From assembly GCF_001571225.1 (NCBI RefSeq), contig NZ_BCTJ01000016.1:1-64000 (forward strand): DNA of 64,000 nt, written 5' to 3'. This stretch comes from Hydrogenophaga palleronii NBRC 102513. Its GTDB lineage: Bacteria > Pseudomonadota > Gammaproteobacteria > Burkholderiales > Burkholderiaceae_C. The translations under genes were made by a program, and so were the position numbers. Each line of letters starts with the position of its first letter. The first letter of the stretch is position 1. The notes under the pieces are model-generated. The model searched no databases and had not been told where the DNA came from. It saw nothing but the letters and a program-made list of their open reading frames with translations. Below, piece after piece: positions 1-64,000 of this stretch.

Positions 1-12
1 CAGGGGGGAGTC

Positions 13-1038
13 TCAACTACTCCCACGGATGACCGGCTCGAAGCCCAGGTCTACCGAGTGTTGTGCCGGCGTGTTGCCGCGCATCAGGCTCAGCAGCATC
101 TGCGCGCTGGCTTCGCCAATCGCGCGGCGCGGTGTGCGCACGGTGGTCAGCGGCGGCACCATCTGGTCGCTGCCGGAGAGGTCGTTGAAGCCGGCCACCG
201 CAATCCGCCCGGGCACGTCGATCTTCAGGCGCAGGGCGCACAGCAGGCCGCCTTGTGCCAGGTCGTCGTTGCAGAAGAACACCGCGTCCACTTCGGGCCG
301 GGTGCGCAACAGGTCTTCCAGCAGTTCGCCGCCGAGTTGCATGGAAGAGGGCTGCGAGCTCAGCAGTTCGAGCTTCGCGTCGTACAGGCCGTGCTGGCGC
401 AGGCAGCGCCGGTACCCTTCGGCGCGCTGCATGGTGCGCGGGTCGAGCTGCGCCGCGACAAAGGCGATGTGTTTGTGGCCGCCTTTCACCAGATGCTCGG
501 TGATCGCGTGCCCGGCCTCGATCTGCGAGAAGCCCACGCAGTAGACCCCGGGCGCCTGCGTCAGCTCCATCAGGTGCACGCAGGGCACGCCGCTGCCGGC
601 GATGAGCTGGCGCGCGGTCTCGGTGCGGTCGAAGCCGGTGAGCAGCAGGCCCGCCGGCCGGTGCGCCAGGTAGCTGCGCAGCAGTTGTTCCTCTTCGCGC
701 GGCTCGTAGTGCGTGACGCCGATCAGCGTCTGGTAACCGTGCGGCAACAGGGTGCGGTGCACGGCTTCGAGCACGTCGACGAAGAGTGCGTTGGACAGCA
801 GTGGCACCAGCACCGGCACCTGCGTGCTGCGCTGGGAGGCGAGGGCGCGTGCGGCGGGGTCGGGCACGTAGCCCAGCTGGTCGGCCGCGAGCTTGACGCG
901 TTCCACCAGTTCGGCGGCCACGCTGCGCTCGCCACGCAGGGCGCGCGAGGCGGTAATGGGGCTGACGTCGGCGGCACGCGCCACATCGCTCAGGGTGATG
1001 CGCCCGCTGTGGCGGCGCTTGCGTTCGGTCGATTCCAA
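13..1038 (-). CDS. LacI-family repressor, GntR-like (gluconate)
   Basis: This is a transcription repressor of the LacI family. A helix-turn-helix segment (SDVARAADVSPITASRAL) is followed by the hinge region and a periplasmic-binding-type sensor domain to the C-terminus. It is divergent from gluconokinase, so the effector is probably gluconate or 6-phosphogluconate (inference from context). The frame is open to a GTG at 1104, giving 363 residues. That start would put about 35 residues before the HTH and would place an operator-like palindrome (1077-1090) inside the gene. I therefore prefer the TTG at 1036-1038, behind a weak GGGA ribosome site, which gives 341 residues, close to the family norm. 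The start is uncertain; the family call is firm. Confidence 0.85.
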   Translation of the reverse strand: MESTERKRRHSGRITLSDVARAADVSPITASRALRGERSVAAELVERVKLAADQLGYVPDPAARALASQRSTQVPVLVPLLSNALFVDVLEAVHRTLLPHGYQTLIGVTHYEPREEEQLLRSYLAHRPAGLLLTGFDRTETARQLIAGSGVPCVHLMELTQAPGVYCVGFSQIEAGHAITEHLVKGGHKHIAFVAAQLDPRTMQRAEGYRRCLRQHGLYDAKLELLSSQPSSMQLGGELLEDLLRTRPEVDAVFFCNDDLAQGGLLCALRLKIDVPGRIAVAGFNDLSGSDQMVPPLTTVRTPRRAIGEASAQMLLSLMRGNTPAQHSVDLGFEPVIRGSS

Positions 1039-1076
1039 GGGTTTTCCCGGTGGTTTTTGCCGTATGGATGGCAGTA

Positions 1077-1090
1077 GGATAGCGCTGTCC
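1077..1090. promoter_or_regulatory. GntR-type operator, distal site
   Basis: GGATAGCGCTGTCC is a 14-bp palindrome with one mismatched pair around the AGCGCT core typical of LacI/GntR-family operators. The same ten bases GGATAGCGCT recur at 1205. It lies between the two divergent genes if the repressor starts at 1038. Confidence 0.6.
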
Positions 1091-1204
1091 AACGCCTTGG
1101 ACACCCGAATTTACCCTGAATCGTCCCGCCTGCGTGCACAAGCCCTTCCCGATGAAGATGGGGCTGGCCCGGTTGGTGGCACAGTCCGTTTTTTTACCCT
1201 CTTC

Positions 1205-1218
1205 GGATAGCGCTACCC
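1205..1218. promoter_or_regulatory. GntR-type operator, overlapping the gntK start region
   Basis: GGATAGCGCTACCC shares its first ten bases with the site at 1077-1090. The centres are 128 bp apart. It ends one base before the gluconokinase ATG (1220), so a bound repressor would cover the ribosome-binding region and could loop with the distal site. No ordinary Shine-Dalgarno sequence is visible here. Confidence 0.6.
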
Positions 1219-1219
1219 A

Positions 1220-1741
1220 ATGAATGCACCGTCTGATCACACCTGCATCGTCGTCATGGGCGTGGCGGGTTGCGGCAAGTCCAGCCTGGGCCAGTTGTGC
1301 GCCCGGACGCTGGGCGTGCCCCTGCTGGAGGGAGACGATTTCCACTCCGCCGGCAACGTCGCCAAGATGCGCGGCGGCATCCCCCTGAGCGACGACGACC
1401 GCACGGCCTGGCTCAACACCCTGGCCGAACAACTGCAGGCCCACGCGGATGGCGTGCTGCTGACCTGCTCGGCGCTCAAGCAGCGTTACCGCGACCGCTT
1501 GCGCGCTGCCGTGCCCGGCCTGCGTTTCGTGTTTCTGGAACTCACGCAGGCGCAGGCGCGCGAACGCGTGGCGGCGCGGCCGGCGCACCTGTTTCCGGTG
1601 AGCCTGGTGGCGAGCCAGTTCGAAGCGCTGGAGGACCCGAGCGGCGAGCCCGGCGTGTTGCGCCTCGATGCCACACGCGATCTGGCCACGCTGTGCGCCG
1701 AGGTCACGCGCTGGGTGGGTGGTGTGGAGGTATTGCCATGA
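1220..1741 (+). CDS. gntK: Gluconokinase
   Basis: This kinase phosphorylates gluconate with ATP to 6-phosphogluconate in the cytoplasm, feeding the Entner-Doudoroff enzymes encoded at 9.6-16.1 kb. The 173-residue length is normal for the GntK family. The P-loop GVAGCGKS sits at residues 14-21, followed by family motifs including EGDDFHSAGNVAKM, the DDDR stretch and CSALKQRYRDRLR. Its last four bases overlap the ATG of the TRAP small permease (ATGA), which indicates translational coupling. Regulation by the divergent repressor is likely from the operator at 1205-1218. The assignment is secure. Confidence 0.95.
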   Translation: MNAPSDHTCIVVMGVAGCGKSSLGQLCARTLGVPLLEGDDFHSAGNVAKMRGGIPLSDDDRTAWLNTLAEQLQAHADGVLLTCSALKQRYRDRLRAAVPGLRFVFLELTQAQARERVAARPAHLFPVSLVASQFEALEDPSGEPGVLRLDATRDLATLCAEVTRWVGGVEVLP

Positions 1742-2229
1742 ACGTCAACCGCTTCTTCCGGCGCGGGGCCGAGGTGCTGCTGGCGCTGTGCCTGGCCGCC
1801 ATGGTGCTGTGCGTGTTCGGCAACGTGGTGCTGCGGTATGGCTTCAACAGCGGCCTCAATGCCACCGAGGAGCTGTCGCGCCTGCTGTTCGTGTGGATGG
1901 TGTTCCTGGGGGCCACCGCCGCCTACCCGGCGGGCCAGCACATGGCGTTCACCAGCCTGGTGGGCATGTTGCGTGGCCGCCCTCGCGCCTTCGCCGCCGT
2001 GACCTTGCTGGTCCGCCTGCTGGTGCTGCTGGCCTGCGTGCTGCTCGGCCGCGGCGCCTGGCAGCAGGTGGTGGTCGGTCTGGACAGCCATTCCGTCGTG
2101 CTGGGTTATCCCGTGGCGCTGCTGCCCTTGCCGGCATTGCTGTGCGCGGTGGCCATCGGGTTCATGGTGCTGGTCGAGATCGTGCGGCGCACGCCGCTCG
2201 ACCTGGGCCATTCGGCAGACATGGAGTAA
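1738..2229 (+). CDS. TRAP transporter small permease, DctQ type
   Basis: This is the small four-helix membrane subunit of a tripartite ATP-independent periplasmic transporter. The 163 residues contain four hydrophobic segments, and the family signature ATEELSRLLFVWMVFLGA falls near residues 41-58. It starts inside the gntK stop codon and is followed four bases later by the large permease gene, so the three TRAP genes and gntK look like one operon. The operon suggests gluconate or a related sugar acid as substrate. That is inference from neighbours, since TRAP sequence alone does not fix the substrate. Confidence 0.9.
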   Translation: MNVNRFFRRGAEVLLALCLAAMVLCVFGNVVLRYGFNSGLNATEELSRLLFVWMVFLGATAAYPAGQHMAFTSLVGMLRGRPRAFAAVTLLVRLLVLLACVLLGRGAWQQVVVGLDSHSVVLGYPVALLPLPALLCAVAIGFMVLVEIVRRTPLDLGHSADME

Positions 2230-2233
2230 CAGC

Positions 2234-3526
2234 ATGAGCGTTGAAGCATTGGCCTTTGTGGTCTTCCTGGGCGGCATGGTGCTGCTCATGGGCGTGGGCA
2301 TGAACATGGCGTTCGCGCTGCTGCTGACCGGGGCCGCCATGGCCTGGGTGATGGATTTCTGGGACACGCAGTTGCTGGCCCAGAACATGGTGGCCGGCAT
2401 CGACGGCTTCCCCTTCCTGGCCGTGCCTTTCTTCATCCTGGCCGGCGAGCTCATGAACTCGGGCGGGATCAGCAGACGCATCATCGACATGGCGCAGGCC
2501 TGGGTGGGCCACGTGCACGGCGGGCTGGGTTACGTGACCATCGGCGCGGCGGTGCTGCTCTCGGCCATGTCGGGTTCGGCGCTGGCCGATGCCGCCGCGA
2601 TGTCCGCCATCCTGCTGCCCATGATGCGCAAGCACGGTTACCCGATGACCACCTCGGCGGGCCTGATCGCCGCCGGCAGCGTGATCGGGCCGATCATCCC
2701 GCCGTCGATGGCCTTCGTGATCTACGGCGTTACCACCAACACCTCGATCTCGGCCCTGTTCGTGTCCGGCATCGTGCCCGGGCTGATCATGGGCGTGGCG
2801 CTGGTGGTGACATGGCGCATCGTGCTGCGCAAGATGACGCTGCAACGCAGCCCGTCGGTGCCCATGGCCGAGCGCCTGCGTCTGACGGCCCGCGCCGTGT
2901 GGGCGCTGCTCATGCCGGTGATCATCATCGGCGGCATGAAGAGCGGCGTGTTCACGCCAACCGAAGCCGCCGTGGTGGCCGCCTGTTATGCGCTGGTGAT
3001 CGCGCTCTTCGTGCACCGCGAGATGCGCCTGGTCGAGCTGTACGGCACGCTGGTGCGTGCGGCCAGCACCACGTCGGTGGTGATGTTCCTGTGCGCCGGC
3101 GCCGCCGTGGCCAGCTACATGATCACGCTGGCCGACCTGCCGTCAACGCTCACCGGCTGGCTGGGCCCGCTGATCGAACACCCGCGCCTGCTGATGGTGG
3201 CCATGATGTTCGCGCTGGTGCTCATCGGCACCGCGCTCGACCTCACGCCCACCATCCTGATCATTGCGCCGGTGATGCTGCCGATTGCCGTCAAGGCCGG
3301 CATCGACCCGGTTTACTTCGGTCTCATGTTCGTGCTCAACGGCGCCATCGGCCTGATCACCCCGCCCGTGGGCACCGTGCTCAACGTGGTGGCCGGCGTG
3401 GGCCGCCTGCCCATGCACCAGGTGATCCGGGGCGTGAACCCGTTCCTGATCGCATACCTCCTCGTTCTCGGCCTTTTCGTCGTGTTCCCGCAGATCGTCA
3501 CCGCGCCCGTGGCCTGGATGCGCTGA
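2234..3526 (+). CDS. TRAP transporter large permease, DctM type
   Basis: This is the large membrane subunit of the TRAP system, which moves the bound solute with sodium or protons. It has 430 residues with about twelve hydrophobic segments and DctM hallmarks: the early PFLAVPFFILAGELMNSGG stretch, the GPIIPPSMAFVIYG stretch, and a late NGAIGLITPPVGTVLNVV loop. A GGAG ribosome site lies eight bases upstream of the ATG. It sits between DctQ and DctP in one transcription unit. The length and all family landmarks are intact. Confidence 0.93.
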   Translation: MSVEALAFVVFLGGMVLLMGVGMNMAFALLLTGAAMAWVMDFWDTQLLAQNMVAGIDGFPFLAVPFFILAGELMNSGGISRRIIDMAQAWVGHVHGGLGYVTIGAAVLLSAMSGSALADAAAMSAILLPMMRKHGYPMTTSAGLIAAGSVIGPIIPPSMAFVIYGVTTNTSISALFVSGIVPGLIMGVALVVTWRIVLRKMTLQRSPSVPMAERLRLTARAVWALLMPVIIIGGMKSGVFTPTEAAVVAACYALVIALFVHREMRLVELYGTLVRAASTTSVVMFLCAGAAVASYMITLADLPSTLTGWLGPLIEHPRLLMVAMMFALVLIGTALDLTPTILIIAPVMLPIAVKAGIDPVYFGLMFVLNGAIGLITPPVGTVLNVVAGVGRLPMHQVIRGVNPFLIAYLLVLGLFVVFPQIVTAPVAWMR

Positions 3527-3567
3527 CCTTCATCCCTTTCCATCCAACCTGAACAATGGAGACAACC

Positions 3568-4587
3568 ATGACCCTTGCCCGTCGCACCCTGATCGCCGCC
3601 GCCGCCGCGATCACCCTCGCCGCACCGCTTGCCAGCTGGGCGCAGGACATCAAGCCGCGCCTGATCCGTTATGGCTACGGCCTGACCGAAGCGTCCAACT
3701 CGGGCCGCGCCAGCAAGCTGTTCGCCGAGGAGGTGGAGAAGGCCTCGGGCGGGAAGATGAAGGTCCGCACCATCGGCAACGCGGCGCTCGGCTCGGACGT
3801 GCAGATGCAACAGGCGCTGATCGGTGGCGCGCAGGAAATGATGGTGGGCTCCACCGCAACCCTGGTGGGCATCACCAAGGAAATGGCCATCTGGGACACG
3901 CCCTTCCTGTTCGACAACGCGAAGGAAGCCGACGTGGTGCTCGACGGCCCGGTGGGCCAGAAGGTGATGGACAAGCTGCAGGAGAAGGGCCTGGTCGGCC
4001 TGGTGTATTGGGAGAACGGTTTTCGCAACCTCACCAACAACCGGCGCGCGATCAACCGGCTGGAAGACATCGACGGCATCAAGCTGCGCGTGATGCAGAA
4101 CAACGTGTTCATCGAGAGCTTCAAGACGCTCGGCGCCAATGCCGTGCCGCTGCCGTTCTCGGAGCTCTTCACCGCGCTGGAAACCAAGACGGTGGATGGG
4201 CAGGAGAACCCCTACAACACCATCCTGTCGAGCCGTTTCTACGAGGTGCAGAAGTACCTCACCGTCACCAACCACGTCTACAGCCCGTGGATCGTGCTGG
4301 TGAGCAAGAAGTACTGGGACGGTCTCAGCAAGGACGAGCACAAGGTGCTGCTGGACGCCGCCCGCAAGAGCCGCGATTTCGAGCGCCAGGACACGCGCGC
4401 GGAAGCCGACCGGGCGCTGGCCGAACTCAAGAGCAAGGGCATGCAGATCAACCAGCTTGCACCCGCCGAGGCCAACCGCATGCGCGAAAAACTCAGCGCG
4501 GTGAACGCCAGCATTGCCAGCCACGTGGGCGAAGACCTGTGGAAGGAAACGCAGGCCGCCGTGGCCAAGGCTCGCGCCGCGAAGTGA
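3568..4587 (+). CDS. TRAP substrate-binding protein, DctP type
   Basis: This is the periplasmic receptor that captures the solute and delivers it to the DctQM permease. I chose the ATG at 3568 because a GGAGAC ribosome site (3558-3563) lies five bases upstream; an in-frame ATG at 3556 overlaps that site. The 339-residue product begins with a classical signal peptide ending near SWAQ. The DctP fold follows, with the conserved WENGFRNLTN segment carrying the ligand-binding arginine and the FSELFTALETKTVDGQENP segment. With gntK and the GntR-like repressor in the same locus, gluconate is the likeliest ligand. An esterase gene follows after 37 bases. Confidence 0.92.
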   Translation: MTLARRTLIAAAAAITLAAPLASWAQDIKPRLIRYGYGLTEASNSGRASKLFAEEVEKASGGKMKVRTIGNAALGSDVQMQQALIGGAQEMMVGSTATLVGITKEMAIWDTPFLFDNAKEADVVLDGPVGQKVMDKLQEKGLVGLVYWENGFRNLTNNRRAINRLEDIDGIKLRVMQNNVFIESFKTLGANAVPLPFSELFTALETKTVDGQENPYNTILSSRFYEVQKYLTVTNHVYSPWIVLVSKKYWDGLSKDEHKVLLDAARKSRDFERQDTRAEADRALAELKSKGMQINQLAPAEANRMREKLSAVNASIASHVGEDLWKETQAAVAKARAAK

Positions 4588-4624
4588 GCGGCCGGAACCA
4601 CGGTTCGCATCCAGGGAGGCCACA

Positions 4625-5560
4625 TTGCCACTGCATCCATTGATCGTGGACATGATGGCCGCCGCGCGCGCCGTCGGCAAACCCGCGCTGTCGGCAGGAT
4701 CGCCAGACGATCTTCGCCAGCTCATGGCCAGCGGGCGGGCCGCATTGGGCCGCGGCCCCGAGGTGGGCGAGGTGCGCGAGCTGCGCATCCCGTCGCGCTC
4801 GCAAGGTGTGCCGGCCCGGCTCTACCGCGGCATTTCAGGACGGCAGGAGCGTGGGCTCATCGTCTACGTGCACGGCGGGGGCTGGGTCGGTGGATCGCTG
4901 GACGACTACGACCTGCTCGCCCGTGCGCTGGTGGACCGCTCGGGTTGCGCCGTGCTGTCGGTGGACTACCGCCTCGCGCCGGAACACCGTTTTCCCGCCG
5001 GCCTGCACGACGTCGAGGACAGCATCGTCTGGGCGACTGCCCATGTCCATGAACTGGTGGACAAGCACGTGCCCGTGGTGGTGGCAGGCGACAGCGCCGG
5101 CGCCAACCTCGTGACCGTCGCCCTGAAGGCCTTGCAGCCAGCCGTGCAGGTGGCGATGCAGTGCCTTTTTTATCCGGTCACCGACACCGACGTGCAGCGC
5201 CAGAGTTACCGCGACTTTGCCGAAGGCCTGCCGTTGCTGGCCAGGGACATGGTGTGGTTCATGGCGCACTACGCGTCGCCGGAAGAGCACAGCGACCCGC
5301 GCGTGGCGCCCCTGCGTGATGCCCGCCTGGGTGGCTTGCCGCCGGCCTGGATCACCACCGCCGAATACGACGTGCTGCGCGACGAGGGCGAAGACTATGC
5401 GCAGCGCCTGCTTGAGGCCGGCGTGCCGGTCAGCCTCACGCGGGCCGAGGGCATGGCGCACGGCTTCATCCGCTGGTTCAACCTGGTGCCCGAAGCCGAC
5501 GCGGTGCTCACCACGGCATGCCGTGCCATGGCCGAGGCCTGCGAAGCTGCACCGTCCTGA
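4625..5560 (+). CDS. Alpha/beta hydrolase, hormone-sensitive lipase type esterase
   Basis: This is a serine esterase of the HSL/acetyl-hydrolase group. The oxyanion motif HGGGW is at residues 83-87, the nucleophile motif GDSAG is centred on Ser157, and the catalytic Asp and His are in YDVLRDEG and AHGF near the C-terminus. A TTG at 4625 is preceded by GGGAGG (4614-4619) at five bases, and it removes an unmatched N-terminal extension in the longer open frame, giving 311 residues. It may be the last gene of the gluconate/TRAP unit, but no substrate link is visible. A perfect 13-bp tandem duplication spans its stop codon. Confidence 0.88.
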   Translation: MPLHPLIVDMMAAARAVGKPALSAGSPDDLRQLMASGRAALGRGPEVGEVRELRIPSRSQGVPARLYRGISGRQERGLIVYVHGGGWVGGSLDDYDLLARALVDRSGCAVLSVDYRLAPEHRFPAGLHDVEDSIVWATAHVHELVDKHVPVVVAGDSAGANLVTVALKALQPAVQVAMQCLFYPVTDTDVQRQSYRDFAEGLPLLARDMVWFMAHYASPEEHSDPRVAPLRDARLGGLPPAWITTAEYDVLRDEGEDYAQRLLEAGVPVSLTRAEGMAHGFIRWFNLVPEADAVLTTACRAMAEACEAAPS

Positions 5561-5579
5561 CGTGCAGTCCTGACGTGCA
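5554..5579. repeat. Perfect 13-bp tandem duplication across a stop codon
   Basis: GTCCTGACGTGCA occurs twice in direct succession (5554-5566 and 5567-5579). The first copy contains the TGA that ends the esterase gene, so the second copy supplies a duplicated, unused stop. It looks like a small slippage event. Confidence 0.9.
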
Positions 5580-5582
5580 GAT

Positions 5583-6011
5583 CTAACGCGCTGGTCTGAG
5601 CTGGGCACGCTCGGCCCAGCCATGCAGCAGCATGCCCACCAGCATGGCCGCGACGAACACCGCGGCCTTGAACTCGCCCGAGGCCATGGACACCAGGGCC
5701 GGGCCCGGGCAGAAACCCGCCAGCCCCCAGCCGGCACCGAACACCAGGCTGCCCACCACCAGGCGGCGGTCGATCTGCGTGGCCTTGGGCAGGTGCATGG
5801 CATCGCCGAAGAAGCTGGTGCTGCGCCGCTTCGCCAGCGCAAAGGCGAAGAGGCCGACCGCGATGGCGCCGGCCATCACCAGCGCCAGTGAGGGGTCCCA
5901 GGCGCCGAACAGGTCGAGAAACCCCAGCACCTTGGCCGGATCGGCCATGCCCGACAACAGCAGGCCCAGGCCGAACAGCAGGCCGACGAGAAATTCGATG
6001 ACGCGTTGCAT
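5583..6011 (-). CDS. YeeE/YedE-type membrane protein, DUF6691 half
   Basis: This is one half of a split YeeE/YedE transporter, a family linked to uptake of thiosulfate or other sulfur compounds. Its 142 residues contain four hydrophobic segments, with GLLLSGMADPAKVLGF near the start and the conserved cysteine motif GLAGFCPGPALVS. The ATG at 6009-6011 follows a GAGGAG ribosome site; a longer open frame has no such support. It lies immediately downstream of the partner half (6023-6463), with 11 bases between them. Neither the sulfur-responsive repressor nor the persulfide dioxygenase often found beside such pairs is present. Confidence 0.85.
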   Translation of the reverse strand: MQRVIEFLVGLLFGLGLLLSGMADPAKVLGFLDLFGAWDPSLALVMAGAIAVGLFAFALAKRRSTSFFGDAMHLPKATQIDRRLVVGSLVFGAGWGLAGFCPGPALVSMASGEFKAAVFVAAMLVGMLLHGWAERAQLRPAR

Positions 6012-6022
6012 GACGGGTCTCC

Positions 6023-6463
6023 TCAGAGCAGGTGCCGAACGACGTAGACGACCACGAAACCGGTCGCCATGAAGCAGAGCGTGGCCACCAGCGAACGCGG
6101 CGACAGGCGCGACAGCCCGCACACCCCGTGGCCGCTCGTGCAGCCCGAACCGTAGCGCGTGCCCAGGCCCACCAGCAGGCCGGCCAGCACCAGCAGGCCC
6201 AAGCCGGCGTCGATGCGCGGCGCCGGCGTGAGGCCTTCGGGCGCCAGCCAGCGGTAGAGCAGCGGTGCGCTGAACACCCCGAGCAGGAAGGCGACGCGCC
6301 AGCCCGCGTCACCCGCTTTGGGTGGCAGCAGGCCGCCGAGGATGCCGCTGATGCCGAGCACGCGGCCGTTCATGAGAATGAAGGCCGCCGCGGCCAGCCC
6401 GATCAGGATGCCACCGGCCAGTGCGCTCCAGGGCGTGAAGTTCGTCCAGTCAATGCCGATCAT
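6023..6463 (-). CDS. YeeE/YedE-type membrane protein, first half
   Basis: This is the partner of the preceding gene and is transcribed first. Its 146 residues contain several hydrophobic helices and the family cysteine motif [12 protein letters not shown] near residue 110. The ATG at 6461-6463 is preceded by GGAGAG. In full-length YeeE proteins the two cysteine motifs line the transport path, so the two polypeptides probably assemble into one channel-like unit for a sulfur compound (family knowledge; substrate not shown here). Confidence 0.85.
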
Positions 6464-6525
6464 GGTGCTCTCCGTTGACGTCAGGCCGAGCATACGGGGC
6501 CTGCGGGCGCGTGTCACCGCATGGC

Positions 6526-6553
6526 TTGCCGGGCATGTTTTTGGTCATATACT
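6526..6553 (+). promoter_or_regulatory. Sigma-70-like promoter
   Basis: TTGCCG (6526-6531), a 16-base spacer and TATACT (6548-6553) form a good match to the housekeeping consensus. The predicted start near 6560 lies just before the hairpin at 6567-6592 and the small gene at 6610. Confidence 0.6.
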
Positions 6554-6566
6554 GCGGAGCATAACG

Positions 6567-6592
6567 AAAGGCCGCCATGCAAGGCGGCCTTT
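6567..6592. terminator. Ten-bp hairpin in a leader, terminator-like in both directions
   Basis: AAAGGCCGCC and GGCGGCCTTT are perfect inverted arms around the loop ATGCAA. Short T-rich runs follow on both strands. It could end leftward transcription from 7.3 kb. On the plus strand it sits at the very 5' end of the transcript from the promoter at 6526-6553, so it could also act as an attenuator or a stabilising 5' stem-loop. Confidence 0.6.
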
Positions 6593-6609
6593 CCTTGTCA
6601 GCCCACACC

Positions 6610-6906
6610 ATGACCGACCCTTCCAACGCCGATCCGGTTTCGCCCGTGCAGCCCGCGTCCACCGCCTTGCCGGTGCACATGGTGTCGCACGAGGTGCCGG
6701 TGAGCGCTGCGCTGAGCCACCTGCCCGAGCTGCGCAACGCGGTGCAGGTGTGTGAGTGGATGGTGGAGCCGGTGCAGGGCAGCACATCCCGTTCGCTCAC
6801 CCTGGTGTTGTCGGAAAACGTGAGCCTGTGTTTTCTGCTCAGCGAAGAAGATGCGCAAGACCTGGGTTTTGCGCTGCGGCGCGGCCAGCCCGATGCAGCG
6901 GCCTGA
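6610..6906 (+). CDS. Small protein of unknown function
   Basis: I do not recognise this family. The 98-residue product starts MTDPSNADP, has no signal peptide or membrane segment, and contains a plausible folded core (residues about 30-85) with alternating hydrophobic residues. The frame is also open from an ATG at 6577, but that codon lies in the loop of a stable hairpin, so I prefer 6610; no clear ribosome site is seen for either. A convincing promoter lies upstream, and the gene converges with the ModE-like regulator. Confidence 0.6.
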   Translation: MTDPSNADPVSPVQPASTALPVHMVSHEVPVSAALSHLPELRNAVQVCEWMVEPVQGSTSRSLTLVLSENVSLCFLLSEEDAQDLGFALRRGQPDAAA

Positions 6907-6918
6907 GCGCCGCGGGCC

Positions 6919-7266
6919 TCAGGGCGCCACCAGCCGGTTCAGGCGTTGCAGCTCGGCCGCTGCGGCGGCCAGGGCGATGTCTTCCACCGCGCGGTAGCGC
7001 CGCACCAGTTCCTCACCCGTGGCGGTGAGCGAGGTGCCACCGCCCCTGGCGCCACCCGATGCGGTGAGCACCGCGGGTGAGGTCAGGCAACGGTTGATCT
7101 CGTCCACCAGCAGCCAGGCGCGCCGGTAGGACATGCCGAGTTCGCGGCCCGCGGCCGAAATCGAGCCTGTGCGCGCAATCGTTTCCAGCAGGCCGACCTT
7201 GCCCGGACCGATGGCAATGACGTCGCCGCGCTTGATGCGCAGCCGGAACTGCACCTGGGGTTTCAT
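6919..7266 (-). CDS. ModE-like winged-helix DNA-binding protein lacking the molybdate domain
   Basis: This 115-residue protein matches the N-terminal DNA-binding half of ModE, the molybdate-responsive regulator. Visible motifs are ETIARTGSISAAGRELGMSYRRAWLLVDEIN (residues about 28-58), quoted in two parts here: ETIARTGSISAAG and YRRAWLLVDEIN, then the GGARGGGTSLTATG wing. The molbindin (Mop) domains of full ModE are absent, so metal sensing would need another partner or another signal. No molybdenum transport or cofactor genes are nearby. Stand-alone proteins of this kind are known in proteobacteria as LysR-type-HTH or ModE-N proteins. Confidence 0.85.
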   Translation of the reverse strand: MKPQVQFRLRIKRGDVIAIGPGKVGLLETIARTGSISAAGRELGMSYRRAWLLVDEINRCLTSPAVLTASGGARGGGTSLTATGEELVRRYRAVEDIALAAAAAELQRLNRLVAP

Positions 7267-7320
7267 GCTGGGGAAGACCTCGCTGTCGTGGGGAGAGAAG
7301 TGGCAGGGTGTCGGGCGATG

Positions 7321-8229
7321 CTAACGCAGGCACCAGTCTGGGGCGACGCCCTCGAACAACTCGCCCAGCCATTGGGTGAACACCCGCACCCGCCCCGACA
7401 GCTGACGGTTCTGCGGGTATAGCACCGACACCGGCAGGGGCGGCGGCGGTGCGTCGGGCAACAGCTCATGCAACTGGCCGGAGGCGAGTTCCTCCGCGAT
7501 GCGGTAAAGCGGTACCTGCACCAGGCCAAGGCCGGCCAGTGCGGCACCGGCGTACAAGTCTGCCCCCGTCACCGAGATGCTGCCCGGCAGGTTCAGTTCG
7601 GTCACCTCGCCGTTGAGCGTGAACTCCAGCGGCAGGGGCTGGCCGGTGGCGCTGGAGACGTAGTTCACTGCGCGGTGGCTGGCCAGGTCGGCCAGTGAGC
7701 GCGGCTGTCCGAACCGCGCCAGGTAGCCCGGGCTGGCGCAGGTCACCTGCCGCAGTTGTGCCACGCGGCGCGCCACCAGAGACGAGTCGCGCAACTGACC
7801 CGCGCGCAGCACGCAGTCCACGCCTTCGCGCACCAGGTCCACCAGCCGGTCGTCTTCGCCGACCTGCAGGGCCAGCTTGGGATAACGCGTGAGAAAGTCT
7901 GGCAATGCCGGCACGACAAACCGCCGCGCCAGCGTGCCTTGCAGATTCACCCGCAGCAGGCCGCTGGGCTCGGCCTGGCGAAACAGGCCGTCGGCTTCTT
8001 CGAGGTCGGCCAACAAGGCGTTGCAGCGCAGCCGATAGGCCTCGCCATCGGGCGTGAGCCGCACACTGCGGGTGGTGCGCTCCAGCAGGCGCACGCCCAG
8101 GCGCGCTTCCAGCCGCCGGATCAGATTGCTCACGGTCGCACGCGGAAGTTGCAGGTCATCCGCCGCTTGCGTGAAGCTGCCACGCTCGGCGATGCGCACG
8201 AACACCTGCATTTCCTGGAAACGGTCCAT
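7321..8229 (-). CDS. LysR-family transcription regulator
   Basis: This is a 302-residue LysR-type regulator. The N-terminal winged helix (FVRIAERGSFTQAADDLQL, then ATVSNLIRRLEARLGVRLLERTT in pieces such as VSNLIRRLEARLG) is followed by the two-lobed effector domain. The ATG at 8227-8229 begins MDRFQEMQVF, the usual family start, and a longer open frame has no support. It is divergent from a short-chain dehydrogenase across about 130 AT-richer bases, an arrangement in which LysR proteins commonly control the neighbour and themselves. The effector is unknown. Confidence 0.92.
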   Translation of the reverse strand: MDRFQEMQVFVRIAERGSFTQAADDLQLPRATVSNLIRRLEARLGVRLLERTTRSVRLTPDGEAYRLRCNALLADLEEADGLFRQAEPSGLLRVNLQGTLARRFVVPALPDFLTRYPKLALQVGEDDRLVDLVREGVDCVLRAGQLRDSSLVARRVAQLRQVTCASPGYLARFGQPRSLADLASHRAVNYVSSATGQPLPLEFTLNGEVTELNLPGSISVTGADLYAGAALAGLGLVQVPLYRIAEELASGQLHELLPDAPPPPLPVSVLYPQNRQLSGRVRVFTQWLGELFEGVAPDWCLR

Positions 8230-8357
8230 GGCACGGCTTTGATTGTTGGCTTGAACCGAATTATGTTGCTGAAAAATGGGGAATGATCTTTTTCTGACAA
8301 CGATCCATGATGCGTTGCATTCGACAACCCATCCTTTCGCCACTCAGGAGTTTGATC

Positions 8358-9125
8358 ATGACTGCCCCATCCAAAACAACCGACCAGCCCACCGTCACTT
8401 CTCGCATCGCCCTCGTCACCGGTGCCTCGCGAGGTATCGGTGCCGTCCTGGCGCGACGCCTGGCGGCCGAGGGTTGTGCCGTGGCCGTCAACTACAGCGC
8501 CAGCGCCACCGAGGCCGAGGCCCTGGTGGCGGAACTGCAAGCCACCGGTGCACGTGCGCTGGCGGTGCGCGCAGATGTTTCGCGTGCCGACGAGGTGCGC
8601 GCCATGTTTCACCGTGTCGAACAGGAACTGGGCCGACTCGACGTGCTGGTGAACAACGCCGGTGTGCTCAAGACTGTGCCGCTGGCGCAGACCAGCGACG
8701 AGTTGTACGAGCGCACCTTCAACATCAACGTGCGGGGCACCTTCAACACCTTGCGCGAGGCCGCCACGCGCTTGAACGACGGCGGGCGTATCGTCAACTT
8801 CTCCAGCAGCACGGTAGCGATGAACCTGCCGGGTTACAGCGTCTATATCGCCTCCAAGGCGGCGGTGGAGTCGCTCACGCAGGTGTTTGCCAAGGAGTTG
8901 CGTGGTCGCCAGATCACGGTGAATGCCGTGGCACCGGGGCCGGTGACCACCGCGTTGTTTTTTGAGGGGAAGACTGACGAGCAGGTCCAGGCCATGGCCA
9001 ACATGCCTCCGCTGCAACGGCTTGGTCAGCCCGAAGACATCGCTTCGGTGGTGGCCTTCCTGGTCGGCCCGTCGGGTGGCTGGGTGAATGGCCAGGTGCT
9101 GCGCGCCAACGGCGGCCTGGCCTGA
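8358..9125 (+). CDS. SDR-family oxidoreductase
   Basis: This is a 255-residue NAD(P)-dependent short-chain dehydrogenase. The cofactor motif TGASRGIG is at residues 21-28, NNAG is near 99-102, and the catalytic YxxxK is Tyr163 and Lys167. A C-terminal GGWVNGQVLRANGG segment is typical of the 3-ketoacyl-ACP reductase-like subgroup. The ATG at 8358 is preceded by AGGAG at seven bases. The substrate cannot be read from sequence. Control by the divergent LysR regulator is likely. Confidence 0.9.
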   Translation: MTAPSKTTDQPTVTSRIALVTGASRGIGAVLARRLAAEGCAVAVNYSASATEAEALVAELQATGARALAVRADVSRADEVRAMFHRVEQELGRLDVLVNNAGVLKTVPLAQTSDELYERTFNINVRGTFNTLREAATRLNDGGRIVNFSSSTVAMNLPGYSVYIASKAAVESLTQVFAKELRGRQITVNAVAPGPVTTALFFEGKTDEQVQAMANMPPLQRLGQPEDIASVVAFLVGPSGGWVNGQVLRANGGLA

Positions 9126-9146
9126 ACGAGCACAGTGCGCGGCTCT

Positions 9147-9497
9147 TCAACCGCGCCGCTGGCTGCGCTGGAAGGACTGCAGCTGGGCCTTGGACACATT
9201 GCCCTCGAACAGGGGCGTGAGGTCGCTGACGGCGGCCAGGGCGCTGGCCTCGTCGCGCTGCAGGCACAGCGCCTGCGCCAGGTCGGCGCGCAGGAACCAC
9301 AGCGCTTCGATGCTGGCGGCGTAGCGGATGCGGCTTTCGAGCTGGGGGTTGAGTTCGGCACCCCGCACGCCGAGCAGGCGCAGCATGGACTTCTGGATCA
9401 AAACCATGGCCTGCGGATCCTGCGCCGTCGGATGGGCCTCCGAGTTCGGCGTGAGGATGGACGTCAGACTGCTGAGAAAGGTTTTGACGCGTTGCAT
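9147..9497 (-). CDS. Hypothetical protein at the end of the sugar operon
   Basis: I do not recognise this 116-residue product. It begins MQRVKTFLSSLTSIL, has no signal peptide or clear membrane span, and its second half is alpha-helical and leucine/alanine rich, with a conserved-looking FLRADLAQALCL segment. It follows pgi on the same strand after a 134-base gap holding inverted repeats. A seven-bp hairpin (9527-9544) lies in its leader. It converges with the SDR gene. Confidence 0.6.
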   Translation of the reverse strand: MQRVKTFLSSLTSILTPNSEAHPTAQDPQAMVLIQKSMLRLLGVRGAELNPQLESRIRYAASIEALWFLRADLAQALCLQRDEASALAAVSDLTPLFEGNVSKAQLQSFQRSQRRG

Positions 9498-9526
9498 GCT
9501 GTCAGGATGCCTCCGTTGTCTCGTGA

Positions 9527-9544
9527 ACCTGTGAGAGCACAGGT
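9527..9544. repeat. Short hairpin in the leader of the 9147-9497 gene
   Basis: ACCTGTG, loop AGAG and CACAGGT form a perfect seven-bp stem 30 bases upstream of the start codon. It could be an operator or a leader stem-loop. Confidence 0.5.
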
Positions 9545-9575
9545 GCCTCGGTGAGCAGATCGGTTTATACCCCAT

Positions 9576-9620
9576 CCCCGTACGGGGTTGCTGCGCCGCC
9601 CGGGACCCGGGGCGGCGCAG
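9576..9620. terminator. Inverted repeats downstream of pgi
   Basis: CTGCGCCGCC (9591-9600) and GGCGGCGCAG (9611-9620) form a perfect ten-bp stem with a ten-base loop, and CCCCGTACGGGG (9576-9587) is a separate perfect 12-bp palindrome. They lie just after the pgi stop. There is no T-tract on the minus strand, so this may be a mRNA-stabilising or partial termination structure rather than a classic intrinsic terminator. Confidence 0.5.
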
Positions 9621-9631
9621 GCCGCCAGACT

Positions 9632-11215
9632 TCAGCGCGCCGCCTGCGTCTCCATCGCCTTGGCCATGGTCTTGCCCAGCTCCACGCCCCACTGGTCGAA
9701 GGCGTTGATGCGCCAGATGGCGGCCTGGGTGAACACCTTGTGTTCGTAGAGCGCGATCAGCGCGCCCAGGCGCATCGGGTCGAGGCGGTCGAGCCAGAGG
9801 ATGTGGCTCGGGATGTTGCCCTCGAAGCTGCGGTGCGGTGCCATGGCGCGTGCCTCGGCGGCACCCAGGCCGCCTTGCTGCAGCACGGCCTCGGTGTCGG
9901 CCAGCGAGCGGCCGCGCGCCATGGCCTCGGCCTGGGCGCGCAGGTTGAGGTTGACCACCTCGTGGTGCGTGGCCGCCAGCGGCAGCGGTGTGTCTTCGTT
10001 CTGCACGCCGATGAAATCCACCGGCACCGTGTGTTTGCCCTGGTGGATCAACTGGAAGTAGGCGTGCTGGCCGTCGATGCCCAGGCCGCCCCAGACGATG
10101 GGGCCGGTGTCGATGCTGACGGGCGTGCCGTCGTTGTGTGTCTGTTTGCCGTTGGACTCCATGTCCATCTGCTGCACGAAAGGCGTGAAGCGCACCAGGC
10201 GCGAGGCGTAGGGCACGATCAGGTGGCTGGGCAGGTGCAGGAAGTTGCGGTTCCAGATGCCGTTGAGCGCCAGTTGCACCGGCAGGTTCTGCGCCAGCAG
10301 CGTGGTGGCGAAGTGCTCGTCCATCTCGCGCGCGCCGGCCAGGAAGGCTCGGAAGTGTTCGGTGCCGATGGCAATCGCCAGCGGCAGGCCGAGTGCCGAC
10401 CAGACCGAGTAACGCCCACCCACCCAGTCCCAGAACAGGAAGGTGCGCTCGGGTGGATAACCCAGCTTGGCGGCCTGCGCCGGGCTGGCGGTGATGGCCA
10501 CCAGGTGCTGCGCCAGCGCGTCGGCCGGCACGCCGTGGTCGGTCAGCCAGCGTTGTGCGCTGGCGGCGTTGGTCAGGGTTTCCTGGGTGGTGAAGGTCTT
10601 GCTGGAGACGATGAACAGGGTGCGTTGCGCGTCGAGCCCGCGCAGCACGCTCCACAGCGCCCAGGCGTCGGGGTTCGACACGTAGTGCACGCGCACGCCG
10701 GGGTGCGTGAGGTGTGCCAGCGCGTCGGCCGCCATGCGCGGGCCGAGGTCGGAGCCGCCGATGCCGATGTTCACCACGTCGGTGATGGCCTCGCCGCTGT
10801 GGCCGCGCACGCTGCCGGCGCGCAAGGCCTCGGCAAAGTCGCAGATGCGCACCAACTCCTGCTGCACCGCCTTCTGCACGTCCGCCCCCCAGGGGCCGGT
10901 GTGCAGCGGGTCGCCGCGCAGCGCCACGTGCAGCACCGGGCGGTCTTCGGTGTGGTTGATGTGTTCACCGCGGAACATGGCGTCGCGCTGCGCCGCCAGG
11001 TCCGACTGTTCGGCCAGCGCCAGCAGGGCCTGCTGGATGGCGGGCGAGGTGCGTTGCCGGCTGGCGTCGAGCGTGATGCCGGCCGCGCGCACGGTCATGG
11101 CTTCGGCGCGGGCGTTGTGGTCTCCGGCCGACAGCACGTCCCGCAGGTGCGGCTGCGGGGCGTCGGCCAGGGCTTGAAGCTGGGACCAGGCGGGCAGGGT
11201 GGTGGGCAGTTTCAT
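9632..11215 (-). CDS. pgi: Glucose-6-phosphate isomerase
   Basis: This enzyme interconverts glucose 6-phosphate and fructose 6-phosphate in the cytoplasm. The 527-residue length is within the family range. Visible signatures are the NIGIGGSDLGPRM phosphate-binding region, SSKTFTTQET, the GGRYSVWSALGLP family signature and the FDQWGVELGK signature near the C-terminus. It is the last enzyme gene of the zwf-pgl-edd-eda-pgi cluster, 41 bases after eda. In this setting it can recycle fructose 6-phosphate made by gluconeogenesis or the pentose phosphate pathway back into the Entner-Doudoroff route. Confidence 0.97.
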   Translation of the reverse strand: MKLPTTLPAWSQLQALADAPQPHLRDVLSAGDHNARAEAMTVRAAGITLDASRQRTSPAIQQALLALAEQSDLAAQRDAMFRGEHINHTEDRPVLHVALRGDPLHTGPWGADVQKAVQQELVRICDFAEALRAGSVRGHSGEAITDVVNIGIGGSDLGPRMAADALAHLTHPGVRVHYVSNPDAWALWSVLRGLDAQRTLFIVSSKTFTTQETLTNAASAQRWLTDHGVPADALAQHLVAITASPAQAAKLGYPPERTFLFWDWVGGRYSVWSALGLPLAIAIGTEHFRAFLAGAREMDEHFATTLLAQNLPVQLALNGIWNRNFLHLPSHLIVPYASRLVRFTPFVQQMDMESNGKQTHNDGTPVSIDTGPIVWGGLGIDGQHAYFQLIHQGKHTVPVDFIGVQNEDTPLPLAATHHEVVNLNLRAQAEAMARGRSLADTEAVLQQGGLGAAEARAMAPHRSFEGNIPSHILWLDRLDPMRLGALIALYEHKVFTQAAIWRINAFDQWGVELGKTMAKAMETQAAR

Positions 11216-11256
11216 GGGGCAGAGGCGAACGTCTCGAAAGGAACTTGAAAAAGGAA

Positions 11257-11904
11257 TCAGGCGTTGGCGGTGGTGAGCGCGGTGGCGGTGCGCGCCAGTT
11301 GTGTGATTCTGGCCCAGTCGCCCTGGGCCAGGGCGTCGGCCGGCGTCAGCCAGGAGCCCCCCACCATGGCCACGTTGGGCAGAGCGAGGAAGTCACGCAG
11401 GTTGTCGGGGCTCACGCCGCCGGTGGGGCAGAAGCGCGCGTCGGGCAGCGGTGCGCCGAGCGCCTTGAGCATGCCGATGCCGCCGGCCTGGGTGGCGGGG
11501 AACAGCTTCATGAGCGTGAAGCCGTGGTCGCGTGCGCGCATCACTTCGCTGGGGGTCATCACGCCAGGGATGAAGGGCAGGTGGGCGCTGCGCACCGCGT
11601 CCACCAGCGCGTCGGTGCAGCCGGGTGAGAGCGCGAACGTGGCGCCGGCATCGATCACCAGCCGGACCTCTGCCGCCCGGGTGACGGTGCCGGCGCCCAG
11701 GTGCATCTCGGGCACGGCGCGGGCCACCGCTTCGATGGCCTGCAGCGCGACGTCGGAGCGCAGGGTGATCTCCATGACGTCGATGCCGCCTTCGAGCAGC
11801 GCATGGGCCAGCGGCACGGCATGGGCCGCGTCGCCGAGCACGATCACGGGCACGACGCGGGAGGTGAACGCGGGACGGGTGAAGCAGGTGGTGTTGGAGG
11901 TCAT
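11257..11904 (-). CDS. eda: KDPG aldolase (2-keto-3-deoxy-6-phosphogluconate aldolase)
   Basis: This aldolase splits KDPG into pyruvate and glyceraldehyde 3-phosphate, the last step of the Entner-Doudoroff pathway. The 215-residue product has the family landmarks [21 protein letters not shown] and the Schiff-base lysine in LMKLFPA, followed by [11 protein letters not shown]. It begins ten bases after the edd stop codon, so the two are almost certainly co-translated from one mRNA. Confidence 0.96.
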
Positions 11905-11914
11905 GTTTCAGGCT

Positions 11915-13795
<1,881 letters not shown>

Positions 13796-13825
13796 GGGGC
13801 TGTCCTTTTTGAGAGAGCACCGCGA

Positions 13826-13867
13826 CACCGGTGGGGCCGGTGCGCGGGGGTGGCCGCCCGGGGCGGC
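13826..13867. repeat. Two hairpins between pgl and edd
   Basis: CACCGG-TGGGG-CCGGTG (13826-13842) and GCCGCC-CGG-GGCGGC (13853-13867) are perfect short stems in the 103-base gap between pgl and edd. They could be processing or attenuation sites within the operon. No T-tract follows on the minus strand. Confidence 0.45.
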
Positions 13868-13898
13868 ATCGGCGGCAGGCCAGCGCGGGTGGCGCGGC

Positions 13899-14642
13899 TC
13901 ATGCCAGCCAGACGCTCACCGGCGTCTGGTGCTGGTTCAGCACCAGCGAGACCGGCAGGCTTTCGTCGGCGCTGCGGCTGGCCTGCTGGTACACGGCGAG
14001 TTTGGTGGCGCCCGCGATCGACAACGCGAGTTCGCGCGACGCCAGCAGCGCGGGCAGGGTGAGGGTGAGGCGTGCGTGCGGCGCGTTGGACGCCGCGCCC
14101 GGCCGCAGCCAGGTGATAGGGCCGGACGCGCTGAGCGCACGTTGCAGGCCCGTGGCACCGGGGAAGATGGAGGCGGTGTGGCCGTCTTCGCCCATGCCGA
14201 GCACCGCCACGTCGATCGGCCAGGGGTGGGCCGCGAGGCGCTGGTTGGCCTGGTCGGCGAGCCGTTGCAGCGCGTCGTCATCGGGGGCTGGCGGCACCTG
14301 GTCAAAAAACGCCACGAAACTCGCTGCTTGCGCGGCGTCCTGCAGCAAGTGCGAGCGCACCAGCCGGGTGTTGCTGTCGGCGTGGTCGTGCGGCACGCAG
14401 CGCTCGTCCACCAGCAGCACGCTCACCCGGGCCCAGTCCAGCGGCTGCACACGCAACTGCTCGAACAGGGCAATGGGCGATTTGCCACCCGAGACCGCCA
14501 GCACCGCATGGCCCCGCGACTCGATGGCCTGGCGCAGGTGCTGCGCGATGTGCTGCGCCAGCCGTTGGGCCAGGTCTTGTGCGTGTTCGGTGGCGACCAC
14601 CTGCGGGTGGCTCGGCGGCATCGGGCTGGAGGTGTGTGCCAT
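13899..14642 (-). CDS. pgl: 6-Phosphogluconolactonase
   Basis: This enzyme hydrolyses 6-phosphogluconolactone made by Zwf to 6-phosphogluconate. The 247 residues show the DevB/SOL-type fold with [14 protein letters not shown] near residue 50, the [17 protein letters not shown] segment and [14 protein letters not shown] near residue 150. The start codon lies four bases after the zwf stop, so translation is probably coupled. Confidence 0.94.
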
Positions 14643-14646
14643 GGCC

Positions 14647-16122
14647 TCAGGCCTCCTCGGCCCAGGCCGAACCTTCGCGCGCCATCAGCGCCGACGAAGC
14701 GGCCGGGCCCCAGCTGCCGGCGGTGTAGGCGCGGGGCTTCTCGTTCAGGTTGCCCCAGGCATCGAGGATGGGTTCGACCCAGCTCCACGCGGCTTCCAGT
14801 TCGTCGCGGCGCATGAAGTGCGTGAGGCGGCCCTTGATCACGTCCATCAGCAGGCGCTCGTAGGCTTCGGCGCGGCGCACGCTGAAGGCGGATTCGAGAT
14901 CCAGGTCCAGGCTCACCGGACGCAGGCGCATGCCGCTGCCGGGTTCCTTGGCCATCATCTGCAACTGCACATGCTCTTCGGGCTGCAGGCGGATCATCAG
15001 GCGGTTGACCGGCTGGCGCGGCGCGTCGGGGAAGATGGTGTAGGGCACGTCGGCGAATTCGATGACGATTTCCGAGCGCCGCTCGGCCATGCGTTTGCCG
15101 GTGCGCAGGAAGATCGGCACGTTGGCCCAGCGCCAGTTGTTGATGTGGGCACGCAGGGCGACGAAGGTTTCGGTCGTGCTGTCGGCCGGCACGTTGGCCT
15201 CCTGGTGGTAACCCACGGCCTTGTCGCCGTTGGACGCGCCGGCGGTGTACTGGCCGCGCACGGTGTCGCGCGCCACGTCGGCCACGGTCATGGGCCGCAG
15301 CGAGCGCAGCACCTTGAGTTTTTCGTCGCGCACCGCGTCGGGGTCGAGCGAGACCGGCGGCTCCATCGCCACGATGCACAGCAGCTGCAGCAGGTGGTTC
15401 TGCACCATGTCGCGCATGGCGCCGGTGCCGTCGTAGAAACCGGCACGGCTGCCCACGCCGACCGCTTCGGCCACCGTGATCTGCACGCTCTTGATGTAGG
15501 GGCTGCGCCAGAGCGGTTCGAAGATGGTGTTGCCGAAGCGCAGCACCATCATGTTCTGCACCGTTTCCTTGCCCAGGTAGTGGTCGATGCGGAAGGTTTG
15601 TGGTTCGGTGAAGTAACGCCCCACCTCGTCGTTGATGGCGCGCGCCGAGGCGAGGTCGTGGCCGAGGGGCTTTTCCAGCACCACGCGCGAGCGTTCGTCG
15701 ATCAGGCCGGCGCCGTGCAGGTTGCCGCAGATGGCGGTGAACAGCGTGGGCGCGGTGGCGAGGTAATACACGCGGTCGGAGCCGGGCTGCAGCGCCTGGC
15801 CCAGGGCGGTGAAGTCGTTGGCCTGCGTGGCGTCGAGGCAGACATAACCCAGCCGGTCCAGGAAGCCCTTCCAGGCGGCGTCGTCTAGGGCCTTGGGGTC
15901 GATGAAACCGCGCACCTTGTCGTCGACGAACTGGGTGAAGGCGGCGCGGTCCCAGGCCTGGCGGCCGAGCGCGTGGATGCGGGTGGATTCGGGCAGCGTG
16001 TGGTGCAGGTGCGCCATGTAGAGCGCGGGCAGCAGCTTGCGGACCGAGAGGTCCCCGGCGCCGCCAAAGATCACCATATCGAGCGGCGCGGCAGGGGCTT
16101 GGGTGGGTTGGGGTGCGGCCAT
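14647..16122 (-). CDS. zwf: Glucose-6-phosphate 1-dehydrogenase
   Basis: This enzyme oxidises glucose 6-phosphate with NADP or NAD, the entry step to the Entner-Doudoroff and pentose phosphate routes. The 491-residue product has the dinucleotide motif GGAGDLSVRKLLPALY near the N-terminus, the active-site signature RIDHYLGKE, and the downstream LRFGNTIFEPLW segment. It is the first gene of the zwf-pgl-edd-eda-pgi unit. Two HexR-like palindromes lie directly upstream, one of them in the ribosome-binding region, so repression relieved by KDPG is the likely control (inference). Confidence 0.96.
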   Translation of the reverse strand: MAAPQPTQAPAAPLDMVIFGGAGDLSVRKLLPALYMAHLHHTLPESTRIHALGRQAWDRAAFTQFVDDKVRGFIDPKALDDAAWKGFLDRLGYVCLDATQANDFTALGQALQPGSDRVYYLATAPTLFTAICGNLHGAGLIDERSRVVLEKPLGHDLASARAINDEVGRYFTEPQTFRIDHYLGKETVQNMMVLRFGNTIFEPLWRSPYIKSVQITVAEAVGVGSRAGFYDGTGAMRDMVQNHLLQLLCIVAMEPPVSLDPDAVRDEKLKVLRSLRPMTVADVARDTVRGQYTAGASNGDKAVGYHQEANVPADSTTETFVALRAHINNWRWANVPIFLRTGKRMAERRSEIVIEFADVPYTIFPDAPRQPVNRLMIRLQPEEHVQLQMMAKEPGSGMRLRPVSLDLDLESAFSVRRAEAYERLLMDVIKGRLTHFMRRDELEAAWSWVEPILDAWGNLNEKPRAYTAGSWGPAASSALMAREGSAWAEEA

Positions 16123-16125
16123 GTC

Positions 16126-16140
16126 TCTAATTTAGTTACT
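16126..16140. promoter_or_regulatory. HexR-like box, proximal to zwf
   Basis: On the minus strand this reads AGTAACTAAATTAGA, matching 12 of 15 positions of the HexR consensus TGTAATTAAATTACA as I know it from gammaproteobacteria. It ends three bases before the zwf ATG. Confidence 0.45.
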
Positions 16141-16159
16141 TCGAGGCTGGTGATTCTAA

Positions 16160-16174
16160 TGTAATCAAGTTACA
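16160..16174. promoter_or_regulatory. HexR-like box, distal to zwf
   Basis: TGTAATCAAGTTACA has perfect TGTAA/TTACA arms, extendable by one pair, and fits the HexR consensus. It overlaps the putative minus-strand -10 element TAGAAT (16153-16158) on the upstream side and lies 34 bp from the proximal box. No hexR gene is in the window. Confidence 0.55.
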
Positions 16175-16190
16175 TGACGGAGGCTTCCTG

Positions 16191-16212
16191 GCCGGTTTTT
16201 CCGGCTTTTTTT
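16191..16212 (+). terminator. Intrinsic terminator on the plus strand with no upstream plus-strand gene
   Basis: GCCGG, loop TTTTT, CCGGC and a run of seven T (16206-16212) make a compact intrinsic terminator. Transcription must run rightward, but the genes on both sides run leftward, so the transcript it ends is unexplained. Bases 16213-16340 hold no visible gene. Confidence 0.65.
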
Positions 16213-16340
16213 GTGCGGCCATGCCAGACCTTACCCCGACGGGCTGCGGCATGCACGCTCAAAGCCGGATGACACGGCAAGCGCCTGAGCCTGCGCCGGC
16301 GTTCGGTGCAGATGGCGGGTACCGGCCTGGCGCCGTGCGC

Positions 16341-17000
16341 TCAGCCGGCCGGGCCGGCCTGCAGGCCGTTCGCCGTGAGGTGCAGCACGCGCTGCGCGCG
16401 GGCCGCGGCGGTGGCCGAGTGCGTCACCAGCACCAGCGCCGCGCCGCTGTCGGCCGCCTGCTGCTGCAGCACGTCCATCACCTGGGCGGCGGTGCGCGGG
16501 TCGAGGTTGCCGGTGGGCTCGTCGGCCAGCAGCAGGCCGGGGCGGTGCACCAGCGCGCGCGCAATCGCCACCCGCTGCAACTGCCCGCCAGACAGCTCGG
16601 CCGGCAGGCGCGCACCGAGCGCACCCAGGCCCACCGCCTCCAGCATGGCCTGCACGCGCGCGGCATCGGGGCGGCCGAGCAGCAGCAAAGGCAGGCCCAC
16701 GTTCTGCGCGATGTCGAGGTGCGGCAGCACGTGGAAGGCCTGGAACACGAAGCCCAGGTGTTCGCGCCGCCAGTGCGCGCGCTGCGTGTCGTCCAGGCCG
16801 TTCAGGTCGGTGCCGTTGTGCGTGATCGTGCCCTCGCTCCAGTCGTCGAGTGCGGCCAGGCAGTTGAGCAGGCTGGACTTGCCGACGCCCGACTCGCCCA
16901 CGATGGCCACGAACTCGCCGGGCTCCACGCGCAGGCTCACGCCGCTGAACACCACGGTGTCGCCGTAACGTTTGCCCAGGCCTTCGACGCGCAGGCTCAT
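16341..17000 (-). CDS. ABC transporter ATP-binding protein, LolD/MacB type
   Basis: This is a 219-residue ABC ATPase. Walker A is GESGVGKSS (residues about 35-43), the Q-loop is in [17 protein letters not shown], the ABC signature is [15 protein letters not shown], and Walker B is [12 protein letters not shown]. The last motif with its GNLD ending is typical of the LolD/MacB/FtsE-like export branch. Its ATG overlaps the miaA stop (ATGA). No permease partner lies in the window, so its cargo is unknown. It is the last gene of an MFS-miaA-ABC coupled unit. Confidence 0.9.
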
Positions 17001-17977
17001 GGCGGCGGGCCCAGTTGCGCCTGCACCGCCTGCAGCACCTGGTCCAGCGCGTCGGGCGCGTCACAGGCGATCACGCGGCGCTGCGGCATGGAGCGCAGCC
17101 AGGTGAGCTGGCGTTTGCCGAGCTGGCGCGTGGCGAAGATGCCGAGGTCGCGCAGCTCCGCGACTTGCTCGGGCGAGAGCGTGTCGCCGTGGCGGTCGAA
17201 CATGTCCCAGGCCTGGCGGTAGCCCACGCAGCGCATCGACGGCAGGTCGGTGGAGAGGTCACCACGCGCGCGCAGGCTGCGCACCTCGTCGAGGAAACCG
17301 CTGGCGAGCATGGTGTCGAAGCGCTGGGCGATGCGCGCATGCAGCCAGGCGCGGTCTGCCGGTTCGAGCGAGATCAGCTGCTCGGGCGCAAGCGGGCTGT
17401 CGGGGTTGTGGGTGCGCCCGGTCTGGAAGCTGGAGATCGGCCGGCCCGACACCGCGTAGACCTCCAGCGCGCGCTGGATGCGTTGTGCGTCGCCGGGTGG
17501 CAGGCGGGCGGCGGTGACCGGGTCCACCCGGGCCAGTTCGGCGTGCAGCGCCGGCCAGCCGTGTTCGCGCGCCTGCGCCTCCAGCCGTTCGCGCACCGCC
17601 GCGTCGGCCGGCGGAATGTCGTCCAGGCCGACCAGCAGCGCCTTGAAGTACAGCATGGTGCCGCCCACCAGCAGCGCGGTGCGGCCGCGCGCGGCGATCT
17701 CGCCCACCAGGCGCGTGGTGTCGCGCACGAAGTCGGCCGCGCTGTAGCTCTGCAGCGGGTCGAGGATGTCGATCAGGTGGTGCGGCACCTGGGCGCGTTC
17801 GGCCACGCTGGGCTTGGCGCTGCCGATGTCCATGCCGCGGTAGACCAGGGCCGAGTCGACGCTGACGATCTCCACCGGCCAGCGTTGCGCAATCGCCAGC
17901 GAGGCCGCGCTCTTGCCACTTGCCGTGGGGCCGGCCAGCGCGATGCAGCGGGCGGTGGTGTTGGGTGTGCTGCTCAC
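16997..17977 (-). CDS. miaA: tRNA dimethylallyltransferase
   Basis: MiaA adds an isopentenyl group to A37 of tRNAs that read codons starting with U. The 326-residue protein has the P-loop [15 protein letters not shown] near the N-terminus, the [17 protein letters not shown] and [10 protein letters not shown] motifs, [13 protein letters not shown], and CVGYRQAWD near the C-terminus. The start is a GTG at 17977 that overlaps the TGA of the upstream MFS gene (GTGA), and this fixes the start well. Its own stop overlaps the ABC gene start, so the three genes are translationally chained. In many proteobacteria miaA lies by mutL or hfq; here mutL is 14 kb away. Confidence 0.95.
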
Positions 17978-19248
17978 GGGTTCGACGCCGAATCGGCGCC
18001 GGCCAGGCGCTGCGGTCTGCTGCGTGCTTCGCCGTGGCGCTGCACCAGCGTCCAGGCCACGGTGGCGATCAACACGCTCCAGAACCACACGCCGTTGGTG
18101 AGCGGCAGCACCGAGCCCGCGCCGTCGGAAAAGCCGGCCATGCTGTGGCCCAGCCAGCCACCCATGAGGAAGGCCGCGGCCATCGACAGAAAACCGCTCA
18201 ACGCGGACGCGGCACCCGCGGCCTGCGGAAACGGGCCGACCGCGCCGCTCTGGCCGCAAGGCTGGTGCACCCCGTGCGCCAGCATGAAGAGCCAGAACGG
18301 CACCAGGATCGCCCAGGTGCTCTGCACCCCCATCAGGCCGAGCACGCCCATGAGGGTGCCGGCCGTGAGCGTCATCGCGCCGGCCACGGCCACGGTCTGG
18401 CGCAGGCCCAGGCGCGGCAGCAGGTGGCGGCACAGGAAGGTGCCGAGGATGTAGGTGAAGGACATGCTGAACATCAGCAGGCCATAGGCGGTGGTGGTCA
18501 GGCCGAGCACGCGGATGAACACGAAGGACGACGCCGCAAGAAAGGTGAACAGGCCCGCGTAGGACGTGGTGGACAACAGGGCGAAGGCCCAGAAGGTGGG
18601 GTGGCGCGCGATCAGCAGCCAGTTGCCGACCAGGGTGGCGGGTTCGAGCGCGCGCGGGTTCTTGTGCTGCAGGCTTTCTTCAAAGCGCCAGGCCACCACC
18701 GCCAGTGCGACCGCGCCGAACACGGCCAGCGCCAGCAAGGCGGCGCGCCAGCCGAATACGCCCGACAACAGGCCACCGATGGGCGAGGCCATGCAGGCGA
18801 TCACACCCAGGCCGGTGAGGCCTTTGGACATCACCCGAGCGCCCTCGCTGGGTGCGTACAGGTCGCGCACGATGGCGCGAGCGCACATCACACCCGCGCC
18901 CATGGCCGCACCCTGCACCGCGCGCCAGACGATGAGCTGTTCCATGTTGGGCGCAAAGCTGCTGCCGATGGCCGCTGCGACGAAGGCCGCCATGCCGACC
19001 AGCAACACCGGGCGCCGCCCGAAGCGGTCCGACAGCGGACCCCACACCAGTTGCGACAGGCCGAAACACAGCAGCAGCGCGGTGAGCGTGAGCTGGGCTT
19101 GTGACATCGGCGCGCCGAAGCCCGCGGTGAGGGCGGGCAGGGCGGGCAGGTACAGGTCGGTGGCGACGGGCTGCAGGCCCAGCAGCAGCGAGAGCACCAG
19201 CACGATCAGGCTGGGCGACATGGCAGACGTGGGGGGCGGGGCAGACAT
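17974..19248 (-). CDS. MFS drug-efflux transporter, Bcr/CflA type
   Basis: This is a 424-residue twelve-helix major facilitator protein of the Bcr/CflA drug-resistance branch. Early markers are [13 protein letters not shown] and the loop [14 protein letters not shown] after helix two, then [22 protein letters not shown] in helix four (in pieces [17 protein letters not shown]). The start at 19248 gives MSAPPPTS; an in-frame ATG at 19221 is an alternative. It probably exports hydrophobic antibiotics or metabolites with protons. Its stop overlaps the miaA start. Confidence 0.9.
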
Positions 19249-19307
19249 CCGGGCGAGGTTAGCAGAACGCCCGCGCGGGGCAGCCCTGCTGCGCGGGCCG
19301 GCGCCGC

Positions 19308-20201
19308 CTAGGGATGGACGCGGTTGGCGTCGGCCAGAACGGCTTCGGCGACGCTGTCGTCGCGCAGCCCGAACAGGCTCGACAGCGCGGTGCGGTATTG
19401 CGCCTGGCCAACCGAGTTGGTGTTGTGGTGCGAGCCGCCCTCGACCAGCACGAAAGCCTTGCGGCCCTTGGCGGCCTCGTACAGCTTGCGGCCCAGCTCG
19501 GGCTGGATCAGGCGGTCGTCGCCGCCGTGCACCACCAGCAGCGGCGAGCCGATGTCGGGCACGCGCTTGACGGCTTCGAAGCGCTGCGTGATCAGCAACG
19601 AGATCGGCAGCCAGCCCCATTTGAAGGTGCTGACCACGTCGGGGATGGAGGTGAAGGTGCCTTCGACCACGGTGCCGGCTTCGTCGTGCACTTGAGCGGC
19701 GAGTTCGATGGCGATGGCACCGCCCAGCGAGTGGCCGAAGATGTAGCGCGGGCGGTTCGGGTACTTGGCGGCCAGCCAGTCCCAGGCGGCGCGTGCGTCT
19801 TCGTAGGCGGTGGCTTCCGAGGGCAGTTCGTTGGTGCTCTTGCCGAAGCCGCGGTAGTCGATGGCCAGCACCGAGAAGCCCAGGTCTTCCATGCGGCGGG
19901 CGCGGAAGGCCGAGCCGGTGACGTTGAAGCGCGCACCGTGCAGGTACAGCAGGACGGGCGCGTCCTTGCGGCGTTCGAAGTTGTCGTGTTCCGCCCACAG
20001 GCCGTGCAGCTGCACCGGTTTGCCGGTCTTGGGGGAGTGGAAGTCGATCCACACATCCTCCATGCCTTCGGCGGCGGCCTCACCACCGGCCCAGCTGCGG
20101 TCGGAGGGCTGGAAGATCCAGAAGCGTTGCTTCTCGTCCAGCGTGGCGCATCCGGCCAGCAGGGCGAACGCGGCGAGCAGGGTGAAGAGGAGACGCTTCA
20201 T
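19308..20201 (-). CDS. Lipoprotein alpha/beta hydrolase
   Basis: This is a 297-residue serine hydrolase exported as a lipoprotein. A signal peptide ends in the lipobox LLAGC (Cys18). The hydrolase core has LYLHGARFN for the oxyanion region, IDYRGFGKS, and the nucleophile elbow GHSLGG; LLVVHGGDDRLI and GGSHHN carry the acid and histidine. It is of the BAAT/monoacylglycerol-lipase-like group. The substrate is unknown. It stands alone, divergent from the sigma factor gene across 223 bases. Confidence 0.85.
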   Translation of the reverse strand: MKRLLFTLLAAFALLAGCATLDEKQRFWIFQPSDRSWAGGEAAAEGMEDVWIDFHSPKTGKPVQLHGLWAEHDNFERRKDAPVLLYLHGARFNVTGSAFRARRMEDLGFSVLAIDYRGFGKSTNELPSEATAYEDARAAWDWLAAKYPNRPRYIFGHSLGGAIAIELAAQVHDEAGTVVEGTFTSIPDVVSTFKWGWLPISLLITQRFEAVKRVPDIGSPLLVVHGGDDRLIQPELGRKLYEAAKGRKAFVLVEGGSHHNTNSVGQAQYRTALSSLFGLRDDSVAEAVLADANRVHP

Positions 20202-20352
20202 GGCGGTGATGGATGCATCTGGCAGGGCAAAAGTTCAGGCGGTGGCGCCATGCTGCAGGTTCCATGCCGCTTCCGATAGGGGCGAAACCCGTGCGCGTGT
20301 GGCCTTGGTCACGGCAACGGCCCACATTCGTGGCATGATGGCGCCCTTTAAT

Positions 20353-20371
20353 GCGAATGAATCTCAATTGC
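20353..20371. promoter_or_regulatory. Fur-like box upstream of the ECF sigma gene
   Basis: GCGAATGAATCTCAATTGC agrees with the classical Fur 19-mer at 11 of 19 positions and lies 54 bases before the sigma factor gene. A TTTAAT (20347-20352) directly before it could be the -10 element. Iron-dependent repression of this locus is the natural reading. Confidence 0.55.
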
Positions 20372-20424
20372 GTTGACGTGAGGCGTTTCTGAACGGCCCC
20401 GCGCACGCGGCCCGGCTCCCTTCC

Positions 20425-20940
20425 ATGTCCACTTCCCCGCATTCCGACGGCTCCCTGCTCCTGCTGTACACCGATCACCACGGCTGGCTGGTGCAGTGGC
20501 TGCGCCGGCGGGTGAACAACCTGCACGAGGCGGCCGACCTGGCCCAGGACACCTTCGTCAAGCTGATGGGCCAGAGCCCGGGCGAGCTGCGCGAGCCGCG
20601 CGCCTACCTGGCCACGGTGGCGCGTGGTGTGCTGATCGACCACTGCCGGCGCCTCTCGCTGGAGCGCGCCTACCTGGACACCCTGGCGCTGATGCCCGAG
20701 CCGGTCACGCCTTCGCCGGAAGAGCGCGCCATCGTGCTCGAAGCGCTGAGCCAGATCGACCAAATGCTCGACGGCCTCGGTCAGCGCGCGCGCAGCGCTT
20801 TCCTGCTGGCCCAGCTGGACGGGCTCACCTACCGTGAGGTGGCCGCGCGGCTCGGCGTGAGCCTGAGCTCGGTCGAGAAATACATGGCGACGGCGTTTCG
20901 CCACTGCTACCGCATCGTCTACCAGGACGGTGCCGCATGA
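20425..20940 (+). CDS. FecI-family ECF sigma factor
   Basis: This is a 171-residue extracytoplasmic-function sigma factor of the iron-starvation group. Region 2 has LHEAADLAQDTFVKLM, region 4 has LDGLTYREVAARLGVSLSSVEKYM (for example LTYREVAARLGVSLSSVEKY). Its stop overlaps the start of the FecR-like gene (ATGA), the standard sigma/sensor pair. A Fur-like box lies upstream. It is expected to transcribe the TonB receptor gene that follows when the receptor binds its ligand (established for Fec and Has systems; inferred here). Confidence 0.92.
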   Translation: MSTSPHSDGSLLLLYTDHHGWLVQWLRRRVNNLHEAADLAQDTFVKLMGQSPGELREPRAYLATVARGVLIDHCRRLSLERAYLDTLALMPEPVTPSPEERAIVLEALSQIDQMLDGLGQRARSAFLLAQLDGLTYREVAARLGVSLSSVEKYMATAFRHCYRIVYQDGAA

Positions 20941-21926
20941 GCGCACACCCCGGACATGCCACGGTGCCGGCGCCCGAGCCCGCCGTGGTGGAGGAGGCGA
21001 TCGCCTGGCTGGTGCGCCTGCAGTCGGGCGAGGCACAGCCCGCCGACTGGGAAGCGTGCCAGCGCTGGCGCGCCGCGCAACCCACGCATGCCATGGCCTG
21101 GGAACGGCTGCAACGCATACAAGGCCGCTTCAATGGCCTGCCGGACGGCCCGCGCGCGCGCACCGCGCTCGACGATGCCCGCCGCGACATGACGCGCCGC
21201 CGCGCCCTGCGCCTGCTGAGCGTGGCGTTCGTCGGCGGTGCCACCGCCTGGCTGGTGCGGCCGCTGTTGCCGGTTGACCAGCTGCTGGCCGACCACAGCA
21301 CCGGCGCCGGCGAACGCCGCCGCATCGAATTGCCCGACGGCACCCTGGTGTGGCTGGACACGCGCAGCGCGGTGGACGTGCGCTTCACCGCCGCCGAACG
21401 CCGCCTGGTGCTGCGCCAGGGCCGGGTGGCCCTGAGCACCGGCCGCGATGGCGCGGCCTCGGTGTACCGACCGTTGTGGGTGGAGACCCGGCACGGCACG
21501 GCGCGCGCGCTGGGCACCCGTTTCCAGGTTGGCCTGGACGAGGCCAGCACGCAGGTGCAGGTGTTCGAGCACGCGGTCGAGCTGCAGCCGCGCGAAGCCG
21601 CCGTGCCGCGGCGCTTGCAGGCCGGTGAGAGTGGACGTTTCGACGCCAGTGGTGTGCACGAGGTCGCGGCGCTGAACCCCGACCAGGACGCCTGGACCGA
21701 CGGCCTGCTGGTGGCACGTGACATGCCGCTGGGCGAGCTGATCCGCGAGCTCGCCCGCTACCGCCCGGGCTGGCTGGCCTGCGACAACGAGGTGGCGCAG
21801 CTGCGCATCTCGGGTGTCTTCAGCCTCAGCGACACCGACCGCACCCTGGCCCTGGTCGAGAAGACCTTGCCGGTGCGTGTGCAGCGCCGCACGAACCACT
21901 GGGTCACGCTGCAGCGCCGCACCTGA
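20937..21926 (+). CDS. FecR-family anti-sigma/transmembrane sensor
   Basis: This 329-residue inner-membrane protein controls the adjacent sigma factor. A cytoplasmic N-terminal domain (AIAWLVRLQSGEAQPADWEACQRW-like, for example DWEACQRWRAAQPTHAMAWE) precedes one membrane span near residues 90-108. The periplasmic FecR domain begins with RRRIELPDGTLVWLDTRSAV. The C-terminal part (MPLGELIRELARYRPG, then RISGVFSL) resembles the STN-like segment that contacts the receptor. It passes the signal from the outer-membrane receptor's STN domain to the sigma factor. Confidence 0.92.
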   Translation: MSAHPGHATVPAPEPAVVEEAIAWLVRLQSGEAQPADWEACQRWRAAQPTHAMAWERLQRIQGRFNGLPDGPRARTALDDARRDMTRRRALRLLSVAFVGGATAWLVRPLLPVDQLLADHSTGAGERRRIELPDGTLVWLDTRSAVDVRFTAAERRLVLRQGRVALSTGRDGAASVYRPLWVETRHGTARALGTRFQVGLDEASTQVQVFEHAVELQPREAAVPRRLQAGESGRFDASGVHEVAALNPDQDAWTDGLLVARDMPLGELIRELARYRPGWLACDNEVAQLRISGVFSLSDTDRTLALVEKTLPVRVQRRTNHWVTLQRRT

Positions 21927-21935
21927 CCGACCGAG

Positions 21936-21950
21936 CCCGGCCCCGCCGGG
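21936..21950 (+). terminator. Small hairpin after the FecR gene
   Basis: CCCGGC-CCC-GCCGGG is a six-bp stem ten bases after the fecR-like stop. No T-tract follows at once, so it is at most a partial terminator separating the sigma/sensor unit from the receptor gene. Confidence 0.35.
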
Positions 21951-21970
21951 CCGCGCGCTCCCGTCGCCTC

Positions 21971-22016
21971 AAAAACTTTTTTGCTGCCGCGTTGCGGGTT
22001 TTGCGCCGTCGTCCGT
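21971..22016 (+). promoter_or_regulatory. Candidate iron-starvation ECF promoter for the receptor gene
   Basis: The 179-base gap before the receptor holds an AT-rich block (AAAAACTTTTTT, 21971-21982), a GGTTTT element (21997-22002) and CGTC repeats (22007-22017). CGTC-type -10 elements are characteristic of FecI/PvdS-like sigma factors. The exact -35/-10 pairing cannot be fixed by eye. Confidence 0.35.
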
Positions 22017-22105
22017 CCTGTACCCAAGAGCCACACACACGGCCTTGCCGAGAGCCCGCTGCGAGCGGGTGCCGAGGGCAGGGCGACAACCCAAGGACCG
22101 ATGCC

Positions 22106-24931
22106 ATGACACAGCCCCCATTGCCCCGCACCGCGGGCGCCACGGGCCACCCCTCGTTTCGCGTGCTGCCACTGGTTGCCGCGTTGCTGGCGGTCGGCGC
22201 CACCCTGCCGCTCGCCTCGCCGGCCGCAGCGCAAGCGGTGAGCACCTCACGCGGCGAAGCCTTGCGCCCCTATGCGGTGGAGGCCGGCGGGCTGGAGGCG
22301 GCGCTGAACCAGTTTGCGCGCCAGGCCGGTGTGCTGATCTCTTTCGATGCGGTGCTGGTGCGTGGTCTGCAGAGCCCGGGTTTCCAGGGCCATGCCACGG
22401 TGGCCAGCGGCCTGGCCTCGGTGCTGGGCGAGCACCCGCTGGTGGCGCAGACCGAAGGCCCCGGTGCCTGGCGCATCCGCGCGGCGGCGCCCGGTTCGCG
22501 CCCGGGGCAGGCGGCCACGGCGGGTGAGCGGGCCAGTACGCCCGCGGTTGAAAACGCCCTGCCTACGGTGGAGGTGCGCGCCCAGTCCGAGGAAGAACTG
22601 CAGAAGGACTTGCCGTACCGCAGCGCCGGCTCGCGCAGCCACATCACACGCGACCGCATCGAGCAGTTCCGCGGCACCTCGGTGGGCGACATCTTCCAGG
22701 GCACGCCGGGCGTGCTCATCGGCGAGAACCGCAACAGCGGCGGGCTGGACGTGAACATCCGCGGCATGCAGGGGCAGGGCCGGGTGCCCGTGCTGGTGGA
22801 CGGCGCGCGGCAGGAGACCACGGTGTACCGGGGCTACGCGGGCGTGTCTTCGCGCAGCTATGTGGACCCCGACCTGATCGGCGGCATCGACATCGAAAAA
22901 GGCCCGAGCATGGCCGCCGGTGGCACCGGTGCGGTGGGTGGCCTGGTGACCATGCGCACCATCAACGCCGAAGACATCGTGCGACCAGGCCAGACGCTGG
23001 GCCTGCGCCTGCGCGGCAGCCTGCTGGGCAACAACAGCGGGTCGGCACCCGCGCCGGGCACACCGTCGGGCTACAACACCGGCGGCAATGGCACCGACGG
23101 TGTGTTCCGCATCAACTGCGTCATTGCCAGCCTGTGCGCCGGGCCCTTCAACATCGCCAATGCCCAGGCGTCCGACGAAGGCATGTCGCGCCCGGGCCTG
23201 CTCAAGCCCAAGAGCTTTGCCGGCAGCGCGGCCGTGGCAAAGCGCTTCGAGCAGGCCGACGTGGTGGCGGCCTACGCCAAACGCAGCCAGGGCAACTATT
23301 ACGCCGGCACCAAGGGGCCGGTGCCGTATCTGGACCTGTCCGACACGCAGAACCGCGGCTTCTACACCGAGGTGCGGCCCAAGGTCGTGGGCGCGACGCG
23401 TTTCCGCGCCGGCGAACGCATCGTCAACTCCAACTACGACAGCGAGTCGGTGCTGCTCAAGACCAAGCTCTACATGCCCGACGACCAGGAGCTGGAGCTG
23501 AGCTACCTCCGCTACGAAAGCACCTACGGCGAGCTGATGCCGTCGCAACTGCTCTGGCTCGGCCAGGTGCGCCAGACCAGCAACAGCCATGTGCTGGCCG
23601 ACACCTATGCCGCCCGCTACCGCTGGAACCCCGTCGACAGCACGCGGCTGGACCTGCGCGCCAACCTCTGGCACACCGACACCACCAGCGAGAACCGCAA
23701 CTACTCGGAAGGCACCTGGAGCAACGCCTTCGACATCGGCGGCGAAAACTACAAGCGCTGGGGCTTCGATCTGAGCAACGGCATGCGCTTCGACCTTGGT
23801 GGCGACATCAAGCTGAACTACGGCCTGTCGGCCCAGAACGAACGGGTGCGCGGTGACGGCCAGGCGACCAATTTTTCCGCGGGTGGTCGCGCCGGGCAAC
23901 GCGACGAATACAGCCTCTTCACCGACGTGCAGTGGAAGCCCGTGCCGAGCCTGACGCTGCAGGGCGGGCTGCGCCATACGCGCTTCCAGTCGCGCGACGA
24001 CAAGCCTCACAACGTGGACCCCGGCAGCGCCTACTGCGTGGACCCGGATGGCGACGGCGTGTGCGAGCCGCTCATGATGAGCAGCCGCAACAGCGGCACC
24101 GCGCCCATGGTCAGCCTGCTGTGGGAGCCGCGCGCCGGCCTGCAGTTCTATGCGCGCCATGCCGAGGCGCTGCGCATGCCGAGCCTGTTCGAAACCACGT
24201 CCGGCTTCTCGGTCAGCCCGTCGCAGGACATCCACCTCAAGCCCGAACAGGCCACCAGCCGCGAGATCGGTGTCAACTACCTCAAGGACGATCTCTGGCG
24301 CAGCGGCGACAAGTTCCGCGCCAAGGCCGCCTGGTTCCGCAACCACACGCGCGACTACCTCACCCGTACCTTCCCCAACACCTGGGAAGAGGGCATGGGC
24401 ACCCAGTTCTTCTCCTTGCGCAACATCCAGAGCGTGACCTTCCACGGCTTTGAACTCTCGGGCTCGTACGACCTCGGCCCGGCCTTCCTGGAGCTGAGCG
24501 GCACCCGCTACACCTTCATCGAGACCTGCCACTTCGGCAGCTACCGCCGCACCGAGTGCACCGACTACGGCATTGCCGCGAGTTACGTGAACAACATGAT
24601 TCCGCCCAAGTGGCACGCCAGCGCCACCCTGGGCGCGCGCCTGCTGCAACGCAAGCTCACGCTGGGCGTGCGCGGCACCTTCATGGGCCAGCGCACACCG
24701 ACACCGGCCCACAACGACCAGGGCGTGGTGTCGCAGGGGGCGGCCTCGCCGGTGCCCTGGCACAAGTACTCGCTGTGGGATCTGTTCGCCAGCTACAAGG
24801 TCAACGACCAGCTCAGCGTCGATTTCAACATCGACAACGTCACCGACCGCTACTACCTCGACGCCCTCAGCCTGGGTCTGGTCCCCGCGCCCGGGCGCAG
24901 TGCCCGCCTGAGCGTGACGCTGCGTTTCTGA
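22106..24931 (+). CDS. TonB-dependent outer-membrane receptor with STN signalling domain, probably for heme or hemoproteins
   Basis: This 941-residue receptor starts at ATG 22106. The signal peptide ends near SPAAAQA. An STN domain (about residues 50-125, YAVEAGGLEAALNQFARQAG) is followed by the plug (SHITRDRIEQFRGTSVGDIF to GGIDIEKGPS) and the barrel ending in Phe. The STN domain marks a receptor that signals through FecR and sigma, both encoded just upstream. The barrel resembles the hemoglobin/transferrin/lactoferrin-receptor group; the family FRAP/NPNL positions read LRMP and LKPE, with a histidine just before LKPE as a possible heme ligand. Cysteine pairs (NCVIASLC, YCVDPDGDGVC, TCHFGSYRRTEC) suggest disulfide-closed loops. 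The heme oxygenase downstream supports heme as ligand. Confidence 0.9.
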   Translation: MTQPPLPRTAGATGHPSFRVLPLVAALLAVGATLPLASPAAAQAVSTSRGEALRPYAVEAGGLEAALNQFARQAGVLISFDAVLVRGLQSPGFQGHATVASGLASVLGEHPLVAQTEGPGAWRIRAAAPGSRPGQAATAGERASTPAVENALPTVEVRAQSEEELQKDLPYRSAGSRSHITRDRIEQFRGTSVGDIFQGTPGVLIGENRNSGGLDVNIRGMQGQGRVPVLVDGARQETTVYRGYAGVSSRSYVDPDLIGGIDIEKGPSMAAGGTGAVGGLVTMRTINAEDIVRPGQTLGLRLRGSLLGNNSGSAPAPGTPSGYNTGGNGTDGVFRINCVIASLCAGPFNIANAQASDEGMSRPGLLKPKSFAGSAAVAKRFEQADVVAAYAKRSQGNYYAGTKGPVPYLDLSDTQNRGFYTEVRPKVVGATRFRAGERIVNSNYDSESVLLKTKLYMPDDQELELSYLRYESTYGELMPSQLLWLGQVRQTSNSHVLADTYAARYRWNPVDSTRLDLRANLWHTDTTSENRNYSEGTWSNAFDIGGENYKRWGFDLSNGMRFDLGGDIKLNYGLSAQNERVRGDGQATNFSAGGRAGQRDEYSLFTDVQWKPVPSLTLQGGLRHTRFQSRDDKPHNVDPGSAYCVDPDGDGVCEPLMMSSRNSGTAPMVSLLWEPRAGLQFYARHAEALRMPSLFETTSGFSVSPSQDIHLKPEQATSREIGVNYLKDDLWRSGDKFRAKAAWFRNHTRDYLTRTFPNTWEEGMGTQFFSLRNIQSVTFHGFELSGSYDLGPAFLELSGTRYTFIETCHFGSYRRTECTDYGIAASYVNNMIPPKWHASATLGARLLQRKLTLGVRGTFMGQRTPTPAHNDQGVVSQGAASPVPWHKYSLWDLFASYKVNDQLSVDFNIDNVTDRYYLDALSLGLVPAPGRSARLSVTLRF

Positions 24932-25055
24932 GCGCCGCCGCACATGCGGCCCACGCGGCCCATGCCGCCGATGCGGCCCGCCGCGCCCCTGTTCACTTTT
25001 TTCCCCATCCGCTTCGCCCGCCCAGCGGGCCCCATCTGCAAAGGAAGCTCACACC

Positions 25056-27635
25056 ATGAAGCACCCGATACGTCATCTCTTGCTGGGACTGGGCACCGCC
25101 CTGTTCCTGGCCGCCTGCGGCGGCGGCGGTGGAGGCGGCGGCAGCTCCGCTCCCACCACCCCCACGCCCACCGCGCGCGCCAGCGCCAGTGCCACCAACG
25201 TGGAAGCCGGCCAGACCGTCACGCTCGACGGCAGCGCCAGCACCTCGCCCAACGGCGGCGCCATCAGCTACCAATGGAGCGTGGAACAGCGCCCCGACGG
25301 CAGCAACGCCGCGCTGTCCGCACCGACAGTAGCCAACCCCAGCTTCACGCCCGACCTGCCGGGCAACTACCTCATCGGCCTGGTCGTGAACGACGGCCGC
25401 GCCAGCAGCACGGCGGCTCAGGTGGCCCTGGTGGTGAGCAACCCGAACCCGGTGGCGGTAGTCATTCCGCAGGTGAGCCAGCTGGTGAACACGGACGTGC
25501 AGCTCGATGGCAGCGGCAGCCTGGCACCACAAGGCGGCAACGCCAGCGGCCTGCGTTTCCTGTGGGTGCTCACCGAGCGGCCGGCCGGCAGCACCGCGGT
25601 GCTCGATGACGCGTTGCGCGCGCAACCGCGCTTCACGGCCGACCAGGTGGGGCGCTACGTGGCCACCCTGGTGGTTTCGCACGGCGGCAAAACCAGCGCG
25701 CCGGCCACGGTCAACATCGACATCGGCCAGGTCAACGCCTTGCCCGTGGCGAATGCCGGCCCGGCCATCACCGCCGTGCGTGGCAGCCGCGTCACGCTCG
25801 ACGGCAGCGCCAGCAGCGACGCCGACGGCGATGCCCTGCAGTACCGCTGGAGCTTCGCGCTCTTTGGCAAGCCTTATGGCTCGCGGGCCGTGATCGAGAA
25901 CGCCGACAAGGTCTCCGCGTTCTTCGTGCCCGACTTCGCCGGCACCTACCGCCTCACCCTCGCGGTGTACGACGGCACCGCCCGCACCACCGCCGGCCTG
26001 CAGGTCACGGTGACAAAGCCCGCAGGTGCGCCCAACACCAAGCCGGTGGCGGTCATCTCGCGGCCTTTCAACGCCACCTTCGAGTCCGAGCGCGACGTCG
26101 TGGTGGCCCTCACCGCCGTGTATTCGATGGATGCCGATGGTGACGTCATCCTCCCCGCCAACCGCGAATGGACGATGCTGTCGGCCCCTGCCGGGTTTGA
26201 CCGCGTGGCCAACTTCAACAACCCGTATCAGGGCTCCTTCAAGGGCACCCACTACGGCGACTACCTGCTGCAGCTGCGCGTGTTTGACGGCACGGACTGG
26301 AGCGACCCGGTCACGCAGGTCTACACCGTGATCAACGGCGCCAACCGGCCACCACGCGCCGTGGCCAAGGTGCTGGGCACCTCCAGTACCGTCGGCGTGG
26401 GCGCGACCGTCACCCTGTCGGGCGAGAACAGCACCGATGCCGACAACAACCGCCTGAGCTACCGGTGGACCCTGCTGGAACGCCCAGATGGCAGCGCGGC
26501 CCAATTGCGCAACGGCAACACCGTCAACGCCAGTTTTGTCGCCGACCGGGCCGGCCCCTACATGTTTGAGCTGGTGGTGACCGACGAGCACGGCGCGGTC
26601 AGCAGCGACGGCATCTCGAGCCAGCCGACCCAGATCATCGTGATGGCCAAGTCGCGCAACTACGCGCCGGTGGCGCGCCTGGAGAGCCTGGTGTCCTACA
26701 CCGCGGAGCAGCCCCTGGTGATCGGTGCCAAGGGCATCCAGGGAAATTACGCGTCGGCGGACTACGACATCTGGAACAGCTTCCAACTGCACCCCAACGG
26801 CTACGACTCCGACGGAGACGCCCTGAGCTACCTGTGGACGCTGACCCAGGGGCCGAGCAACAGCGCCTTCCAGATGCCGGCATCGGGCTACTTCTGCGGC
26901 GCCACGGGCAGCGCCAATTACCCAGGCCCTGACGTCATCGCCTACACGACCTGGCGCGACGAAGGCCTGGCCCTGCGCAACTGGACCTGCGACCGTCTGG
27001 GCCTCGCGCCCACCGTGGCCGGTACCTACCAGGTGCAGCTGGCCGTGAGCGACGGTATCGGCTTCGGTGGCCCCTACACCCTGAACCTGCACGCGGTTGA
27101 CCGTGCCAACTACCCCAGCCTGCTGCTGGAGCACATGAACCGGCAGCACACCTGGTCCAACGACGCGCAGGCCATGGTGCTGGAGGACGCCGACCCCGGC
27201 GCCGGCAACATGGCGGGCCTGGCACAGCAGGAGGTGTTCCCGTTCACCACCTTCGGCGGCAACACGAGCTTCTCCAACGCCATCACCAGCTCGCGCGATC
27301 TGCTCAAGACCTACTTCGACAACTACGTGTCGGGCCACTACGTGGTGCGTACCTTCCGCCTGACCGCTGGCGGGGGTGACTACACCATTCAAAACCTGGG
27401 CGCGACCGACAGCGAAGGCCGGCTGCAACCCGCCTTTGTCGGGCTGCAAAACGGCCAGGTGATCCGGCGTGGCGAAAGCGTGACCTTCCAACTGGTCTTG
27501 GCCGGCGGCACCATGCCGACGCTGGACACCAGCGGCAGCATCGTGAACACGAGCCGCAACCTGCGCTGGTCCTTCGGCGTGCAGGAGAAGCCGCACTTCA
27601 CCTTCGATTTCAACCCCACCATCGCGGTGTACTGA
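25056..27635 (+). CDS. Large PKD-repeat lipoprotein of unknown function in the heme locus
   Basis: This is an 859-residue exported lipoprotein. The lipobox LAAC ends at Cys21 and is followed by a run of glycines as linker. Five or six PKD/Ig-like modules follow (about 40-128, 130-225, 228-322, 330-425, 430-530, 540-690). They have repeated hallmarks such as VTLDGSAS, DADGDALQYRW, GTYRLTLAVYDG and DADNNRLSYRWTLLERPDG, and some contain DxDxD calcium-like loops. The last 170 residues form a distinct C-terminal region without repeats. A good ribosome site AAGGAAG precedes the ATG. Its place between the TonB receptor and heme oxygenase suggests a surface partner that binds hemoprotein or heme, but no such activity can be read from the sequence. 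Confidence 0.8.
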   Translation: MKHPIRHLLLGLGTALFLAACGGGGGGGGSSAPTTPTPTARASASATNVEAGQTVTLDGSASTSPNGGAISYQWSVEQRPDGSNAALSAPTVANPSFTPDLPGNYLIGLVVNDGRASSTAAQVALVVSNPNPVAVVIPQVSQLVNTDVQLDGSGSLAPQGGNASGLRFLWVLTERPAGSTAVLDDALRAQPRFTADQVGRYVATLVVSHGGKTSAPATVNIDIGQVNALPVANAGPAITAVRGSRVTLDGSASSDADGDALQYRWSFALFGKPYGSRAVIENADKVSAFFVPDFAGTYRLTLAVYDGTARTTAGLQVTVTKPAGAPNTKPVAVISRPFNATFESERDVVVALTAVYSMDADGDVILPANREWTMLSAPAGFDRVANFNNPYQGSFKGTHYGDYLLQLRVFDGTDWSDPVTQVYTVINGANRPPRAVAKVLGTSSTVGVGATVTLSGENSTDADNNRLSYRWTLLERPDGSAAQLRNGNTVNASFVADRAGPYMFELVVTDEHGAVSSDGISSQPTQIIVMAKSRNYAPVARLESLVSYTAEQPLVIGAKGIQGNYASADYDIWNSFQLHPNGYDSDGDALSYLWTLTQGPSNSAFQMPASGYFCGATGSANYPGPDVIAYTTWRDEGLALRNWTCDRLGLAPTVAGTYQVQLAVSDGIGFGGPYTLNLHAVDRANYPSLLLEHMNRQHTWSNDAQAMVLEDADPGAGNMAGLAQQEVFPFTTFGGNTSFSNAITSSRDLLKTYFDNYVSGHYVVRTFRLTAGGGDYTIQNLGATDSEGRLQPAFVGLQNGQVIRRGESVTFQLVLAGGTMPTLDTSGSIVNTSRNLRWSFGVQEKPHFTFDFNPTIAVY

Positions 27636-27642
27636 CCGCGTA

Positions 27643-27669
27643 CCCCGGACGGTGCCACACCGTCCGGGG
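27643..27669 (+). terminator. Very stable hairpin after the PKD lipoprotein gene
   Basis: CCCCGGACGGTG and CACCGTCCGGGG are perfect 12-bp arms around a CCA loop. The following bases CCATTCCTTTCCC are pyrimidine rich but not a clean T-tract. It probably ends or attenuates transcription before the heme oxygenase gene. Confidence 0.6.
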
Positions 27670-27684
27670 CCATTCCTTTCCCGT

Positions 27685-27712
27685 CCGGGCGGCGGCACCG
27701 TTCGCCGCCCGG
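27685..27712 (+). terminator. Second hairpin before heme oxygenase
   Basis: CCGGGCGGCG and CGCCGCCCGG form a perfect ten-bp stem around GCACCGTT, 16 bases after the first hairpin. It lies 25 bases before the heme oxygenase start, so it may affect translation or form part of an attenuator. Confidence 0.5.
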
Positions 27713-27736
27713 GCCTTCACCGATGGCCCTGGCGCC

Positions 27737-28363
27737 ATGTCCCCCATGTCTGACACACCCACCACTCCTTTGAGCGTTGCGCTCAAGGCCGCCACCGCGC
27801 CCACGCACGGTGTGCTGGACCAGCGCATCATGGCCTTCAACCCGTTTGCCGGCCGCGAGCACTACGCCGCCTTCCTGCAGATGCAATACCGCTTCCACCG
27901 CGATGTGGACGCGCTGTTCTCCGACCCCGAACTCAACCGCCTGCTGCCCGGCCTGTCCGAGCGGCGCCGCTTCCATCAGGTGGCGCAAGACCTGGCCGAT
28001 CTCGGCCTCACGCCATCCGGTGACGACACGCCACCCGCGTTCGTGCCCGGCGCCGCGGTTGACGTGCCCGGCGCACTCGGCTGGCTCTACACCGAAGAAG
28101 GCTCCAACCTCGGTGGCGCCTTTCTGTTCAAGCTCGCGGCCCGCATCGGCTTCGACGAAAACCAGGGTGCGCGGCACCTGGCACCACACCCCGAGGGCCG
28201 CGCACCGAGCTGGAAAGCCTTTGTCGCCCAACTCGACGCCGTGCCGCTGGACGCTGACGGCCGCGCGCGCGCAGCCGCGGGCGCACAGGCCGCGTTCGCC
28301 CGTGTGCTGGGCCATGTGGAAGCGTGCTGCCCCTTGCCCGTGGCCCAGGGCACCCCGGCGTGA
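27737..28363 (+). CDS. Heme oxygenase, bacterial HemO/PigA type
   Basis: This cytoplasmic enzyme opens heme to biliverdin, iron and CO. The 208-residue product has the proximal histidine in ATAPTHGVLDQRIM (His24) and the distal-helix motif EEGSNLGGAFLFK near residue 115-127, as in Neisseria HemO and Pseudomonas PigA. An ATG at 27746 is an alternative start. Its stop overlaps the GTG of the TPR gene (GTGA). Coming after an STN-type receptor and iron-starvation sigma factor, it would release iron from imported heme. No heme ABC transporter is encoded nearby. Confidence 0.88.
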   Translation: MSPMSDTPTTPLSVALKAATAPTHGVLDQRIMAFNPFAGREHYAAFLQMQYRFHRDVDALFSDPELNRLLPGLSERRRFHQVAQDLADLGLTPSGDDTPPAFVPGAAVDVPGALGWLYTEEGSNLGGAFLFKLAARIGFDENQGARHLAPHPEGRAPSWKAFVAQLDAVPLDADGRARAAAGAQAAFARVLGHVEACCPLPVAQGTPA

Positions 28364-29523
28364 GCGCTGGCCGCACACACTGGGCCGTGCTGCTGGCGCT
28401 GTGGGCGGGCGTGGCCCAGGCCAACGGCGCGCCCCAGGCGCCCCAGCCCGGTTGGCAGACCCTTTATGAGCAGGCCCTGCAGCAGCACGCTGCCCGTGAT
28501 TTCAGCGCCGCCGAAACCAGTGCACGGCAGGCCCTCGCCCTGGCCCGGCGCAGCCCGGACCCGGTGCGCGGCCAGGCCTTCGTGGCCAGCAGCCTCAATG
28601 CCCTGGCCCTGGTGCGCCAGGCGCAGGGACAACACGCGGAATCGATCGGCCTGCTGCGCGAGGCACTCGGCCTGAGCGAGGCCGCGCTGGGTGCCCACCC
28701 GAACACCGCGTCGCTGGCCTTCAATCTGGCGCAGGCGCTGGAAGCAGAGGGAGCCGTCGGGGAAGGGCGTGCCGGCGAAGCCGTGGCCCACTACGAACGG
28801 TGCCTGGCGATCAGCCAGGGCCTGTCGGACAGCACCAGCCTGGCCCTGCGCGCCAGGGCCGGCGCCGCGCTCGACCGCTGGCGCGAGGCGCAGCACGCCG
28901 ACCAGCTGACACGCGAGGCACGGGCGCTGCAGGCGCAAGGCCAGGCGGAGGCCGCGCGTGCGGCCTGGGCGCAGGTGCTGGCGGTGCGCGAAGCGCACAA
29001 CCCAGACGACCCGCTCCTGGCCGAAGCGCTCAACGAACTGGCGCAAGCGCACATGGCGCAGCAGGAACACGCCGCCGCCGAAGCGCTGCTGGCGCGTGCG
29101 CTGGCGCTGGTGGAACGGCACCAGGGCCCGCAGAGCCTGGAGGCGGCGCGCCTTGTGGGCACGCAGGCCCTGCTGCAGGGCGAACGCGGCCAGGAGGCGC
29201 GCGCGCAGGCGCTGCACGAGCGTGCGCTGGCCATCTATGAAGGGCATCCGGCGCAAGCCGAAGCGCTGCTGGGCCAGGCCCAGGCCCTCAACCACCTGGC
29301 GGGGCAGGTCTACCGCAAGCGGCGCTTCGACCTCGCCGAACCCCAGTTCCTGCGCGCGCTCGCGCTCACCGAACAAGCCGTGGGCAGCCATGACGTTCGG
29401 TTGTTGCCGCTGCTGGACAACCTGCAGGCGCTGTACCGCAGCCAGGGTCGGGCCGACGAGGCTCGGGCCTATGGGCGGCGTGCTGCGTTGTTGCGCAAGG
29501 CTGCGCTGGAGGTTTCGCCATGA
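28360..29523 (+). CDS. Secreted TPR-repeat protein
   Basis: This 387-residue protein begins at a GTG (28360) overlapping the heme oxygenase stop. A short signal peptide ends near AGVAQA. The rest is helical tetratricopeptide repeats of the Kinesin-light-chain type: segments such as AVAHYERCLAISQGL, LAEALNELAQAHMAQQEHAAAEALLARAL (in part HAAAEALLARALALVE) and EPQFLRALALTEQAVG. TPR proteins act as protein-binding scaffolds, probably periplasmic here. Its tight coupling to heme oxygenase and to the DUF454 gene suggests a role in the same physiology, but no function is known to me. Confidence 0.75.
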   Translation: MSAGRTHWAVLLALWAGVAQANGAPQAPQPGWQTLYEQALQQHAARDFSAAETSARQALALARRSPDPVRGQAFVASSLNALALVRQAQGQHAESIGLLREALGLSEAALGAHPNTASLAFNLAQALEAEGAVGEGRAGEAVAHYERCLAISQGLSDSTSLALRARAGAALDRWREAQHADQLTREARALQAQGQAEAARAAWAQVLAVREAHNPDDPLLAEALNELAQAHMAQQEHAAAEALLARALALVERHQGPQSLEAARLVGTQALLQGERGQEARAQALHERALAIYEGHPAQAEALLGQAQALNHLAGQVYRKRRFDLAEPQFLRALALTEQAVGSHDVRLLPLLDNLQALYRSQGRADEARAYGRRAALLRKAALEVSP

Positions 29524-29951
29524 GCGCCGCCCCGGAGCCCACCGCCACGGCCACCCCGGCCGCACCGCGCCTGGTGCAGAACCGGCTGGTGCGCGCGCTC
29601 TTGATGTTGCTGGCCGTGCTCAGCCTGGGCCTGGGCCTGCTTGGCCTGTTCCTGCCCGGTTTGCCGACCACCGAGTTCGTGCTGATCGCCGCCTGGGCGG
29701 CGGCGCGCAGTTCACCGCGCCTGCACCAGTGGATGCTGAACCACCGGCTGCTCGGGCCGCTGCTGGTTCAATGGCAGGCCGGGCGCCTGCCGCGCCGCGC
29801 CAAATGGGCCGCGACGCTGGCCATGTCGCTGGCCGCTACCGCACTGCTGCTGCACCTGCCATGGCCGCCACCCTGGTGGGTGGTGGCGGCCCTGGTGTCG
29901 ATGGCCTGCGTGCTGGCCTGGCTCTGGAGCCGGCCCGAACCGCTCAGATGA
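29520..29951 (+). CDS. DUF454 (YbaN) family inner-membrane protein
   Basis: This is a 143-residue membrane protein. The family core GLGLLGLFLPGLPTTEFVLIAAWAAARSSPRLHQWM (for example LPGLPTTEFVLIAAW) spans residues about 35-70, with three or four hydrophobic helices in total. The molecular role of YbaN proteins is unknown. It starts inside the TPR gene stop (ATGA), making a three-gene chain from heme oxygenase. Its 3' end overlaps the convergent gdhA gene by eight bases. Confidence 0.85.
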   Translation: MSAAPEPTATATPAAPRLVQNRLVRALLMLLAVLSLGLGLLGLFLPGLPTTEFVLIAAWAAARSSPRLHQWMLNHRLLGPLLVQWQAGRLPRRAKWAATLAMSLAATALLLHLPWPPPWWVVAALVSMACVLAWLWSRPEPLR

Positions 29952-31287
29952 CGCCCTGCGCCAGCATCGCGTCGGCCACCTTCACGAAGCCGGCGATGTT
30001 GGCGCCGTCCACGTAGCTCACCGTGCCGTCGGCGCGGCGGCCGTGTTGCAGGCAGGCCTCGTGGATGCCGCGCATGATGGTGTGCAGGCGCGCGTCCACT
30101 TCCTCGCGCGGCCAGGACAGGCGCATCGCGTTCTGGCTCATTTCCAGGCCGGAGGTGGCGACACCACCTGCGTTGCTGGCCTTGCCCGGGGCGTACAGCA
30201 CGCCGGCGGCTTCGAACTTCTGCACCGCGTCCATGGTGGTCGGCATGTTGGCGCCTTCGGCGACACAGATCACGCCGTTCTTGATCAGCGTGGCGGCGTC
30301 GTCGGCGTTCAGTTCGTTCTGGGTGGCGCAGGGCAGGGCCACGTCCACCGGCACCGACCAGGGGTTCTTGCCGGCCTCGAAGCGCGTCTTGGTGCGTTCG
30401 GCGTACTCGCCCAGGCGGCCGTACAGGTGGTTCTTCACCTCCATCAGCTCGGCCAGCTTGGCCGGGCTGAAGCCGTCTTCGTCGATCACCGTGCCGCTGG
30501 AGTCGGACACCGTCACCACCTTGGCGCCCAGCGCCATGGCTTTTTCGACCGCGTACTGCGCCACGTTGCCCGAGCCCGACACGCTCACGCGCATGCCCTG
30601 GAAGCTCATGCCGCGCTGCTTGAGCATTTCTTCGGCGAAGTACACCGTGCCGTAGCCGGTGGCTTCGGGGCGGATCAGCGAGCCACCGAAGGACAGGCCC
30701 TTGCCGGTGAACACGCAGTCGGCGCGGTTGCTGAGCTTTTTCATCATGCCGGCCATGAAGCCGACCTCACGCCCGCCCACACCGATGTCGCCGGCCGGCA
30801 CATCGGTGTCGCTGCCGACGTGGCGGAACAGCTCTGTCACCAGCGCCTGGCAGAAACGCATGACTTCACCGGGGCTCTTGCCCTTGGGGTCGAAGTCGGA
30901 GCCGCCCTTGCCGCCGCCCATGGGCAGGGTGGTGAGGGCGTTCTTGAAGGTCTGCTCGAAAGCCAGGAATTTCAGGATCGACAGGTTTACCGAGGGGTGG
31001 AAGCGCATGCCGCCCTTGTAGGGACCGATGGCCGAGCTCTGCTGGATGCGGTAGCCGCGGTTGACCTGCACGTCGCCATGGTCATTGACCCACGAGATGC
31101 GGAACATCACCACGCGTTCGGGTTCGACCAGGCGGTCGAGCAGGCCGTGTTCGGCGTATTTGGGGTGGGAGGCGATGAAGGGCCACAGGCTCTCCATCAC
31201 CTCGGAGACGGCCTGGTGGAATTCGGGCTGACCGGGGTTCTGCTGTGCGACGCGTTCCAGAAAGTGATGGGCGGAGGTGTATTTCAT
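29944..31287 (-). CDS. gdhA: NADP-type glutamate dehydrogenase
   Basis: This enzyme makes glutamate from 2-oxoglutarate, ammonia and NADPH. The 447-residue length equals the hexameric E. coli enzyme. Visible landmarks are NRGYRIQQSSAIGPYKGG in the substrate domain, LPMGGGKGGSDFDPKGKS with the catalytic lysine, the PAGDIGVGGREVGFM segment, and SGSGNVAQYAVEKA in the cofactor domain. It starts at ATG 31287. A possible -10 (CATAAT on the minus strand, 31316-31321) and a short palindrome lie upstream. Confidence 0.96.
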   Translation of the reverse strand: MKYTSAHHFLERVAQQNPGQPEFHQAVSEVMESLWPFIASHPKYAEHGLLDRLVEPERVVMFRISWVNDHGDVQVNRGYRIQQSSAIGPYKGGMRFHPSVNLSILKFLAFEQTFKNALTTLPMGGGKGGSDFDPKGKSPGEVMRFCQALVTELFRHVGSDTDVPAGDIGVGGREVGFMAGMMKKLSNRADCVFTGKGLSFGGSLIRPEATGYGTVYFAEEMLKQRGMSFQGMRVSVSGSGNVAQYAVEKAMALGAKVVTVSDSSGTVIDEDGFSPAKLAELMEVKNHLYGRLGEYAERTKTRFEAGKNPWSVPVDVALPCATQNELNADDAATLIKNGVICVAEGANMPTTMDAVQKFEAAGVLYAPGKASNAGGVATSGLEMSQNAMRLSWPREEVDARLHTIMRGIHEACLQHGRRADGTVSYVDGANIAGFVKVADAMLAQGVI

Positions 31288-31318
31288 GGTCTCATGCTTC
31301 AAAAATGTGCATGACATT

Positions 31319-31333
31319 ATGCGCAACACGCAT
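31319..31333. promoter_or_regulatory. Short palindrome at the gdhA promoter
   Basis: ATGCG-CAACA-CGCAT overlaps the likely -10 region of gdhA. The 164-base gap between mutL and gdhA is otherwise without a gene and also carries GCGCG/CGCGC and CCAGGC/GCCTGG stems that may end mutL transcription. Confidence 0.35.
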
Positions 31334-31451
31334 TTCGCGACACAAAACGCCCGCCGATGGCGCGTTTTTGCGCGCGAGGCAGCCCATCGCATCCAGAAAC
31401 GGTGCGTTTTTCCAGGCTTGGCGCCTGGGTGGCCTTGTTTTGGTGCGGGTC

Positions 31452-33395
31452 TCAGCGACCGCGCAGGAACAGCGCGTCCAGCTCGCGCATGCCCATCTGG
31501 CGCCAGGTCGGACGGCCGTGGTTGCACTGGTCGGAGCGCTCGGTCACTTCCATCTGGCGCAGCAGGGCGTTCATCTCGTCCAGCGTGAGGCGCCGGTTGG
31601 CGCGCACCGCGCCGTGGCAGGCCATGGTGGCCAGCAGCTCGTTGCGCGCGCGTTGCACCACGGTGCTGGCCTCGTGCTGGCCCAGCTCGGCCAGCACGCT
31701 GCGCGCCAGCTCCACCGGGTCGCCCTGCGCCAGCGTGGTCGGCACGGCGCGCACCGCGAGCGTTTTGGGCGAGAGCGCGGTGATCTCCAGGCCCAGCGTG
31801 GCCAGCACCTCGACGGCGTCGTCGGCGGTGGCCACCTCGTCGGGGGTGGCGGCGAAGGTGGCCGGGATCAGCAGCGGCTGGCTGGCGACCTGTTGCGCGT
31901 CCAGTTGCTGCTTGAGGCGTTCGTAGACGATGCGCTCGTGTGCCGCGTGCATGTCCACCACCACCAGGCCGTGTGTGTTCTCGGCCAGGATGTAGACGCC
32001 CTGCAGTTGCGCGATGGCGCGGCCCAGCGGCCAGTCGCCTTCGGGCAGCGGCTGGGCTGCGGGGGGAAGGGCGGTGTTGGGCGTGTCTGCACGGTAGGAC
32101 GGAGCGGCCGCGCCGAAGGTGTTGGCGAAGGGCGCGCCGGCGGCACTGGTGCGGTCCGTGCCGCCCGACCCCTGGCCCCACAAGGCGCCAACGTCACTGA
32201 CCCGGTGTCCGACCTCGGGCTCACGCGGCGCGAAGGCAAAGGGCGTTTGCCGTGCGGGTGGTGTCCAGGCCGGTGAGTGGGGGGCGGCGGGCAACTCGGG
32301 CGCGGCTTCGGCGCTGCCGTTGCCCGACGAGCGCGGCACAGCCAGCGTGGCCTCCACCGCGTGGCGCACGCCCTGGTGCACCTCGCGGCTGTCGCGGAAA
32401 CGCACCTCGATCTTGGTCGGGTGCACGTTCACGTCGACCCGCGTCGGGTCGAGCGAGACGAACAGCACGTAGACCGGCTGGCGGTGGCCGTGCAGCACGT
32501 CTTCGTAGGCGCTGCGCGCGGCGTGGGTGATGACCTTGTCACGCACGTAGCGCCCGTTCACGTAAGCAAACTGCCAGTCGGCGCGTGAGCGCGCGGCGTC
32601 GGGCACGCCGGCAAAGCCCCAGACGCGCAGGCGCTGCGGCTGGCCTTCAACATCGGCCGGGGCATCCACCGGCCAGTCCACCGCCACCGCCTGCTGCACG
32701 AAGTCTTCACCCAGCACGTCGGCCACGCGCTGGCGCAGCGCGTCCAGGCCGCCGCCGGCCACGGCGCGCCACTGCGCCACCAGCTTGCCTTCGTGCCAGA
32801 TGGCAAAGCCCACGTCGGGCCGCGCCAGCGCGTGGCGGCGCACCGCCTCGATGCAGTGGCCGAGCTCGGTGGCATCGGTCTTGAGGAACTTGCGCCGCGC
32901 GGGTGTGGCGAAGAACAGCTCGCGCACCTCCACCGTGGTGCCGTGCGCGCGCGCCGTGGGCAGCAGCTCGCCACTGCGGCCGTCGAGCAGCCAGCCGTGT
33001 GGTTCGTCGTCGGTGTTGACGCGGGTGAGCAGCGAGACTTCGGCAATCGAGCAGATGGCGGCCAGCGCCTCGCCGCGAAAACCCATGGTGCCGACCGATT
33101 CAAGATCCGACAGGCTGGCGATCTTGCTGGTGGCGTGGCGCTTCAGGGCGTTGGGCAGCTCGCTGCGGTGGATGCCGCAGCCGTTGTCTTCCACGCTGAT
33201 CAGGCGCACGCCGCCGGCCTGCAGGCGCAGCGTGATCTGGCTGGCGCCGGCGTCGAGCGCGTTGTCCACCAGCTCGCGCACCACCGAGGCCGGGCGCTCC
33301 ACCACTTCGCCGGCGGCGATCTGGCTGATCAGCTCGTCGGGCAGTTCGCGGATGGGGCGGCGGGGGGCGGTGGGGAGCGGGGGAAGGTTCGTCAC
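31452..33395 (-). CDS. mutL: DNA mismatch repair protein MutL
   Basis: MutL couples mismatch recognition by MutS to strand incision. The GHKL ATPase domain has ELISQIAAGEVVERPASVV, DNGCGI and GFRGEALAAICSI. The central domain ends with DVNVHPTKIEVRF, and the C-terminal dimerisation domain follows a proline-rich linker (about residues 355-440). The start is taken as a GTG at 33395, giving 647 residues with the usual short N-terminus before the ATPase motif; no better codon is near. The C-terminus has HGRPTWRQMGMRELDALF. It lies 36 bases from the divergent DedA gene. Confidence 0.94.
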   Translation of the reverse strand: MTNLPPLPTAPRRPIRELPDELISQIAAGEVVERPASVVRELVDNALDAGASQITLRLQAGGVRLISVEDNGCGIHRSELPNALKRHATSKIASLSDLESVGTMGFRGEALAAICSIAEVSLLTRVNTDDEPHGWLLDGRSGELLPTARAHGTTVEVRELFFATPARRKFLKTDATELGHCIEAVRRHALARPDVGFAIWHEGKLVAQWRAVAGGGLDALRQRVADVLGEDFVQQAVAVDWPVDAPADVEGQPQRLRVWGFAGVPDAARSRADWQFAYVNGRYVRDKVITHAARSAYEDVLHGHRQPVYVLFVSLDPTRVDVNVHPTKIEVRFRDSREVHQGVRHAVEATLAVPRSSGNGSAEAAPELPAAPHSPAWTPPARQTPFAFAPREPEVGHRVSDVGALWGQGSGGTDRTSAAGAPFANTFGAAAPSYRADTPNTALPPAAQPLPEGDWPLGRAIAQLQGVYILAENTHGLVVVDMHAAHERIVYERLKQQLDAQQVASQPLLIPATFAATPDEVATADDAVEVLATLGLEITALSPKTLAVRAVPTTLAQGDPVELARSVLAELGQHEASTVVQRARNELLATMACHGAVRANRRLTLDEMNALLRQMEVTERSDQCNHGRPTWRQMGMRELDALFLRGR

Positions 33396-33431
33396 CGGCA
33401 AATTGTAGGTGGCAGGGATAATGCCCCTCCT

Positions 33432-34088
33432 ATGGAAATCGTTACCTTCCTCATCGACTTCATCCTGCACGTGGACCAGCACCTGCAGACCTTCGTGCAG
33501 AACTACGGAGCGTGGGTCTATGCCTTGTTGTTCCTGATCATCTTCACCGAGACCGGCGTCGTGGTCATGCCCTTCCTGCCGGGCGATTCGCTGCTGTTCG
33601 TGGTGGGCGCGCTGTGCGGCGCGGGGCTCATGAGCCTGCCGCTGGTGATGGTGCTGCTGGTGATCGCGGCCATCCTGGGCGACCAGACGAACTACAGCAT
33701 CGGCCGCTATTTCGGGCCGAAGGTGTTCCAGTGGGAGAACTCGCGCCTGTTCAACCGCAACGCCTTCAACCAGGCGCACGCCTTCTACGAGAAGTACGGC
33801 GGCATCACCATCATCCTCGCGCGCTTCATGCCCTTCATCCGCACCTTCGCGCCTTTCGTGGCCGGTGTGGCCGAGATGACGCGCGGCAAGTTCACCGCCT
33901 ACAACGTGATCGGCGCGCTGATCTGGGTGGTCGGCCTGACGACGGCGGGTTACCTGTTTGGCAACCTGGCCTGGGTGCAGGAGAACCTGAGCATGATCAT
34001 CTGGGCGCTGATCATCGTGCCGGGGCTCATCGCCATCTTCGGCGCCTGGAAGGCCAGCCGCGACAGCAAGGGCAACGGCGTCGCCTGA
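33432..34088 (+). CDS. DedA-family membrane protein
   Basis: This 218-residue inner-membrane protein belongs to the DedA/VTT family, now linked to lipid-carrier flipping and membrane homeostasis. Family motifs are ETGVVVMPFLPGDSLLFVVG, GDQTNYSIGRYFG and ARFMPFIRTFAPFVAGVAEM (each in the expected order). Five or so hydrophobic segments are visible. A GATAAT (33417-33422) lies only ten bases before the ATG at 33432; if it is a real -10 element the mRNA would have almost no leader. No strong -35 accompanies it. Confidence 0.92.
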   Translation: MEIVTFLIDFILHVDQHLQTFVQNYGAWVYALLFLIIFTETGVVVMPFLPGDSLLFVVGALCGAGLMSLPLVMVLLVIAAILGDQTNYSIGRYFGPKVFQWENSRLFNRNAFNQAHAFYEKYGGITIILARFMPFIRTFAPFVAGVAEMTRGKFTAYNVIGALIWVVGLTTAGYLFGNLAWVQENLSMIIWALIIVPGLIAIFGAWKASRDSKGNGVA

Positions 34089-34234
34089 GCGCCCTGGCGC
34101 AGCCTCGGTTCGAAGCGAGTGCTGCGCCGCCACTTCTCCAGGGGCTGCGCCCGCACCACGCCTGCTTCCTGCCCGTGTGGGTGGGGCTGGTGACCACTCA
34201 TGCCATGCGGCGCACTCGGGCTTCTCGCGGGAAT

Positions 34235-34252
34235 TGATAAGTGGGCGTATCA
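34235..34252. promoter_or_regulatory. Inverted repeat before the Rieske oxygenase genes
   Basis: TGATA-AGTGGGCG-TATCA is an 18-bp inverted repeat 40 bases upstream of the large-subunit gene. TATCAT within it could be a -10 element, so this is a candidate operator. The rest of the 203-base gap (34089-34291) shows no gene. Confidence 0.45.
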
Positions 34253-34291
34253 TTTTCCAAACAGCGGGGCCGTTCCCGCATGCGAGGAGAC

Positions 34292-35629
34292 ATGAACGCA
34301 CCCCAAGACCTGTCGCGCTGGCGCGAACCGGGCACCAGCCGCGTGCCCTTCTGGGCCTACACCGACCCCGGCCTTTACCAGCGTGAGCTGGAGCGCCTGT
34401 TCTACGGCCCGCACTGGAGCTACATCGGCCTGGCGATCGAGATCCCGAACACCGGTGACTACCGCCTGAGCTGGCTGGGTGAGCGCCAGGTGATCATGGT
34501 GCGCGACCGCGTGGCGCCCAAGGACCGTGGCACCGACCACGGCATCCGCGTGGTGGAAAACCGCTGCGCGCACCGCGGCGTGCGTTTTTGCCAGGCACCC
34601 ATGGACGGCCAGACCGGCAATGCGCGCAGCTTCGTCTGCCCCTACCACCAGTGGACCTACAAGCTCAACGGTGATCTCGCCGGCCTGCCGTTCAAGGACG
34701 GCGTGAAGGACGGTGAGTGCGTCAACGGCGGCATGCCGGCCGACTTCGACATCAGCAAGAACGGCCTCACCAAGCTGCGCGTGGCGGTGCTGCACGGCAT
34801 GGTGTTTGCCACCTTCAGCGAAGAGGCCGAGCCTTTCGAGCAATACATCGGCCCGCAGGTCATGCCCTGGCTGGACCGCATCTTCAAAGGCCGCGAGCTC
34901 AAGCTGCTGGGCTACAACCGCCAGCGCATTCCGGGCAACTGGAAGCTGATGATGGAGAACATCAAGGACCCGTACCACCCGGGCCTGCTGCACACCTGGT
35001 TCGTCACCTTCGGCCTGTGGCGCGCCGACCAGAAGAGCCGCATGGTGATGGACGAGAAGGGCCGCCACGCGGTGATGATTTCACGCCGCAACGACGGCGG
35101 CGCCAACAAGACCGTGACCGAGGGCGTGACCAGCTTCAAGGCCGACATGGCGCTGAACGACACGCGACTGCTCGACGTGGTGCCCGAGCCCTGGTGGACG
35201 GTGGACGACCCGTCCAACCCCGGCACGCCGATCACGCCCACGGTCACCATGATTACGCTGTTCCCCAGCCTGATCGTGCAGCAGCAGGTGAACTCGCTGA
35301 GCACCCGCCACATCGTGCCGCGTGGCGCCGGTGAGTTCGATTTTGTCTGGACGCACTTCGGCTTCGCCGACGACAGCGAGGAGATGACGCAGCGCCGCTT
35401 GCGGCAGGCCAACCTGTTCGGCCCGGCCGGTTTCGTGAGCGCCGACGACGGCGAGGTGATCGAGTTCAGCCAGGACGGCTTCAAGCAGTGGGGCGATGAG
35501 GGCGCCACGCTGGTCGAGCTGGGCGGCCGCGACGACGACGTGGGCCAGCCGCCCACCGAACACATGGTGACCGAGACCCTCATCCGCTCCATGTATGCGT
35601 ACTGGAAGAAAGCGATGGGGATTCAGTGA
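34292..35629 (+). CDS. Rieske non-heme iron oxygenase large subunit, salicylate-5-hydroxylase/NagG-like
   Basis: This is the catalytic alpha subunit (445 residues) of an aromatic ring hydroxylase. The Rieske cluster ligands are in CAHRG (C-x-H) and CPYHQW (C-x2-H). The mononuclear iron motif lies in NIKDPYHPGLLHTWF. The C-terminal half (STRHIVPRGAGEFDFVWTHF, NLFGPAGFVSADDGEVIEFS) strongly recalls NagG and anthranilate-dioxygenase large subunits from memory. The start at 34292 follows GAGGAG closely. The small subunit gene follows after 67 bases. No ferredoxin or reductase is encoded here, so electrons must come from another locus. The substrate is probably a substituted benzoate such as salicylate. 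Confidence 0.9.
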   Translation: MNAPQDLSRWREPGTSRVPFWAYTDPGLYQRELERLFYGPHWSYIGLAIEIPNTGDYRLSWLGERQVIMVRDRVAPKDRGTDHGIRVVENRCAHRGVRFCQAPMDGQTGNARSFVCPYHQWTYKLNGDLAGLPFKDGVKDGECVNGGMPADFDISKNGLTKLRVAVLHGMVFATFSEEAEPFEQYIGPQVMPWLDRIFKGRELKLLGYNRQRIPGNWKLMMENIKDPYHPGLLHTWFVTFGLWRADQKSRMVMDEKGRHAVMISRRNDGGANKTVTEGVTSFKADMALNDTRLLDVVPEPWWTVDDPSNPGTPITPTVTMITLFPSLIVQQQVNSLSTRHIVPRGAGEFDFVWTHFGFADDSEEMTQRRLRQANLFGPAGFVSADDGEVIEFSQDGFKQWGDEGATLVELGGRDDDVGQPPTEHMVTETLIRSMYAYWKKAMGIQ

Positions 35630-35696
35630 CGCTCCCCATGCCTCGCTGCCGCCGCACCTCTTGGCCATCCTCCTTTGTCTCCGACCCCGTTTCGCC

Positions 35697-36206
35697 ATGA
35701 ACGCTTTGATTGATACCGACCTGCAGAGCCTGCTGCTGCACCACGCCATCGACCGCTTCAACGCGGCCTACGCGGCGTCGCTCGACGAACGCCGCTTCAA
35801 TGAATGGCCCGAGTGTTTCGTGGCCGATGCGCGCTACAAGGTGCAGGCGCGCGAGAACTTCGACCGCAAGCTGCCGCTGGCACTGATCGCGCTGGAGAGC
35901 CAGGGCATGATGCGCGACCGCATCTACGGCACCAGCCAGACCATCTACCACGGGCCGTACTACACGCGCCACGTGGTGAGCCCGGCACGCGTGACACACG
36001 CGGGTGCCGGCACGGTGGACGATCCCATTCAGGCCGAAGCCAACTACGCAGTGTTCCGCACCAAGCCGGGCAGCGTGAGCGAGGTTTACCAGGTGGGCCG
36101 CTACATCGACACCTTCGTGCAGACCGACGCCGGCCTCAAGCTGCAGAGCCGGCTGTGTGTGTACGACAGCGAGATGGTGCTGAACTCGCTGATCTACCCG
36201 GTGTAG
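35697..36206 (+). CDS. Rieske oxygenase small subunit, NagH-like
   Basis: This is the beta subunit (169 residues) that assembles with the preceding alpha subunit. It has the NTF2-like fold of ring-hydroxylating dioxygenase small subunits, with RYKVQARENFDRKLPLALIA near the middle, GMMRDRIYGTSQTIYHGPYY, and the C-terminal LQSRLCVYDSEMVLNSLIYPV segment (for example RLCVYDSEMVLNSLIYP) seen in NagH. The ATG at 35697 is chosen because family members start here; the frame is open upstream. It converges with the MarR gene. Confidence 0.9.
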   Translation: MNALIDTDLQSLLLHHAIDRFNAAYAASLDERRFNEWPECFVADARYKVQARENFDRKLPLALIALESQGMMRDRIYGTSQTIYHGPYYTRHVVSPARVTHAGAGTVDDPIQAEANYAVFRTKPGSVSEVYQVGRYIDTFVQTDAGLKLQSRLCVYDSEMVLNSLIYPV

Positions 36207-36217
36207 ACCACCAGCCT

Positions 36218-36706
36218 TCAGTTGAAGGTGCGCCTGCCAGCGACCTTGTGGAGCAAGGCGATGAGGGTGTCGAACTCGGTATCGCTGAGGTTCTTGTAGA
36301 CCTTGCGTTCGCCTTCGATCAGGCGGGTGGTGGCTTCTGCCACGAGCTTGGCGCCCAGCGGCGTCAGGCGAATCTGCAGCGCACGGCGGTCGGTGCTGCT
36401 CTGCATCCGTTTGACCAGCTTGCGCTCTTCGAGCCGATCAATCCATGTGGTGATGTTCGGCGCCGTCACGGCGAGTGCCTGCGCCAGGCGGGCCAGCGTG
36501 TGGTCCGGGTTCTCCCTGATCAACGCCAGGATCGTGAACTCGACCGGGCGCAGCTTCTGTTCTTTTCCCACCAGGAAGTTGAAGGAAGCAATGGTGGAAA
36601 TGGCCGCTTGCGCCACCTGGTAGCCCACGATGTGGTGCAGCCGTGCTTCTTCCAGCTCGCCTTCAGGGGTGACCTCGCCTGCGAGATCGGGACTCGTTTT
36701 TTTCAT
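36218..36706 (-). CDS. MarR-family regulator
   Basis: This 162-residue winged-helix repressor begins MKKTSPDLAG. The DNA-binding region covers FTILALIRENPDHTLARLAQALAVTAPNITTWIDRLE (for example LAQALAVTAPNITTWIDRLE) and the wing SSTDRRALQIRLTPLG. It is divergent from the tannase-type esterase and convergent with the oxygenase genes. A strong palindrome in the shared promoter (36773-36794) indicates autoregulation and control of the esterase. MarR ligands are typically phenolics, which fits the aromatic setting. Confidence 0.92.
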   Translation of the reverse strand: MKKTSPDLAGEVTPEGELEEARLHHIVGYQVAQAAISTIASFNFLVGKEQKLRPVEFTILALIRENPDHTLARLAQALAVTAPNITTWIDRLEERKLVKRMQSSTDRRALQIRLTPLGAKLVAEATTRLIEGERKVYKNLSDTEFDTLIALLHKVAGRRTFN

Positions 36707-36772
36707 GCCGCGATTGTCGCTGCCAGCGTGCGCTTCCCACAAGGCGTCAGACCCGGGTAAGTACCTAATGCT

Positions 36773-36794
36773 CTTAATAGTTAAGTAACTTAAC
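36773..36794. promoter_or_regulatory. MarR-type operator between MarR and esterase genes
   Basis: GTTAAG-TAA-CTTAAC (36780-36794) is a perfect palindrome, and CTTAA-TAG-TTAAG (36773-36785) overlaps it, giving three alternating half-sites. It sits in the AT-rich centre of the 158-base divergent promoter region. Confidence 0.7.
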
Positions 36795-36864
36795 CTTTGT
36801 TTCCGCGCCAGCAAGAAGCTCAAGAAGCTGGCGAGCAGTTCAATTCAACCGGCAGGAGACAAAT

Positions 36865-38607
36865 ATGAAAGTGTTCAGACGATCAGTGTTCGCGGTGACG
36901 GGCAGTGCCGCGCTCATCATGGGATGTGGTGGTGGCGGTGGTGACGGTGGCACCCAGGAGCCTCCGTCGTTGGCCATTGCGGCCCCAGGTTCTTTGCTGG
37001 CCCCGGTGGCGGCCAACAAAGAAATTACCGCTGCCGATTGCACGGCGGCCAAGCTCGGGGCTTCGATTCCCGCCAACCTGATTGGAGAGCGTGTCTCCGG
37101 CGTGTCCTTGAACGCGCCCACCTGGACTGCTGCCGCAGGTACCAACCAAGCCTACTGCACGGTGACTGGCGATATTCATCCCGTTGACCCCAGCGCACCG
37201 CCGATCAAATTCAAGGTTGCGTTGCCCTCGTCATGGAGCCTGCGCGCGGTGCACACCGGTGGTGGTGGCATGAACGGTTCTGTTCCGGGCGCTCCATCGC
37301 CGGAGATCCTCGGGATGGGGGCCGCGACCTGGGGCAGCGACTCGGGTCACTCCGGCTTCGGCGCGCAGTGGGCGCTGAATGAAGAGTCCATGTTGAACTT
37401 CTCTTACATGCAGATGAAGAAGACCCGCGACGCCTCGGTGGAGCTGGTCCAGCGCATGTATGGAGAAAAGCCCCGCTTCACCTACTGGCAAGGCGGCTCT
37501 CAAGGCGGCCGCGAAGGGCTGACGGTCGCTCAGCGGTACCCGAACGACTACGACGGGGTCGTGGTGACGGTGCCTGTGCTCAGCTTCTCCTCGCTTTCGA
37601 TGGCGCCGGACTGGATGCGCATTCAAGAAAAACCGCTGGCCAACTGGGTGCCGCACGTCAAGGCGGAGGCGATCCGCACGGAGTTCATGCGCCAGTGCGA
37701 CAAGCTCGATGGACTGGTGGACGGCATCATCAACAACTACCAGGCGTGCCGTGCCATCTTCAACGCGAAGAACGATCCGTCGGGCCGCAACCCGTGGCTC
37801 AGCAAGCGCTGCCCCGACAACATCGATCCCAACCCCACGGACAACACGGCAAGCGCGTGCCTCACGGACGGGCAGATCGACACCTTGAAGTTCATGTTCT
37901 CGTCCTACAACTTCGCGACGCCACTGGCACACGGTGCCACGTCGTTCGGTATGTGGATGCCCACAACCGAGGTGCCCGGCTTCATCCTGAACAACGGCCG
38001 TTACGCAGGGCAAGAGGGCGCAGCAGTTGGAGCCTTGCCGTTCAGCCACCTGGGCAGCCCAGGCGCAAAGGGCTTCCTCTTCAAGGACCTGAACGCGAAC
38101 ACGCTGGACTACGTGGAAGGCGGTGCGCTCAACGCCCGACGCCTGCAAACCTCGGAGTACATGGATTCCGCCAACCCGGATCTGTCCGCGTTCTACAAGC
38201 GCGGCGGCAAGCTGCTGGTCACCATCGGTACCAACGACAGCCTGGCTTCGACGGGCGCCCAGCTTGACTACTACCAAGCGGTGGTCGACACGATGAAGCG
38301 CCCCGTGGTGAATGCGTTTGCGCGCCTGTGGGTTCTGCCCCAGACCGGTCACGGCCTGAGCGGGTCGAACGTCGCCGTGAATGGCGATGGCGCGACCATT
38401 CCGGTGGAGAACATCCCCAGCGCATTCAAGGGGCTGGAAATGCTGAAGACGTGGGTGGAAACCAACGAAGCACCGAGCCTGTCGCCGACGGTGACGGCAA
38501 CGACGGCTGGCGTGACGAAGACGCTGCCGATGTGCTCGTACCCTACGTACCCGAAATACGTGCAAGGACCGGCCGGCGAAGCGGCTTCCTACACCTGCGC
38601 TGACTGA
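36865..38607 (+). CDS. Tannase/feruloyl-esterase family lipoprotein, MHETase-like
   Basis: This 580-residue serine esterase is exported as a lipoprotein (lipobox LIMGC, Cys21, then a glycine-rich linker). It has the PF07519 architecture: nucleophile elbow GGSQGGREG followed by VAQRYPNDYDGVV, a lid region with paired cysteines (CDKLDGLVDGIINNYQACR and SACLTDGQ), an acidic residue in GTNDS, and the histidine in PQTGHGLSG. The family's CS-D-HC disulfide beside the active site is missing: both partner positions are glycine. AGGAG precedes the ATG. It is likely to cleave aromatic esters and is controlled by the divergent MarR regulator. A strong terminator follows. Confidence 0.87.
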   Translation: MKVFRRSVFAVTGSAALIMGCGGGGGDGGTQEPPSLAIAAPGSLLAPVAANKEITAADCTAAKLGASIPANLIGERVSGVSLNAPTWTAAAGTNQAYCTVTGDIHPVDPSAPPIKFKVALPSSWSLRAVHTGGGGMNGSVPGAPSPEILGMGAATWGSDSGHSGFGAQWALNEESMLNFSYMQMKKTRDASVELVQRMYGEKPRFTYWQGGSQGGREGLTVAQRYPNDYDGVVVTVPVLSFSSLSMAPDWMRIQEKPLANWVPHVKAEAIRTEFMRQCDKLDGLVDGIINNYQACRAIFNAKNDPSGRNPWLSKRCPDNIDPNPTDNTASACLTDGQIDTLKFMFSSYNFATPLAHGATSFGMWMPTTEVPGFILNNGRYAGQEGAAVGALPFSHLGSPGAKGFLFKDLNANTLDYVEGGALNARRLQTSEYMDSANPDLSAFYKRGGKLLVTIGTNDSLASTGAQLDYYQAVVDTMKRPVVNAFARLWVLPQTGHGLSGSNVAVNGDGATIPVENIPSAFKGLEMLKTWVETNEAPSLSPTVTATTAGVTKTLPMCSYPTYPKYVQGPAGEAASYTCAD

Positions 38608-38623
38608 TCGGGTTTGAAAACTG

Positions 38624-38671
38624 AAGGCCGGGGATGTCTCCTTCTGGAGACGTCACCCGGCCTTTTTTTTG
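38624..38671 (+). terminator. Intrinsic terminator of the esterase gene
   Basis: AAGGCCGGG pairs with CCCGGCCTT, and inside it GTCTCC pairs with GGAGAC around TTCT. A run of nine T (38663-38671) follows. This is the clearest intrinsic terminator in the window. Bases 38672-38745 hold no gene. Confidence 0.92.
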
Positions 38672-38745
38672 TTACTGCTCGGCAGCGCCTGGTCTGGGGG
38701 CGCGCCGGGCACTTTCACTGGTGGCAGACAAGGGCCAATGCTTCT

Positions 38746-40206
38746 TCAGATCTGCCGGCTGCGCGCCAGCGGCGGATTCTTCGAGAAGTAAGCGACGATG
38801 CCGCGCACCAGCGCGTCGGCCAGGTCGTCCTGGTATTTGGCGTCGTTCAGGCGCCGCTCTTCGTCGGGGTTGCTGATGAAGGCGGTTTCCACCAGCACGC
38901 TGGGGATGTCGGGTGCGCGCAGCACCGCGAAGTTGGCCTGTTCCACGTTGGGCTTGTGCAGCCTGCCGATCTGTTTGACGTGGCCCAGCATGGCCGCGCC
39001 CAGCTTGAGGCTGTCGTTGATCTGGGCCGTGGTGCTCATGTCGAGCAGTGCGCGCCGCACATGGGCGTCGGCGGTCCGGGTGTTGAGGCCGCCCACCAGA
39101 TCGGCCGCGTTTTCCTTGTCGGCCATCCAGCGCGCTGCGGCACTGCTGGCGCCGCGGGTGCTCAGTGCGTACACGCTGGCGCCCTGCGGCTTCGGGGTCA
39201 GGAAAGCATCGGCGTGGATGCTGATGAACAAATCGGCCTGCACCTGTTGGGCTTTCTGCACCCTCACCTGCAGGGGCACGAAAAAGTCTTTGTCGCGCGT
39301 CATGTAGGCGCGCATGGGGTTGCCGTTGACGCGTGTGTCGTTGATGCGGTCGCGCAGCTTCTGGGCAATCTGCAGCACCACACGTTTTTCCTGCGTGCCG
39401 CCGGGGCCGATGGCGCCCGGGTCTTCGCCGCCGTGGCCGGGGTCGAGCGCGATGATGATCAGGCGCTCGGTCTTGCCCTTGCCAGCGGGTGGCTGTTTGG
39501 CGGGGCTGCCGCGGCCGGGTGTGGCGCCGGCCACCACGGGCGGTGTGTCTTCTGTCTGTGCCGGCGGGGGCGCGGGTGTCGGTCCCGGGCTGGCGTTGGG
39601 GCCGGCGGCCGGTGCGGCAGGCCGCTCGCGGCCGGCGATCAAGGCGCCCAGCGGATCGTCTTCGGGGCGCACCGGGCGCTTGACCTTGTCGGCCTCCAGG
39701 CCGAGCAGGCGGGCCGCGCGTTCGCTCGCCTCGTCCATCTCCTTGATGTGCTGGGCGATCAGCTGGTCCACCGGGTTGGGCGGGTCGGCGGGATACAGGT
39801 CGAACACCAGGCGGTGCTGATAGGCCGCCACCGGGGTCAGGCTGAACACCTGCGGCTTGATCGGTTTCTTCAGGTCGATGACCAGGCGCACCACGGTGGG
39901 TGCGTTCTGCGCGGCGCGGATGCCGGCGATGTTGGGGTCGTCCGACTTGAGCTTGCCCACCAGCTCGCGCAGGCTGGGCAGCAGGTCGATGCCTTCGATG
40001 TCCACCGCCAGGCGCGGCGGGTCGGGCACGAAGACGTGGCGCGCCTTCAACACGGCGTCGGACTCGATGGTCACGCGCGTGTAGTCCTCGGCTGGCCAGA
40101 TGCGCACCGCCACCACGCTGGCGCCGCGCGCGATCTGCTGGGCGCCGATCAGCAGCACCAGCGAGCCGGTGCGTAGCAGGGTGCGGCGGTTCAGGCCGCC
40201 GCTCAT
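38746..40206 (-). CDS. amiC: N-acetylmuramoyl-L-alanine amidase, AmiC type
   Basis: This 486-residue periplasmic amidase splits septal peptidoglycan during cell separation. The N-terminus NRRTLLRTGSLVLLIG is a twin-arginine-like signal, as in E. coli AmiC. An AMIN domain (about 35-145) is joined by a proline-rich linker (190-245) to the Amidase_3 domain. Zinc ligands are in DPGHGGEDPGAIG, the QEKRVVLQIA glutamate and SIHADAF; the catalytic glutamate is in VLVETAFISNPDEE. Its start overlaps the tsaE stop (ATGA), the common tsaE-amiC pairing. Confidence 0.93.
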   Translation of the reverse strand: MSGGLNRRTLLRTGSLVLLIGAQQIARGASVVAVRIWPAEDYTRVTIESDAVLKARHVFVPDPPRLAVDIEGIDLLPSLRELVGKLKSDDPNIAGIRAAQNAPTVVRLVIDLKKPIKPQVFSLTPVAAYQHRLVFDLYPADPPNPVDQLIAQHIKEMDEASERAARLLGLEADKVKRPVRPEDDPLGALIAGRERPAAPAAGPNASPGPTPAPPPAQTEDTPPVVAGATPGRGSPAKQPPAGKGKTERLIIIALDPGHGGEDPGAIGPGGTQEKRVVLQIAQKLRDRINDTRVNGNPMRAYMTRDKDFFVPLQVRVQKAQQVQADLFISIHADAFLTPKPQGASVYALSTRGASSAAARWMADKENAADLVGGLNTRTADAHVRRALLDMSTTAQINDSLKLGAAMLGHVKQIGRLHKPNVEQANFAVLRAPDIPSVLVETAFISNPDEERRLNDAKYQDDLADALVRGIVAYFSKNPPLARSRQI

Positions 40207-40784
40207 GCGAGCGCCCTCAACAGCCGGCGGCCGGTGTCGGTGAGCGCCGTGGCCTGCACGGTGCGCTGGCTGTCCTGTTCCAGATCGTCGGTCGGGGCGT
40301 GAGGTGTCATGTTGTCGGGTTGAATGTCGATCTGCAGATCAACCACCGGCAGAAAATCACCGGCGCGCTCGGGCCACTCCACCAGCTTGAGGCCGGGGCT
40401 GGCGAAAAGTTCGCGGAAACCCGCGTCTTCCCATTCGCGCGGGTCGTTGAAGCGGTAGAAGTCGAAGTGCCACACCATCAGCGCCTGGCCGGCGGGCAGC
40501 GCCGCATGGCCGCCCGCGGTGTGCGGTTCAACCACCGCGTACGTGGGGCTCTTGATGCGCCCCTGCACGCCGAGCGCGCGCAGCAGGTGGCGCACCAGCG
40601 TGGTCTTGCCCGCGCCCAGGTCGCCCTGCAGGGTGAGCGTGGCGTGGGCGATGGCGGGCGCGGCGGCCAGCCGGCGTGCAAAGGCCTCGGTGTCTTTCTC
40701 GCCGGCCCAGTGGCCTTGCCAGCGGTCGCCGCCGGCGAACGCCGGGTCCACAGGCAGCAGCGTGCTTCCTACAATCGGCTTCAC
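40203..40784 (-). CDS. tsaE: tRNA threonylcarbamoyladenosine biosynthesis ATPase
   Basis: TsaE is the small ATPase of the t6A37 tRNA modification complex. It has the P-loop LQGDLGAGKTTLVRHLL, the SPTYAVVEPH motif, WHFDFYRF and LVEWPERAG. The GTG at 40784 gives 193 residues with about 20 more N-terminal residues than typical. A GTG at 40751 would give a product nearer the usual N-terminus; the start is not settled. With the first start it abuts the queG ATG base to base on the other strand. Its stop overlaps the amiC start. Confidence 0.92.
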   Translation of the reverse strand: MKPIVGSTLLPVDPAFAGGDRWQGHWAGEKDTEAFARRLAAAPAIAHATLTLQGDLGAGKTTLVRHLLRALGVQGRIKSPTYAVVEPHTAGGHAALPAGQALMVWHFDFYRFNDPREWEDAGFRELFASPGLKLVEWPERAGDFLPVVDLQIDIQPDNMTPHAPTDDLEQDSQRTVQATALTDTGRRLLRALA

Positions 40785-41882
40785 ATGAAGTTCGCTTTTG
40801 ATGCCGCTCAACTCGTCTCGCAAATACAGGCCTGGGGCCGGGAGCTCGCATTTTCCCAAATTGGCGTCGCCGGTGTGGATTTGTCGGCCGCCGAACCCGG
40901 TTTGCAGGCCTGGCTGTCGGCTGGATGGCACGGTGACATGGCCTACATGGCCGCGCATGGCATGAAGCGCGCGCGCCCGGCCGAGCTGGTGCCGGGCACG
41001 CTGAGCGTGATCACCGCGCGCATGGACTACCTGCCGCGCGACACGCCCGAAGACTGGCAGGCGCATGAACTGCAGCGGCTCGAGCGGCCCGGGGAGGCCA
41101 TCGTGTCGGTCTATGCGCGGGGGCGGGACTACCACAAGGTGTTGCGCAACCGCCTGCAGACGCTGGCCGAGCGCATCCGGGCGGCGGTCGGCCCGCTGGG
41201 CCACCGCGTGTTCACCGACTCGGCCCCGGTGCTCGAAGCCGAGCTGGCCCAGCGCAGCGGCCAGGGCTGGCGCGGCAAGCACACACTGCTGCTGCACCGA
41301 GAAGCCGGCTCGATGTTCTTTCTGGGCGAGATCTACACCGACCTGGACCTGCCGCCGACCGAAGCCGTCACCGAACACTGCGGCGGCTGCAGCGCCTGCA
41401 TCGACGTCTGCCCGACCCAGGCCATCACCGCGCCACGGCGGCTCGACGCACGCCGTTGCATCAGTTACCTCACCATCGAACACGCGGGCCCGATCCCCGA
41501 CGAGATGCGCCCGCTGATGGCCAACCGCATCTACGGCTGCGACGACTGCCAGCTGATCTGCCCCTGGAACAAGTTCGCCCGGCGCAGCCCGCTGGCCGAC
41601 TTCGACGCGCGCGAGGGGCTGAGCGGTGCCACGCTGGTGGAGCTGTTCGGCTGGAGCGAAGAGCAGTTTCTGCTCCGCACCGAGGGCAGCCCGATCCGGC
41701 GCATCGGACACGAGCGCTGGCTGCGCAACATCGCGGTCTCGCTCGGCAATGCCCTGCGCAGCGCAACGGGGAATCAGGACGAGCTGCGGCGCGCGCTGCA
41801 GGCCCGCGCCGATCACCCCAGCGCGCTGGTGCGCGAACACGTGGCCTGGGCCATGGGGCAGGGCACCGTCGCCGCCCACTGA
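40785..41882 (+). CDS. queG: Epoxyqueuosine reductase
   Basis: This cobalamin-dependent iron-sulfur enzyme performs the last step of queuosine synthesis in tRNA. The 365-residue product begins like E. coli QueG. It has GRDYHKVLRNRLQTLA, DSAPVLEAELAQRSG, and two 4Fe-4S motifs: CGGCSACIDVCPTQAI, and the GCDDCQLICPWNKFA segment with RRCISYLT before it. The divergent tsaE gene also serves tRNA modification. There is no room between the two starts, so the queG promoter must lie in tsaE coding sequence. Confidence 0.95.
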   Translation: MKFAFDAAQLVSQIQAWGRELAFSQIGVAGVDLSAAEPGLQAWLSAGWHGDMAYMAAHGMKRARPAELVPGTLSVITARMDYLPRDTPEDWQAHELQRLERPGEAIVSVYARGRDYHKVLRNRLQTLAERIRAAVGPLGHRVFTDSAPVLEAELAQRSGQGWRGKHTLLLHREAGSMFFLGEIYTDLDLPPTEAVTEHCGGCSACIDVCPTQAITAPRRLDARRCISYLTIEHAGPIPDEMRPLMANRIYGCDDCQLICPWNKFARRSPLADFDAREGLSGATLVELFGWSEEQFLLRTEGSPIRRIGHERWLRNIAVSLGNALRSATGNQDELRRALQARADHPSALVREHVAWAMGQGTVAAH

Positions 41883-41889
41883 GGTCTTT

Positions 41890-42327
41890 TCAGCTGTCGC
41901 TGCCCACGTTGTCCTGTAGGCGGTCGAGCAGGGCGAGCAGGCTGCTGCGCTCCGATGCCGTCAGGCCGGCGGTCAGGGTCTTCTCGAAACGCGCGCGGTG
42001 CTGCTGCATCCGGCGCTGCAGCGCCTGGCCGGTGGCCGTCACGCTCAGCCGCTGGCTGCGTCCGTCGTTCGGGTCGGGGCTGCTGACCAGCAGGCCGCGG
42101 TCGAGCAGGGATTTGACGATGCGCGCGATCTGCGCCTTGTCGCGCCCCGCGTGCTGCACCAGATCGCGCTGCGTGCCACCGTCGTTGCGCATGAAGTACC
42201 CCAGGCAACGCGCCTCCATCGGGCCCAGGCCTTCGCTGTCCTGCCGCACGGCTTCCTGCAGGTGGCGCCGCAGGCCGTGCATCAGCGCGTGCAGGCGGTC
42301 CAGCACCTCGGTGTTGTCTGGTTTCAT
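41890..42327 (-). CDS. MarR-family regulator
   Basis: This 145-residue winged-helix protein has GPMEARCLGYFMRNDGGTQ, then DKAQIARIVKSLLDRGLL as the recognition region, and the wing DPNDGRSQRLSVTATG. It is divergent from a siderophore-interacting reductase. Two palindromes in the shared 77-base promoter region fit autoregulation and control of the reductase. Its stop is seven bases from the convergent queG stop. Confidence 0.9.
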   Translation of the reverse strand: MKPDNTEVLDRLHALMHGLRRHLQEAVRQDSEGLGPMEARCLGYFMRNDGGTQRDLVQHAGRDKAQIARIVKSLLDRGLLVSSPDPNDGRSQRLSVTATGQALQRRMQQHRARFEKTLTAGLTASERSSLLALLDRLQDNVGSDS

Positions 42328-42348
42328 TCTCGTGGGTTGTCCATGTTG

Positions 42349-42377
42349 TTGACAGTGTCATCCAATCCTGGCATGAT
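42349..42377 (+). promoter_or_regulatory. Sigma-70-like promoter of the reductase gene
   Basis: A consensus -35 TTGACA (42349-42354), a 17-base spacer and CATGAT (42372-42377) precede the ATG at 42405. The palindrome at 42350-42360 overlaps the -35 element. Confidence 0.65.
42350..42360. promoter_or_regulatory. Operator-like palindrome A
   Basis: TGACA-G-TGTCA is perfect and covers the -35 element of the reductase promoter. It is a probable binding site of the divergent MarR protein. Confidence 0.5.
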
Positions 42378-42378
42378 G

Positions 42379-42393
42379 GTTGTCATTATCAAC
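42379..42393. promoter_or_regulatory. Operator-like palindrome B
   Basis: GTTG-TCATTAT-CAAC lies just downstream of the -10 element, 31 bp from palindrome A centre to centre. Together the two sites bracket the promoter. Confidence 0.45.
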
Positions 42394-42404
42394 TAAATGC
42401 CAAC

Positions 42405-43211
42405 ATGAACACAAGCACATCCCCTTCCCTGGTCGTGGAGCGCGTGCGCCACACCCTGCAGGTGCGCCGCCTCACGGTGCAGGCCATCGAGCGCGTCGGT
42501 GCGAACTTCCTGCGCATCCGTTTCGCGGGCGACTCGCTGCACGATTTCGTCAGCGCCTCGTTCGACGACCACGCCAAGCTCATGCTGCCGGCCCAGCCCG
42601 GCCAGCCGCTGGTGCTGCCGCAGCCGGGCCCCGACGGCCTGGCACTGCCGCCCGGCGCCGAGAAGCCCGCCATGCGCGACTACACGCCGCGCCAGTACGA
42701 CAACGCGGCGCGCGTGCTCGACATCGAGTTCATGCTGCACGGCGATGGCGCCGCCTCGCGCTGGGCCGAGTCGGCGCAGGTGGGCGACGAGGTCGGCCTG
42801 GGCGGGCCGCGCGGTTCCTTCGTGGTGCCCACGGCTTTCGACTGGCATCTGCTGGTGGGTGACGAGACCGCCATCCCGGCGATCGCGCGTCGCCTTGAGG
42901 AGTTGCCCGAGACGGCGCAGGCGCTGGTGGTGATCGAAACCGCCGACGCCGGTGACCGCCGCGCGTTCGACAGCCGTGCCAGCGTGCAGCTGCACTGGGT
43001 CGAGACCGGCGCCACCGATGCGCTGGCGCGCGCCGTGGCCGCGCTCACCCTGCCAGCGGGCGAGGGCTTTGCCTGGGCCGGTGGTGAGGCCGCGAGCATT
43101 GCCGCGGTGCGCCAGGTGCTGGTGGGGCAGCACGGCCTGGACAAGTCGCGCGTGCGCGCCTCGGCCTACTGGAAACGCGGCAGCGCCGGCCACCACGAAA
43201 CCCTGGGGTGA
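42405..43211 (+). CDS. Siderophore-interacting protein (NADPH-dependent ferric-chelate reductase)
   Basis: This 268-residue flavoprotein of the ViuB/YqjH family reduces iron in ferric siderophores so that it can be released in the cytoplasm. The FAD-binding region has MRDYTPRQYD, the middle shows GPRGSFVVP, and the NADPH side shows LLVGDETAIPAIARRLEELP and FAWAGGEAASIAAVR. In E. coli the equivalent gene has a dedicated repressor (YqjI); here a MarR protein takes that position. Confidence 0.92.
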   Translation: MNTSTSPSLVVERVRHTLQVRRLTVQAIERVGANFLRIRFAGDSLHDFVSASFDDHAKLMLPAQPGQPLVLPQPGPDGLALPPGAEKPAMRDYTPRQYDNAARVLDIEFMLHGDGAASRWAESAQVGDEVGLGGPRGSFVVPTAFDWHLLVGDETAIPAIARRLEELPETAQALVVIETADAGDRRAFDSRASVQLHWVETGATDALARAVAALTLPAGEGFAWAGGEAASIAAVRQVLVGQHGLDKSRVRASAYWKRGSAGHHETLG

Positions 43212-43236
43212 GGAACAGCGCTCGACGTGGCGGTGG

Positions 43237-44799
43237 TCAGCCCGCGTAGCGCTGGCGCAGCTCGCGCTTGAGCAGCTTGCCGCTGGGGTTCTTGGGCAGG
43301 CTGTCGGTGAACACCACCCGCTTGGGTGCCTTGAACGTGGCCATATGCTGGTTGCAGTGCGCCAGCACCTCGGCCTCCGTGAGTTGCTGGCCGGACTTGA
43401 CCACGATCACCGCGGTCACCGCCTCGACCCACTTCGGGTCGGGCAAGCCGATCACCGCCACCTCGCTCACGGCGGCTAGGCGGTACACCATTTCCTCCAC
43501 CTCGCGGCTGGCCACGTTTTCGCCACCGGTTTTGATCATGTCCTTCTTGCGGTCGACCACGGTGATGAAGCCTTCTTCGTCGATCACTGCCAGGTCACCG
43601 CTGTGGAACCAGTCGCCTTCAAAGGCGGCGCGCGTGCGCTCGGGGTCGTTGAAGTAGCCCAACATCAGATGGGGCGAGCGGTGCACGATTTCGCCGATCT
43701 CGCCCACGGCCACGTCGCGCATGTCGTCGGTCACCACCCGGGTCTCTACGTTGAGCACGGCCTTGCCGCAAGAGCCGGGTTTGCGCAATTGATCGTCCGG
43801 GCCGAGCATGGTGGCCAAGGGCGCAATCTCGGTCTGACCATACAGGTTCCACAGTCGCACAGCGGGCAATCGCGCCGCGAGTTCCTTGAGCACCTCCACC
43901 GGCATGATGGACGCGCCGTAGTAACCCTTGGACAGGCTGCGCAGCCGTGCCGCGTCGAATGCGGGGGAGCGCAACAGGGCGATCCACACGGTGGGTGGCG
44001 CGAAAAAGCTGGTGATGCCGTACTTCTCGATCAGCGCAATCAGGTGGTCCGGCACCGGCTTGGACGTGATCACGTTGCTGCTGCCGATGTAGATGGCCGG
44101 GCCGAAGAACACGTCGAGCTGCGCGCAGTGGTAGAGCGGCAGCGCGTGCAGGGTCTGGTCGTCCTCGGCGACTTCTGCATTGAGCACGCAGCTCACGTAC
44201 TGCCACAGCACCGCGTCGTGCGTGAGCATGGCGCCCTTGGGCGTGGATTCGGTGCCGCTGGTGTAGACGATCTGCGCCAGGTCAAAGCTTCCCAGTGTCA
44301 CGTCGGGCAATGCATCGGTGCAGGCAGCGAGTTCGTCGAAGCGGTGCATGCCGGCCACCGGCTCGCTCGGGTCTTCCGAGGGCAGCCAGATGGTCTGGGC
44401 GACTTGCGTGTCCAGCGCTGCTGCTGCGCGTGCCAGCTCGGCCAGGCCGCTGTCGGTCGCCAGGGTGCGGGCGCCTGCATGGCGCAGGATGTAGGCCACC
44501 TCATCGGCCTTGAGCATGAAGTTGATCGGTACCAGCACCGCGCCCAGGCGCGCCAGGGCAAAGCGCAGGGCCGCGAAACCATGGGAGTTGCGTGCCAGCA
44601 CGGCGACCTTGTCGCCCTGGCCCACGCCGATGCGCACCAAGCCCGCGGCGAGCCGGCTCACCAGCGCGTTGAACTCGGCGTAGGTCCAATGCGTGTCGCC
44701 ACAGACGATGGCCGATTTGTTCGGCAGGCGCAGTGCAGTCCGGTGCAGTGCATCGGCGATGGTCTGGCGGCGCACCACCGGGTGAATGGAAGCGGGCAT
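43237..44799 (-). CDS. Long-chain/aryl acyl-CoA synthetase (AMP-forming)
   Basis: This 520-residue enzyme activates a carboxylic acid as its CoA thioester with ATP. The phosphate loop is YTSGTESTPKGAMLTHDA, the A5 region is LWNLYGQTEIAPLA, A7 is WFHSGDLAVIDEEGFITV, and the catalytic lysine is in PKNPSGKLLKREL. The ATG at 44799 is preceded by AGAGGAG. It belongs to the FadD-like class-I ligases that include malonyl, fatty and aromatic acid ligases. The substrate cannot be read. It stands alone between two operons. Confidence 0.9.
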   Translation of the reverse strand: MPASIHPVVRRQTIADALHRTALRLPNKSAIVCGDTHWTYAEFNALVSRLAAGLVRIGVGQGDKVAVLARNSHGFAALRFALARLGAVLVPINFMLKADEVAYILRHAGARTLATDSGLAELARAAAALDTQVAQTIWLPSEDPSEPVAGMHRFDELAACTDALPDVTLGSFDLAQIVYTSGTESTPKGAMLTHDAVLWQYVSCVLNAEVAEDDQTLHALPLYHCAQLDVFFGPAIYIGSSNVITSKPVPDHLIALIEKYGITSFFAPPTVWIALLRSPAFDAARLRSLSKGYYGASIMPVEVLKELAARLPAVRLWNLYGQTEIAPLATMLGPDDQLRKPGSCGKAVLNVETRVVTDDMRDVAVGEIGEIVHRSPHLMLGYFNDPERTRAAFEGDWFHSGDLAVIDEEGFITVVDRKKDMIKTGGENVASREVEEMVYRLAAVSEVAVIGLPDPKWVEAVTAVIVVKSGQQLTEAEVLAHCNQHMATFKAPKRVVFTDSLPKNPSGKLLKRELRQRYAG

Positions 44800-44920
44800 G
44801 TCGGGTCTCCTCTTGGCAGATGGGCTGGACACCATTCTGGCGCTGGGCTTGCCAAAGCGCTGTCACCTGGGGCGTACGGGCAGACCGCGTTGGGCCGGAT
44901 CCCAGGACTATCATCGACGC

Positions 44921-45727
44921 ATGAACCCGGTGCAAGCCACACACGACACGTTGGGCCGTTGGGCCCGGGGCCTGCGGGCGAACTGGAACGCCTGGTGGCA
45001 CACCCTGTTCGTCGGCGCACAGATCCTGGTGCTGGCGCTCTCGCCCACCAGTTACCGCGCCGGCACGCACCGCGAGGCCGTGCTCAACAGCCTGTACCGC
45101 GCCACCGCGCCATTGCTCACCTGGTTCCTCGTGCTGTCGGCGCTGGTGAGCCTGGTGCTGATCCGCATCGTGGTCGCCACCGCCACCAGCTACGGCCTCT
45201 CGCAGTACGCGCTCGAGGTGCTGGTGCGCACTCTGGTGCTTGAACTCATTCCTCTTTACGTCGCCATGTTCGTGGCCGTGCGTTACGCCATGCCCGGCGC
45301 GCAGGAGGTGCGCAAGCACCTGGCGCTGCAACAGCGAGAAGGCAGCCTGCCGGAGCGGCAGGGCCTGCTGGTGAACGAGCTGCTGCCGCGCGCCCTGGGC
45401 AGCATGTTTTCGGTGACCTTGCTCGCGGCGCTGAGCTCGGTGGTGGCGCTGGTGCTGACCTACCTCGCGGTGTACGGCTTTTCGCCCTGGGGCTTGCCGG
45501 GCTACACCCGCGCCGTGGGCAGCGTGTTCACGCCCGCCGTCACCTTGATCTTTGGTCTGAAGACGCTGTTCTTCAGCCTCGCCGTGGCGGTGGTGCCGCT
45601 GGCCGCCGCCGCACAGCCCGATCGCCTGGGCCGCTACAGCCGGCGCAGCGACATGAGCGAGTTCGCGCGCCTGTTCTCGGTCGTCCTGATCATCGAGGTG
45701 GTGTCGCTGGTCGGCAACTATTACTGA
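44921..45727 (+). CDS. MlaE-like ABC permease of an MCE system
   Basis: This 268-residue inner-membrane protein has five or six hydrophobic segments and a divergent MlaE pattern: a central LVLELIPLYVAMFVAVRYAM segment in the place of the MlaE ELGPV region, and a C-terminal SEFARLFSVVLIIEVVSLVG. It is followed eight bases later by an MCE-domain protein, the usual partner. Such systems move lipids between membranes. The ATPase subunit (MlaF) normally encoded just upstream is absent; the upstream gene is an unrelated ligase on the other strand. Confidence 0.75.
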   Translation: MNPVQATHDTLGRWARGLRANWNAWWHTLFVGAQILVLALSPTSYRAGTHREAVLNSLYRATAPLLTWFLVLSALVSLVLIRIVVATATSYGLSQYALEVLVRTLVLELIPLYVAMFVAVRYAMPGAQEVRKHLALQQREGSLPERQGLLVNELLPRALGSMFSVTLLAALSSVVALVLTYLAVYGFSPWGLPGYTRAVGSVFTPAVTLIFGLKTLFFSLAVAVVPLAAAAQPDRLGRYSRRSDMSEFARLFSVVLIIEVVSLVGNYY

Positions 45728-45735
45728 CACACACA

Positions 45736-46752
45736 ATGAACCCCACGCCCACCAACCCGCCACCACCACCGCCCGACACACCGCCGGTGAAGAACCTGGA
45801 GTTCAAGGCCGGCCTGCTGCTGATGCTGATGGCCGTGCTGGTGCTCGGCTCGGCCGCCTACATCCTCTACGCGCGTGGCGTGCTGGAGCCCACGCAGCGG
45901 CTGGTGCTGATCTCGGACGACTCCGAAGGCGTGGTGGTGGGCCTGGACATGACCTTTGCCGGTTTTGCCATCGGCCGCGTGGCGCGCATCGAGCTGGCCG
46001 ACGATGGCAACGCGCGCATCCTGGTCGACGTGCCGCGCAAAGACGCCAAGTGGCTGCGCACCTCCAGCATCTTCACCATGGAGCGCGGCCTGGTCGGCGG
46101 CACGCGCATCCGCGCCTACAGCGGCGTGCTGGAAGACCCGCCGCTGCCCGACGGTGCCGAGCGCACCGTGTTGCGCGGCGACACCGCCGCCGAAATCCCG
46201 AAGCTGGCCGCCAGCATGCGCGAGGTGCTCGACAACCTGGCCGCGCTCACCAAGGCCGACGGCGCTGTGGCCGGCACGCTCGGCGGCGTGCAGGTGACGG
46301 CCGAGCGCCTCAAGGGCCCGCACGGCGGCCTGGGCGTTTTGATGGGCAACGACGCCGATGCGAAAAAACTGGTGCTCACCATCGAGCGCACCAATGCGCT
46401 GCTGCAGCGCGCCGACGCCCTGGCCACGCGGCTGGACAGCCTGGCCGCCAACGCCGACCGCCAGGTGTTCGGCCAGGGCGCGGGCCCGGGGCAGGGCGGC
46501 CTGGTGGGTGATGCGCGGGTGTCGGTGCAGCAGCTCAACGGCCTGCTGGCCGAGGCGCGCAACAGCCTGCAGAAGGTGGACGCGGTGCTGGTCGAGGTGC
46601 AGGGCATTGCCGGCAACACCCGCGAGGCCACGGGCGACCTGGGTGATCTGCGCGGCGAGGTGGAGTCCAGCCTGCGCAAGGTCGACAGCATGATCAACGA
46701 CATCAACCGCAAGTGGCCTTTTGCCCGCGACACGGAGATCAAACTACCGTGA
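45736..46752 (+). CDS. MCE-domain (MlaD-like) protein
   Basis: This 338-residue protein has a proline-rich N-terminus, a single membrane anchor (about residues 24-46) and an MCE domain (about 55-130, with GVVVGLDMTFAGFAIGRVARIELADDG as its core, for example GMDMTFAG-like LDMTFAGFAIGRVARIEL). The remaining half is predicted coiled coil or amphipathic helix. MCE domains form hexameric lipid-transfer rings in the periplasm. Its stop overlaps the GTG of the next gene. Confidence 0.88.
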   Translation: MNPTPTNPPPPPPDTPPVKNLEFKAGLLLMLMAVLVLGSAAYILYARGVLEPTQRLVLISDDSEGVVVGLDMTFAGFAIGRVARIELADDGNARILVDVPRKDAKWLRTSSIFTMERGLVGGTRIRAYSGVLEDPPLPDGAERTVLRGDTAAEIPKLAASMREVLDNLAALTKADGAVAGTLGGVQVTAERLKGPHGGLGVLMGNDADAKKLVLTIERTNALLQRADALATRLDSLAANADRQVFGQGAGPGQGGLVGDARVSVQQLNGLLAEARNSLQKVDAVLVEVQGIAGNTREATGDLGDLRGEVESSLRKVDSMINDINRKWPFARDTEIKLP

Positions 46753-47498
46753 ACACCATCACCCCCGCGCCGCTCCCTTCGGTCCCGTCACCCCCTCAAG
46801 GGGGCGATGCCTGCGGCCCGGCAAAGCCGGTTCCGCGGCATCTCTGGAAGGGTATTGCCTCGTTCGTTGCCGCTCTGACGCTGGTGGCCTGCGCCAGCAA
46901 GCCCCCCGCGCCCGAGTGGCAGATGAACGCCAGGGGCGGTGCCGAGCGCGCGACCGAAGCCTGGCTGCGGGGCGACTCGGCCATCGAAGCGGCCGAGTTC
47001 GCCCGCGTGCGGCGCGAACTCGGCAGCACCGGCCGGGCCGACCTGCTGGCGCGCGCCGAGCTGCTGCGTTGCGCCACACGCGTCGCGTCGCTGGTGTTTG
47101 AGCCCTGCACCGGGTTCGAAGCGCTGGCGCAGGACGCGGCCCCGGCCGAACTGGCCTACGCGCGTTACCTCGCAGGCACGGCGCAGCCCGCCGACGCAGC
47201 ACTGCTGCCCGAGGCGCAGCGCGCCTTGCTGGGCGGCAGCGGCGCACCCGAAGCGGCGCTGGCCGGCCTGCAAGACCCGTTGTCGAAACTGGTGGCGGCC
47301 GGTGTGCTGCTGCGCAGCGATCGCGCCACACCGGCGGTGCTGCAGCAGGCGGTGGACACCGCGTCGGCCCAGGGCTGGCGCCGGCCGCTGGCGGCCTGGC
47401 TCACCCTGCAGCGGCAGCGTGCGCAGGCGGCGGGGGCCACGGACGAGGCTGCGCGCCTGCAGCGGCGCATTGACCTGGTGCTGGGTCCGGCGCGCTGA
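46749..47498 (+). CDS. Putative lipoprotein of the MCE set, with a REP-like insertion near its N-terminus
   Basis: This product of up to 249 residues starts at a GTG overlapping the MCE gene stop (GTGA). A hydrophobic stretch ending in the lipobox LVAC appears only at about residues 32-48, after an unusual proline/glycine-rich leader encoded by two hairpins (46791-46836). The mature part is alanine rich and helical, with no motif I recognise. Its place as third gene suggests an outer-membrane-side partner of the MCE system. The start codon in use is uncertain. Confidence 0.65.
   Translation: MNTITPAPLPSVPSPPQGGDACGPAKPVPRHLWKGIASFVAALTLVACASKPPAPEWQMNARGGAERATEAWLRGDSAIEAAEFARVRRELGSTGRADLLARAELLRCATRVASLVFEPCTGFEALAQDAAPAELAYARYLAGTAQPADAALLPEAQRALLGGSGAPEAALAGLQDPLSKLVAAGVLLRSDRATPAVLQQAVDTASAQGWRRPLAAWLTLQRQRAQAAGATDEAARLQRRIDLVLGPAR
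46791..46836. repeat. REP-like double hairpin inside a gene start
   Basis: CCCCC-TCAA-GGGGG (46791-46804) is followed by GCGG...CCGGC-AAA-GCCGG...CCGC (46813-46836). The pair looks like an intergenic palindromic element of the type scattered through Comamonadaceae genomes. No second copy occurs in this window, so the repeat nature is inference. Confidence 0.5.
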
Positions 47499-47562
47499 GG
47501 CCTGCGCGCGGGGTATTTCTTTTCGGTCTGCAGATGGCCGAGGTGTGGCTCGGGGCCCGGCC

Positions 47563-48477
47563 TCAGGGAATCTTGCCCAGCACGCCGAGTGCAAACGGCA
47601 GGCTCACCATGCCCAGCACGGTGGACAGCGTGACCAGCCCGGCCACATACGGGCCGTTGTAGCCCATGCGCGCGGCCAGCACATAACAGCTCGACGCGGT
47701 GGGCACGGCCGAGAAGGTGAGCAGCACCAGGGTCTGGGTCGGGTCGAGCCGGAACAGGCGGGCCAGGCCGAAGGCGATGACGGGCACCACCGCGTGCCTG
47801 AGCGCGAGCACCACCACCGCCAGCGTCTTGGCCGTGGCCATGGAGCCGAACTGCATGCCGGCGCCGGCCGCCATCAGGCCCAGTGCCAGCGAGGCCTGGC
47901 CGATGCGGTTGACCGTGGGCTCCAGCCAGTACGGGATGCCGAAGCCCAGCAGGTTGGCCACCAGGCCGGAGGCGGTGGCGACGATCAGCGGGTTGCGCAC
48001 CAGCTCGCGCATGAAGCCGCGGTTGGCGTGCCGCGCCATCGGCCAGACCGCGCCGATGTTGAAGATCGGCACGCACACGCCGATGATCACCGCCACCATC
48101 AGCAGGCCTTGCGGGCCGGCCACGCGGTCGGCCAGGGCCAGCAGGATGAAGGAGTTGAAGCGGAATGCCACCTGGGCGCTGGCCGCGTGCAGGCGCAGGT
48201 CGATGCGCTTGCCCAGCCAGGGCCAGTGCGGCACCGAGTAGGCCAGCGCGATGGCGCATGCCGCCAGCGACACCGCCGCGCCGACCAGGCTGGAGGCGGC
48301 CGAGAGGTCCAGCGGGCTCTTCACGATGGAGTGAAACAGCAGCACCGGGAACAGGAAGTAATACACCAGGCTCTCCACCTGTTCCCACACCCGGCGGTTG
48401 AGGGCCGTGAAGCGGCAGACCAGGTAGCCGCAGAGGATGAGGGAGAAGTCCGGGAAGAGCAGTTGGGCGAAATTCAC
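47563..48477 (-). CDS. AEC-family permease (auxin efflux carrier type)
   Basis: This 304-residue membrane protein has ten hydrophobic segments in the two five-helix halves of the AEC family. Recognisable features are the early YYFLFPVLLFHSIVK, the middle FNSFILLALADRVAGPQG, and the late FSAVPTASSCYVLAARMG segment. Bacterial members carry malate and other dicarboxylates or auxin-like acids. It is divergent from the Bug protein gene, which may point to related organic acid uptake (weak inference). Confidence 0.88.
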   Translation of the reverse strand: MNFAQLLFPDFSLILCGYLVCRFTALNRRVWEQVESLVYYFLFPVLLFHSIVKSPLDLSAASSLVGAAVSLAACAIALAYSVPHWPWLGKRIDLRLHAASAQVAFRFNSFILLALADRVAGPQGLLMVAVIIGVCVPIFNIGAVWPMARHANRGFMRELVRNPLIVATASGLVANLLGFGIPYWLEPTVNRIGQASLALGLMAAGAGMQFGSMATAKTLAVVVLALRHAVVPVIAFGLARLFRLDPTQTLVLLTFSAVPTASSCYVLAARMGYNGPYVAGLVTLSTVLGMVSLPFALGVLGKIP

Positions 48478-48679
48478 GCCCAGAGCATAGCCTGCACTGC
48501 CGGCCGTTTTCGGGTTAATACGTATGTGATCACCCCATGTTCACACCGGCCAGGGCACGCTACAGTGCTTTCTCGGATGGGGTGGGCTGCCTCGAATCGG
48601 GCGCGTTGCTCCACAGCGGCGATCCTTTGTTGGCCCACTGCAAAGTCACCTGTGTTTTCTCACCCAAGGAGTACTTTTC

Positions 48680-49657
48680 ATGGTTTCTCGTCGTCAGATG
48701 GTTGCGATCGGCCTGGCCACCGCCTCGGTGGTTGTGGGCAGCACCGCCTGGGCCCAGGCTTACCCCAACAAAGTGATTCGTTTGCAGGTTCCGTTCGCAC
48801 CGGGCGGCACGACCGACATCATTGCGCGCGTCATGTCCGAGCCGCTCGCCAAGTCCCTGGGGCAAAGCGTGGTGGTCGAGAACAAGGCCGGTGGCGGCGG
48901 CGTGGTGGGTGCGACCGAACTCGCACGCACCCCGCCCGACGGCTATGTGATCGGTGTGGCCACGGTGTCCACCACCGCTGCCAACCCGGCGATCAACCCG
49001 AAGATTGCGTACAACACGCTCACCGACTTCACGCCCATCACCAACATCGCGGCCACGCCCAACGTGATCGCGGTGCACCCGAGCTTCCCCGCCAAAGACC
49101 TCAAGGCCTTCATCGCCGAACTCAAGAAGAGCCCCGGCAAGTACAGCTACGCCAGCTCGGGCACCGGCGGCATCGGCCACCTGCAGACCGAATTGTTCAA
49201 GAACCTGACCAACACCTTCATCACCCACATTCCCTACCGTGGTGCGGGCCCGGCGCTGAACGACACCATTGGCGGCCAGGTGCCGATCATTTTTGACAAC
49301 CTGCCTTCGGCACTGCCGCACATCAAGGCCGGCCGCCTGGTGGCGCTGGCCGTGGCCGCGCCGCAGCGCCTGGCCGTGCTGCCCGATGTGCCCACCTTCA
49401 AGGAAATGGGCCTGGAGCCGGTGAACCGCATGGCGTACTACGGCCTCATCGGTCCCAAGGGCCTGCCGCAGGACGTGGTGGACAAGGTCTACAACGCGTC
49501 CAAGCAGGCGCTGGCTGACCCGGCGGTGCGCAAGCGCATCGAAGACACGGGCTCGCTGATCGTCGGCAACTCGCCGTCGGAGTTCACGGCGCAGATCAAG
49601 GCCGAGTTCGACGTCTACAAGGACGTGGTCGCCAAGCAGAAACTCTCGCTCGACTGA
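48680..49657 (+). CDS. Tripartite tricarboxylate transporter substrate-binding protein (Bug/TctC)
   Basis: This 325-residue periplasmic protein belongs to the Bug family, greatly expanded in Burkholderiales. A signal peptide ends near STAWAQA. The mature part has YPNKVIRLQVPFAPGGTTDI, ENKAGGGGVVGATELART-like PPDGYVIG, and HIPYRGAGPALNDTIGGQVP. AAGGAG lies eight bases before the ATG. It is an orphan: the TctA and TctB membrane subunits are not present. Its stop overlaps the xerD start by one base. The 202-base upstream gap shows TTCACA and TACAGT elements but no firm promoter. Confidence 0.93.
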   Translation: MVSRRQMVAIGLATASVVVGSTAWAQAYPNKVIRLQVPFAPGGTTDIIARVMSEPLAKSLGQSVVVENKAGGGGVVGATELARTPPDGYVIGVATVSTTAANPAINPKIAYNTLTDFTPITNIAATPNVIAVHPSFPAKDLKAFIAELKKSPGKYSYASSGTGGIGHLQTELFKNLTNTFITHIPYRGAGPALNDTIGGQVPIIFDNLPSALPHIKAGRLVALAVAAPQRLAVLPDVPTFKEMGLEPVNRMAYYGLIGPKGLPQDVVDKVYNASKQALADPAVRKRIEDTGSLIVGNSPSEFTAQIKAEFDVYKDVVAKQKLSLD

Positions 49658-50577
49658 TGAATCCGAAGTCCCTGGCGGAGGCCAGTGAGGGCCTCGCCGG
49701 GGCCTTCGTCGACAGTCTCTGGCTCGAAGAAGGCCTCTCGCGCAACACGCTCGACGCCTACCGGCGCGACCTCGTGCTGCTCGGCCAGTGGCTGGCCGAA
49801 CACGGCAAGACGCTGCCCGAAACCCGCGAGGCCGACCTCAACGCGTATTTCAGCGAACGCCACGCCAGCACGCGCGCCACCACCGCCAACCGGCGGCTCA
49901 CGGTGTTCAAGCGCTACTTCCGCTGGGCGCTGCGCGAACGTTTCATCACCGTCGATCCCACCTTGCGGCTCTCGCCGGCGCGCCAGCCCTTGCGCGTGCC
50001 CAAGACCATGAGCGAAGCGCAGGTGGAAGCGCTGCTCAATGCGCCCGACGTGGGCACGCCGCTCGGTTTGCGCGACCGCTGTATGCTGGAACTCATCTAC
50101 GCCAGCGGCCTGCGGGTGAGCGAGCTGGTGACGCTCAAGACCTGGCACGTCGGCATGAACGAACACGTGCTGCGCATCACCGGCAAGGGCAACAAGGAGC
50201 GGCTGGTGCCGTTCGGCCAGCTGGCCGGGCAATGGCTGCAGCGTTACATGGGGCAGGCTCGGGTTGAGATCCTCAACGGCCTGCAGAGCGAAGACCTGTT
50301 CGTCACCTCACGTGGCTCGCGCGCCGGTGAGGCCATGACACGCGCGATGTTCTGGCAACTGGTGAAGAAGTACGCGGTGCAGGCCGGCATCACCTCGCCG
50401 CTGTCGCCGCACACGCTGCGCCATGCGTTCGCCACGCATTTGCTGAACCATGGCGCCGACCTGCGCGCGGTGCAGATGCTGCTCGGCCACGCCGACATCT
50501 CCACCACCACCATCTACACGCACGTGGCGCGCGAGCGCCTCAAGACCATCGTCGCGCAGCACCACCCGCGCGGCTGA
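49657..50577 (+). CDS. xerD: Tyrosine recombinase XerD
   Basis: XerD resolves chromosome dimers at dif with XerC. The 306-residue length is right. Catalytic residues are visible: Arg in YASGLRVSELV, Lys in ITGKGNKERLVPFG, the HxxR of SPHTLRHAFATHLL, His in LGHADISTTTIYTHV, and the Tyr nucleophile in that same segment. It begins inside the TctC stop (TGATG), an accidental-looking coupling. This is a housekeeping recombinase, so no mobile element is implied. Confidence 0.94.
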   Translation: MNPKSLAEASEGLAGAFVDSLWLEEGLSRNTLDAYRRDLVLLGQWLAEHGKTLPETREADLNAYFSERHASTRATTANRRLTVFKRYFRWALRERFITVDPTLRLSPARQPLRVPKTMSEAQVEALLNAPDVGTPLGLRDRCMLELIYASGLRVSELVTLKTWHVGMNEHVLRITGKGNKERLVPFGQLAGQWLQRYMGQARVEILNGLQSEDLFVTSRGSRAGEAMTRAMFWQLVKKYAVQAGITSPLSPHTLRHAFATHLLNHGADLRAVQMLLGHADISTTTIYTHVARERLKTIVAQHHPRG

Positions 50578-50592
50578 GGTGGCGGGGCAAGG

Positions 50593-51195
50593 TCAGAACG
50601 GTTTGGGCACCAGGCCGACCACCAGGCCGGTGGCGGTGATGGTGATCTCGCCCGGTTGCATGCCCATGGCGTCCACCGCGCGCAGGTCTTGTGCGCTCAG
50701 CTCGTGCAGCACGACCTCGCGCAGCGACTGATCGGCCAGCCGCGGGGCATAGGCGTTGAGCATCTCGCTCACGCGTGGCTGCAGCGTGGGAAAGGCCAGC
50801 CGCGCCAGCCGCAGTTGGTGGGCGCGCAGCGTGCGGTCGCTGGGCTCGTAACGCAGGCCGAAATCCACATCGAAACTGCCCTGGTGGGCGCGGTTGAGCG
50901 CCGGGCCGGCGGCCACCACCGCCATCTCGGCGCGCAGGCGGTTCTGTTCGGGCAGCAGTTGCAGGCGCGGGGTTTGCAGCTCCAGATCGAGCAGGCCCTG
51001 CACCGGGTAGCGGCGTGGAAAGCGCGTGCCCACTCCTTGCTGCATCTGCGCCAGCGACACCTTGTAGCCGGGTGGGCCATCGGCCCGGTCTTCGGTGTCG
51101 AGATCGGCCGCGCGGGCCGGCAGGGTGCCGCCCAGCATGAGGGGCAGGCCGGGCAGGAGGGCGGGAAGGGAGAGGAGGAGGGATCTGCGTCGCAT
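50593..51195 (-). CDS. DUF1439 (YceB-like) exported protein
   Basis: This 200-residue product begins MRRRSLLLSLPAL and has a signal peptide ending near LPARA. The mature part resembles DUF1439 proteins: YKVSLAQMQQGVGTRFP, a stretch of alternating strands, then LNAYAPRLADQSLREVVL and a C-terminal PGEITITATGLVVG. E. coli YceB is a lipoprotein; here no lipobox cysteine is seen, so the protein is probably free in the periplasm. The function of the family is unknown (a lipid-binding SMP-like fold has been proposed). Confidence 0.75.
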   Translation of the reverse strand: MRRRSLLLSLPALLPGLPLMLGGTLPARAADLDTEDRADGPPGYKVSLAQMQQGVGTRFPRRYPVQGLLDLELQTPRLQLLPEQNRLRAEMAVVAAGPALNRAHQGSFDVDFGLRYEPSDRTLRAHQLRLARLAFPTLQPRVSEMLNAYAPRLADQSLREVVLHELSAQDLRAVDAMGMQPGEITITATGLVVGLVPKPF

Positions 51196-51244
51196 GATGG
51201 CCTTTGGAGGGCATTGTGCGGCGCAGGTTCTGGGCAAGTGGTCT

Positions 51245-51511
51245 CTATTTGTAGAAGGCTTCGACCTTGCCCTTGAGCTGGATCAGCAGCGGGTTGCCCT
51301 TGCGGTCCAGCGTCTTGCCCGAGGGCACTTTCACCCAGCCCTGGCTGATGCAGTATTCGGAGACGTCAAAGCGCTCCTTGCCGTTGAAACGGATGCCGAT
51401 GTCGTGTTCGAACACGGCGGCCACGTGGTGCAGGCTGCGCGGGTCGATCGAGAGGTGGTCGGGCAGCTCGGGGCGGCCGGGGGAGGGGGACGTTTGGGTT
51501 TCTTCGCTCAT
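51245..51511 (-). CDS. DUF3297 family protein
   Basis: This 88-residue protein matches DUF3297 along its length: LPDHLSIDPRSLHH, GIGIRFNGKERFDVSEYCIS, and SGKTLDRKGNPLLIQLKGKV. The function is unknown. It lies between DUF1439 and yebC on the same strand with short gaps (49 and 44 bases). Confidence 0.9.
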   Translation of the reverse strand: MSEETQTSPSPGRPELPDHLSIDPRSLHHVAAVFEHDIGIRFNGKERFDVSEYCISQGWVKVPSGKTLDRKGNPLLIQLKGKVEAFYK

Positions 51512-51555
51512 GGCGGGGATTGTCCGTCAGTTCGGTGGGTGGTTTTGTGAAGCGC

Positions 51556-52269
51556 TCAGCCGCCCAGGCCGGCGAACACGTTCTGCACGTCTTCGTTGGC
51601 GTCGAGTGCGGCCAGGAAAGCCTCCACCTCCTCCAGCTGCTCGGCGCTTAGGCTGTCGGGGGCAATGGGGTTCTTGGGCTTGTAGCCGAGCTTGGACGAG
51701 AGCACGGTGAAACCCTGGGCGGGCAGGGCGCGGCTGACCAGATCGAGGTCGGTCGGGTCGGTCAGGAACACGGTCACGCCGTCTTCGTCGGCGGGGTGAA
51801 AGTCCTGCGCACCGGCTTCGATGGCGGCCACTTCGGCGTCGGCGTCCTTGCGGGCCGCTTCGGCTTCGATCAGGCCGACGTGGTCAAAGTCCCAGGACAC
51901 CGAGCCCGAGGTGCCGAGCTGGCCCTTGCGGAACAGCACGCGCATGTCGGAGGCGGCGCGGTTCACGTTGTCGGTCAGGCACTCGACCATCACCGGCACA
52001 CGGTGCGGCGCAAAACCTTCGTAGATCACGTGGTCGAAGTGCACCGTTTCGCCGGTCAGCCCGGCGCCTTTCTTGATGGCGCGGTCCAGTGTGTCCTTGG
52101 GCATGGAGACCTTGCGCGCCTGCTCCACCACCAGCCGCAGGCGGGCATTGGCCGCCGGGTCGGCGCCGTGGCGCGCGGCGATCATGATGTCCTTCGCGAG
52201 TTTGCCGAACAGCCGGCCCTTGGCATTGGCGGCGAGGTCTTTGTGCTTGGCTTTCCACTGTGCGCCCAT
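51556..52269 (-). CDS. YebC/PmpR-family regulatory protein
   Basis: This 237-residue protein belongs to the YebC family. Members act as transcription regulators, and the group has also been linked to helping ribosomes through proline-rich stretches. It starts [20 protein letters not shown], with AGGAG upstream, and contains [34 protein letters not shown] and [17 protein letters not shown]. The variant N-terminus (GAQWKAKHK instead of GHSKWANIKH) marks the PmpR/YeeN-like branch. Confidence 0.92.
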
Positions 52270-52391
52270 GGGCTGCTCCTGATGTGTGACGGTTCGGGGC
52301 CATGAGTTTAGTGCCCGCCGGGCAGCTTGCCGAGCGCCCGCCAACCGAATTAGCATGGCCGTCCGGATCCAAAGACACGAAGGGAGCATCC

Positions 52392-52820
52392 ATGGAAACG
52401 CAGGAAATTCACCGCGGCCGCCTGATCGATCATGTGCAGTTGGTCGTTCGCGATCTGGCCGCCAGCCAGACCTTTTACACCGCCGTGCTGCAGGCCCTGC
52501 AGGTGCCGATGGGCGGTGCCGAGGCAGACTACTTCTGGGCCGACGAATTGTTTGTCACCGGCCTGGACAGCGCCGCCGCCACCGGACACCTTACCGGCCG
52601 CCACCACCTGGCCTTCCAGGCCGAAAACCGCGCAATGGTGGATGCCTTCCACGCCGCCGCCCTGGCCGCCGGCGGCAAGGACAACGGCGCGCCGGGCGAG
52701 CGCAGTTACCACCCGGGTTATTACGCCGCTTTCGTCATCGACCCCGACGGCAACAACATCGAGGCCGTGTACCACGGCGAGGCGAAGCGCAGTGCGCGGT
52801 CGGTGACGGTGACGTTCTAG
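52392..52820 (+). CDS. VOC (glyoxalase/bleomycin-resistance) family protein
   Basis: This 142-residue metal-binding protein has the paired beta-alpha-beta-beta-beta fold. [22 protein letters not shown] carries the first metal histidine (quoted part [14 protein letters not shown]), [19 protein letters not shown] the second half start, and [13 protein letters not shown] the terminal glutamate. The ATG at 52392 follows AAGGGAG. The substrate is unknown. Its stop TAG shares the palindrome CTAG with the stop of the convergent helicase gene. Confidence 0.88.
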
Positions 52821-54637
52821 GCCGCCACCCGTTCAACCAGCCGCTGGCCCAGGCCACCGTCGCCGCTGAGGGTGATCAGCAGCTTGTGCGTGGCGCGTGT
52901 GGCCGCCACGTAGAGCACGCGCGCGGCTTCGGTTTCGTCTTCGCCGGCGCCGGGCATGTGGCCGGCGCCGGGCAGGGCGACCACCGGAAACTCCAGGCCC
53001 TTGCTGACCTTCATGGTCATGATCTGGATCACATCGGCACCGGGTGTGAATGTCCCTGCCTTCTTGTGCACCGCGTGCGGCAACCTGCGCTGTTCGAGCG
53101 CGTCGGCGCAGAGGTCCATCGTGCTCCAGTCGCGGCACAGGATGGCCATGTCGCCCCAGGCATGGCCTTGCTGGTGGGCCGCGCGAAGGTGGTCGGCGAT
53201 GGTGAAGGCTTCGTCGCGCAGGCTGGGCAGGCGGATGACCATGGGCGCTTCACCGTCGCGGCCACAGCTCACCGGTTTGACCAGCGGCACGCCGTCGTCG
53301 TCCTTGTCGTCGGCGGTCAGCAGATCGGCCGCGATCAGGCTCGCGGTCTGCAGGATCTGCCGCGTATTGCGGTAGTTGATCTTCAAGATGGTGGTGCGGC
53401 CCTGCGCCTGCACGCCCACGCTCTTGAAGCTGAAGTGTTTGCCGCGCGCCCGTTCGTAGATGCTTTGCGCATCGTCGTAAAGCAGCAGCAGGCTGTTGGT
53501 GGCCGGGTCCACCATCTGCGTCACCAGCTTGAGCCACTCGGGCGCGAAGTCGTGGCCTTCGTCGATCAGCACCGCCTGGTACTGGCCGCCGGGGATGTGC
53601 GAACGCTCCACGCCGCGGATCACGTTGTCCACCATCTCGTCGAACATCCCCGGGCCCTGCGAAGGGATGGGCTGCCCGAAGGCCACCAACTGCTGGCGGC
53701 ACCATTTGTGGAAGTTGCGCACATGCACCGCGTGCGACAGGCCCTTGGCCTCCATCACGCTGGCCAGTTGCGCGGCCAGCGGCACGTTGAAGCACCGCAC
53801 CAGAATGGGTTTGCTGGTGGGTGTGTGGGCCTTGGCGAGGTGTTCGGCGCGGTAGCCGAGGATCATGGTCTTGCCCGAGCCCGCCACGCCGTGGATCACA
53901 CGGTGGCCGTCGCCCAGCGAGCGCGCAAGCTGTTCCTGCTGCAGGTCCATCACGCGCATGATGCCGGGCAACTCTGCCTCGGCATCGTTGTCGTCGAAGA
54001 TGCTGCCTTGCACAGGCACGCGCACCTGCGGAAACAGGATCCAGCGCACACGATCAACCTGCGGCAACGTCATCGCGCCACCAAAGCTGTGCGGGAACAT
54101 GTTCCACAGCCGCTGCTGGAAGGCCTCCGGGTCGGCCGACTCTTCCATCTCGTCCTTGCAGATCACGTAGTGGGGCTCGATGGCCTCGTGCAGGCCGGCT
54201 GCTTCGAACTGCTTGCGCGTGATCCGCGTGAACACCACCCCATGCCCCCATGGAAACGCGAGCTTGCCCTGGTGCGGGCCACCGGGCTGCACCAGTTGCG
54301 GATCACGCTCCAGGGCGTTGACGACCTGGATCGCGCAATGCCTCGCCTGCGCCAGCGGGTTGATCAGCACCTTGGGTGAGCCGTTGGACAAAATGGTCCA
54401 GTACTGCCGGGTGGCTTCCTTGACCGTGTCCAGATGCCAGTCCTTGGTCTCCAGGATCAACAAGCCACGCCGCGGGTGCAGCACCACAAAGTCGGGGTGG
54501 GTCTGTTTGGGGCCGATGGGCACGTTGTGCCACAGCAGGTAGTCGGCATCGAGCTTTTGCTCAAGCCGCTCGGCGAGCCGGCGTTCGCCGGTGGAGTCGA
54601 ACGAGGTGCTGCCGATCGATGGAATGAGGGTTGCCAT
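52817..54637 (-). CDS. NERD nuclease domain fused to a UvrD-like SF1 helicase
   Basis: This 606-residue protein joins two parts. The N-terminal NERD domain (about 10-120) has TGERRLAERLEQKL, then HPDFVVLHPRRGLLILETKDW, which carries the PD-(D/E)xK-type nuclease residues. The helicase follows: Q-motif DLQQEQLARSL, Walker A HGVAGSGKTMILG near residue 250, Walker B AVLIDEGHDFAPEWL, motif III LLLYDDAQSIYE, motif IV KINYRNTRQIL, motif V MKVSKGLEFPVVALPG and motif VI LYVAATRATHKLLITL. It is complete and in one frame. The role may be DNA repair or defence against foreign DNA; context does not decide. Confidence 0.88.
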   Translation of the reverse strand: MATLIPSIGSTSFDSTGERRLAERLEQKLDADYLLWHNVPIGPKQTHPDFVVLHPRRGLLILETKDWHLDTVKEATRQYWTILSNGSPKVLINPLAQARHCAIQVVNALERDPQLVQPGGPHQGKLAFPWGHGVVFTRITRKQFEAAGLHEAIEPHYVICKDEMEESADPEAFQQRLWNMFPHSFGGAMTLPQVDRVRWILFPQVRVPVQGSIFDDNDAEAELPGIMRVMDLQQEQLARSLGDGHRVIHGVAGSGKTMILGYRAEHLAKAHTPTSKPILVRCFNVPLAAQLASVMEAKGLSHAVHVRNFHKWCRQQLVAFGQPIPSQGPGMFDEMVDNVIRGVERSHIPGGQYQAVLIDEGHDFAPEWLKLVTQMVDPATNSLLLLYDDAQSIYERARGKHFSFKSVGVQAQGRTTILKINYRNTRQILQTASLIAADLLTADDKDDDGVPLVKPVSCGRDGEAPMVIRLPSLRDEAFTIADHLRAAHQQGHAWGDMAILCRDWSTMDLCADALEQRRLPHAVHKKAGTFTPGADVIQIMTMKVSKGLEFPVVALPGAGHMPGAGEDETEAARVLYVAATRATHKLLITLSGDGGLGQRLVERVAA

Positions 54638-54741
54638 GGGCGGGTCACGAACACGCGGTTGGAAATCAAAGGCACATCATGCAGAGGAACGTGCTTGCTA
54701 CAACCCTGTGAGCGTGACTTATTGCCGCATGGCCGGATGGA

Positions 54742-55668
54742 TCAACCCGGCGGTCGCTTTGGCCGTTCGAAGCGGTAGAACAGATTGGGCTCGGACAGCA
54801 CGTAGATCGCGCCATCGGGGCCCACCGCCAGGCCTTCGGGTTGCGGCACCTTGCGCCGCAGGCCATGCAGGCCGCGCCACAAAGGCATCACGCTGACGGG
54901 CTGGCCGTCGGGTGCGTACTCGGCGATCAGCGCCGACTCGTCGCTCAGCAACAGCAGGTGGCCGGTCGGGTCGTGCAGGGTGAGCGAAGAGAGGTCGCTC
55001 ATGAACAGCGAGGCCGAGCGCGAAGACTGCCATTCGCTGATGTCGATGTTGAAACCGCGCGATTCGTTGAACACGTCGAGCCCGCTGATCACCAGCACGC
55101 GCAGCGGCAGTTTTTCCTTCACCACGTACAGGCGGTCGTGCCGGCTGTCCCAGGACACGCCTTCAAAGCTGCTGTTGTGCACAGTGTCGATGCCCAGGCC
55201 CAGGCTGGAGGAGCCTTGAACCGAGGCGCGCGTGGCATCGGCACCGATCTTCACCCAGTACATGGTGTGGCTCGACTCGTCGGACACCACGTAGGTGTCG
55301 CCCTGCACATGGGTGATGCCCTCCGGGTCCTTTACGCCGTTGAGCGCGATGACGCGCAGCAGCTGGCCGTCGGGTGTGAGTTCGGCAACCTGCGGTGGCC
55401 GGTTGATCACGGTGAACAGTGTGCCGGTCTCGGTGTTGAAGGTGAGGCCGGAGGCGTTGCGGCTCAGGCCCTGCACCGGCAGCGCTTCCACCGTCACGCG
55501 GTAGTCGGGCAGCCAGAGCGATTTGCCCTGCCACTGCGCGGCGCGCAGGCTGGTGCTGGCCCAGTAGTAACCCAGGGTGAGCACCTTGAAGTACCAGACG
55601 AAGAGCACAGCCAGGGTGATGAGGGTCACCCAGACCCAGCGCTTGCGCAGCAGGTGCATGGCGCTCAC
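54742..55668 (-). CDS. SdiA-regulated (YjiK-like) membrane-anchored beta-propeller protein
   Basis: This 308-residue protein has one N-terminal membrane anchor (about residues 12-33) and a periplasmic propeller-like domain: NASGLTFNTETGTLFTVINR, DPEGITHVQGDTYVVSDE, FEGVSWDSRHDRLYVVKEKLP, and PQPEGLAVGPDGAIYVLSEP. These are landmarks of the SdiA-regulated/YjiK family. The start is a GTG directly after the dbpA stop, helped by GGAAG in the dbpA end; an ATG at 55659 is an alternative. Function unknown. Confidence 0.85.
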   Translation of the reverse strand: MSAMHLLRKRWVWVTLITLAVLFVWYFKVLTLGYYWASTSLRAAQWQGKSLWLPDYRVTVEALPVQGLSRNASGLTFNTETGTLFTVINRPPQVAELTPDGQLLRVIALNGVKDPEGITHVQGDTYVVSDESSHTMYWVKIGADATRASVQGSSSLGLGIDTVHNSSFEGVSWDSRHDRLYVVKEKLPLRVLVISGLDVFNESRGFNIDISEWQSSRSASLFMSDLSSLTLHDPTGHLLLLSDESALIAEYAPDGQPVSVMPLWRGLHGLRRKVPQPEGLAVGPDGAIYVLSEPNLFYRFERPKRPPG

Positions 55669-57063
55669 TCAGTCTTCCAGCACCCGCACCTTCACGCTCT
55701 TGCCCTTGATGCGGCCGGCGTTGAGCCGGCTTGCCACCTGTTGGGCGATGTCGCGGTCCACCGCAACGTAGGTGGACCATTCGTTGACGTTGATCTTGCC
55801 CACCTGCTCGCGCGTGTAGCCGAGGTCGGCGGTGAGCGCGCCCAGCACGTCGCCGGGGCGGATCTTTTCCTTGCGGCCGCCCTGGATGTGCAGCGTGGCC
55901 ATGGGTGGCACCAGGGGCTCGCGGCTGGCCGGTTGCAATTCGTTCAGCGGATGCCACGCCGATTCGCGGCCCTGCAGGTGTTCGATCTTGCCGACGCTGC
56001 CCATCTCGTCCAGGCTGGCGAGGTTGAGCGCCAGGCCGGTTTCGCCGGCGCGGCCGGTGCGGCCGATGCGGTGGATGTGCACCTCGGGGTCGGGCGTCAC
56101 GTCCACGTTGATCACGGCGGCGAGGCTGGCAATGTCCAGGCCCCGCGCGGCCACGTCGGTGGCCACCAGCACCGAGCAACTGCGGTTGGAAAACCGCACC
56201 AGCACCTGGTCGCGCTCACGTTGTTCGAGTTCGCCGAACAGCGCCAGCGCGCTGATGCCTTGCGCCTGCAGCACCGCCACGAGGTCGCGGCATTGCGCCT
56301 TGGTGTTGCAGAAGGCCAGCGTGCTCGCCGGGCGGAAGTGGGCGAGCAACTTGCTCACGGTGTCGAGCCGTTCGTTCTCGCTCACCTCGTACCAGCGCTG
56401 CTCGATCTGCGCGCCGGCGTGCTGCGCTTCCACCTTGATGGTGACCGGCTCACGCATGAACTGCGCGCTGAGCTTGGCGATGCCCTCGGGGTAGGTGGCG
56501 GAGAACAGCAGGGTCTGGCGTGCCTTCGGGCACTGGCGGGCGACGGTGACGATGTCGTCGAAGAAGCCCATGTTCAGCATGCGGTCGGCTTCGTCCAGCA
56601 CCAGGGTGTTGAGCGCGTCCAGCTGCAGGCTGCCACGTTCCAGGTGGTCCATGATGCGGCCCGGTGTGCCCACCACGATGTGCGCGCCGTGCTCCAGCGT
56701 GGCGAGCTGGCCGCGCAGTGGCACGCCACCACACAGCGTGACGACCTTGATGTTGTCTTCGGCGCGCGCGAGGCGGCGGATTTCGGTGGTCACCTGGTCG
56801 GCCAGTTCGCGCGTGGGGCACAGCACCAGCGTCTGCACCGCAAAACGGCGCGGGTTCAGGTTGGCCAGCAGGGCCAGGGCAAAGGCGGCGGTCTTGCCGC
56901 TGCCTGTCTTGGCCTGGGCAATGATGTCCTTGCCGAGCAAGGCGGGGGGCAGGGCGGCGGCCTGGATCGCCGTCATGGCGGTGTAGCCCAGCTGCTCCAG
57001 GTTGGCCAGGGTGGCGGGCGAAAGGGGCAGGGTGCTGAAGGCGGTCGAGGGTGCGGAAGTCAT
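55669..57063 (-). CDS. dbpA: ATP-dependent RNA helicase DbpA
   Basis: DbpA is a DEAD-box helicase that acts on 23S rRNA during large-subunit assembly. The 464-residue protein has AQAKTGSGKTAAFALALL (motif I), CPTRELADQV, GTPGRIMDHL, VLDEADRML (DEAD), LFSATYP (SAT), ATDVAARGLDI and HRIGRTGRAG (motif VI). The C-terminal RNA-binding domain (about 385-464, GDVLGALTADLGYTREQVGKI) is the part that recognises hairpin 92. It is transcribed ahead of the YjiK-like gene. Confidence 0.94.
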   Translation of the reverse strand: MTSAPSTAFSTLPLSPATLANLEQLGYTAMTAIQAAALPPALLGKDIIAQAKTGSGKTAAFALALLANLNPRRFAVQTLVLCPTRELADQVTTEIRRLARAEDNIKVVTLCGGVPLRGQLATLEHGAHIVVGTPGRIMDHLERGSLQLDALNTLVLDEADRMLNMGFFDDIVTVARQCPKARQTLLFSATYPEGIAKLSAQFMREPVTIKVEAQHAGAQIEQRWYEVSENERLDTVSKLLAHFRPASTLAFCNTKAQCRDLVAVLQAQGISALALFGELEQRERDQVLVRFSNRSCSVLVATDVAARGLDIASLAAVINVDVTPDPEVHIHRIGRTGRAGETGLALNLASLDEMGSVGKIEHLQGRESAWHPLNELQPASREPLVPPMATLHIQGGRKEKIRPGDVLGALTADLGYTREQVGKINVNEWSTYVAVDRDIAQQVASRLNAGRIKGKSVKVRVLED

Positions 57064-57190
57064 CCCGAATTATCCGGGATCGACCACGGCGGCCTCGATC
57101 ACGCGCTTCGGCGCTCAATCGTCACCCACTCGCGCCCGTAGAATCCGCCGCACACGCCTGTCTGTCGGGCACCGGCAGGGGAGGCCGCAG

Positions 57191-58213
57191 ATGTTTTCGG
57201 AGCAACAAGAACGGCCGGGCCACGAGGCGATGCACACTGGCGCCACAGCCAGTGCGGCGCGGCCGCTGCGCGCCATGGTGCTCGGCGCCAGCGGCTTCAT
57301 CGGCCACCACGTGGTGCAGGCCCTGCTGGCCGACGGCGCGCAGGTGCTGGGCGTGCGCCGCCCGCATGGCGCAGCAGGCACGGCGCCTGCACCCGCCACG
57401 CTGGCGAACGCCGACCACGATCGGCTGCGCTGGCGCTTCCTGCCCTTGCACACGGTGCTGGAGCCTGCCGCCTGGCAGGCGCAGCTGGAGGAGGTGGACG
57501 TGGTCATCAACTGCGTCGGCATCCTGCGCCAGCGCAGCGGCGAGAGTTACGAGCAGGTGCACCACGCCATGCCGCGCGCACTGGCCACCGCCTGCGCTGC
57601 CGCGGGCGTGCGGCTCATCCACACCTCGGCCCTGGGCCTGCACGAAGGCGCGAAGAGCCGCTTCCTGTCGAGCAAGCTGCGCGGCGAGCAGGCCATCCAG
57701 GCCAGCGGGGCCGACCACTGCATCGTGCGCCCCTCGTTGATCGATGGCCTGGGCGGTTTTGGTGCCAGCTGGCTGCGCATGCTGGCGGGCTGGCCGGTGC
57801 ACTTCGTGCCGCGCGGCGCCACCGGCCGCATTGCCGCACTGCAGGCCAGCGACCTCGGCCAGGCCTATGCCGTGCTCGCCAGAATGCCCACCCTCTCCGG
57901 CCAGCGCGAAGCCAACCTGGGCGGTGAGCGCCTGTTTGCCTACCGTGAATACCTGCAGCTGCTGCGCGGTGTGGAGCACACCGAACAACCGGTGGCACCG
58001 GCACTGCAGGTGCAGCTGCCCGACTGGATGAGCCGCACCGGCGCGCACCTGTGCGACCTGTTCCGCTTCAGCCCCTTCAGCTACGGCCACTGGATCCTGC
58101 TGCAGCGCGACAACATGCCGCTGCCGAACGCGCTGCCGCCGCTGCTGGGGCGCGCGCCGCTGCCGGTGACTCATCGGCGGGTGGCGTTGCGGGATGACTT
58201 CCGGTTGTCTTGA
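57191..58213 (+). CDS. Atypical SDR / NAD(P)-binding epimerase-like protein (NDUFA9 group)
   Basis: This 340-residue protein starts at ATG 57191 behind GGGGAGG. The Rossmann motif is VLGASGFIGHHVVQALL, followed by VVINCVGIL and an SSKLRGEQAIQASG segment, which recall the complex-I-associated NDUFA9/YbjT-type atypical SDRs. The usual catalytic tyrosine is not obvious. The last 100 residues are an added region. Substrate unknown. Confidence 0.82.
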   Translation: MFSEQQERPGHEAMHTGATASAARPLRAMVLGASGFIGHHVVQALLADGAQVLGVRRPHGAAGTAPAPATLANADHDRLRWRFLPLHTVLEPAAWQAQLEEVDVVINCVGILRQRSGESYEQVHHAMPRALATACAAAGVRLIHTSALGLHEGAKSRFLSSKLRGEQAIQASGADHCIVRPSLIDGLGGFGASWLRMLAGWPVHFVPRGATGRIAALQASDLGQAYAVLARMPTLSGQREANLGGERLFAYREYLQLLRGVEHTEQPVAPALQVQLPDWMSRTGAHLCDLFRFSPFSYGHWILLQRDNMPLPNALPPLLGRAPLPVTHRRVALRDDFRLS

Positions 58214-58279
58214 GTGGGTGGCGTGGTTGTTGTTGCGCGGTTCGCTGGATTGGCTGAATGGAGCAGGGCCTTGAGAGCT

Positions 58280-58295
58280 GCTTTGGGCCCAAAGC
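58280..58295. repeat. Perfect 16-bp palindrome at the edge of the DUF4279 islet
   Basis: GCTTTGGGCCCAAAGC is self-complementary without a mismatch. It lies 44 bases before the DUF4279 gene, at the point where base composition changes, and could mark an insertion or recombination boundary. Confidence 0.6.
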
Positions 58296-58338
58296 GGTAT
58301 GCGACGAAGATGCTACGAGCTGCCACACAATTCACCAC

Positions 58339-58830
58339 ATGCAAGACCCATTTCCGCTACCCCCGCCCGACGCGCCTCCAGAAACGATCACGCTGATTGA
58401 GCCCATTGGTTGGTTCTCCATCGGCCTCACCGTTACAGCTGACGATTTGATACCTGAGGAAATCTCGCGTGTCTTTGGGGTAGAGCCGACGAGAAGCCGG
58501 ACCAAAGGAGTTCCCGTGCTGGATGCCGACTGGCCGCCATTGGTGAAGCTACCCGACCACGGAAGCTGGAAACTTCAAATTAAGAAGCATCAAACCGATG
58601 AATGGGATGTAGGTTCGGCAGTGGAAGAGCTTCTTGCTATGTTGCCAAAGGACCTAGAGGTATGGCGGCCAGTTTTCGAGAAATGTAGTTTAAGGCTGTC
58701 GATAGGGCTGGACTTAACAGGTTGGAATGGTGATTTCACCTTGCAACCAGAGCTCCTCCGCTTCCTTGGCGAGCGACAGATTTCTGTGTGGTTTGACGTG
58801 TACTGTGATGCCGCCAGGGAGAACGATTGA
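58339..58830 (+). CDS. DUF4279-family protein in a lower-GC islet
   Basis: This 163-residue product begins MQDPFPLPPPD. Residues 24-160 match the pattern I associate with DUF4279: GWFSIGLTVTADDLIPEEIS, then SRTKGVPVLDADW, GSWKLQIKKH, and a C-terminal LRFLGERQISVWFDVYC. Codon use differs from neighbours, with ATA, TTA, CTA and AGA/AGG codons that are rare elsewhere in the window, so horizontal transfer is likely. Members often sit alone or near polymorphic toxins as possible immunity proteins (family knowledge, uncertain). The 129 bases after it hold no gene I can support. Confidence 0.7.
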   Translation: MQDPFPLPPPDAPPETITLIEPIGWFSIGLTVTADDLIPEEISRVFGVEPTRSRTKGVPVLDADWPPLVKLPDHGSWKLQIKKHQTDEWDVGSAVEELLAMLPKDLEVWRPVFEKCSLRLSIGLDLTGWNGDFTLQPELLRFLGERQISVWFDVYCDAAREND

Positions 58831-58959
58831 ATGCCGCTCTTGGCCGATCGCGGTCATTCTAGACATTGGCGTAAGCCGGCCGCGCCACGGTCTGGCTACG
58901 CAATTGGCATCTTGCCGTGCTGCGCCGCCATCAGATAGCCCCGAGCCGGCGCAGCCCGA

Positions 58960-59796
58960 TCAGGACTGCAGCAACGCATCCAGCTCCGCCTGGCTGAACC
59001 CCGCCGCCAGCCGAGCCGAGTCGTTGAACGGTGGCTTCAGGCGTGGCGCCGAGTGTGCACGCGCCAGCCGGCGGTAGTGGCTCAGCGGCTCGATGCTTTG
59101 CTGCGCACACAACCAGCCATACCAGCGGTTGCCCACTGCCACGTGGCCGATCTCGTCGCGCAGGATCACGTCCAGAATCTCCACCGCGCGCAGCGCCGCC
59201 GGTGTGCCAACCTTGCGCAGGCGTGCCTGCATCGGTGGTGTGGCGTCCAGGCCGCGGGCTTCCATGGTGCGCGGCACCAGGGCCATGCGGGCGGTGATGT
59301 CCTCTTGCGTGCGCACACACATCTCCCACAGGCTGCCGTGCGCCGCGAAGTCGCCGTAGTGGTGGCCCAGGCTTTCCAGGTGGGTGCGCAGCAGTTCGAA
59401 GTGGATGGCTTCTTCGTGTGCCACGTGCAGCCAGTCGCTGTAGAAGTCGGCCGGCATGTCGGGGAAACGCCAGACCGCGTCCAACGCCAGGTTGATGGCG
59501 TTGAACTCGATGTGGGTCACCGCGTGCAGCAGCATCGCCAGGCCGGGCGGCGTGAAGGGCGAGCGCTGCGGCACGTCCACCGGTGCAAGCAGTTCGGGCC
59601 GCGCGGGGCGGCCGGGCAGGGTGGTGTTCGGGGGCGGCTGCAGGCGCTCTGCGGTGTCCAGCGTGGTTTCGCCGGCCGACCAGGCGGCCCACAGCGCCTG
59701 TGTGGCCGCCACCTTGCGGGCCGGATCGCTCTCGCACAGGGCGGCCAGGGCGCTGGCGCGCAGGGACGGGGGCGACAGGGTGACGGTGGCTTGCAT
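58960..59796 (-). CDS. DUF455 ferritin-like protein
   Basis: This 278-residue protein belongs to the DUF455 family of ferritin-like di-iron proteins related to the tRNA hydroxylase MiaE. Metal ligands are suggested by HAVTHIEFNAINLALDA (E and H), HVAHEEAIHFELLRTHLE (ExxH) and DVILRDEIGHVAVGNRWY (ExxH). ATG 59796 is used; ATG 59817 is an alternative. It is divergent from the carbonic-anhydrase-like gene across fewer than 50 bases. Confidence 0.86.
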   Translation of the reverse strand: MQATVTLSPPSLRASALAALCESDPARKVAATQALWAAWSAGETTLDTAERLQPPPNTTLPGRPARPELLAPVDVPQRSPFTPPGLAMLLHAVTHIEFNAINLALDAVWRFPDMPADFYSDWLHVAHEEAIHFELLRTHLESLGHHYGDFAAHGSLWEMCVRTQEDITARMALVPRTMEARGLDATPPMQARLRKVGTPAALRAVEILDVILRDEIGHVAVGNRWYGWLCAQQSIEPLSHYRRLARAHSAPRLKPPFNDSARLAAGFSQAELDALLQS

Positions 59797-59843
59797 CCCT
59801 ACAATTCTAGGTTTCATCAAAGACCGACAACGGAGACTCCCCC

Positions 59844-60368
59844 ATGGCAATCTACGAACTCGACGGCGTGGCACCGCAACTGGCGGCATCGGCCTGGGTG
59901 GCCGACAGCGCGCAGGTGATGGGCAACGTGGTGCTGGAAGCCGACAGCAGCGTCTGGTTCGGTGCCGTGTTGCGTGGCGACACCGAAACCATCACCGTGG
60001 GCGCGGGCAGCAACATCCAGGATGGCAGCGTGATGCACGCCGACATCGGCTTTCCGCTGACGCTGGGCGCGAACGTGACGGTGGGCCACCAGGTGATGCT
60101 GCACGGCTGCACCATCGGCGACGAGACCCTGATCGGCATCGGCGCCACCGTGCTCAACGGCGCGAAGATCGGCAAGAACTGCCTGGTGGGTGCGCGCGCG
60201 CTGGTCACCGAGGGCAAGGAGTTTCCCGATGGCAGCATGATCCTCGGCAGCCCGGCGCGTGTGGTGAAGACGCTCACGCCAGAGCAGATCGAGGGCCTGC
60301 GCCGCAGCGCGCACCACTACATCGAGAACGCCGCACGCTACCGCCAGGGCTTGAAAAAGCTGGCCTGA
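59844..60368 (+). CDS. Gamma-carbonic anhydrase family protein
   Basis: This 174-residue left-handed beta-helix protein has hexapeptide repeats through its length (VVLEADSSVWFGAVLRGD, IGAGATVLNGAKIG-like GIGATVLNGAKIGKN) and the zinc ligands in VMHAD, VGHQVMLHGC. It is of the YrdA/CaiE type, whose carbonic anhydrase activity is often weak or absent. GGAGA precedes the ATG. hslO follows after 51 bases on the same strand. Confidence 0.93.
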   Translation: MAIYELDGVAPQLAASAWVADSAQVMGNVVLEADSSVWFGAVLRGDTETITVGAGSNIQDGSVMHADIGFPLTLGANVTVGHQVMLHGCTIGDETLIGIGATVLNGAKIGKNCLVGARALVTEGKEFPDGSMILGSPARVVKTLTPEQIEGLRRSAHHYIENAARYRQGLKKLA

Positions 60369-60419
60369 GCACCACCTGCTTCCCTTCGATTTTTTTCTGA
60401 CTGTCTCCGAAAGCCCTGC

Positions 60420-61397
60420 GTGTCCGAACTCCACAAATTCGTCTTTGAAGGCATGCCCGTGCGCGGCATGCTGGTGCGCCTCACCGATGCCTGGCAAGAC
60501 ATCCTGCAACGCCACCGCGATGGTGGCGGTTATCCCGCGGCCGTCACCGAGCTGCTGGGCGAGATGACCGCGGCCGCCACGCTGATGCAGGCCAACATCA
60601 AGTTCAACGGCGCGCTGATCATGCAGATCATGGGCGACGGCCCGGTGAAGCTGGCCGTGGCCGAGGTGCAGCCCGACCTGAGCCTGCGCGCTACCGCCAC
60701 GGTGAAGGGCGAAGTGGCGGCCGATGCGCCGCTGTCGCACATGGTCAACGTGAACAACCAGGGCCGCTGCGCCATCACGCTCGACCCCAAGGACCGCCTG
60801 CCGGGCCAGCAGCCCTACCAGGGCGTGGTGCCGCTGTTTGGCGACAAGCGCGAGAAGCTGGAAAGACTCAGCGACGTGATCGAGCACTACATGCTGCAGA
60901 GCGAGCAGCTCGACACGCGCCTGGTGCTGGCCGCCGACGACAAGATGGCCGCCGGCCTGCTGATCCAGCGCCTGCCGCTGCAAGGCGAGGGCAACCTGGC
61001 CGGCCAGTCGGTGGCGCGCGACGAAGACCAGATCGGCCAGAACGAGGACTACAACCGCATCGCGATCCTGGCCTCCAGCCTGAAGCGCGAGGAGTTGCTG
61101 GGCCTGGATGCCGACACCATCCTGCACCGCCTGTTCTGGGAAGAGAAGCTGCTGCGCTTCGAGCCGCTCATGGGCGAGACGGGGCCACGTTTCTCCTGCA
61201 CCTGCTCGCGCGAGCGCGTGAGCAACATGCTGCGCGGCCTAGGCCGCGACGAGGTGGAGTCGATCCTGACCGAACAAGGCCAGGTGGAAGTGGGTTGTGA
61301 GTTCTGTGGCGCGCAGTACCGCTTTGATCCGGTGGACGCAGCCCAGGTCTTCCTGCAGCCGGAAATCCAGCCGCCCGGCTCACCCGGCGTTCACTGA
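60420..61397 (+). CDS. hslO: Redox-regulated chaperone Hsp33
   Basis: Hsp33 is a cytoplasmic holdase switched on by oxidative stress. The 325-residue protein starts at a GTG (60420). The N-terminal domain has LLGEMTAAATLMQANIKFNG and DGPVKLAVAEVQPD. The C-terminal zinc switch is intact: CxC in FSCTCSRERV and CxxC in GCEFCGAQYRF. It probably shares a transcript with the carbonic-anhydrase-like gene. It converges with the NadR-like ATPase. Confidence 0.95.
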   Translation: MSELHKFVFEGMPVRGMLVRLTDAWQDILQRHRDGGGYPAAVTELLGEMTAAATLMQANIKFNGALIMQIMGDGPVKLAVAEVQPDLSLRATATVKGEVAADAPLSHMVNVNNQGRCAITLDPKDRLPGQQPYQGVVPLFGDKREKLERLSDVIEHYMLQSEQLDTRLVLAADDKMAAGLLIQRLPLQGEGNLAGQSVARDEDQIGQNEDYNRIAILASSLKREELLGLDADTILHRLFWEEKLLRFEPLMGETGPRFSCTCSRERVSNMLRGLGRDEVESILTEQGQVEVGCEFCGAQYRFDPVDAAQVFLQPEIQPPGSPGVH

Positions 61398-61429
61398 GCG
61401 GGGGGCCGTAGCGCCCGTCCGGCCGGTCT

Positions 61430-62122
61430 TCATGACTCGGTCCGGGTGGGCGCACCGGTCTTGAGCAATGCGGTGAACAGCCGGTGTTCACACACCGGGT
61501 CGCTGCAGTTGTCGCAAGACCAGGGGCGCAGGCCGTGGGCCAGCGCCGGGTCTTCGGCCAGCAGGGCGCGCCCGAGCAGGCGGCCGATGGCGCGCAGGGC
61601 CTGCCGCTCGCGCGCCGCACCCGCACCATGAACGGCTTGGAAGGCCACGTCCGCAGCCTGCAGTTCCTGCCGCAGCAGGGCATCGGTGCGGGCGCGCGCC
61701 TGCGGGCTGTCGCGGTGCAGGCCGTCGGGTGTCCAGGGCAGGTCCAGGCCCATCAGCAGCGTGAGGCTGTGGCGGCCCTGTTCGGCCAGTGCGTCGGCCA
61801 GCAGGCTGCGGTCGTTGAAGTACTGCGCGCTGTACACCGCCACCATCAGGGCTGTGGTGTCGGCGATCACCAGGCCGATGCCCGGGGTGTCTTGCGCGGC
61901 GCGGATCCGGCGGCTCTGTTCGGCCGCGATGGCGGCCTGCTCATGGGCGTGTGGTGCGCGGCCTTGTTGTTCGCACCAGTGGCGCAGGTGCTCGGGCACG
62001 ACGGCCACCTGCAGGCCGTGCTCCGCCTGCAGCCTTTGTTGCAAGGCCAGGGCCAGTGTGCTCTTGCCGCTGGACTCGCCGCCGAGCAGGGCGATGACGG
62101 GGGCGTGGCCGGGGATGCTCAT
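61430..62122 (-). CDS. NadR-like P-loop kinase with a C-terminal cysteine cluster
   Basis: This 230-residue protein has the P-loop LLGGESSGKSTLALAL near the N-terminus, VPEHLRHWCEQQGR, IADTTALMVAVYSAQYF, and DLPWTPDGLHRDSPQAR, all as in the ribosylnicotinamide-kinase half of NadR and related AAA_28 proteins. It ends in WSCDNCSDPVCEHRLF, a four-position cysteine/histidine cluster that could bind zinc or an iron-sulfur group and is not part of NadR. Role in NAD salvage is possible but not shown. Confidence 0.75.
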   Translation of the reverse strand: MSIPGHAPVIALLGGESSGKSTLALALQQRLQAEHGLQVAVVPEHLRHWCEQQGRAPHAHEQAAIAAEQSRRIRAAQDTPGIGLVIADTTALMVAVYSAQYFNDRSLLADALAEQGRHSLTLLMGLDLPWTPDGLHRDSPQARARTDALLRQELQAADVAFQAVHGAGAARERQALRAIGRLLGRALLAEDPALAHGLRPWSCDNCSDPVCEHRLFTALLKTGAPTRTES

Positions 62123-62214
62123 GGCGCGCGCTTCATGGTGGGGGAGGGGCCGGGTGTGTCAACGCCGCAGCGGCGTTGACGGGTCTGCGTGACCACAGAC
62201 TCAGAGCGTCTCGC

Positions 62215-62499
62215 TCAGGGCCTGCCCTTGGCGATCTGCACAAAGATCTCGTTGGGCTTGACCATGCCCAGTTCCTGGCGGGCGAGTTCTTCGACCATGT
62301 CCAGGCCTTCCTGCAGGTTGCGCACCTCGTTGCGCAACTGGTCGTTGCGCAGTCCAGCATCGCGGTTGGCCTGGTCTTGCAGGGCGAGTTGCTGCTTCAT
62401 GCTCGTCACCTGCGGCACGCTGCCGCGCCCGAACCACAGTTGGGCGTGCACCACCACCAGCAAGGCGATCAGCAGAAGGGGAATCAAGCGGCGGGCCAT
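62215..62499 (-). CDS. ftsB: Cell division protein FtsB
   Basis: FtsB is a small bitopic divisome protein that forms a coiled coil with FtsL and FtsQ. The 94 residues contain one N-terminal membrane helix (residues about 5-20), a WFGRGSVPQVTSM linker, a heptad-rich coiled coil and the conserved RQELGMVKPNEIFVQI end. It lies downstream of eno, the usual proteobacterial order. Confidence 0.93.
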   Translation of the reverse strand: MARRLIPLLLIALLVVVHAQLWFGRGSVPQVTSMKQQLALQDQANRDAGLRNDQLRNEVRNLQEGLDMVEELARQELGMVKPNEIFVQIAKGRP

Positions 62500-62513
62500 G
62501 GGCTCTGATTGTC

Positions 62514-62530
62514 ACCGAAAAGCATTCGGT
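62514..62530. repeat. Small hairpin upstream of ftsB
   Basis: ACCGAA-AAGCA-TTCGGT is a perfect six-bp stem 15 bases before the ftsB start (minus strand). It would sit in the ftsB ribosome-binding region of the eno-ftsB transcript. Confidence 0.45.
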
Positions 62531-62538
62531 CACCCGCA

Positions 62539-62592
62539 CCACACGCCGCGTGCCAATGGCCAGCCCCTTGGCAGGGGTGCTGGCGCGTGTGG
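62539..62592. terminator. Nested stem-loop between eno and ftsB
   Basis: CCACACGC (62539-62546) pairs with GCGTGTGG (62585-62592), and inside it GCCAGCCCCT (62559-62568) pairs with AGGGG-GCTGGC with a small bulge around TGGC. There is no T-tract on the minus strand. It may stabilise or attenuate the eno mRNA before ftsB. Confidence 0.5.
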
Positions 62593-62614
62593 CGGCGCGG
62601 CGTGGCAGCCACGT

Positions 62615-64000
<1,386 letters not shown>

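Follow-up and report, generated by a model that had tools for sequence, protein, structure and literature searches.

A PKD-repeat lipoprotein encoded beside a HasR-like receptor as a candidate partner in heme-iron uptake

The 859-residue PKD-repeat protein encoded in the window (the whole 64-kb stretch of DNA analysed here) is predicted, with moderate confidence, to be an outer-membrane lipoprotein accessory, i.e. a co-receptor, to the adjoining HasR-like heme receptor, working with or without hemophilin. This reading is drawn from the sequence, namely the lipobox, the Ig-like repeats, the conserved C-terminal module, the operon linkage and a divergence that matches that of the receptor. As its gene lies beside a heme-type receptor in the window and in several relatives, the lipoprotein is probably an unrecognised partner that aids the gain of iron from heme.

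The operon and its HasR-like receptor

The operon reads, in order, a weak Fur-like site, a FecI-type sigma factor, FecR, a TonB receptor with an STN domain, the PKD lipoprotein, heme oxygenase, a TPR protein and a DUF454 protein (Table 1). An earlier note on this DNA had described this gene set, from Fur-like box to DUF454, and it was borne out by domain matches in Pfam and NCBIfam and by an ORF check of the window, in which all the operon genes were open frames where the note had placed them. The sigma/FecR, heme oxygenase/TPR and TPR/DUF454 gene pairs overlap by 4 bases. The hairpins that precede the heme oxygenase gene are a possible transcript-end or processing signal. Relatives of the TPR protein occur in the Comamonas, 18069, Xylophilus and Solimonas loci, and relatives of the DUF454 protein in the Xylophilus and Pseudoalteromonas loci.

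Table 1 Features of the operon in the window
Feature	Position	Strand	Remarks
Fur-like site(s), two overlapping 19-mers	20347..20371	+	12 and 11 of 19 matches; upstream of sigma gene
ECF sigma factor, FecI type	20425..20940	+	NCBIfam
FecR-type sigma regulator	20937..21926	+	PF04773, 2.5e-20
HasR-like TonB-dependent heme-family receptor with STN signalling domain	22106..24931	+	
PKD-repeat lipoprotein	25056..27635	+	859 aa
Conserved C-terminal module of PKD lipoprotein	27012..27632	+	about residues 653-859
Two strong hairpins	27643..27712	+	between lipoprotein and heme oxygenase genes; z -4.2
Heme oxygenase	27737..28363	+	PF01126, 1.8e-20
TPR protein	28360..29523	+	GTG start, signal-like N terminus
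DUF454 (YbaN-like) membrane protein	29520..29951	+	DUF454, 2.6e-32

The top NCBIfam match of the sigma factor is FecI NF041727 (198.5 bits, below the equivalog cut-off of 260), and it scores above the cut-off of 185 for the FecI subfamily NF007232 (197.2 bits). With this FecI-type ECF sigma factor and FecR beside the receptor, the operon has the arrangement of FecIRA-type cell-surface signalling. The receptor contains Plug and barrel domains (Pfam) and matches the heme/hemoglobin receptor family TIGR01785 at 361 bits, over the NCBIfam cut-off of 316.85; its nearest solved chains are those of HasR (E 2.1e-59). The Pfam score of its STN domain, 21.4 bits, falls short of the cut-off of 28.4; the domain is assigned here from a match of residues 59-133 to 2d1u, the solved signalling domain of FecA (E 8e-8). 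TIGR01785 was also matched by all 9 other receptors of the subfamily that were scanned, over the cut-off in 7. No histidine is invariant across 12 receptors; two positions are His in 10 of the 12.

Scored against the Fur consensus, the 19-mer at 20347-20365 has a P value of 0.01 with mononucleotide shuffles and 0.03 with dinucleotide-block shuffles, and 23 sites on both strands of the window equal or better it. Taken alone this predicted site is weak; its weight is raised by the presence of a match with P <= 0.05 near the start of the sigma gene in 11 of 13 loci, the window counted. The top matches among these loci, at 17 of 19 positions, are those of SAGV5 and G1021, and G790 and copy a of G1059 are the two of the 13 with no such match.

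No heme ABC importer gene was found among the window ORFs adjoining the operon. The earlier note had called this unusual, a view that we rejected, since the A. baumannii hemO cluster, as far as the gene listing in PMC10483418 goes, also comes without one.

Homologues of the lipoprotein and their gene neighbourhoods

A recurrent placing of homologues beside genes for STN receptors and heme oxygenase had been named beforehand as the observation that would favour a heme role, and the outcome was favourable. The PKD gene lies in a receptor or hemophilin operon in 16 of the 24 cases inspected, the window counted, and in 14 of these 16 the sigma/FecR genes and the receptor are upstream of it. Heme oxygenase is found within the fetched stretch at 7 of the 16 linked loci, with none seen in the stretches of the other 9. 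Given this recurrent linkage, we rejected the view that an unrelated PKD protein had been inserted here in a single event. Genes of the fetched loci are ORFs with uncurated starts, and their names come from BLAST comparison with proteins of the window, Comamonas, Xylophilus, Pseudoalteromonas and G790; the Solimonas and Xylophilus sources are MAGs, and several genes of the Xylophilus contig are broken across frames. Plasmid records were opened for 2 of 23 from one search and, besides the Pseudoalteromonas record, for 6 of 20 from another. A first-pass scan of genome contigs with the single protein found no relative, and genus-level searches around G022 and G016 gave known copies only.

The remaining 8 of the 24 homologues are outside receptor or hemophilin operons, one of them on a contig too short for its context to be judged. 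Four come from one genus; these are full-length, of about 30% identity, and stand alone. The PKD family is thus not exclusive to heme loci, as G929 and the four genomes of this genus carry homologues elsewhere. Two weak matches, in G231 (E 3.8e-5) and G414 (E 7.0e-5), have no receptor or heme gene nearby, the G231 contig being only 5.2-kb and too short to judge.

The receptor and the lipoprotein diverge together. Over 12 receptor-PKD pairs, the distances taken from the two identity matrices correlate with r=0.92, a value reached in 0 of 10000 permutations; Xylophilus and G1129, in which no receptor was seen, and G1021 and G1388, which have another receptor subtype, were left out of this comparison. 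In SAGV5 and G1059, with two receptor-PKD pairs each, the copies sort as matched pairs. The receptor belongs to the same subfamily in the 14 cases in which it is in view, except G1021 and G1388. A receptor-only search of 369 genomes of the class at E <= 1e-100 found two genomes, that of the window and G790, and in both a PKD gene adjoins the receptor gene. For six receptors at a greater distance (31-35% identity), the PLSDB gene tables, which are incomplete by their own description, show no annotated PKD neighbour; in one of the six, heme oxygenase follows the receptor.

In Comamonas the order is sigma-FecR-receptor-PKD-hemophilin-Slam-HemO-TPR, and the order in the window is that of Comamonas minus hemophilin and Slam. 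The gene had been placed earlier in the hemophore position. This comes close, in that the PKD gene directly precedes hemophilin and Slam in Comamonas, 18069 and Xylophilus; these two genes are missing from the window. Slam (PF04575) was not detected in the window's genome; the same scan took in 8 other genomes or records, and 5 of them gave a score over the cut-off. The hemophilin (HphA-type) model PF22828 matched nothing in the window's genome at E <= 1; on its own this absence is weak, as the hemophilin of Xylophilus likewise escapes the model. The PKD gene is kept both with hemophilin/Slam and without (the window and Solimonas).

Nature of the lipoprotein and alternative readings

The lipobox of the protein is LAAC at residues 18-21, followed by a Gly-rich run, and Gly stands at +2 in all 12 aligned PKD proteins. 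The domains above the Pfam cut-off are PF22352, PF18911 and PF00801, of which the K319L-like PKD PF22352 is matched over four stretches (3e-45). Pfam gives PKD/Ig domains only, and a TbpB-type barrel fold was not found. A profile of the C-terminal module had a best E of only 0.036 against PDB sequences and a single, sub-threshold PKD match in Pfam, and Foldseek returned no match at E <= 0.001 for the predicted model of the module. The model of the whole lipoprotein resembles generic Ig strings, e.g. Robo2, contactin and titin.

Strings of PKD or Ig domains are often met with in proteins that mediate adhesion or bind carbohydrates. This, the generic Ig-string model and the homologues outside heme loci would fit an iron-regulated adhesin or surface-structure protein, acting on glycans, cells or matrix and merely co-regulated with heme uptake. 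We consider such a protein unlikely here, as the partner receptor is of one subfamily in all but two of the 14 cases and its divergence is matched by that of the PKD protein within genomes.

No His or Met is invariant across the 12 aligned PKD proteins, and their sole invariant Cys is the lipid anchor. The lipoprotein might itself have been the heme-binding hemophore, replacing hemophilin in the window, where, with hemophilin and Slam missing, no other large partner of secreted type remains. The lack of an invariant heme ligand argues against this, and so does the presence of PKD and hemophilin together in Comamonas, 18069, Xylophilus, SAGV5 copy 2, G1021, G1388 and G1129; we judge it highly improbable, and the lipoprotein as simply a hemophore was rejected on this coexistence. 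The same lack of a conserved ligand, together with the constant pairing with the receptor and the location of the PKD gene, which in several loci is flanked by the genes for receptor and hemophilin, would suit a helper that makes or places one of these two proteins (as an assembly factor, a lid or a scaffold in the periplasm) and is not a ligand catcher. Nevertheless, the PKD gene is present where hemophilin or Slam was not found, and the six distant receptors are without it, which makes a helper rather improbable.

With the lipoprotein as co-receptor, iron starvation would relieve Fur and switch on the sigma/FecR pair, and the STN domain of the receptor would report the ligand. The lipid and the Gly-rich linker may hold the lipoprotein, which would capture or position the heme source, a hemoprotein or, where encoded, hemophilin, at the receptor. 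Heme would then enter by TonB, and heme oxygenase would free the iron. In the window neither hemophilin nor Slam would take part, and since no Slam was found in its genome, a surface location of the lipoprotein needs another route. Also counting against the co-receptor reading are the lack of an invariant His in lipoprotein and receptor alike, the 8 homologues outside receptor or hemophilin operons, the 9 linked loci with no heme oxygenase in the fetched stretch, and the six distant receptors with no PKD neighbour. If the lipoprotein is on the surface in a Slam-less genome, how one so large arrives there becomes a question.

Relation to known systems

To our knowledge, outer-membrane heme partners are of few architectures (HasA, hemophilin/TbpB-type barrels, HpuA and HmuY), to which a PKD/Ig-string partner would be an addition. 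More tentatively, and with less than even confidence, PKD-repeat lipoproteins may be co-receptors of a new class, recurrent in beta- and gammaproteobacteria, that capture hemoproteins for HasR-like heme receptors. In some species such an Ig-string arm would work together with hemophilin secreted by Slam, in others it would take the place of hemophilin, and its route to the surface would be Slam-free. The receptor and the PKD lipoprotein make a directly testable pair.

The Has system is under sigma/anti-sigma control with STN signalling, as the window operon appears to be, and HasR is the closest solved chain to the window receptor. In contrast to HasA/HasR, no HasA-like protein was seen, the partner is an Ig-string lipoprotein, and the receptor subfamily has no invariant His in 12 receptors. 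TbpAB, LbpAB and HpuAB are bipartite receptors with a surface lipoprotein; here too a TonB receptor gene stands beside the gene of an outer-membrane lipoprotein (predicted from its lipobox), and the two are matched as a pair. Their lipoproteins are of the beta-barrel/handle type and several depend on Slam, whereas that of the window is a PKD string, occurring where no Slam was found.

The Acinetobacter baumannii hemO cluster encodes the receptor HphR, the hemophilin HphA, the Slam HsmA and heme oxygenase, and, as far as these two sources describe it, has sigma, anti-sigma, receptor and heme oxygenase genes in the same order as the window (PMC10483418, PMC8560813). Like the Comamonas and 18069 loci it has hemophilin and Slam; none of the genes in its available listing is named PKD, one being called hypothetical, whereas the window has the PKD lipoprotein without hemophilin/Slam.

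The co-receptor reading, if true, would give a role to iron-operon genes now named hypothetical or PKD domain protein. In the parts of the literature covered by a search for a PKD-heme link, no paper assigned a role as heme partner; PKD genes do appear, within FecI/FecR/FecA clusters, in one gene table (PMC6461280). This table, for Kerstersia gyiorum, contains two clusters of FecI, FecR, a receptor named FecA and a 'PKD domain protein', entered under iron uptake only and, within the table, with no role given; judged from the gene names, they probably have the same pairing as the window.

The sigma/FecR-receptor operon of the window

The gene set claimed in the earlier note, running from a sigma factor to a DUF454 protein, was found complete on the forward strand at 20425-29951. 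Judged by eye from their translations, an alpha/beta-hydrolase gene upstream and a glutamate-dehydrogenase gene downstream flank this operon on the opposite strand. The receptor exhibits a match above cut-off to TIGR01785, the NCBIfam heme/hemoglobin receptor family; among solved structures HasR chains are closest to it, and its N-terminal part resembles the FecA signalling domain. A weak Fur-like site lies 5' of the sigma gene; counting the window, 11 of the 13 loci compared present a Fur-like match (P <= 0.05) near the sigma gene start, and no such match was found there in genome G790 and in copy a of genome G1059. The two hairpins that separate the lipoprotein gene from heme oxygenase lack a T run, and might give different transcript levels for the two operon parts. 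The TPR gene adjoins heme oxygenase also in the Comamonas, 18069, Xylophilus and Solimonas loci.

Features of the window and of the loci compared (L numbers, stretches fetched from genomes or records)
Feature	Position	Strand	Remark
ECF sigma gene	20425-20940	+	FecI type
fecR	20937-21926	+	
TonB receptor gene	22106-24931	+	
PKD lipoprotein gene	25056-27635	+	lipobox, Gly-rich run, PKD domains
Hairpins	27643-27712		perfect 12-bp stem with 3-base loop; second 10-bp hairpin
Heme oxygenase gene	27737-28363	+	
TPR gene	28360-29523	+	
DUF454 gene	29520-29951	+	
Siderophore-interacting protein gene	42405-43211		SIP with FAD-binding domain, about 12 kb from operon
Xylophilus, expected receptor place	L005 1-1050		transposase-like and other unrelated sequence (by eye)
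G790, Slam-like match	L033, C22:407141-407548		below cut-off, internal stops, about 14 kb from receptor/PKD operon
Pseudoalteromonas plasmid, two systems	L034 4580-22282		
G1021, tandem PKD genes	L056 8310-11110		
G1388, tandem PKD genes	L058 9381-12300		

Pairing of the PKD lipoprotein with its receptor

Homologues were searched by sequence only. The full-length profile (E <= 1e-30) matched the window's own genome alone among 67 of the genus, while the C-terminal 178 residues gave matches in 3 of 200 family genomes, the window's own among them. Matches were found in 3/399 genomes of the order (two of them weak), in 3/369 of the class and, for the order of G790, in 11/394 genomes (13 matches). 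A search of genome contigs yielded 5 loci, two being those of Comamonas and Xylophilus, and 23 plasmid records matched, of which 2 were inspected. Altogether, 24 homologous genes were inspected for context, window gene counted; a second SAGV5 copy (L035) and the second PKD gene in L058, seen as neighbours only, are not counted.

The repeated linkage to receptor and heme genes that the earlier note had proposed to look for was observed, a receptor or hemophilin operon surrounding 16 of the 24 genes. These belong to the window, Comamonas sp. BIGb0124 (G022), a Xylophilus MAG (G016), 'Pantoea sp. 18069' (name kept as deposited; its locus is most like the Comamonas and Xylophilus ones), Alcaligenaceae SAGV5, a Solimonas MAG, a Pseudoalteromonas plasmid, and genomes G790, G1021 (two genes), G1059 (two genes), G1114, G1129, G1183 and G1388. 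Sigma/FecR and receptor genes precede 14 of the 16 in the same gene run. The G1129 contig ends inside the PKD gene, and the Xylophilus gene has no receptor in the 1 kb upstream, as far as the contig end. Within the fetched stretches, heme oxygenase is present in 7/16 (window, G016, G022, 18069, Solimonas, Pseudoalteromonas and G1114), and G790, G1183, G1021, G1388 and G1129 carry their own ExbB/ExbD/TonB genes.

The identity matrices of receptors and PKD proteins correlate with r = 0.92 over 12 pairs, a value reached by none of 10000 permutations, shared genome ancestry accounting for part of it. The sorting of pairs within one genome is the stronger point. In SAGV5, both members of pair a have their closest counterparts in the window (66% and 58%) and both members of pair b theirs in Comamonas and 18069 (67/66% and 47/49%); in G1059, both proteins of pair b are most similar to those of G1183 (79% and 82%) and both of pair a to the SAGV5a/window group (50/49% and 36/38%). 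Searching with the receptor alone (E <= 1e-100) retrieved 2/369 class genomes, the window's and G790, and a PKD gene adjoins both receptors. As a contrast set, six alphaproteobacterial plasmid receptors (31-35% identity, from 20 matching plasmid records), each beside FecR, were compared; the annotation shows no PKD gene closer than 6 kb to any of them, and heme oxygenase and ExbB-ExbD-TonB follow one. TIGR01785 was matched by 9/9 other subfamily receptors scanned, 7 above cut-off and those of 18069 and Solimonas just under it; for the receptor of G1021, which belongs to another subtype, no match was obtained at the limit used.

Loci with hemophilin and Slam, and homologues elsewhere

The gene order is sigma-FecR-receptor-PKD-hemophilin-Slam-HemO-TPR in Comamonas and 18069, and PKD-hemophilin-Slam-HemO-TPR-DUF454 in Xylophilus. 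The Comamonas hemophilin matches HphA_N (2.2e-6) and the solved hemophilin 8gmm (2e-11), and those of 18069, Pseudoalteromonas, G1021 and G1388 match HphA models. The Xylophilus protein matches no HphA model and the SAGV5 one only a TbpB barrel model, below cut-off; BLAST relates both to the protein from Comamonas or from Xylophilus, and the G1129 hemophilin is named from BLAST alone. In G1021 and G1388 these parts are arranged differently, a tandem of two short genes for PKD lipoprotein-like proteins standing between receptor and hemophilin (receptor-PKD-PKD-hemophilin). On the Pseudoalteromonas plasmid, sigma-FecR-receptor-PKD on one side and receptor-hemophilin-Slam-sigma-FecR on the other flank shared ExbB-ExbD-TonB-HemO-YbaN genes. 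Considering these mixed layouts, Comamonas-type, plasmid and window, the PKD gene occurs both with and without hemophilin. A profile search found no Slam (PF04575) in the window's genome, the Solimonas MAG or G929, and gave matches above cut-off in 5 of the 7 genomes or records searched besides the window's and Solimonas. The window operon looks like a Comamonas-type operon minus hemophilin and Slam, by loss or by never gaining them.

The earlier interpretation was well aimed. The family is not confined to heme loci: 8/24 homologues lie outside receptor or hemophilin operons. On the Sphingomonas plasmid, two receptor genes lie no more than 9 kb from the homologue, which has no sigma, FecR or heme gene in its neighbourhood; the G231 homologue is on a short contig, and that of G414 has no receptor, sigma, FecR or heme genes in view. 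G929 has the C-terminal module (about residues 653-859) in common with the window protein, with none of these genes in a stretch of 20 kb. In G1125, G1166, G1153 and G1263, of one genus, homologues of 727-728 residues (L052-L055) are 30-31% identical to the window protein across almost its full length, and lie away from sigma, FecR and heme genes; only a weakly similar receptor-like gene (~25-30% identity over part) lies some 5-7 kb off.

Conserved sites and predicted role

AlphaFold models of the lipoprotein, from 6-row alignments (mean pLDDT 69 for the whole protein, 63 for the C-terminal part), present mainly beta strands in sandwich-like order; a PDB comparison of the C-terminal model gave nothing at E <= 0.001. 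The conserved core of this part comprises DYTI at 775-778, F794, L797, Q801, I803 and G806. Stretches 601-640 and 681-760, with many inserts and low conservation, would suit a ligand-facing surface. In the 12 PKD proteins compared, Cys is invariant only in the lipobox, and His and Met at no position. This argues against a single conserved heme site with a His ligand in the lipoprotein. The 12 receptors have no invariant His, and two positions are His in 10/12.

The sequence data demonstrate the lipid anchor, the repeats, the operon and the receptor pairing. The pair belongs to a known kind, the bipartite TonB receptor systems, its key function being predicted: the lipoprotein would lie at the surface and act as a co-receptor that captures the ligand. 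An accessory role acting through the receptor is fairly probable; capture of hemoproteins at the surface without Slam is put forward tentatively.

No paper describing a PKD lipoprotein in heme uptake was found in the open-access literature, subscription papers being mostly outside its coverage. In the available parts of PMC8560813 and PMC10483418, the A. baumannii hemO cluster differs in having no gene named PKD, and includes one hypothetical. The term PKD does not occur in the main text of PMC12282271, nor in the accessible portion of PMC8406197; the former reports heme oxygenase (137/1,111) and DUF454 (118/1,111) beside cluster-1 Slam-type genes. For Kerstersia gyiorum, two clusters of the FecI/FecR/FecA/PKD make-up appear in the gene table of PMC6461280. 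What is new is that the receptor-PKD pairing recurs and extends to hemophilin/Slam loci.
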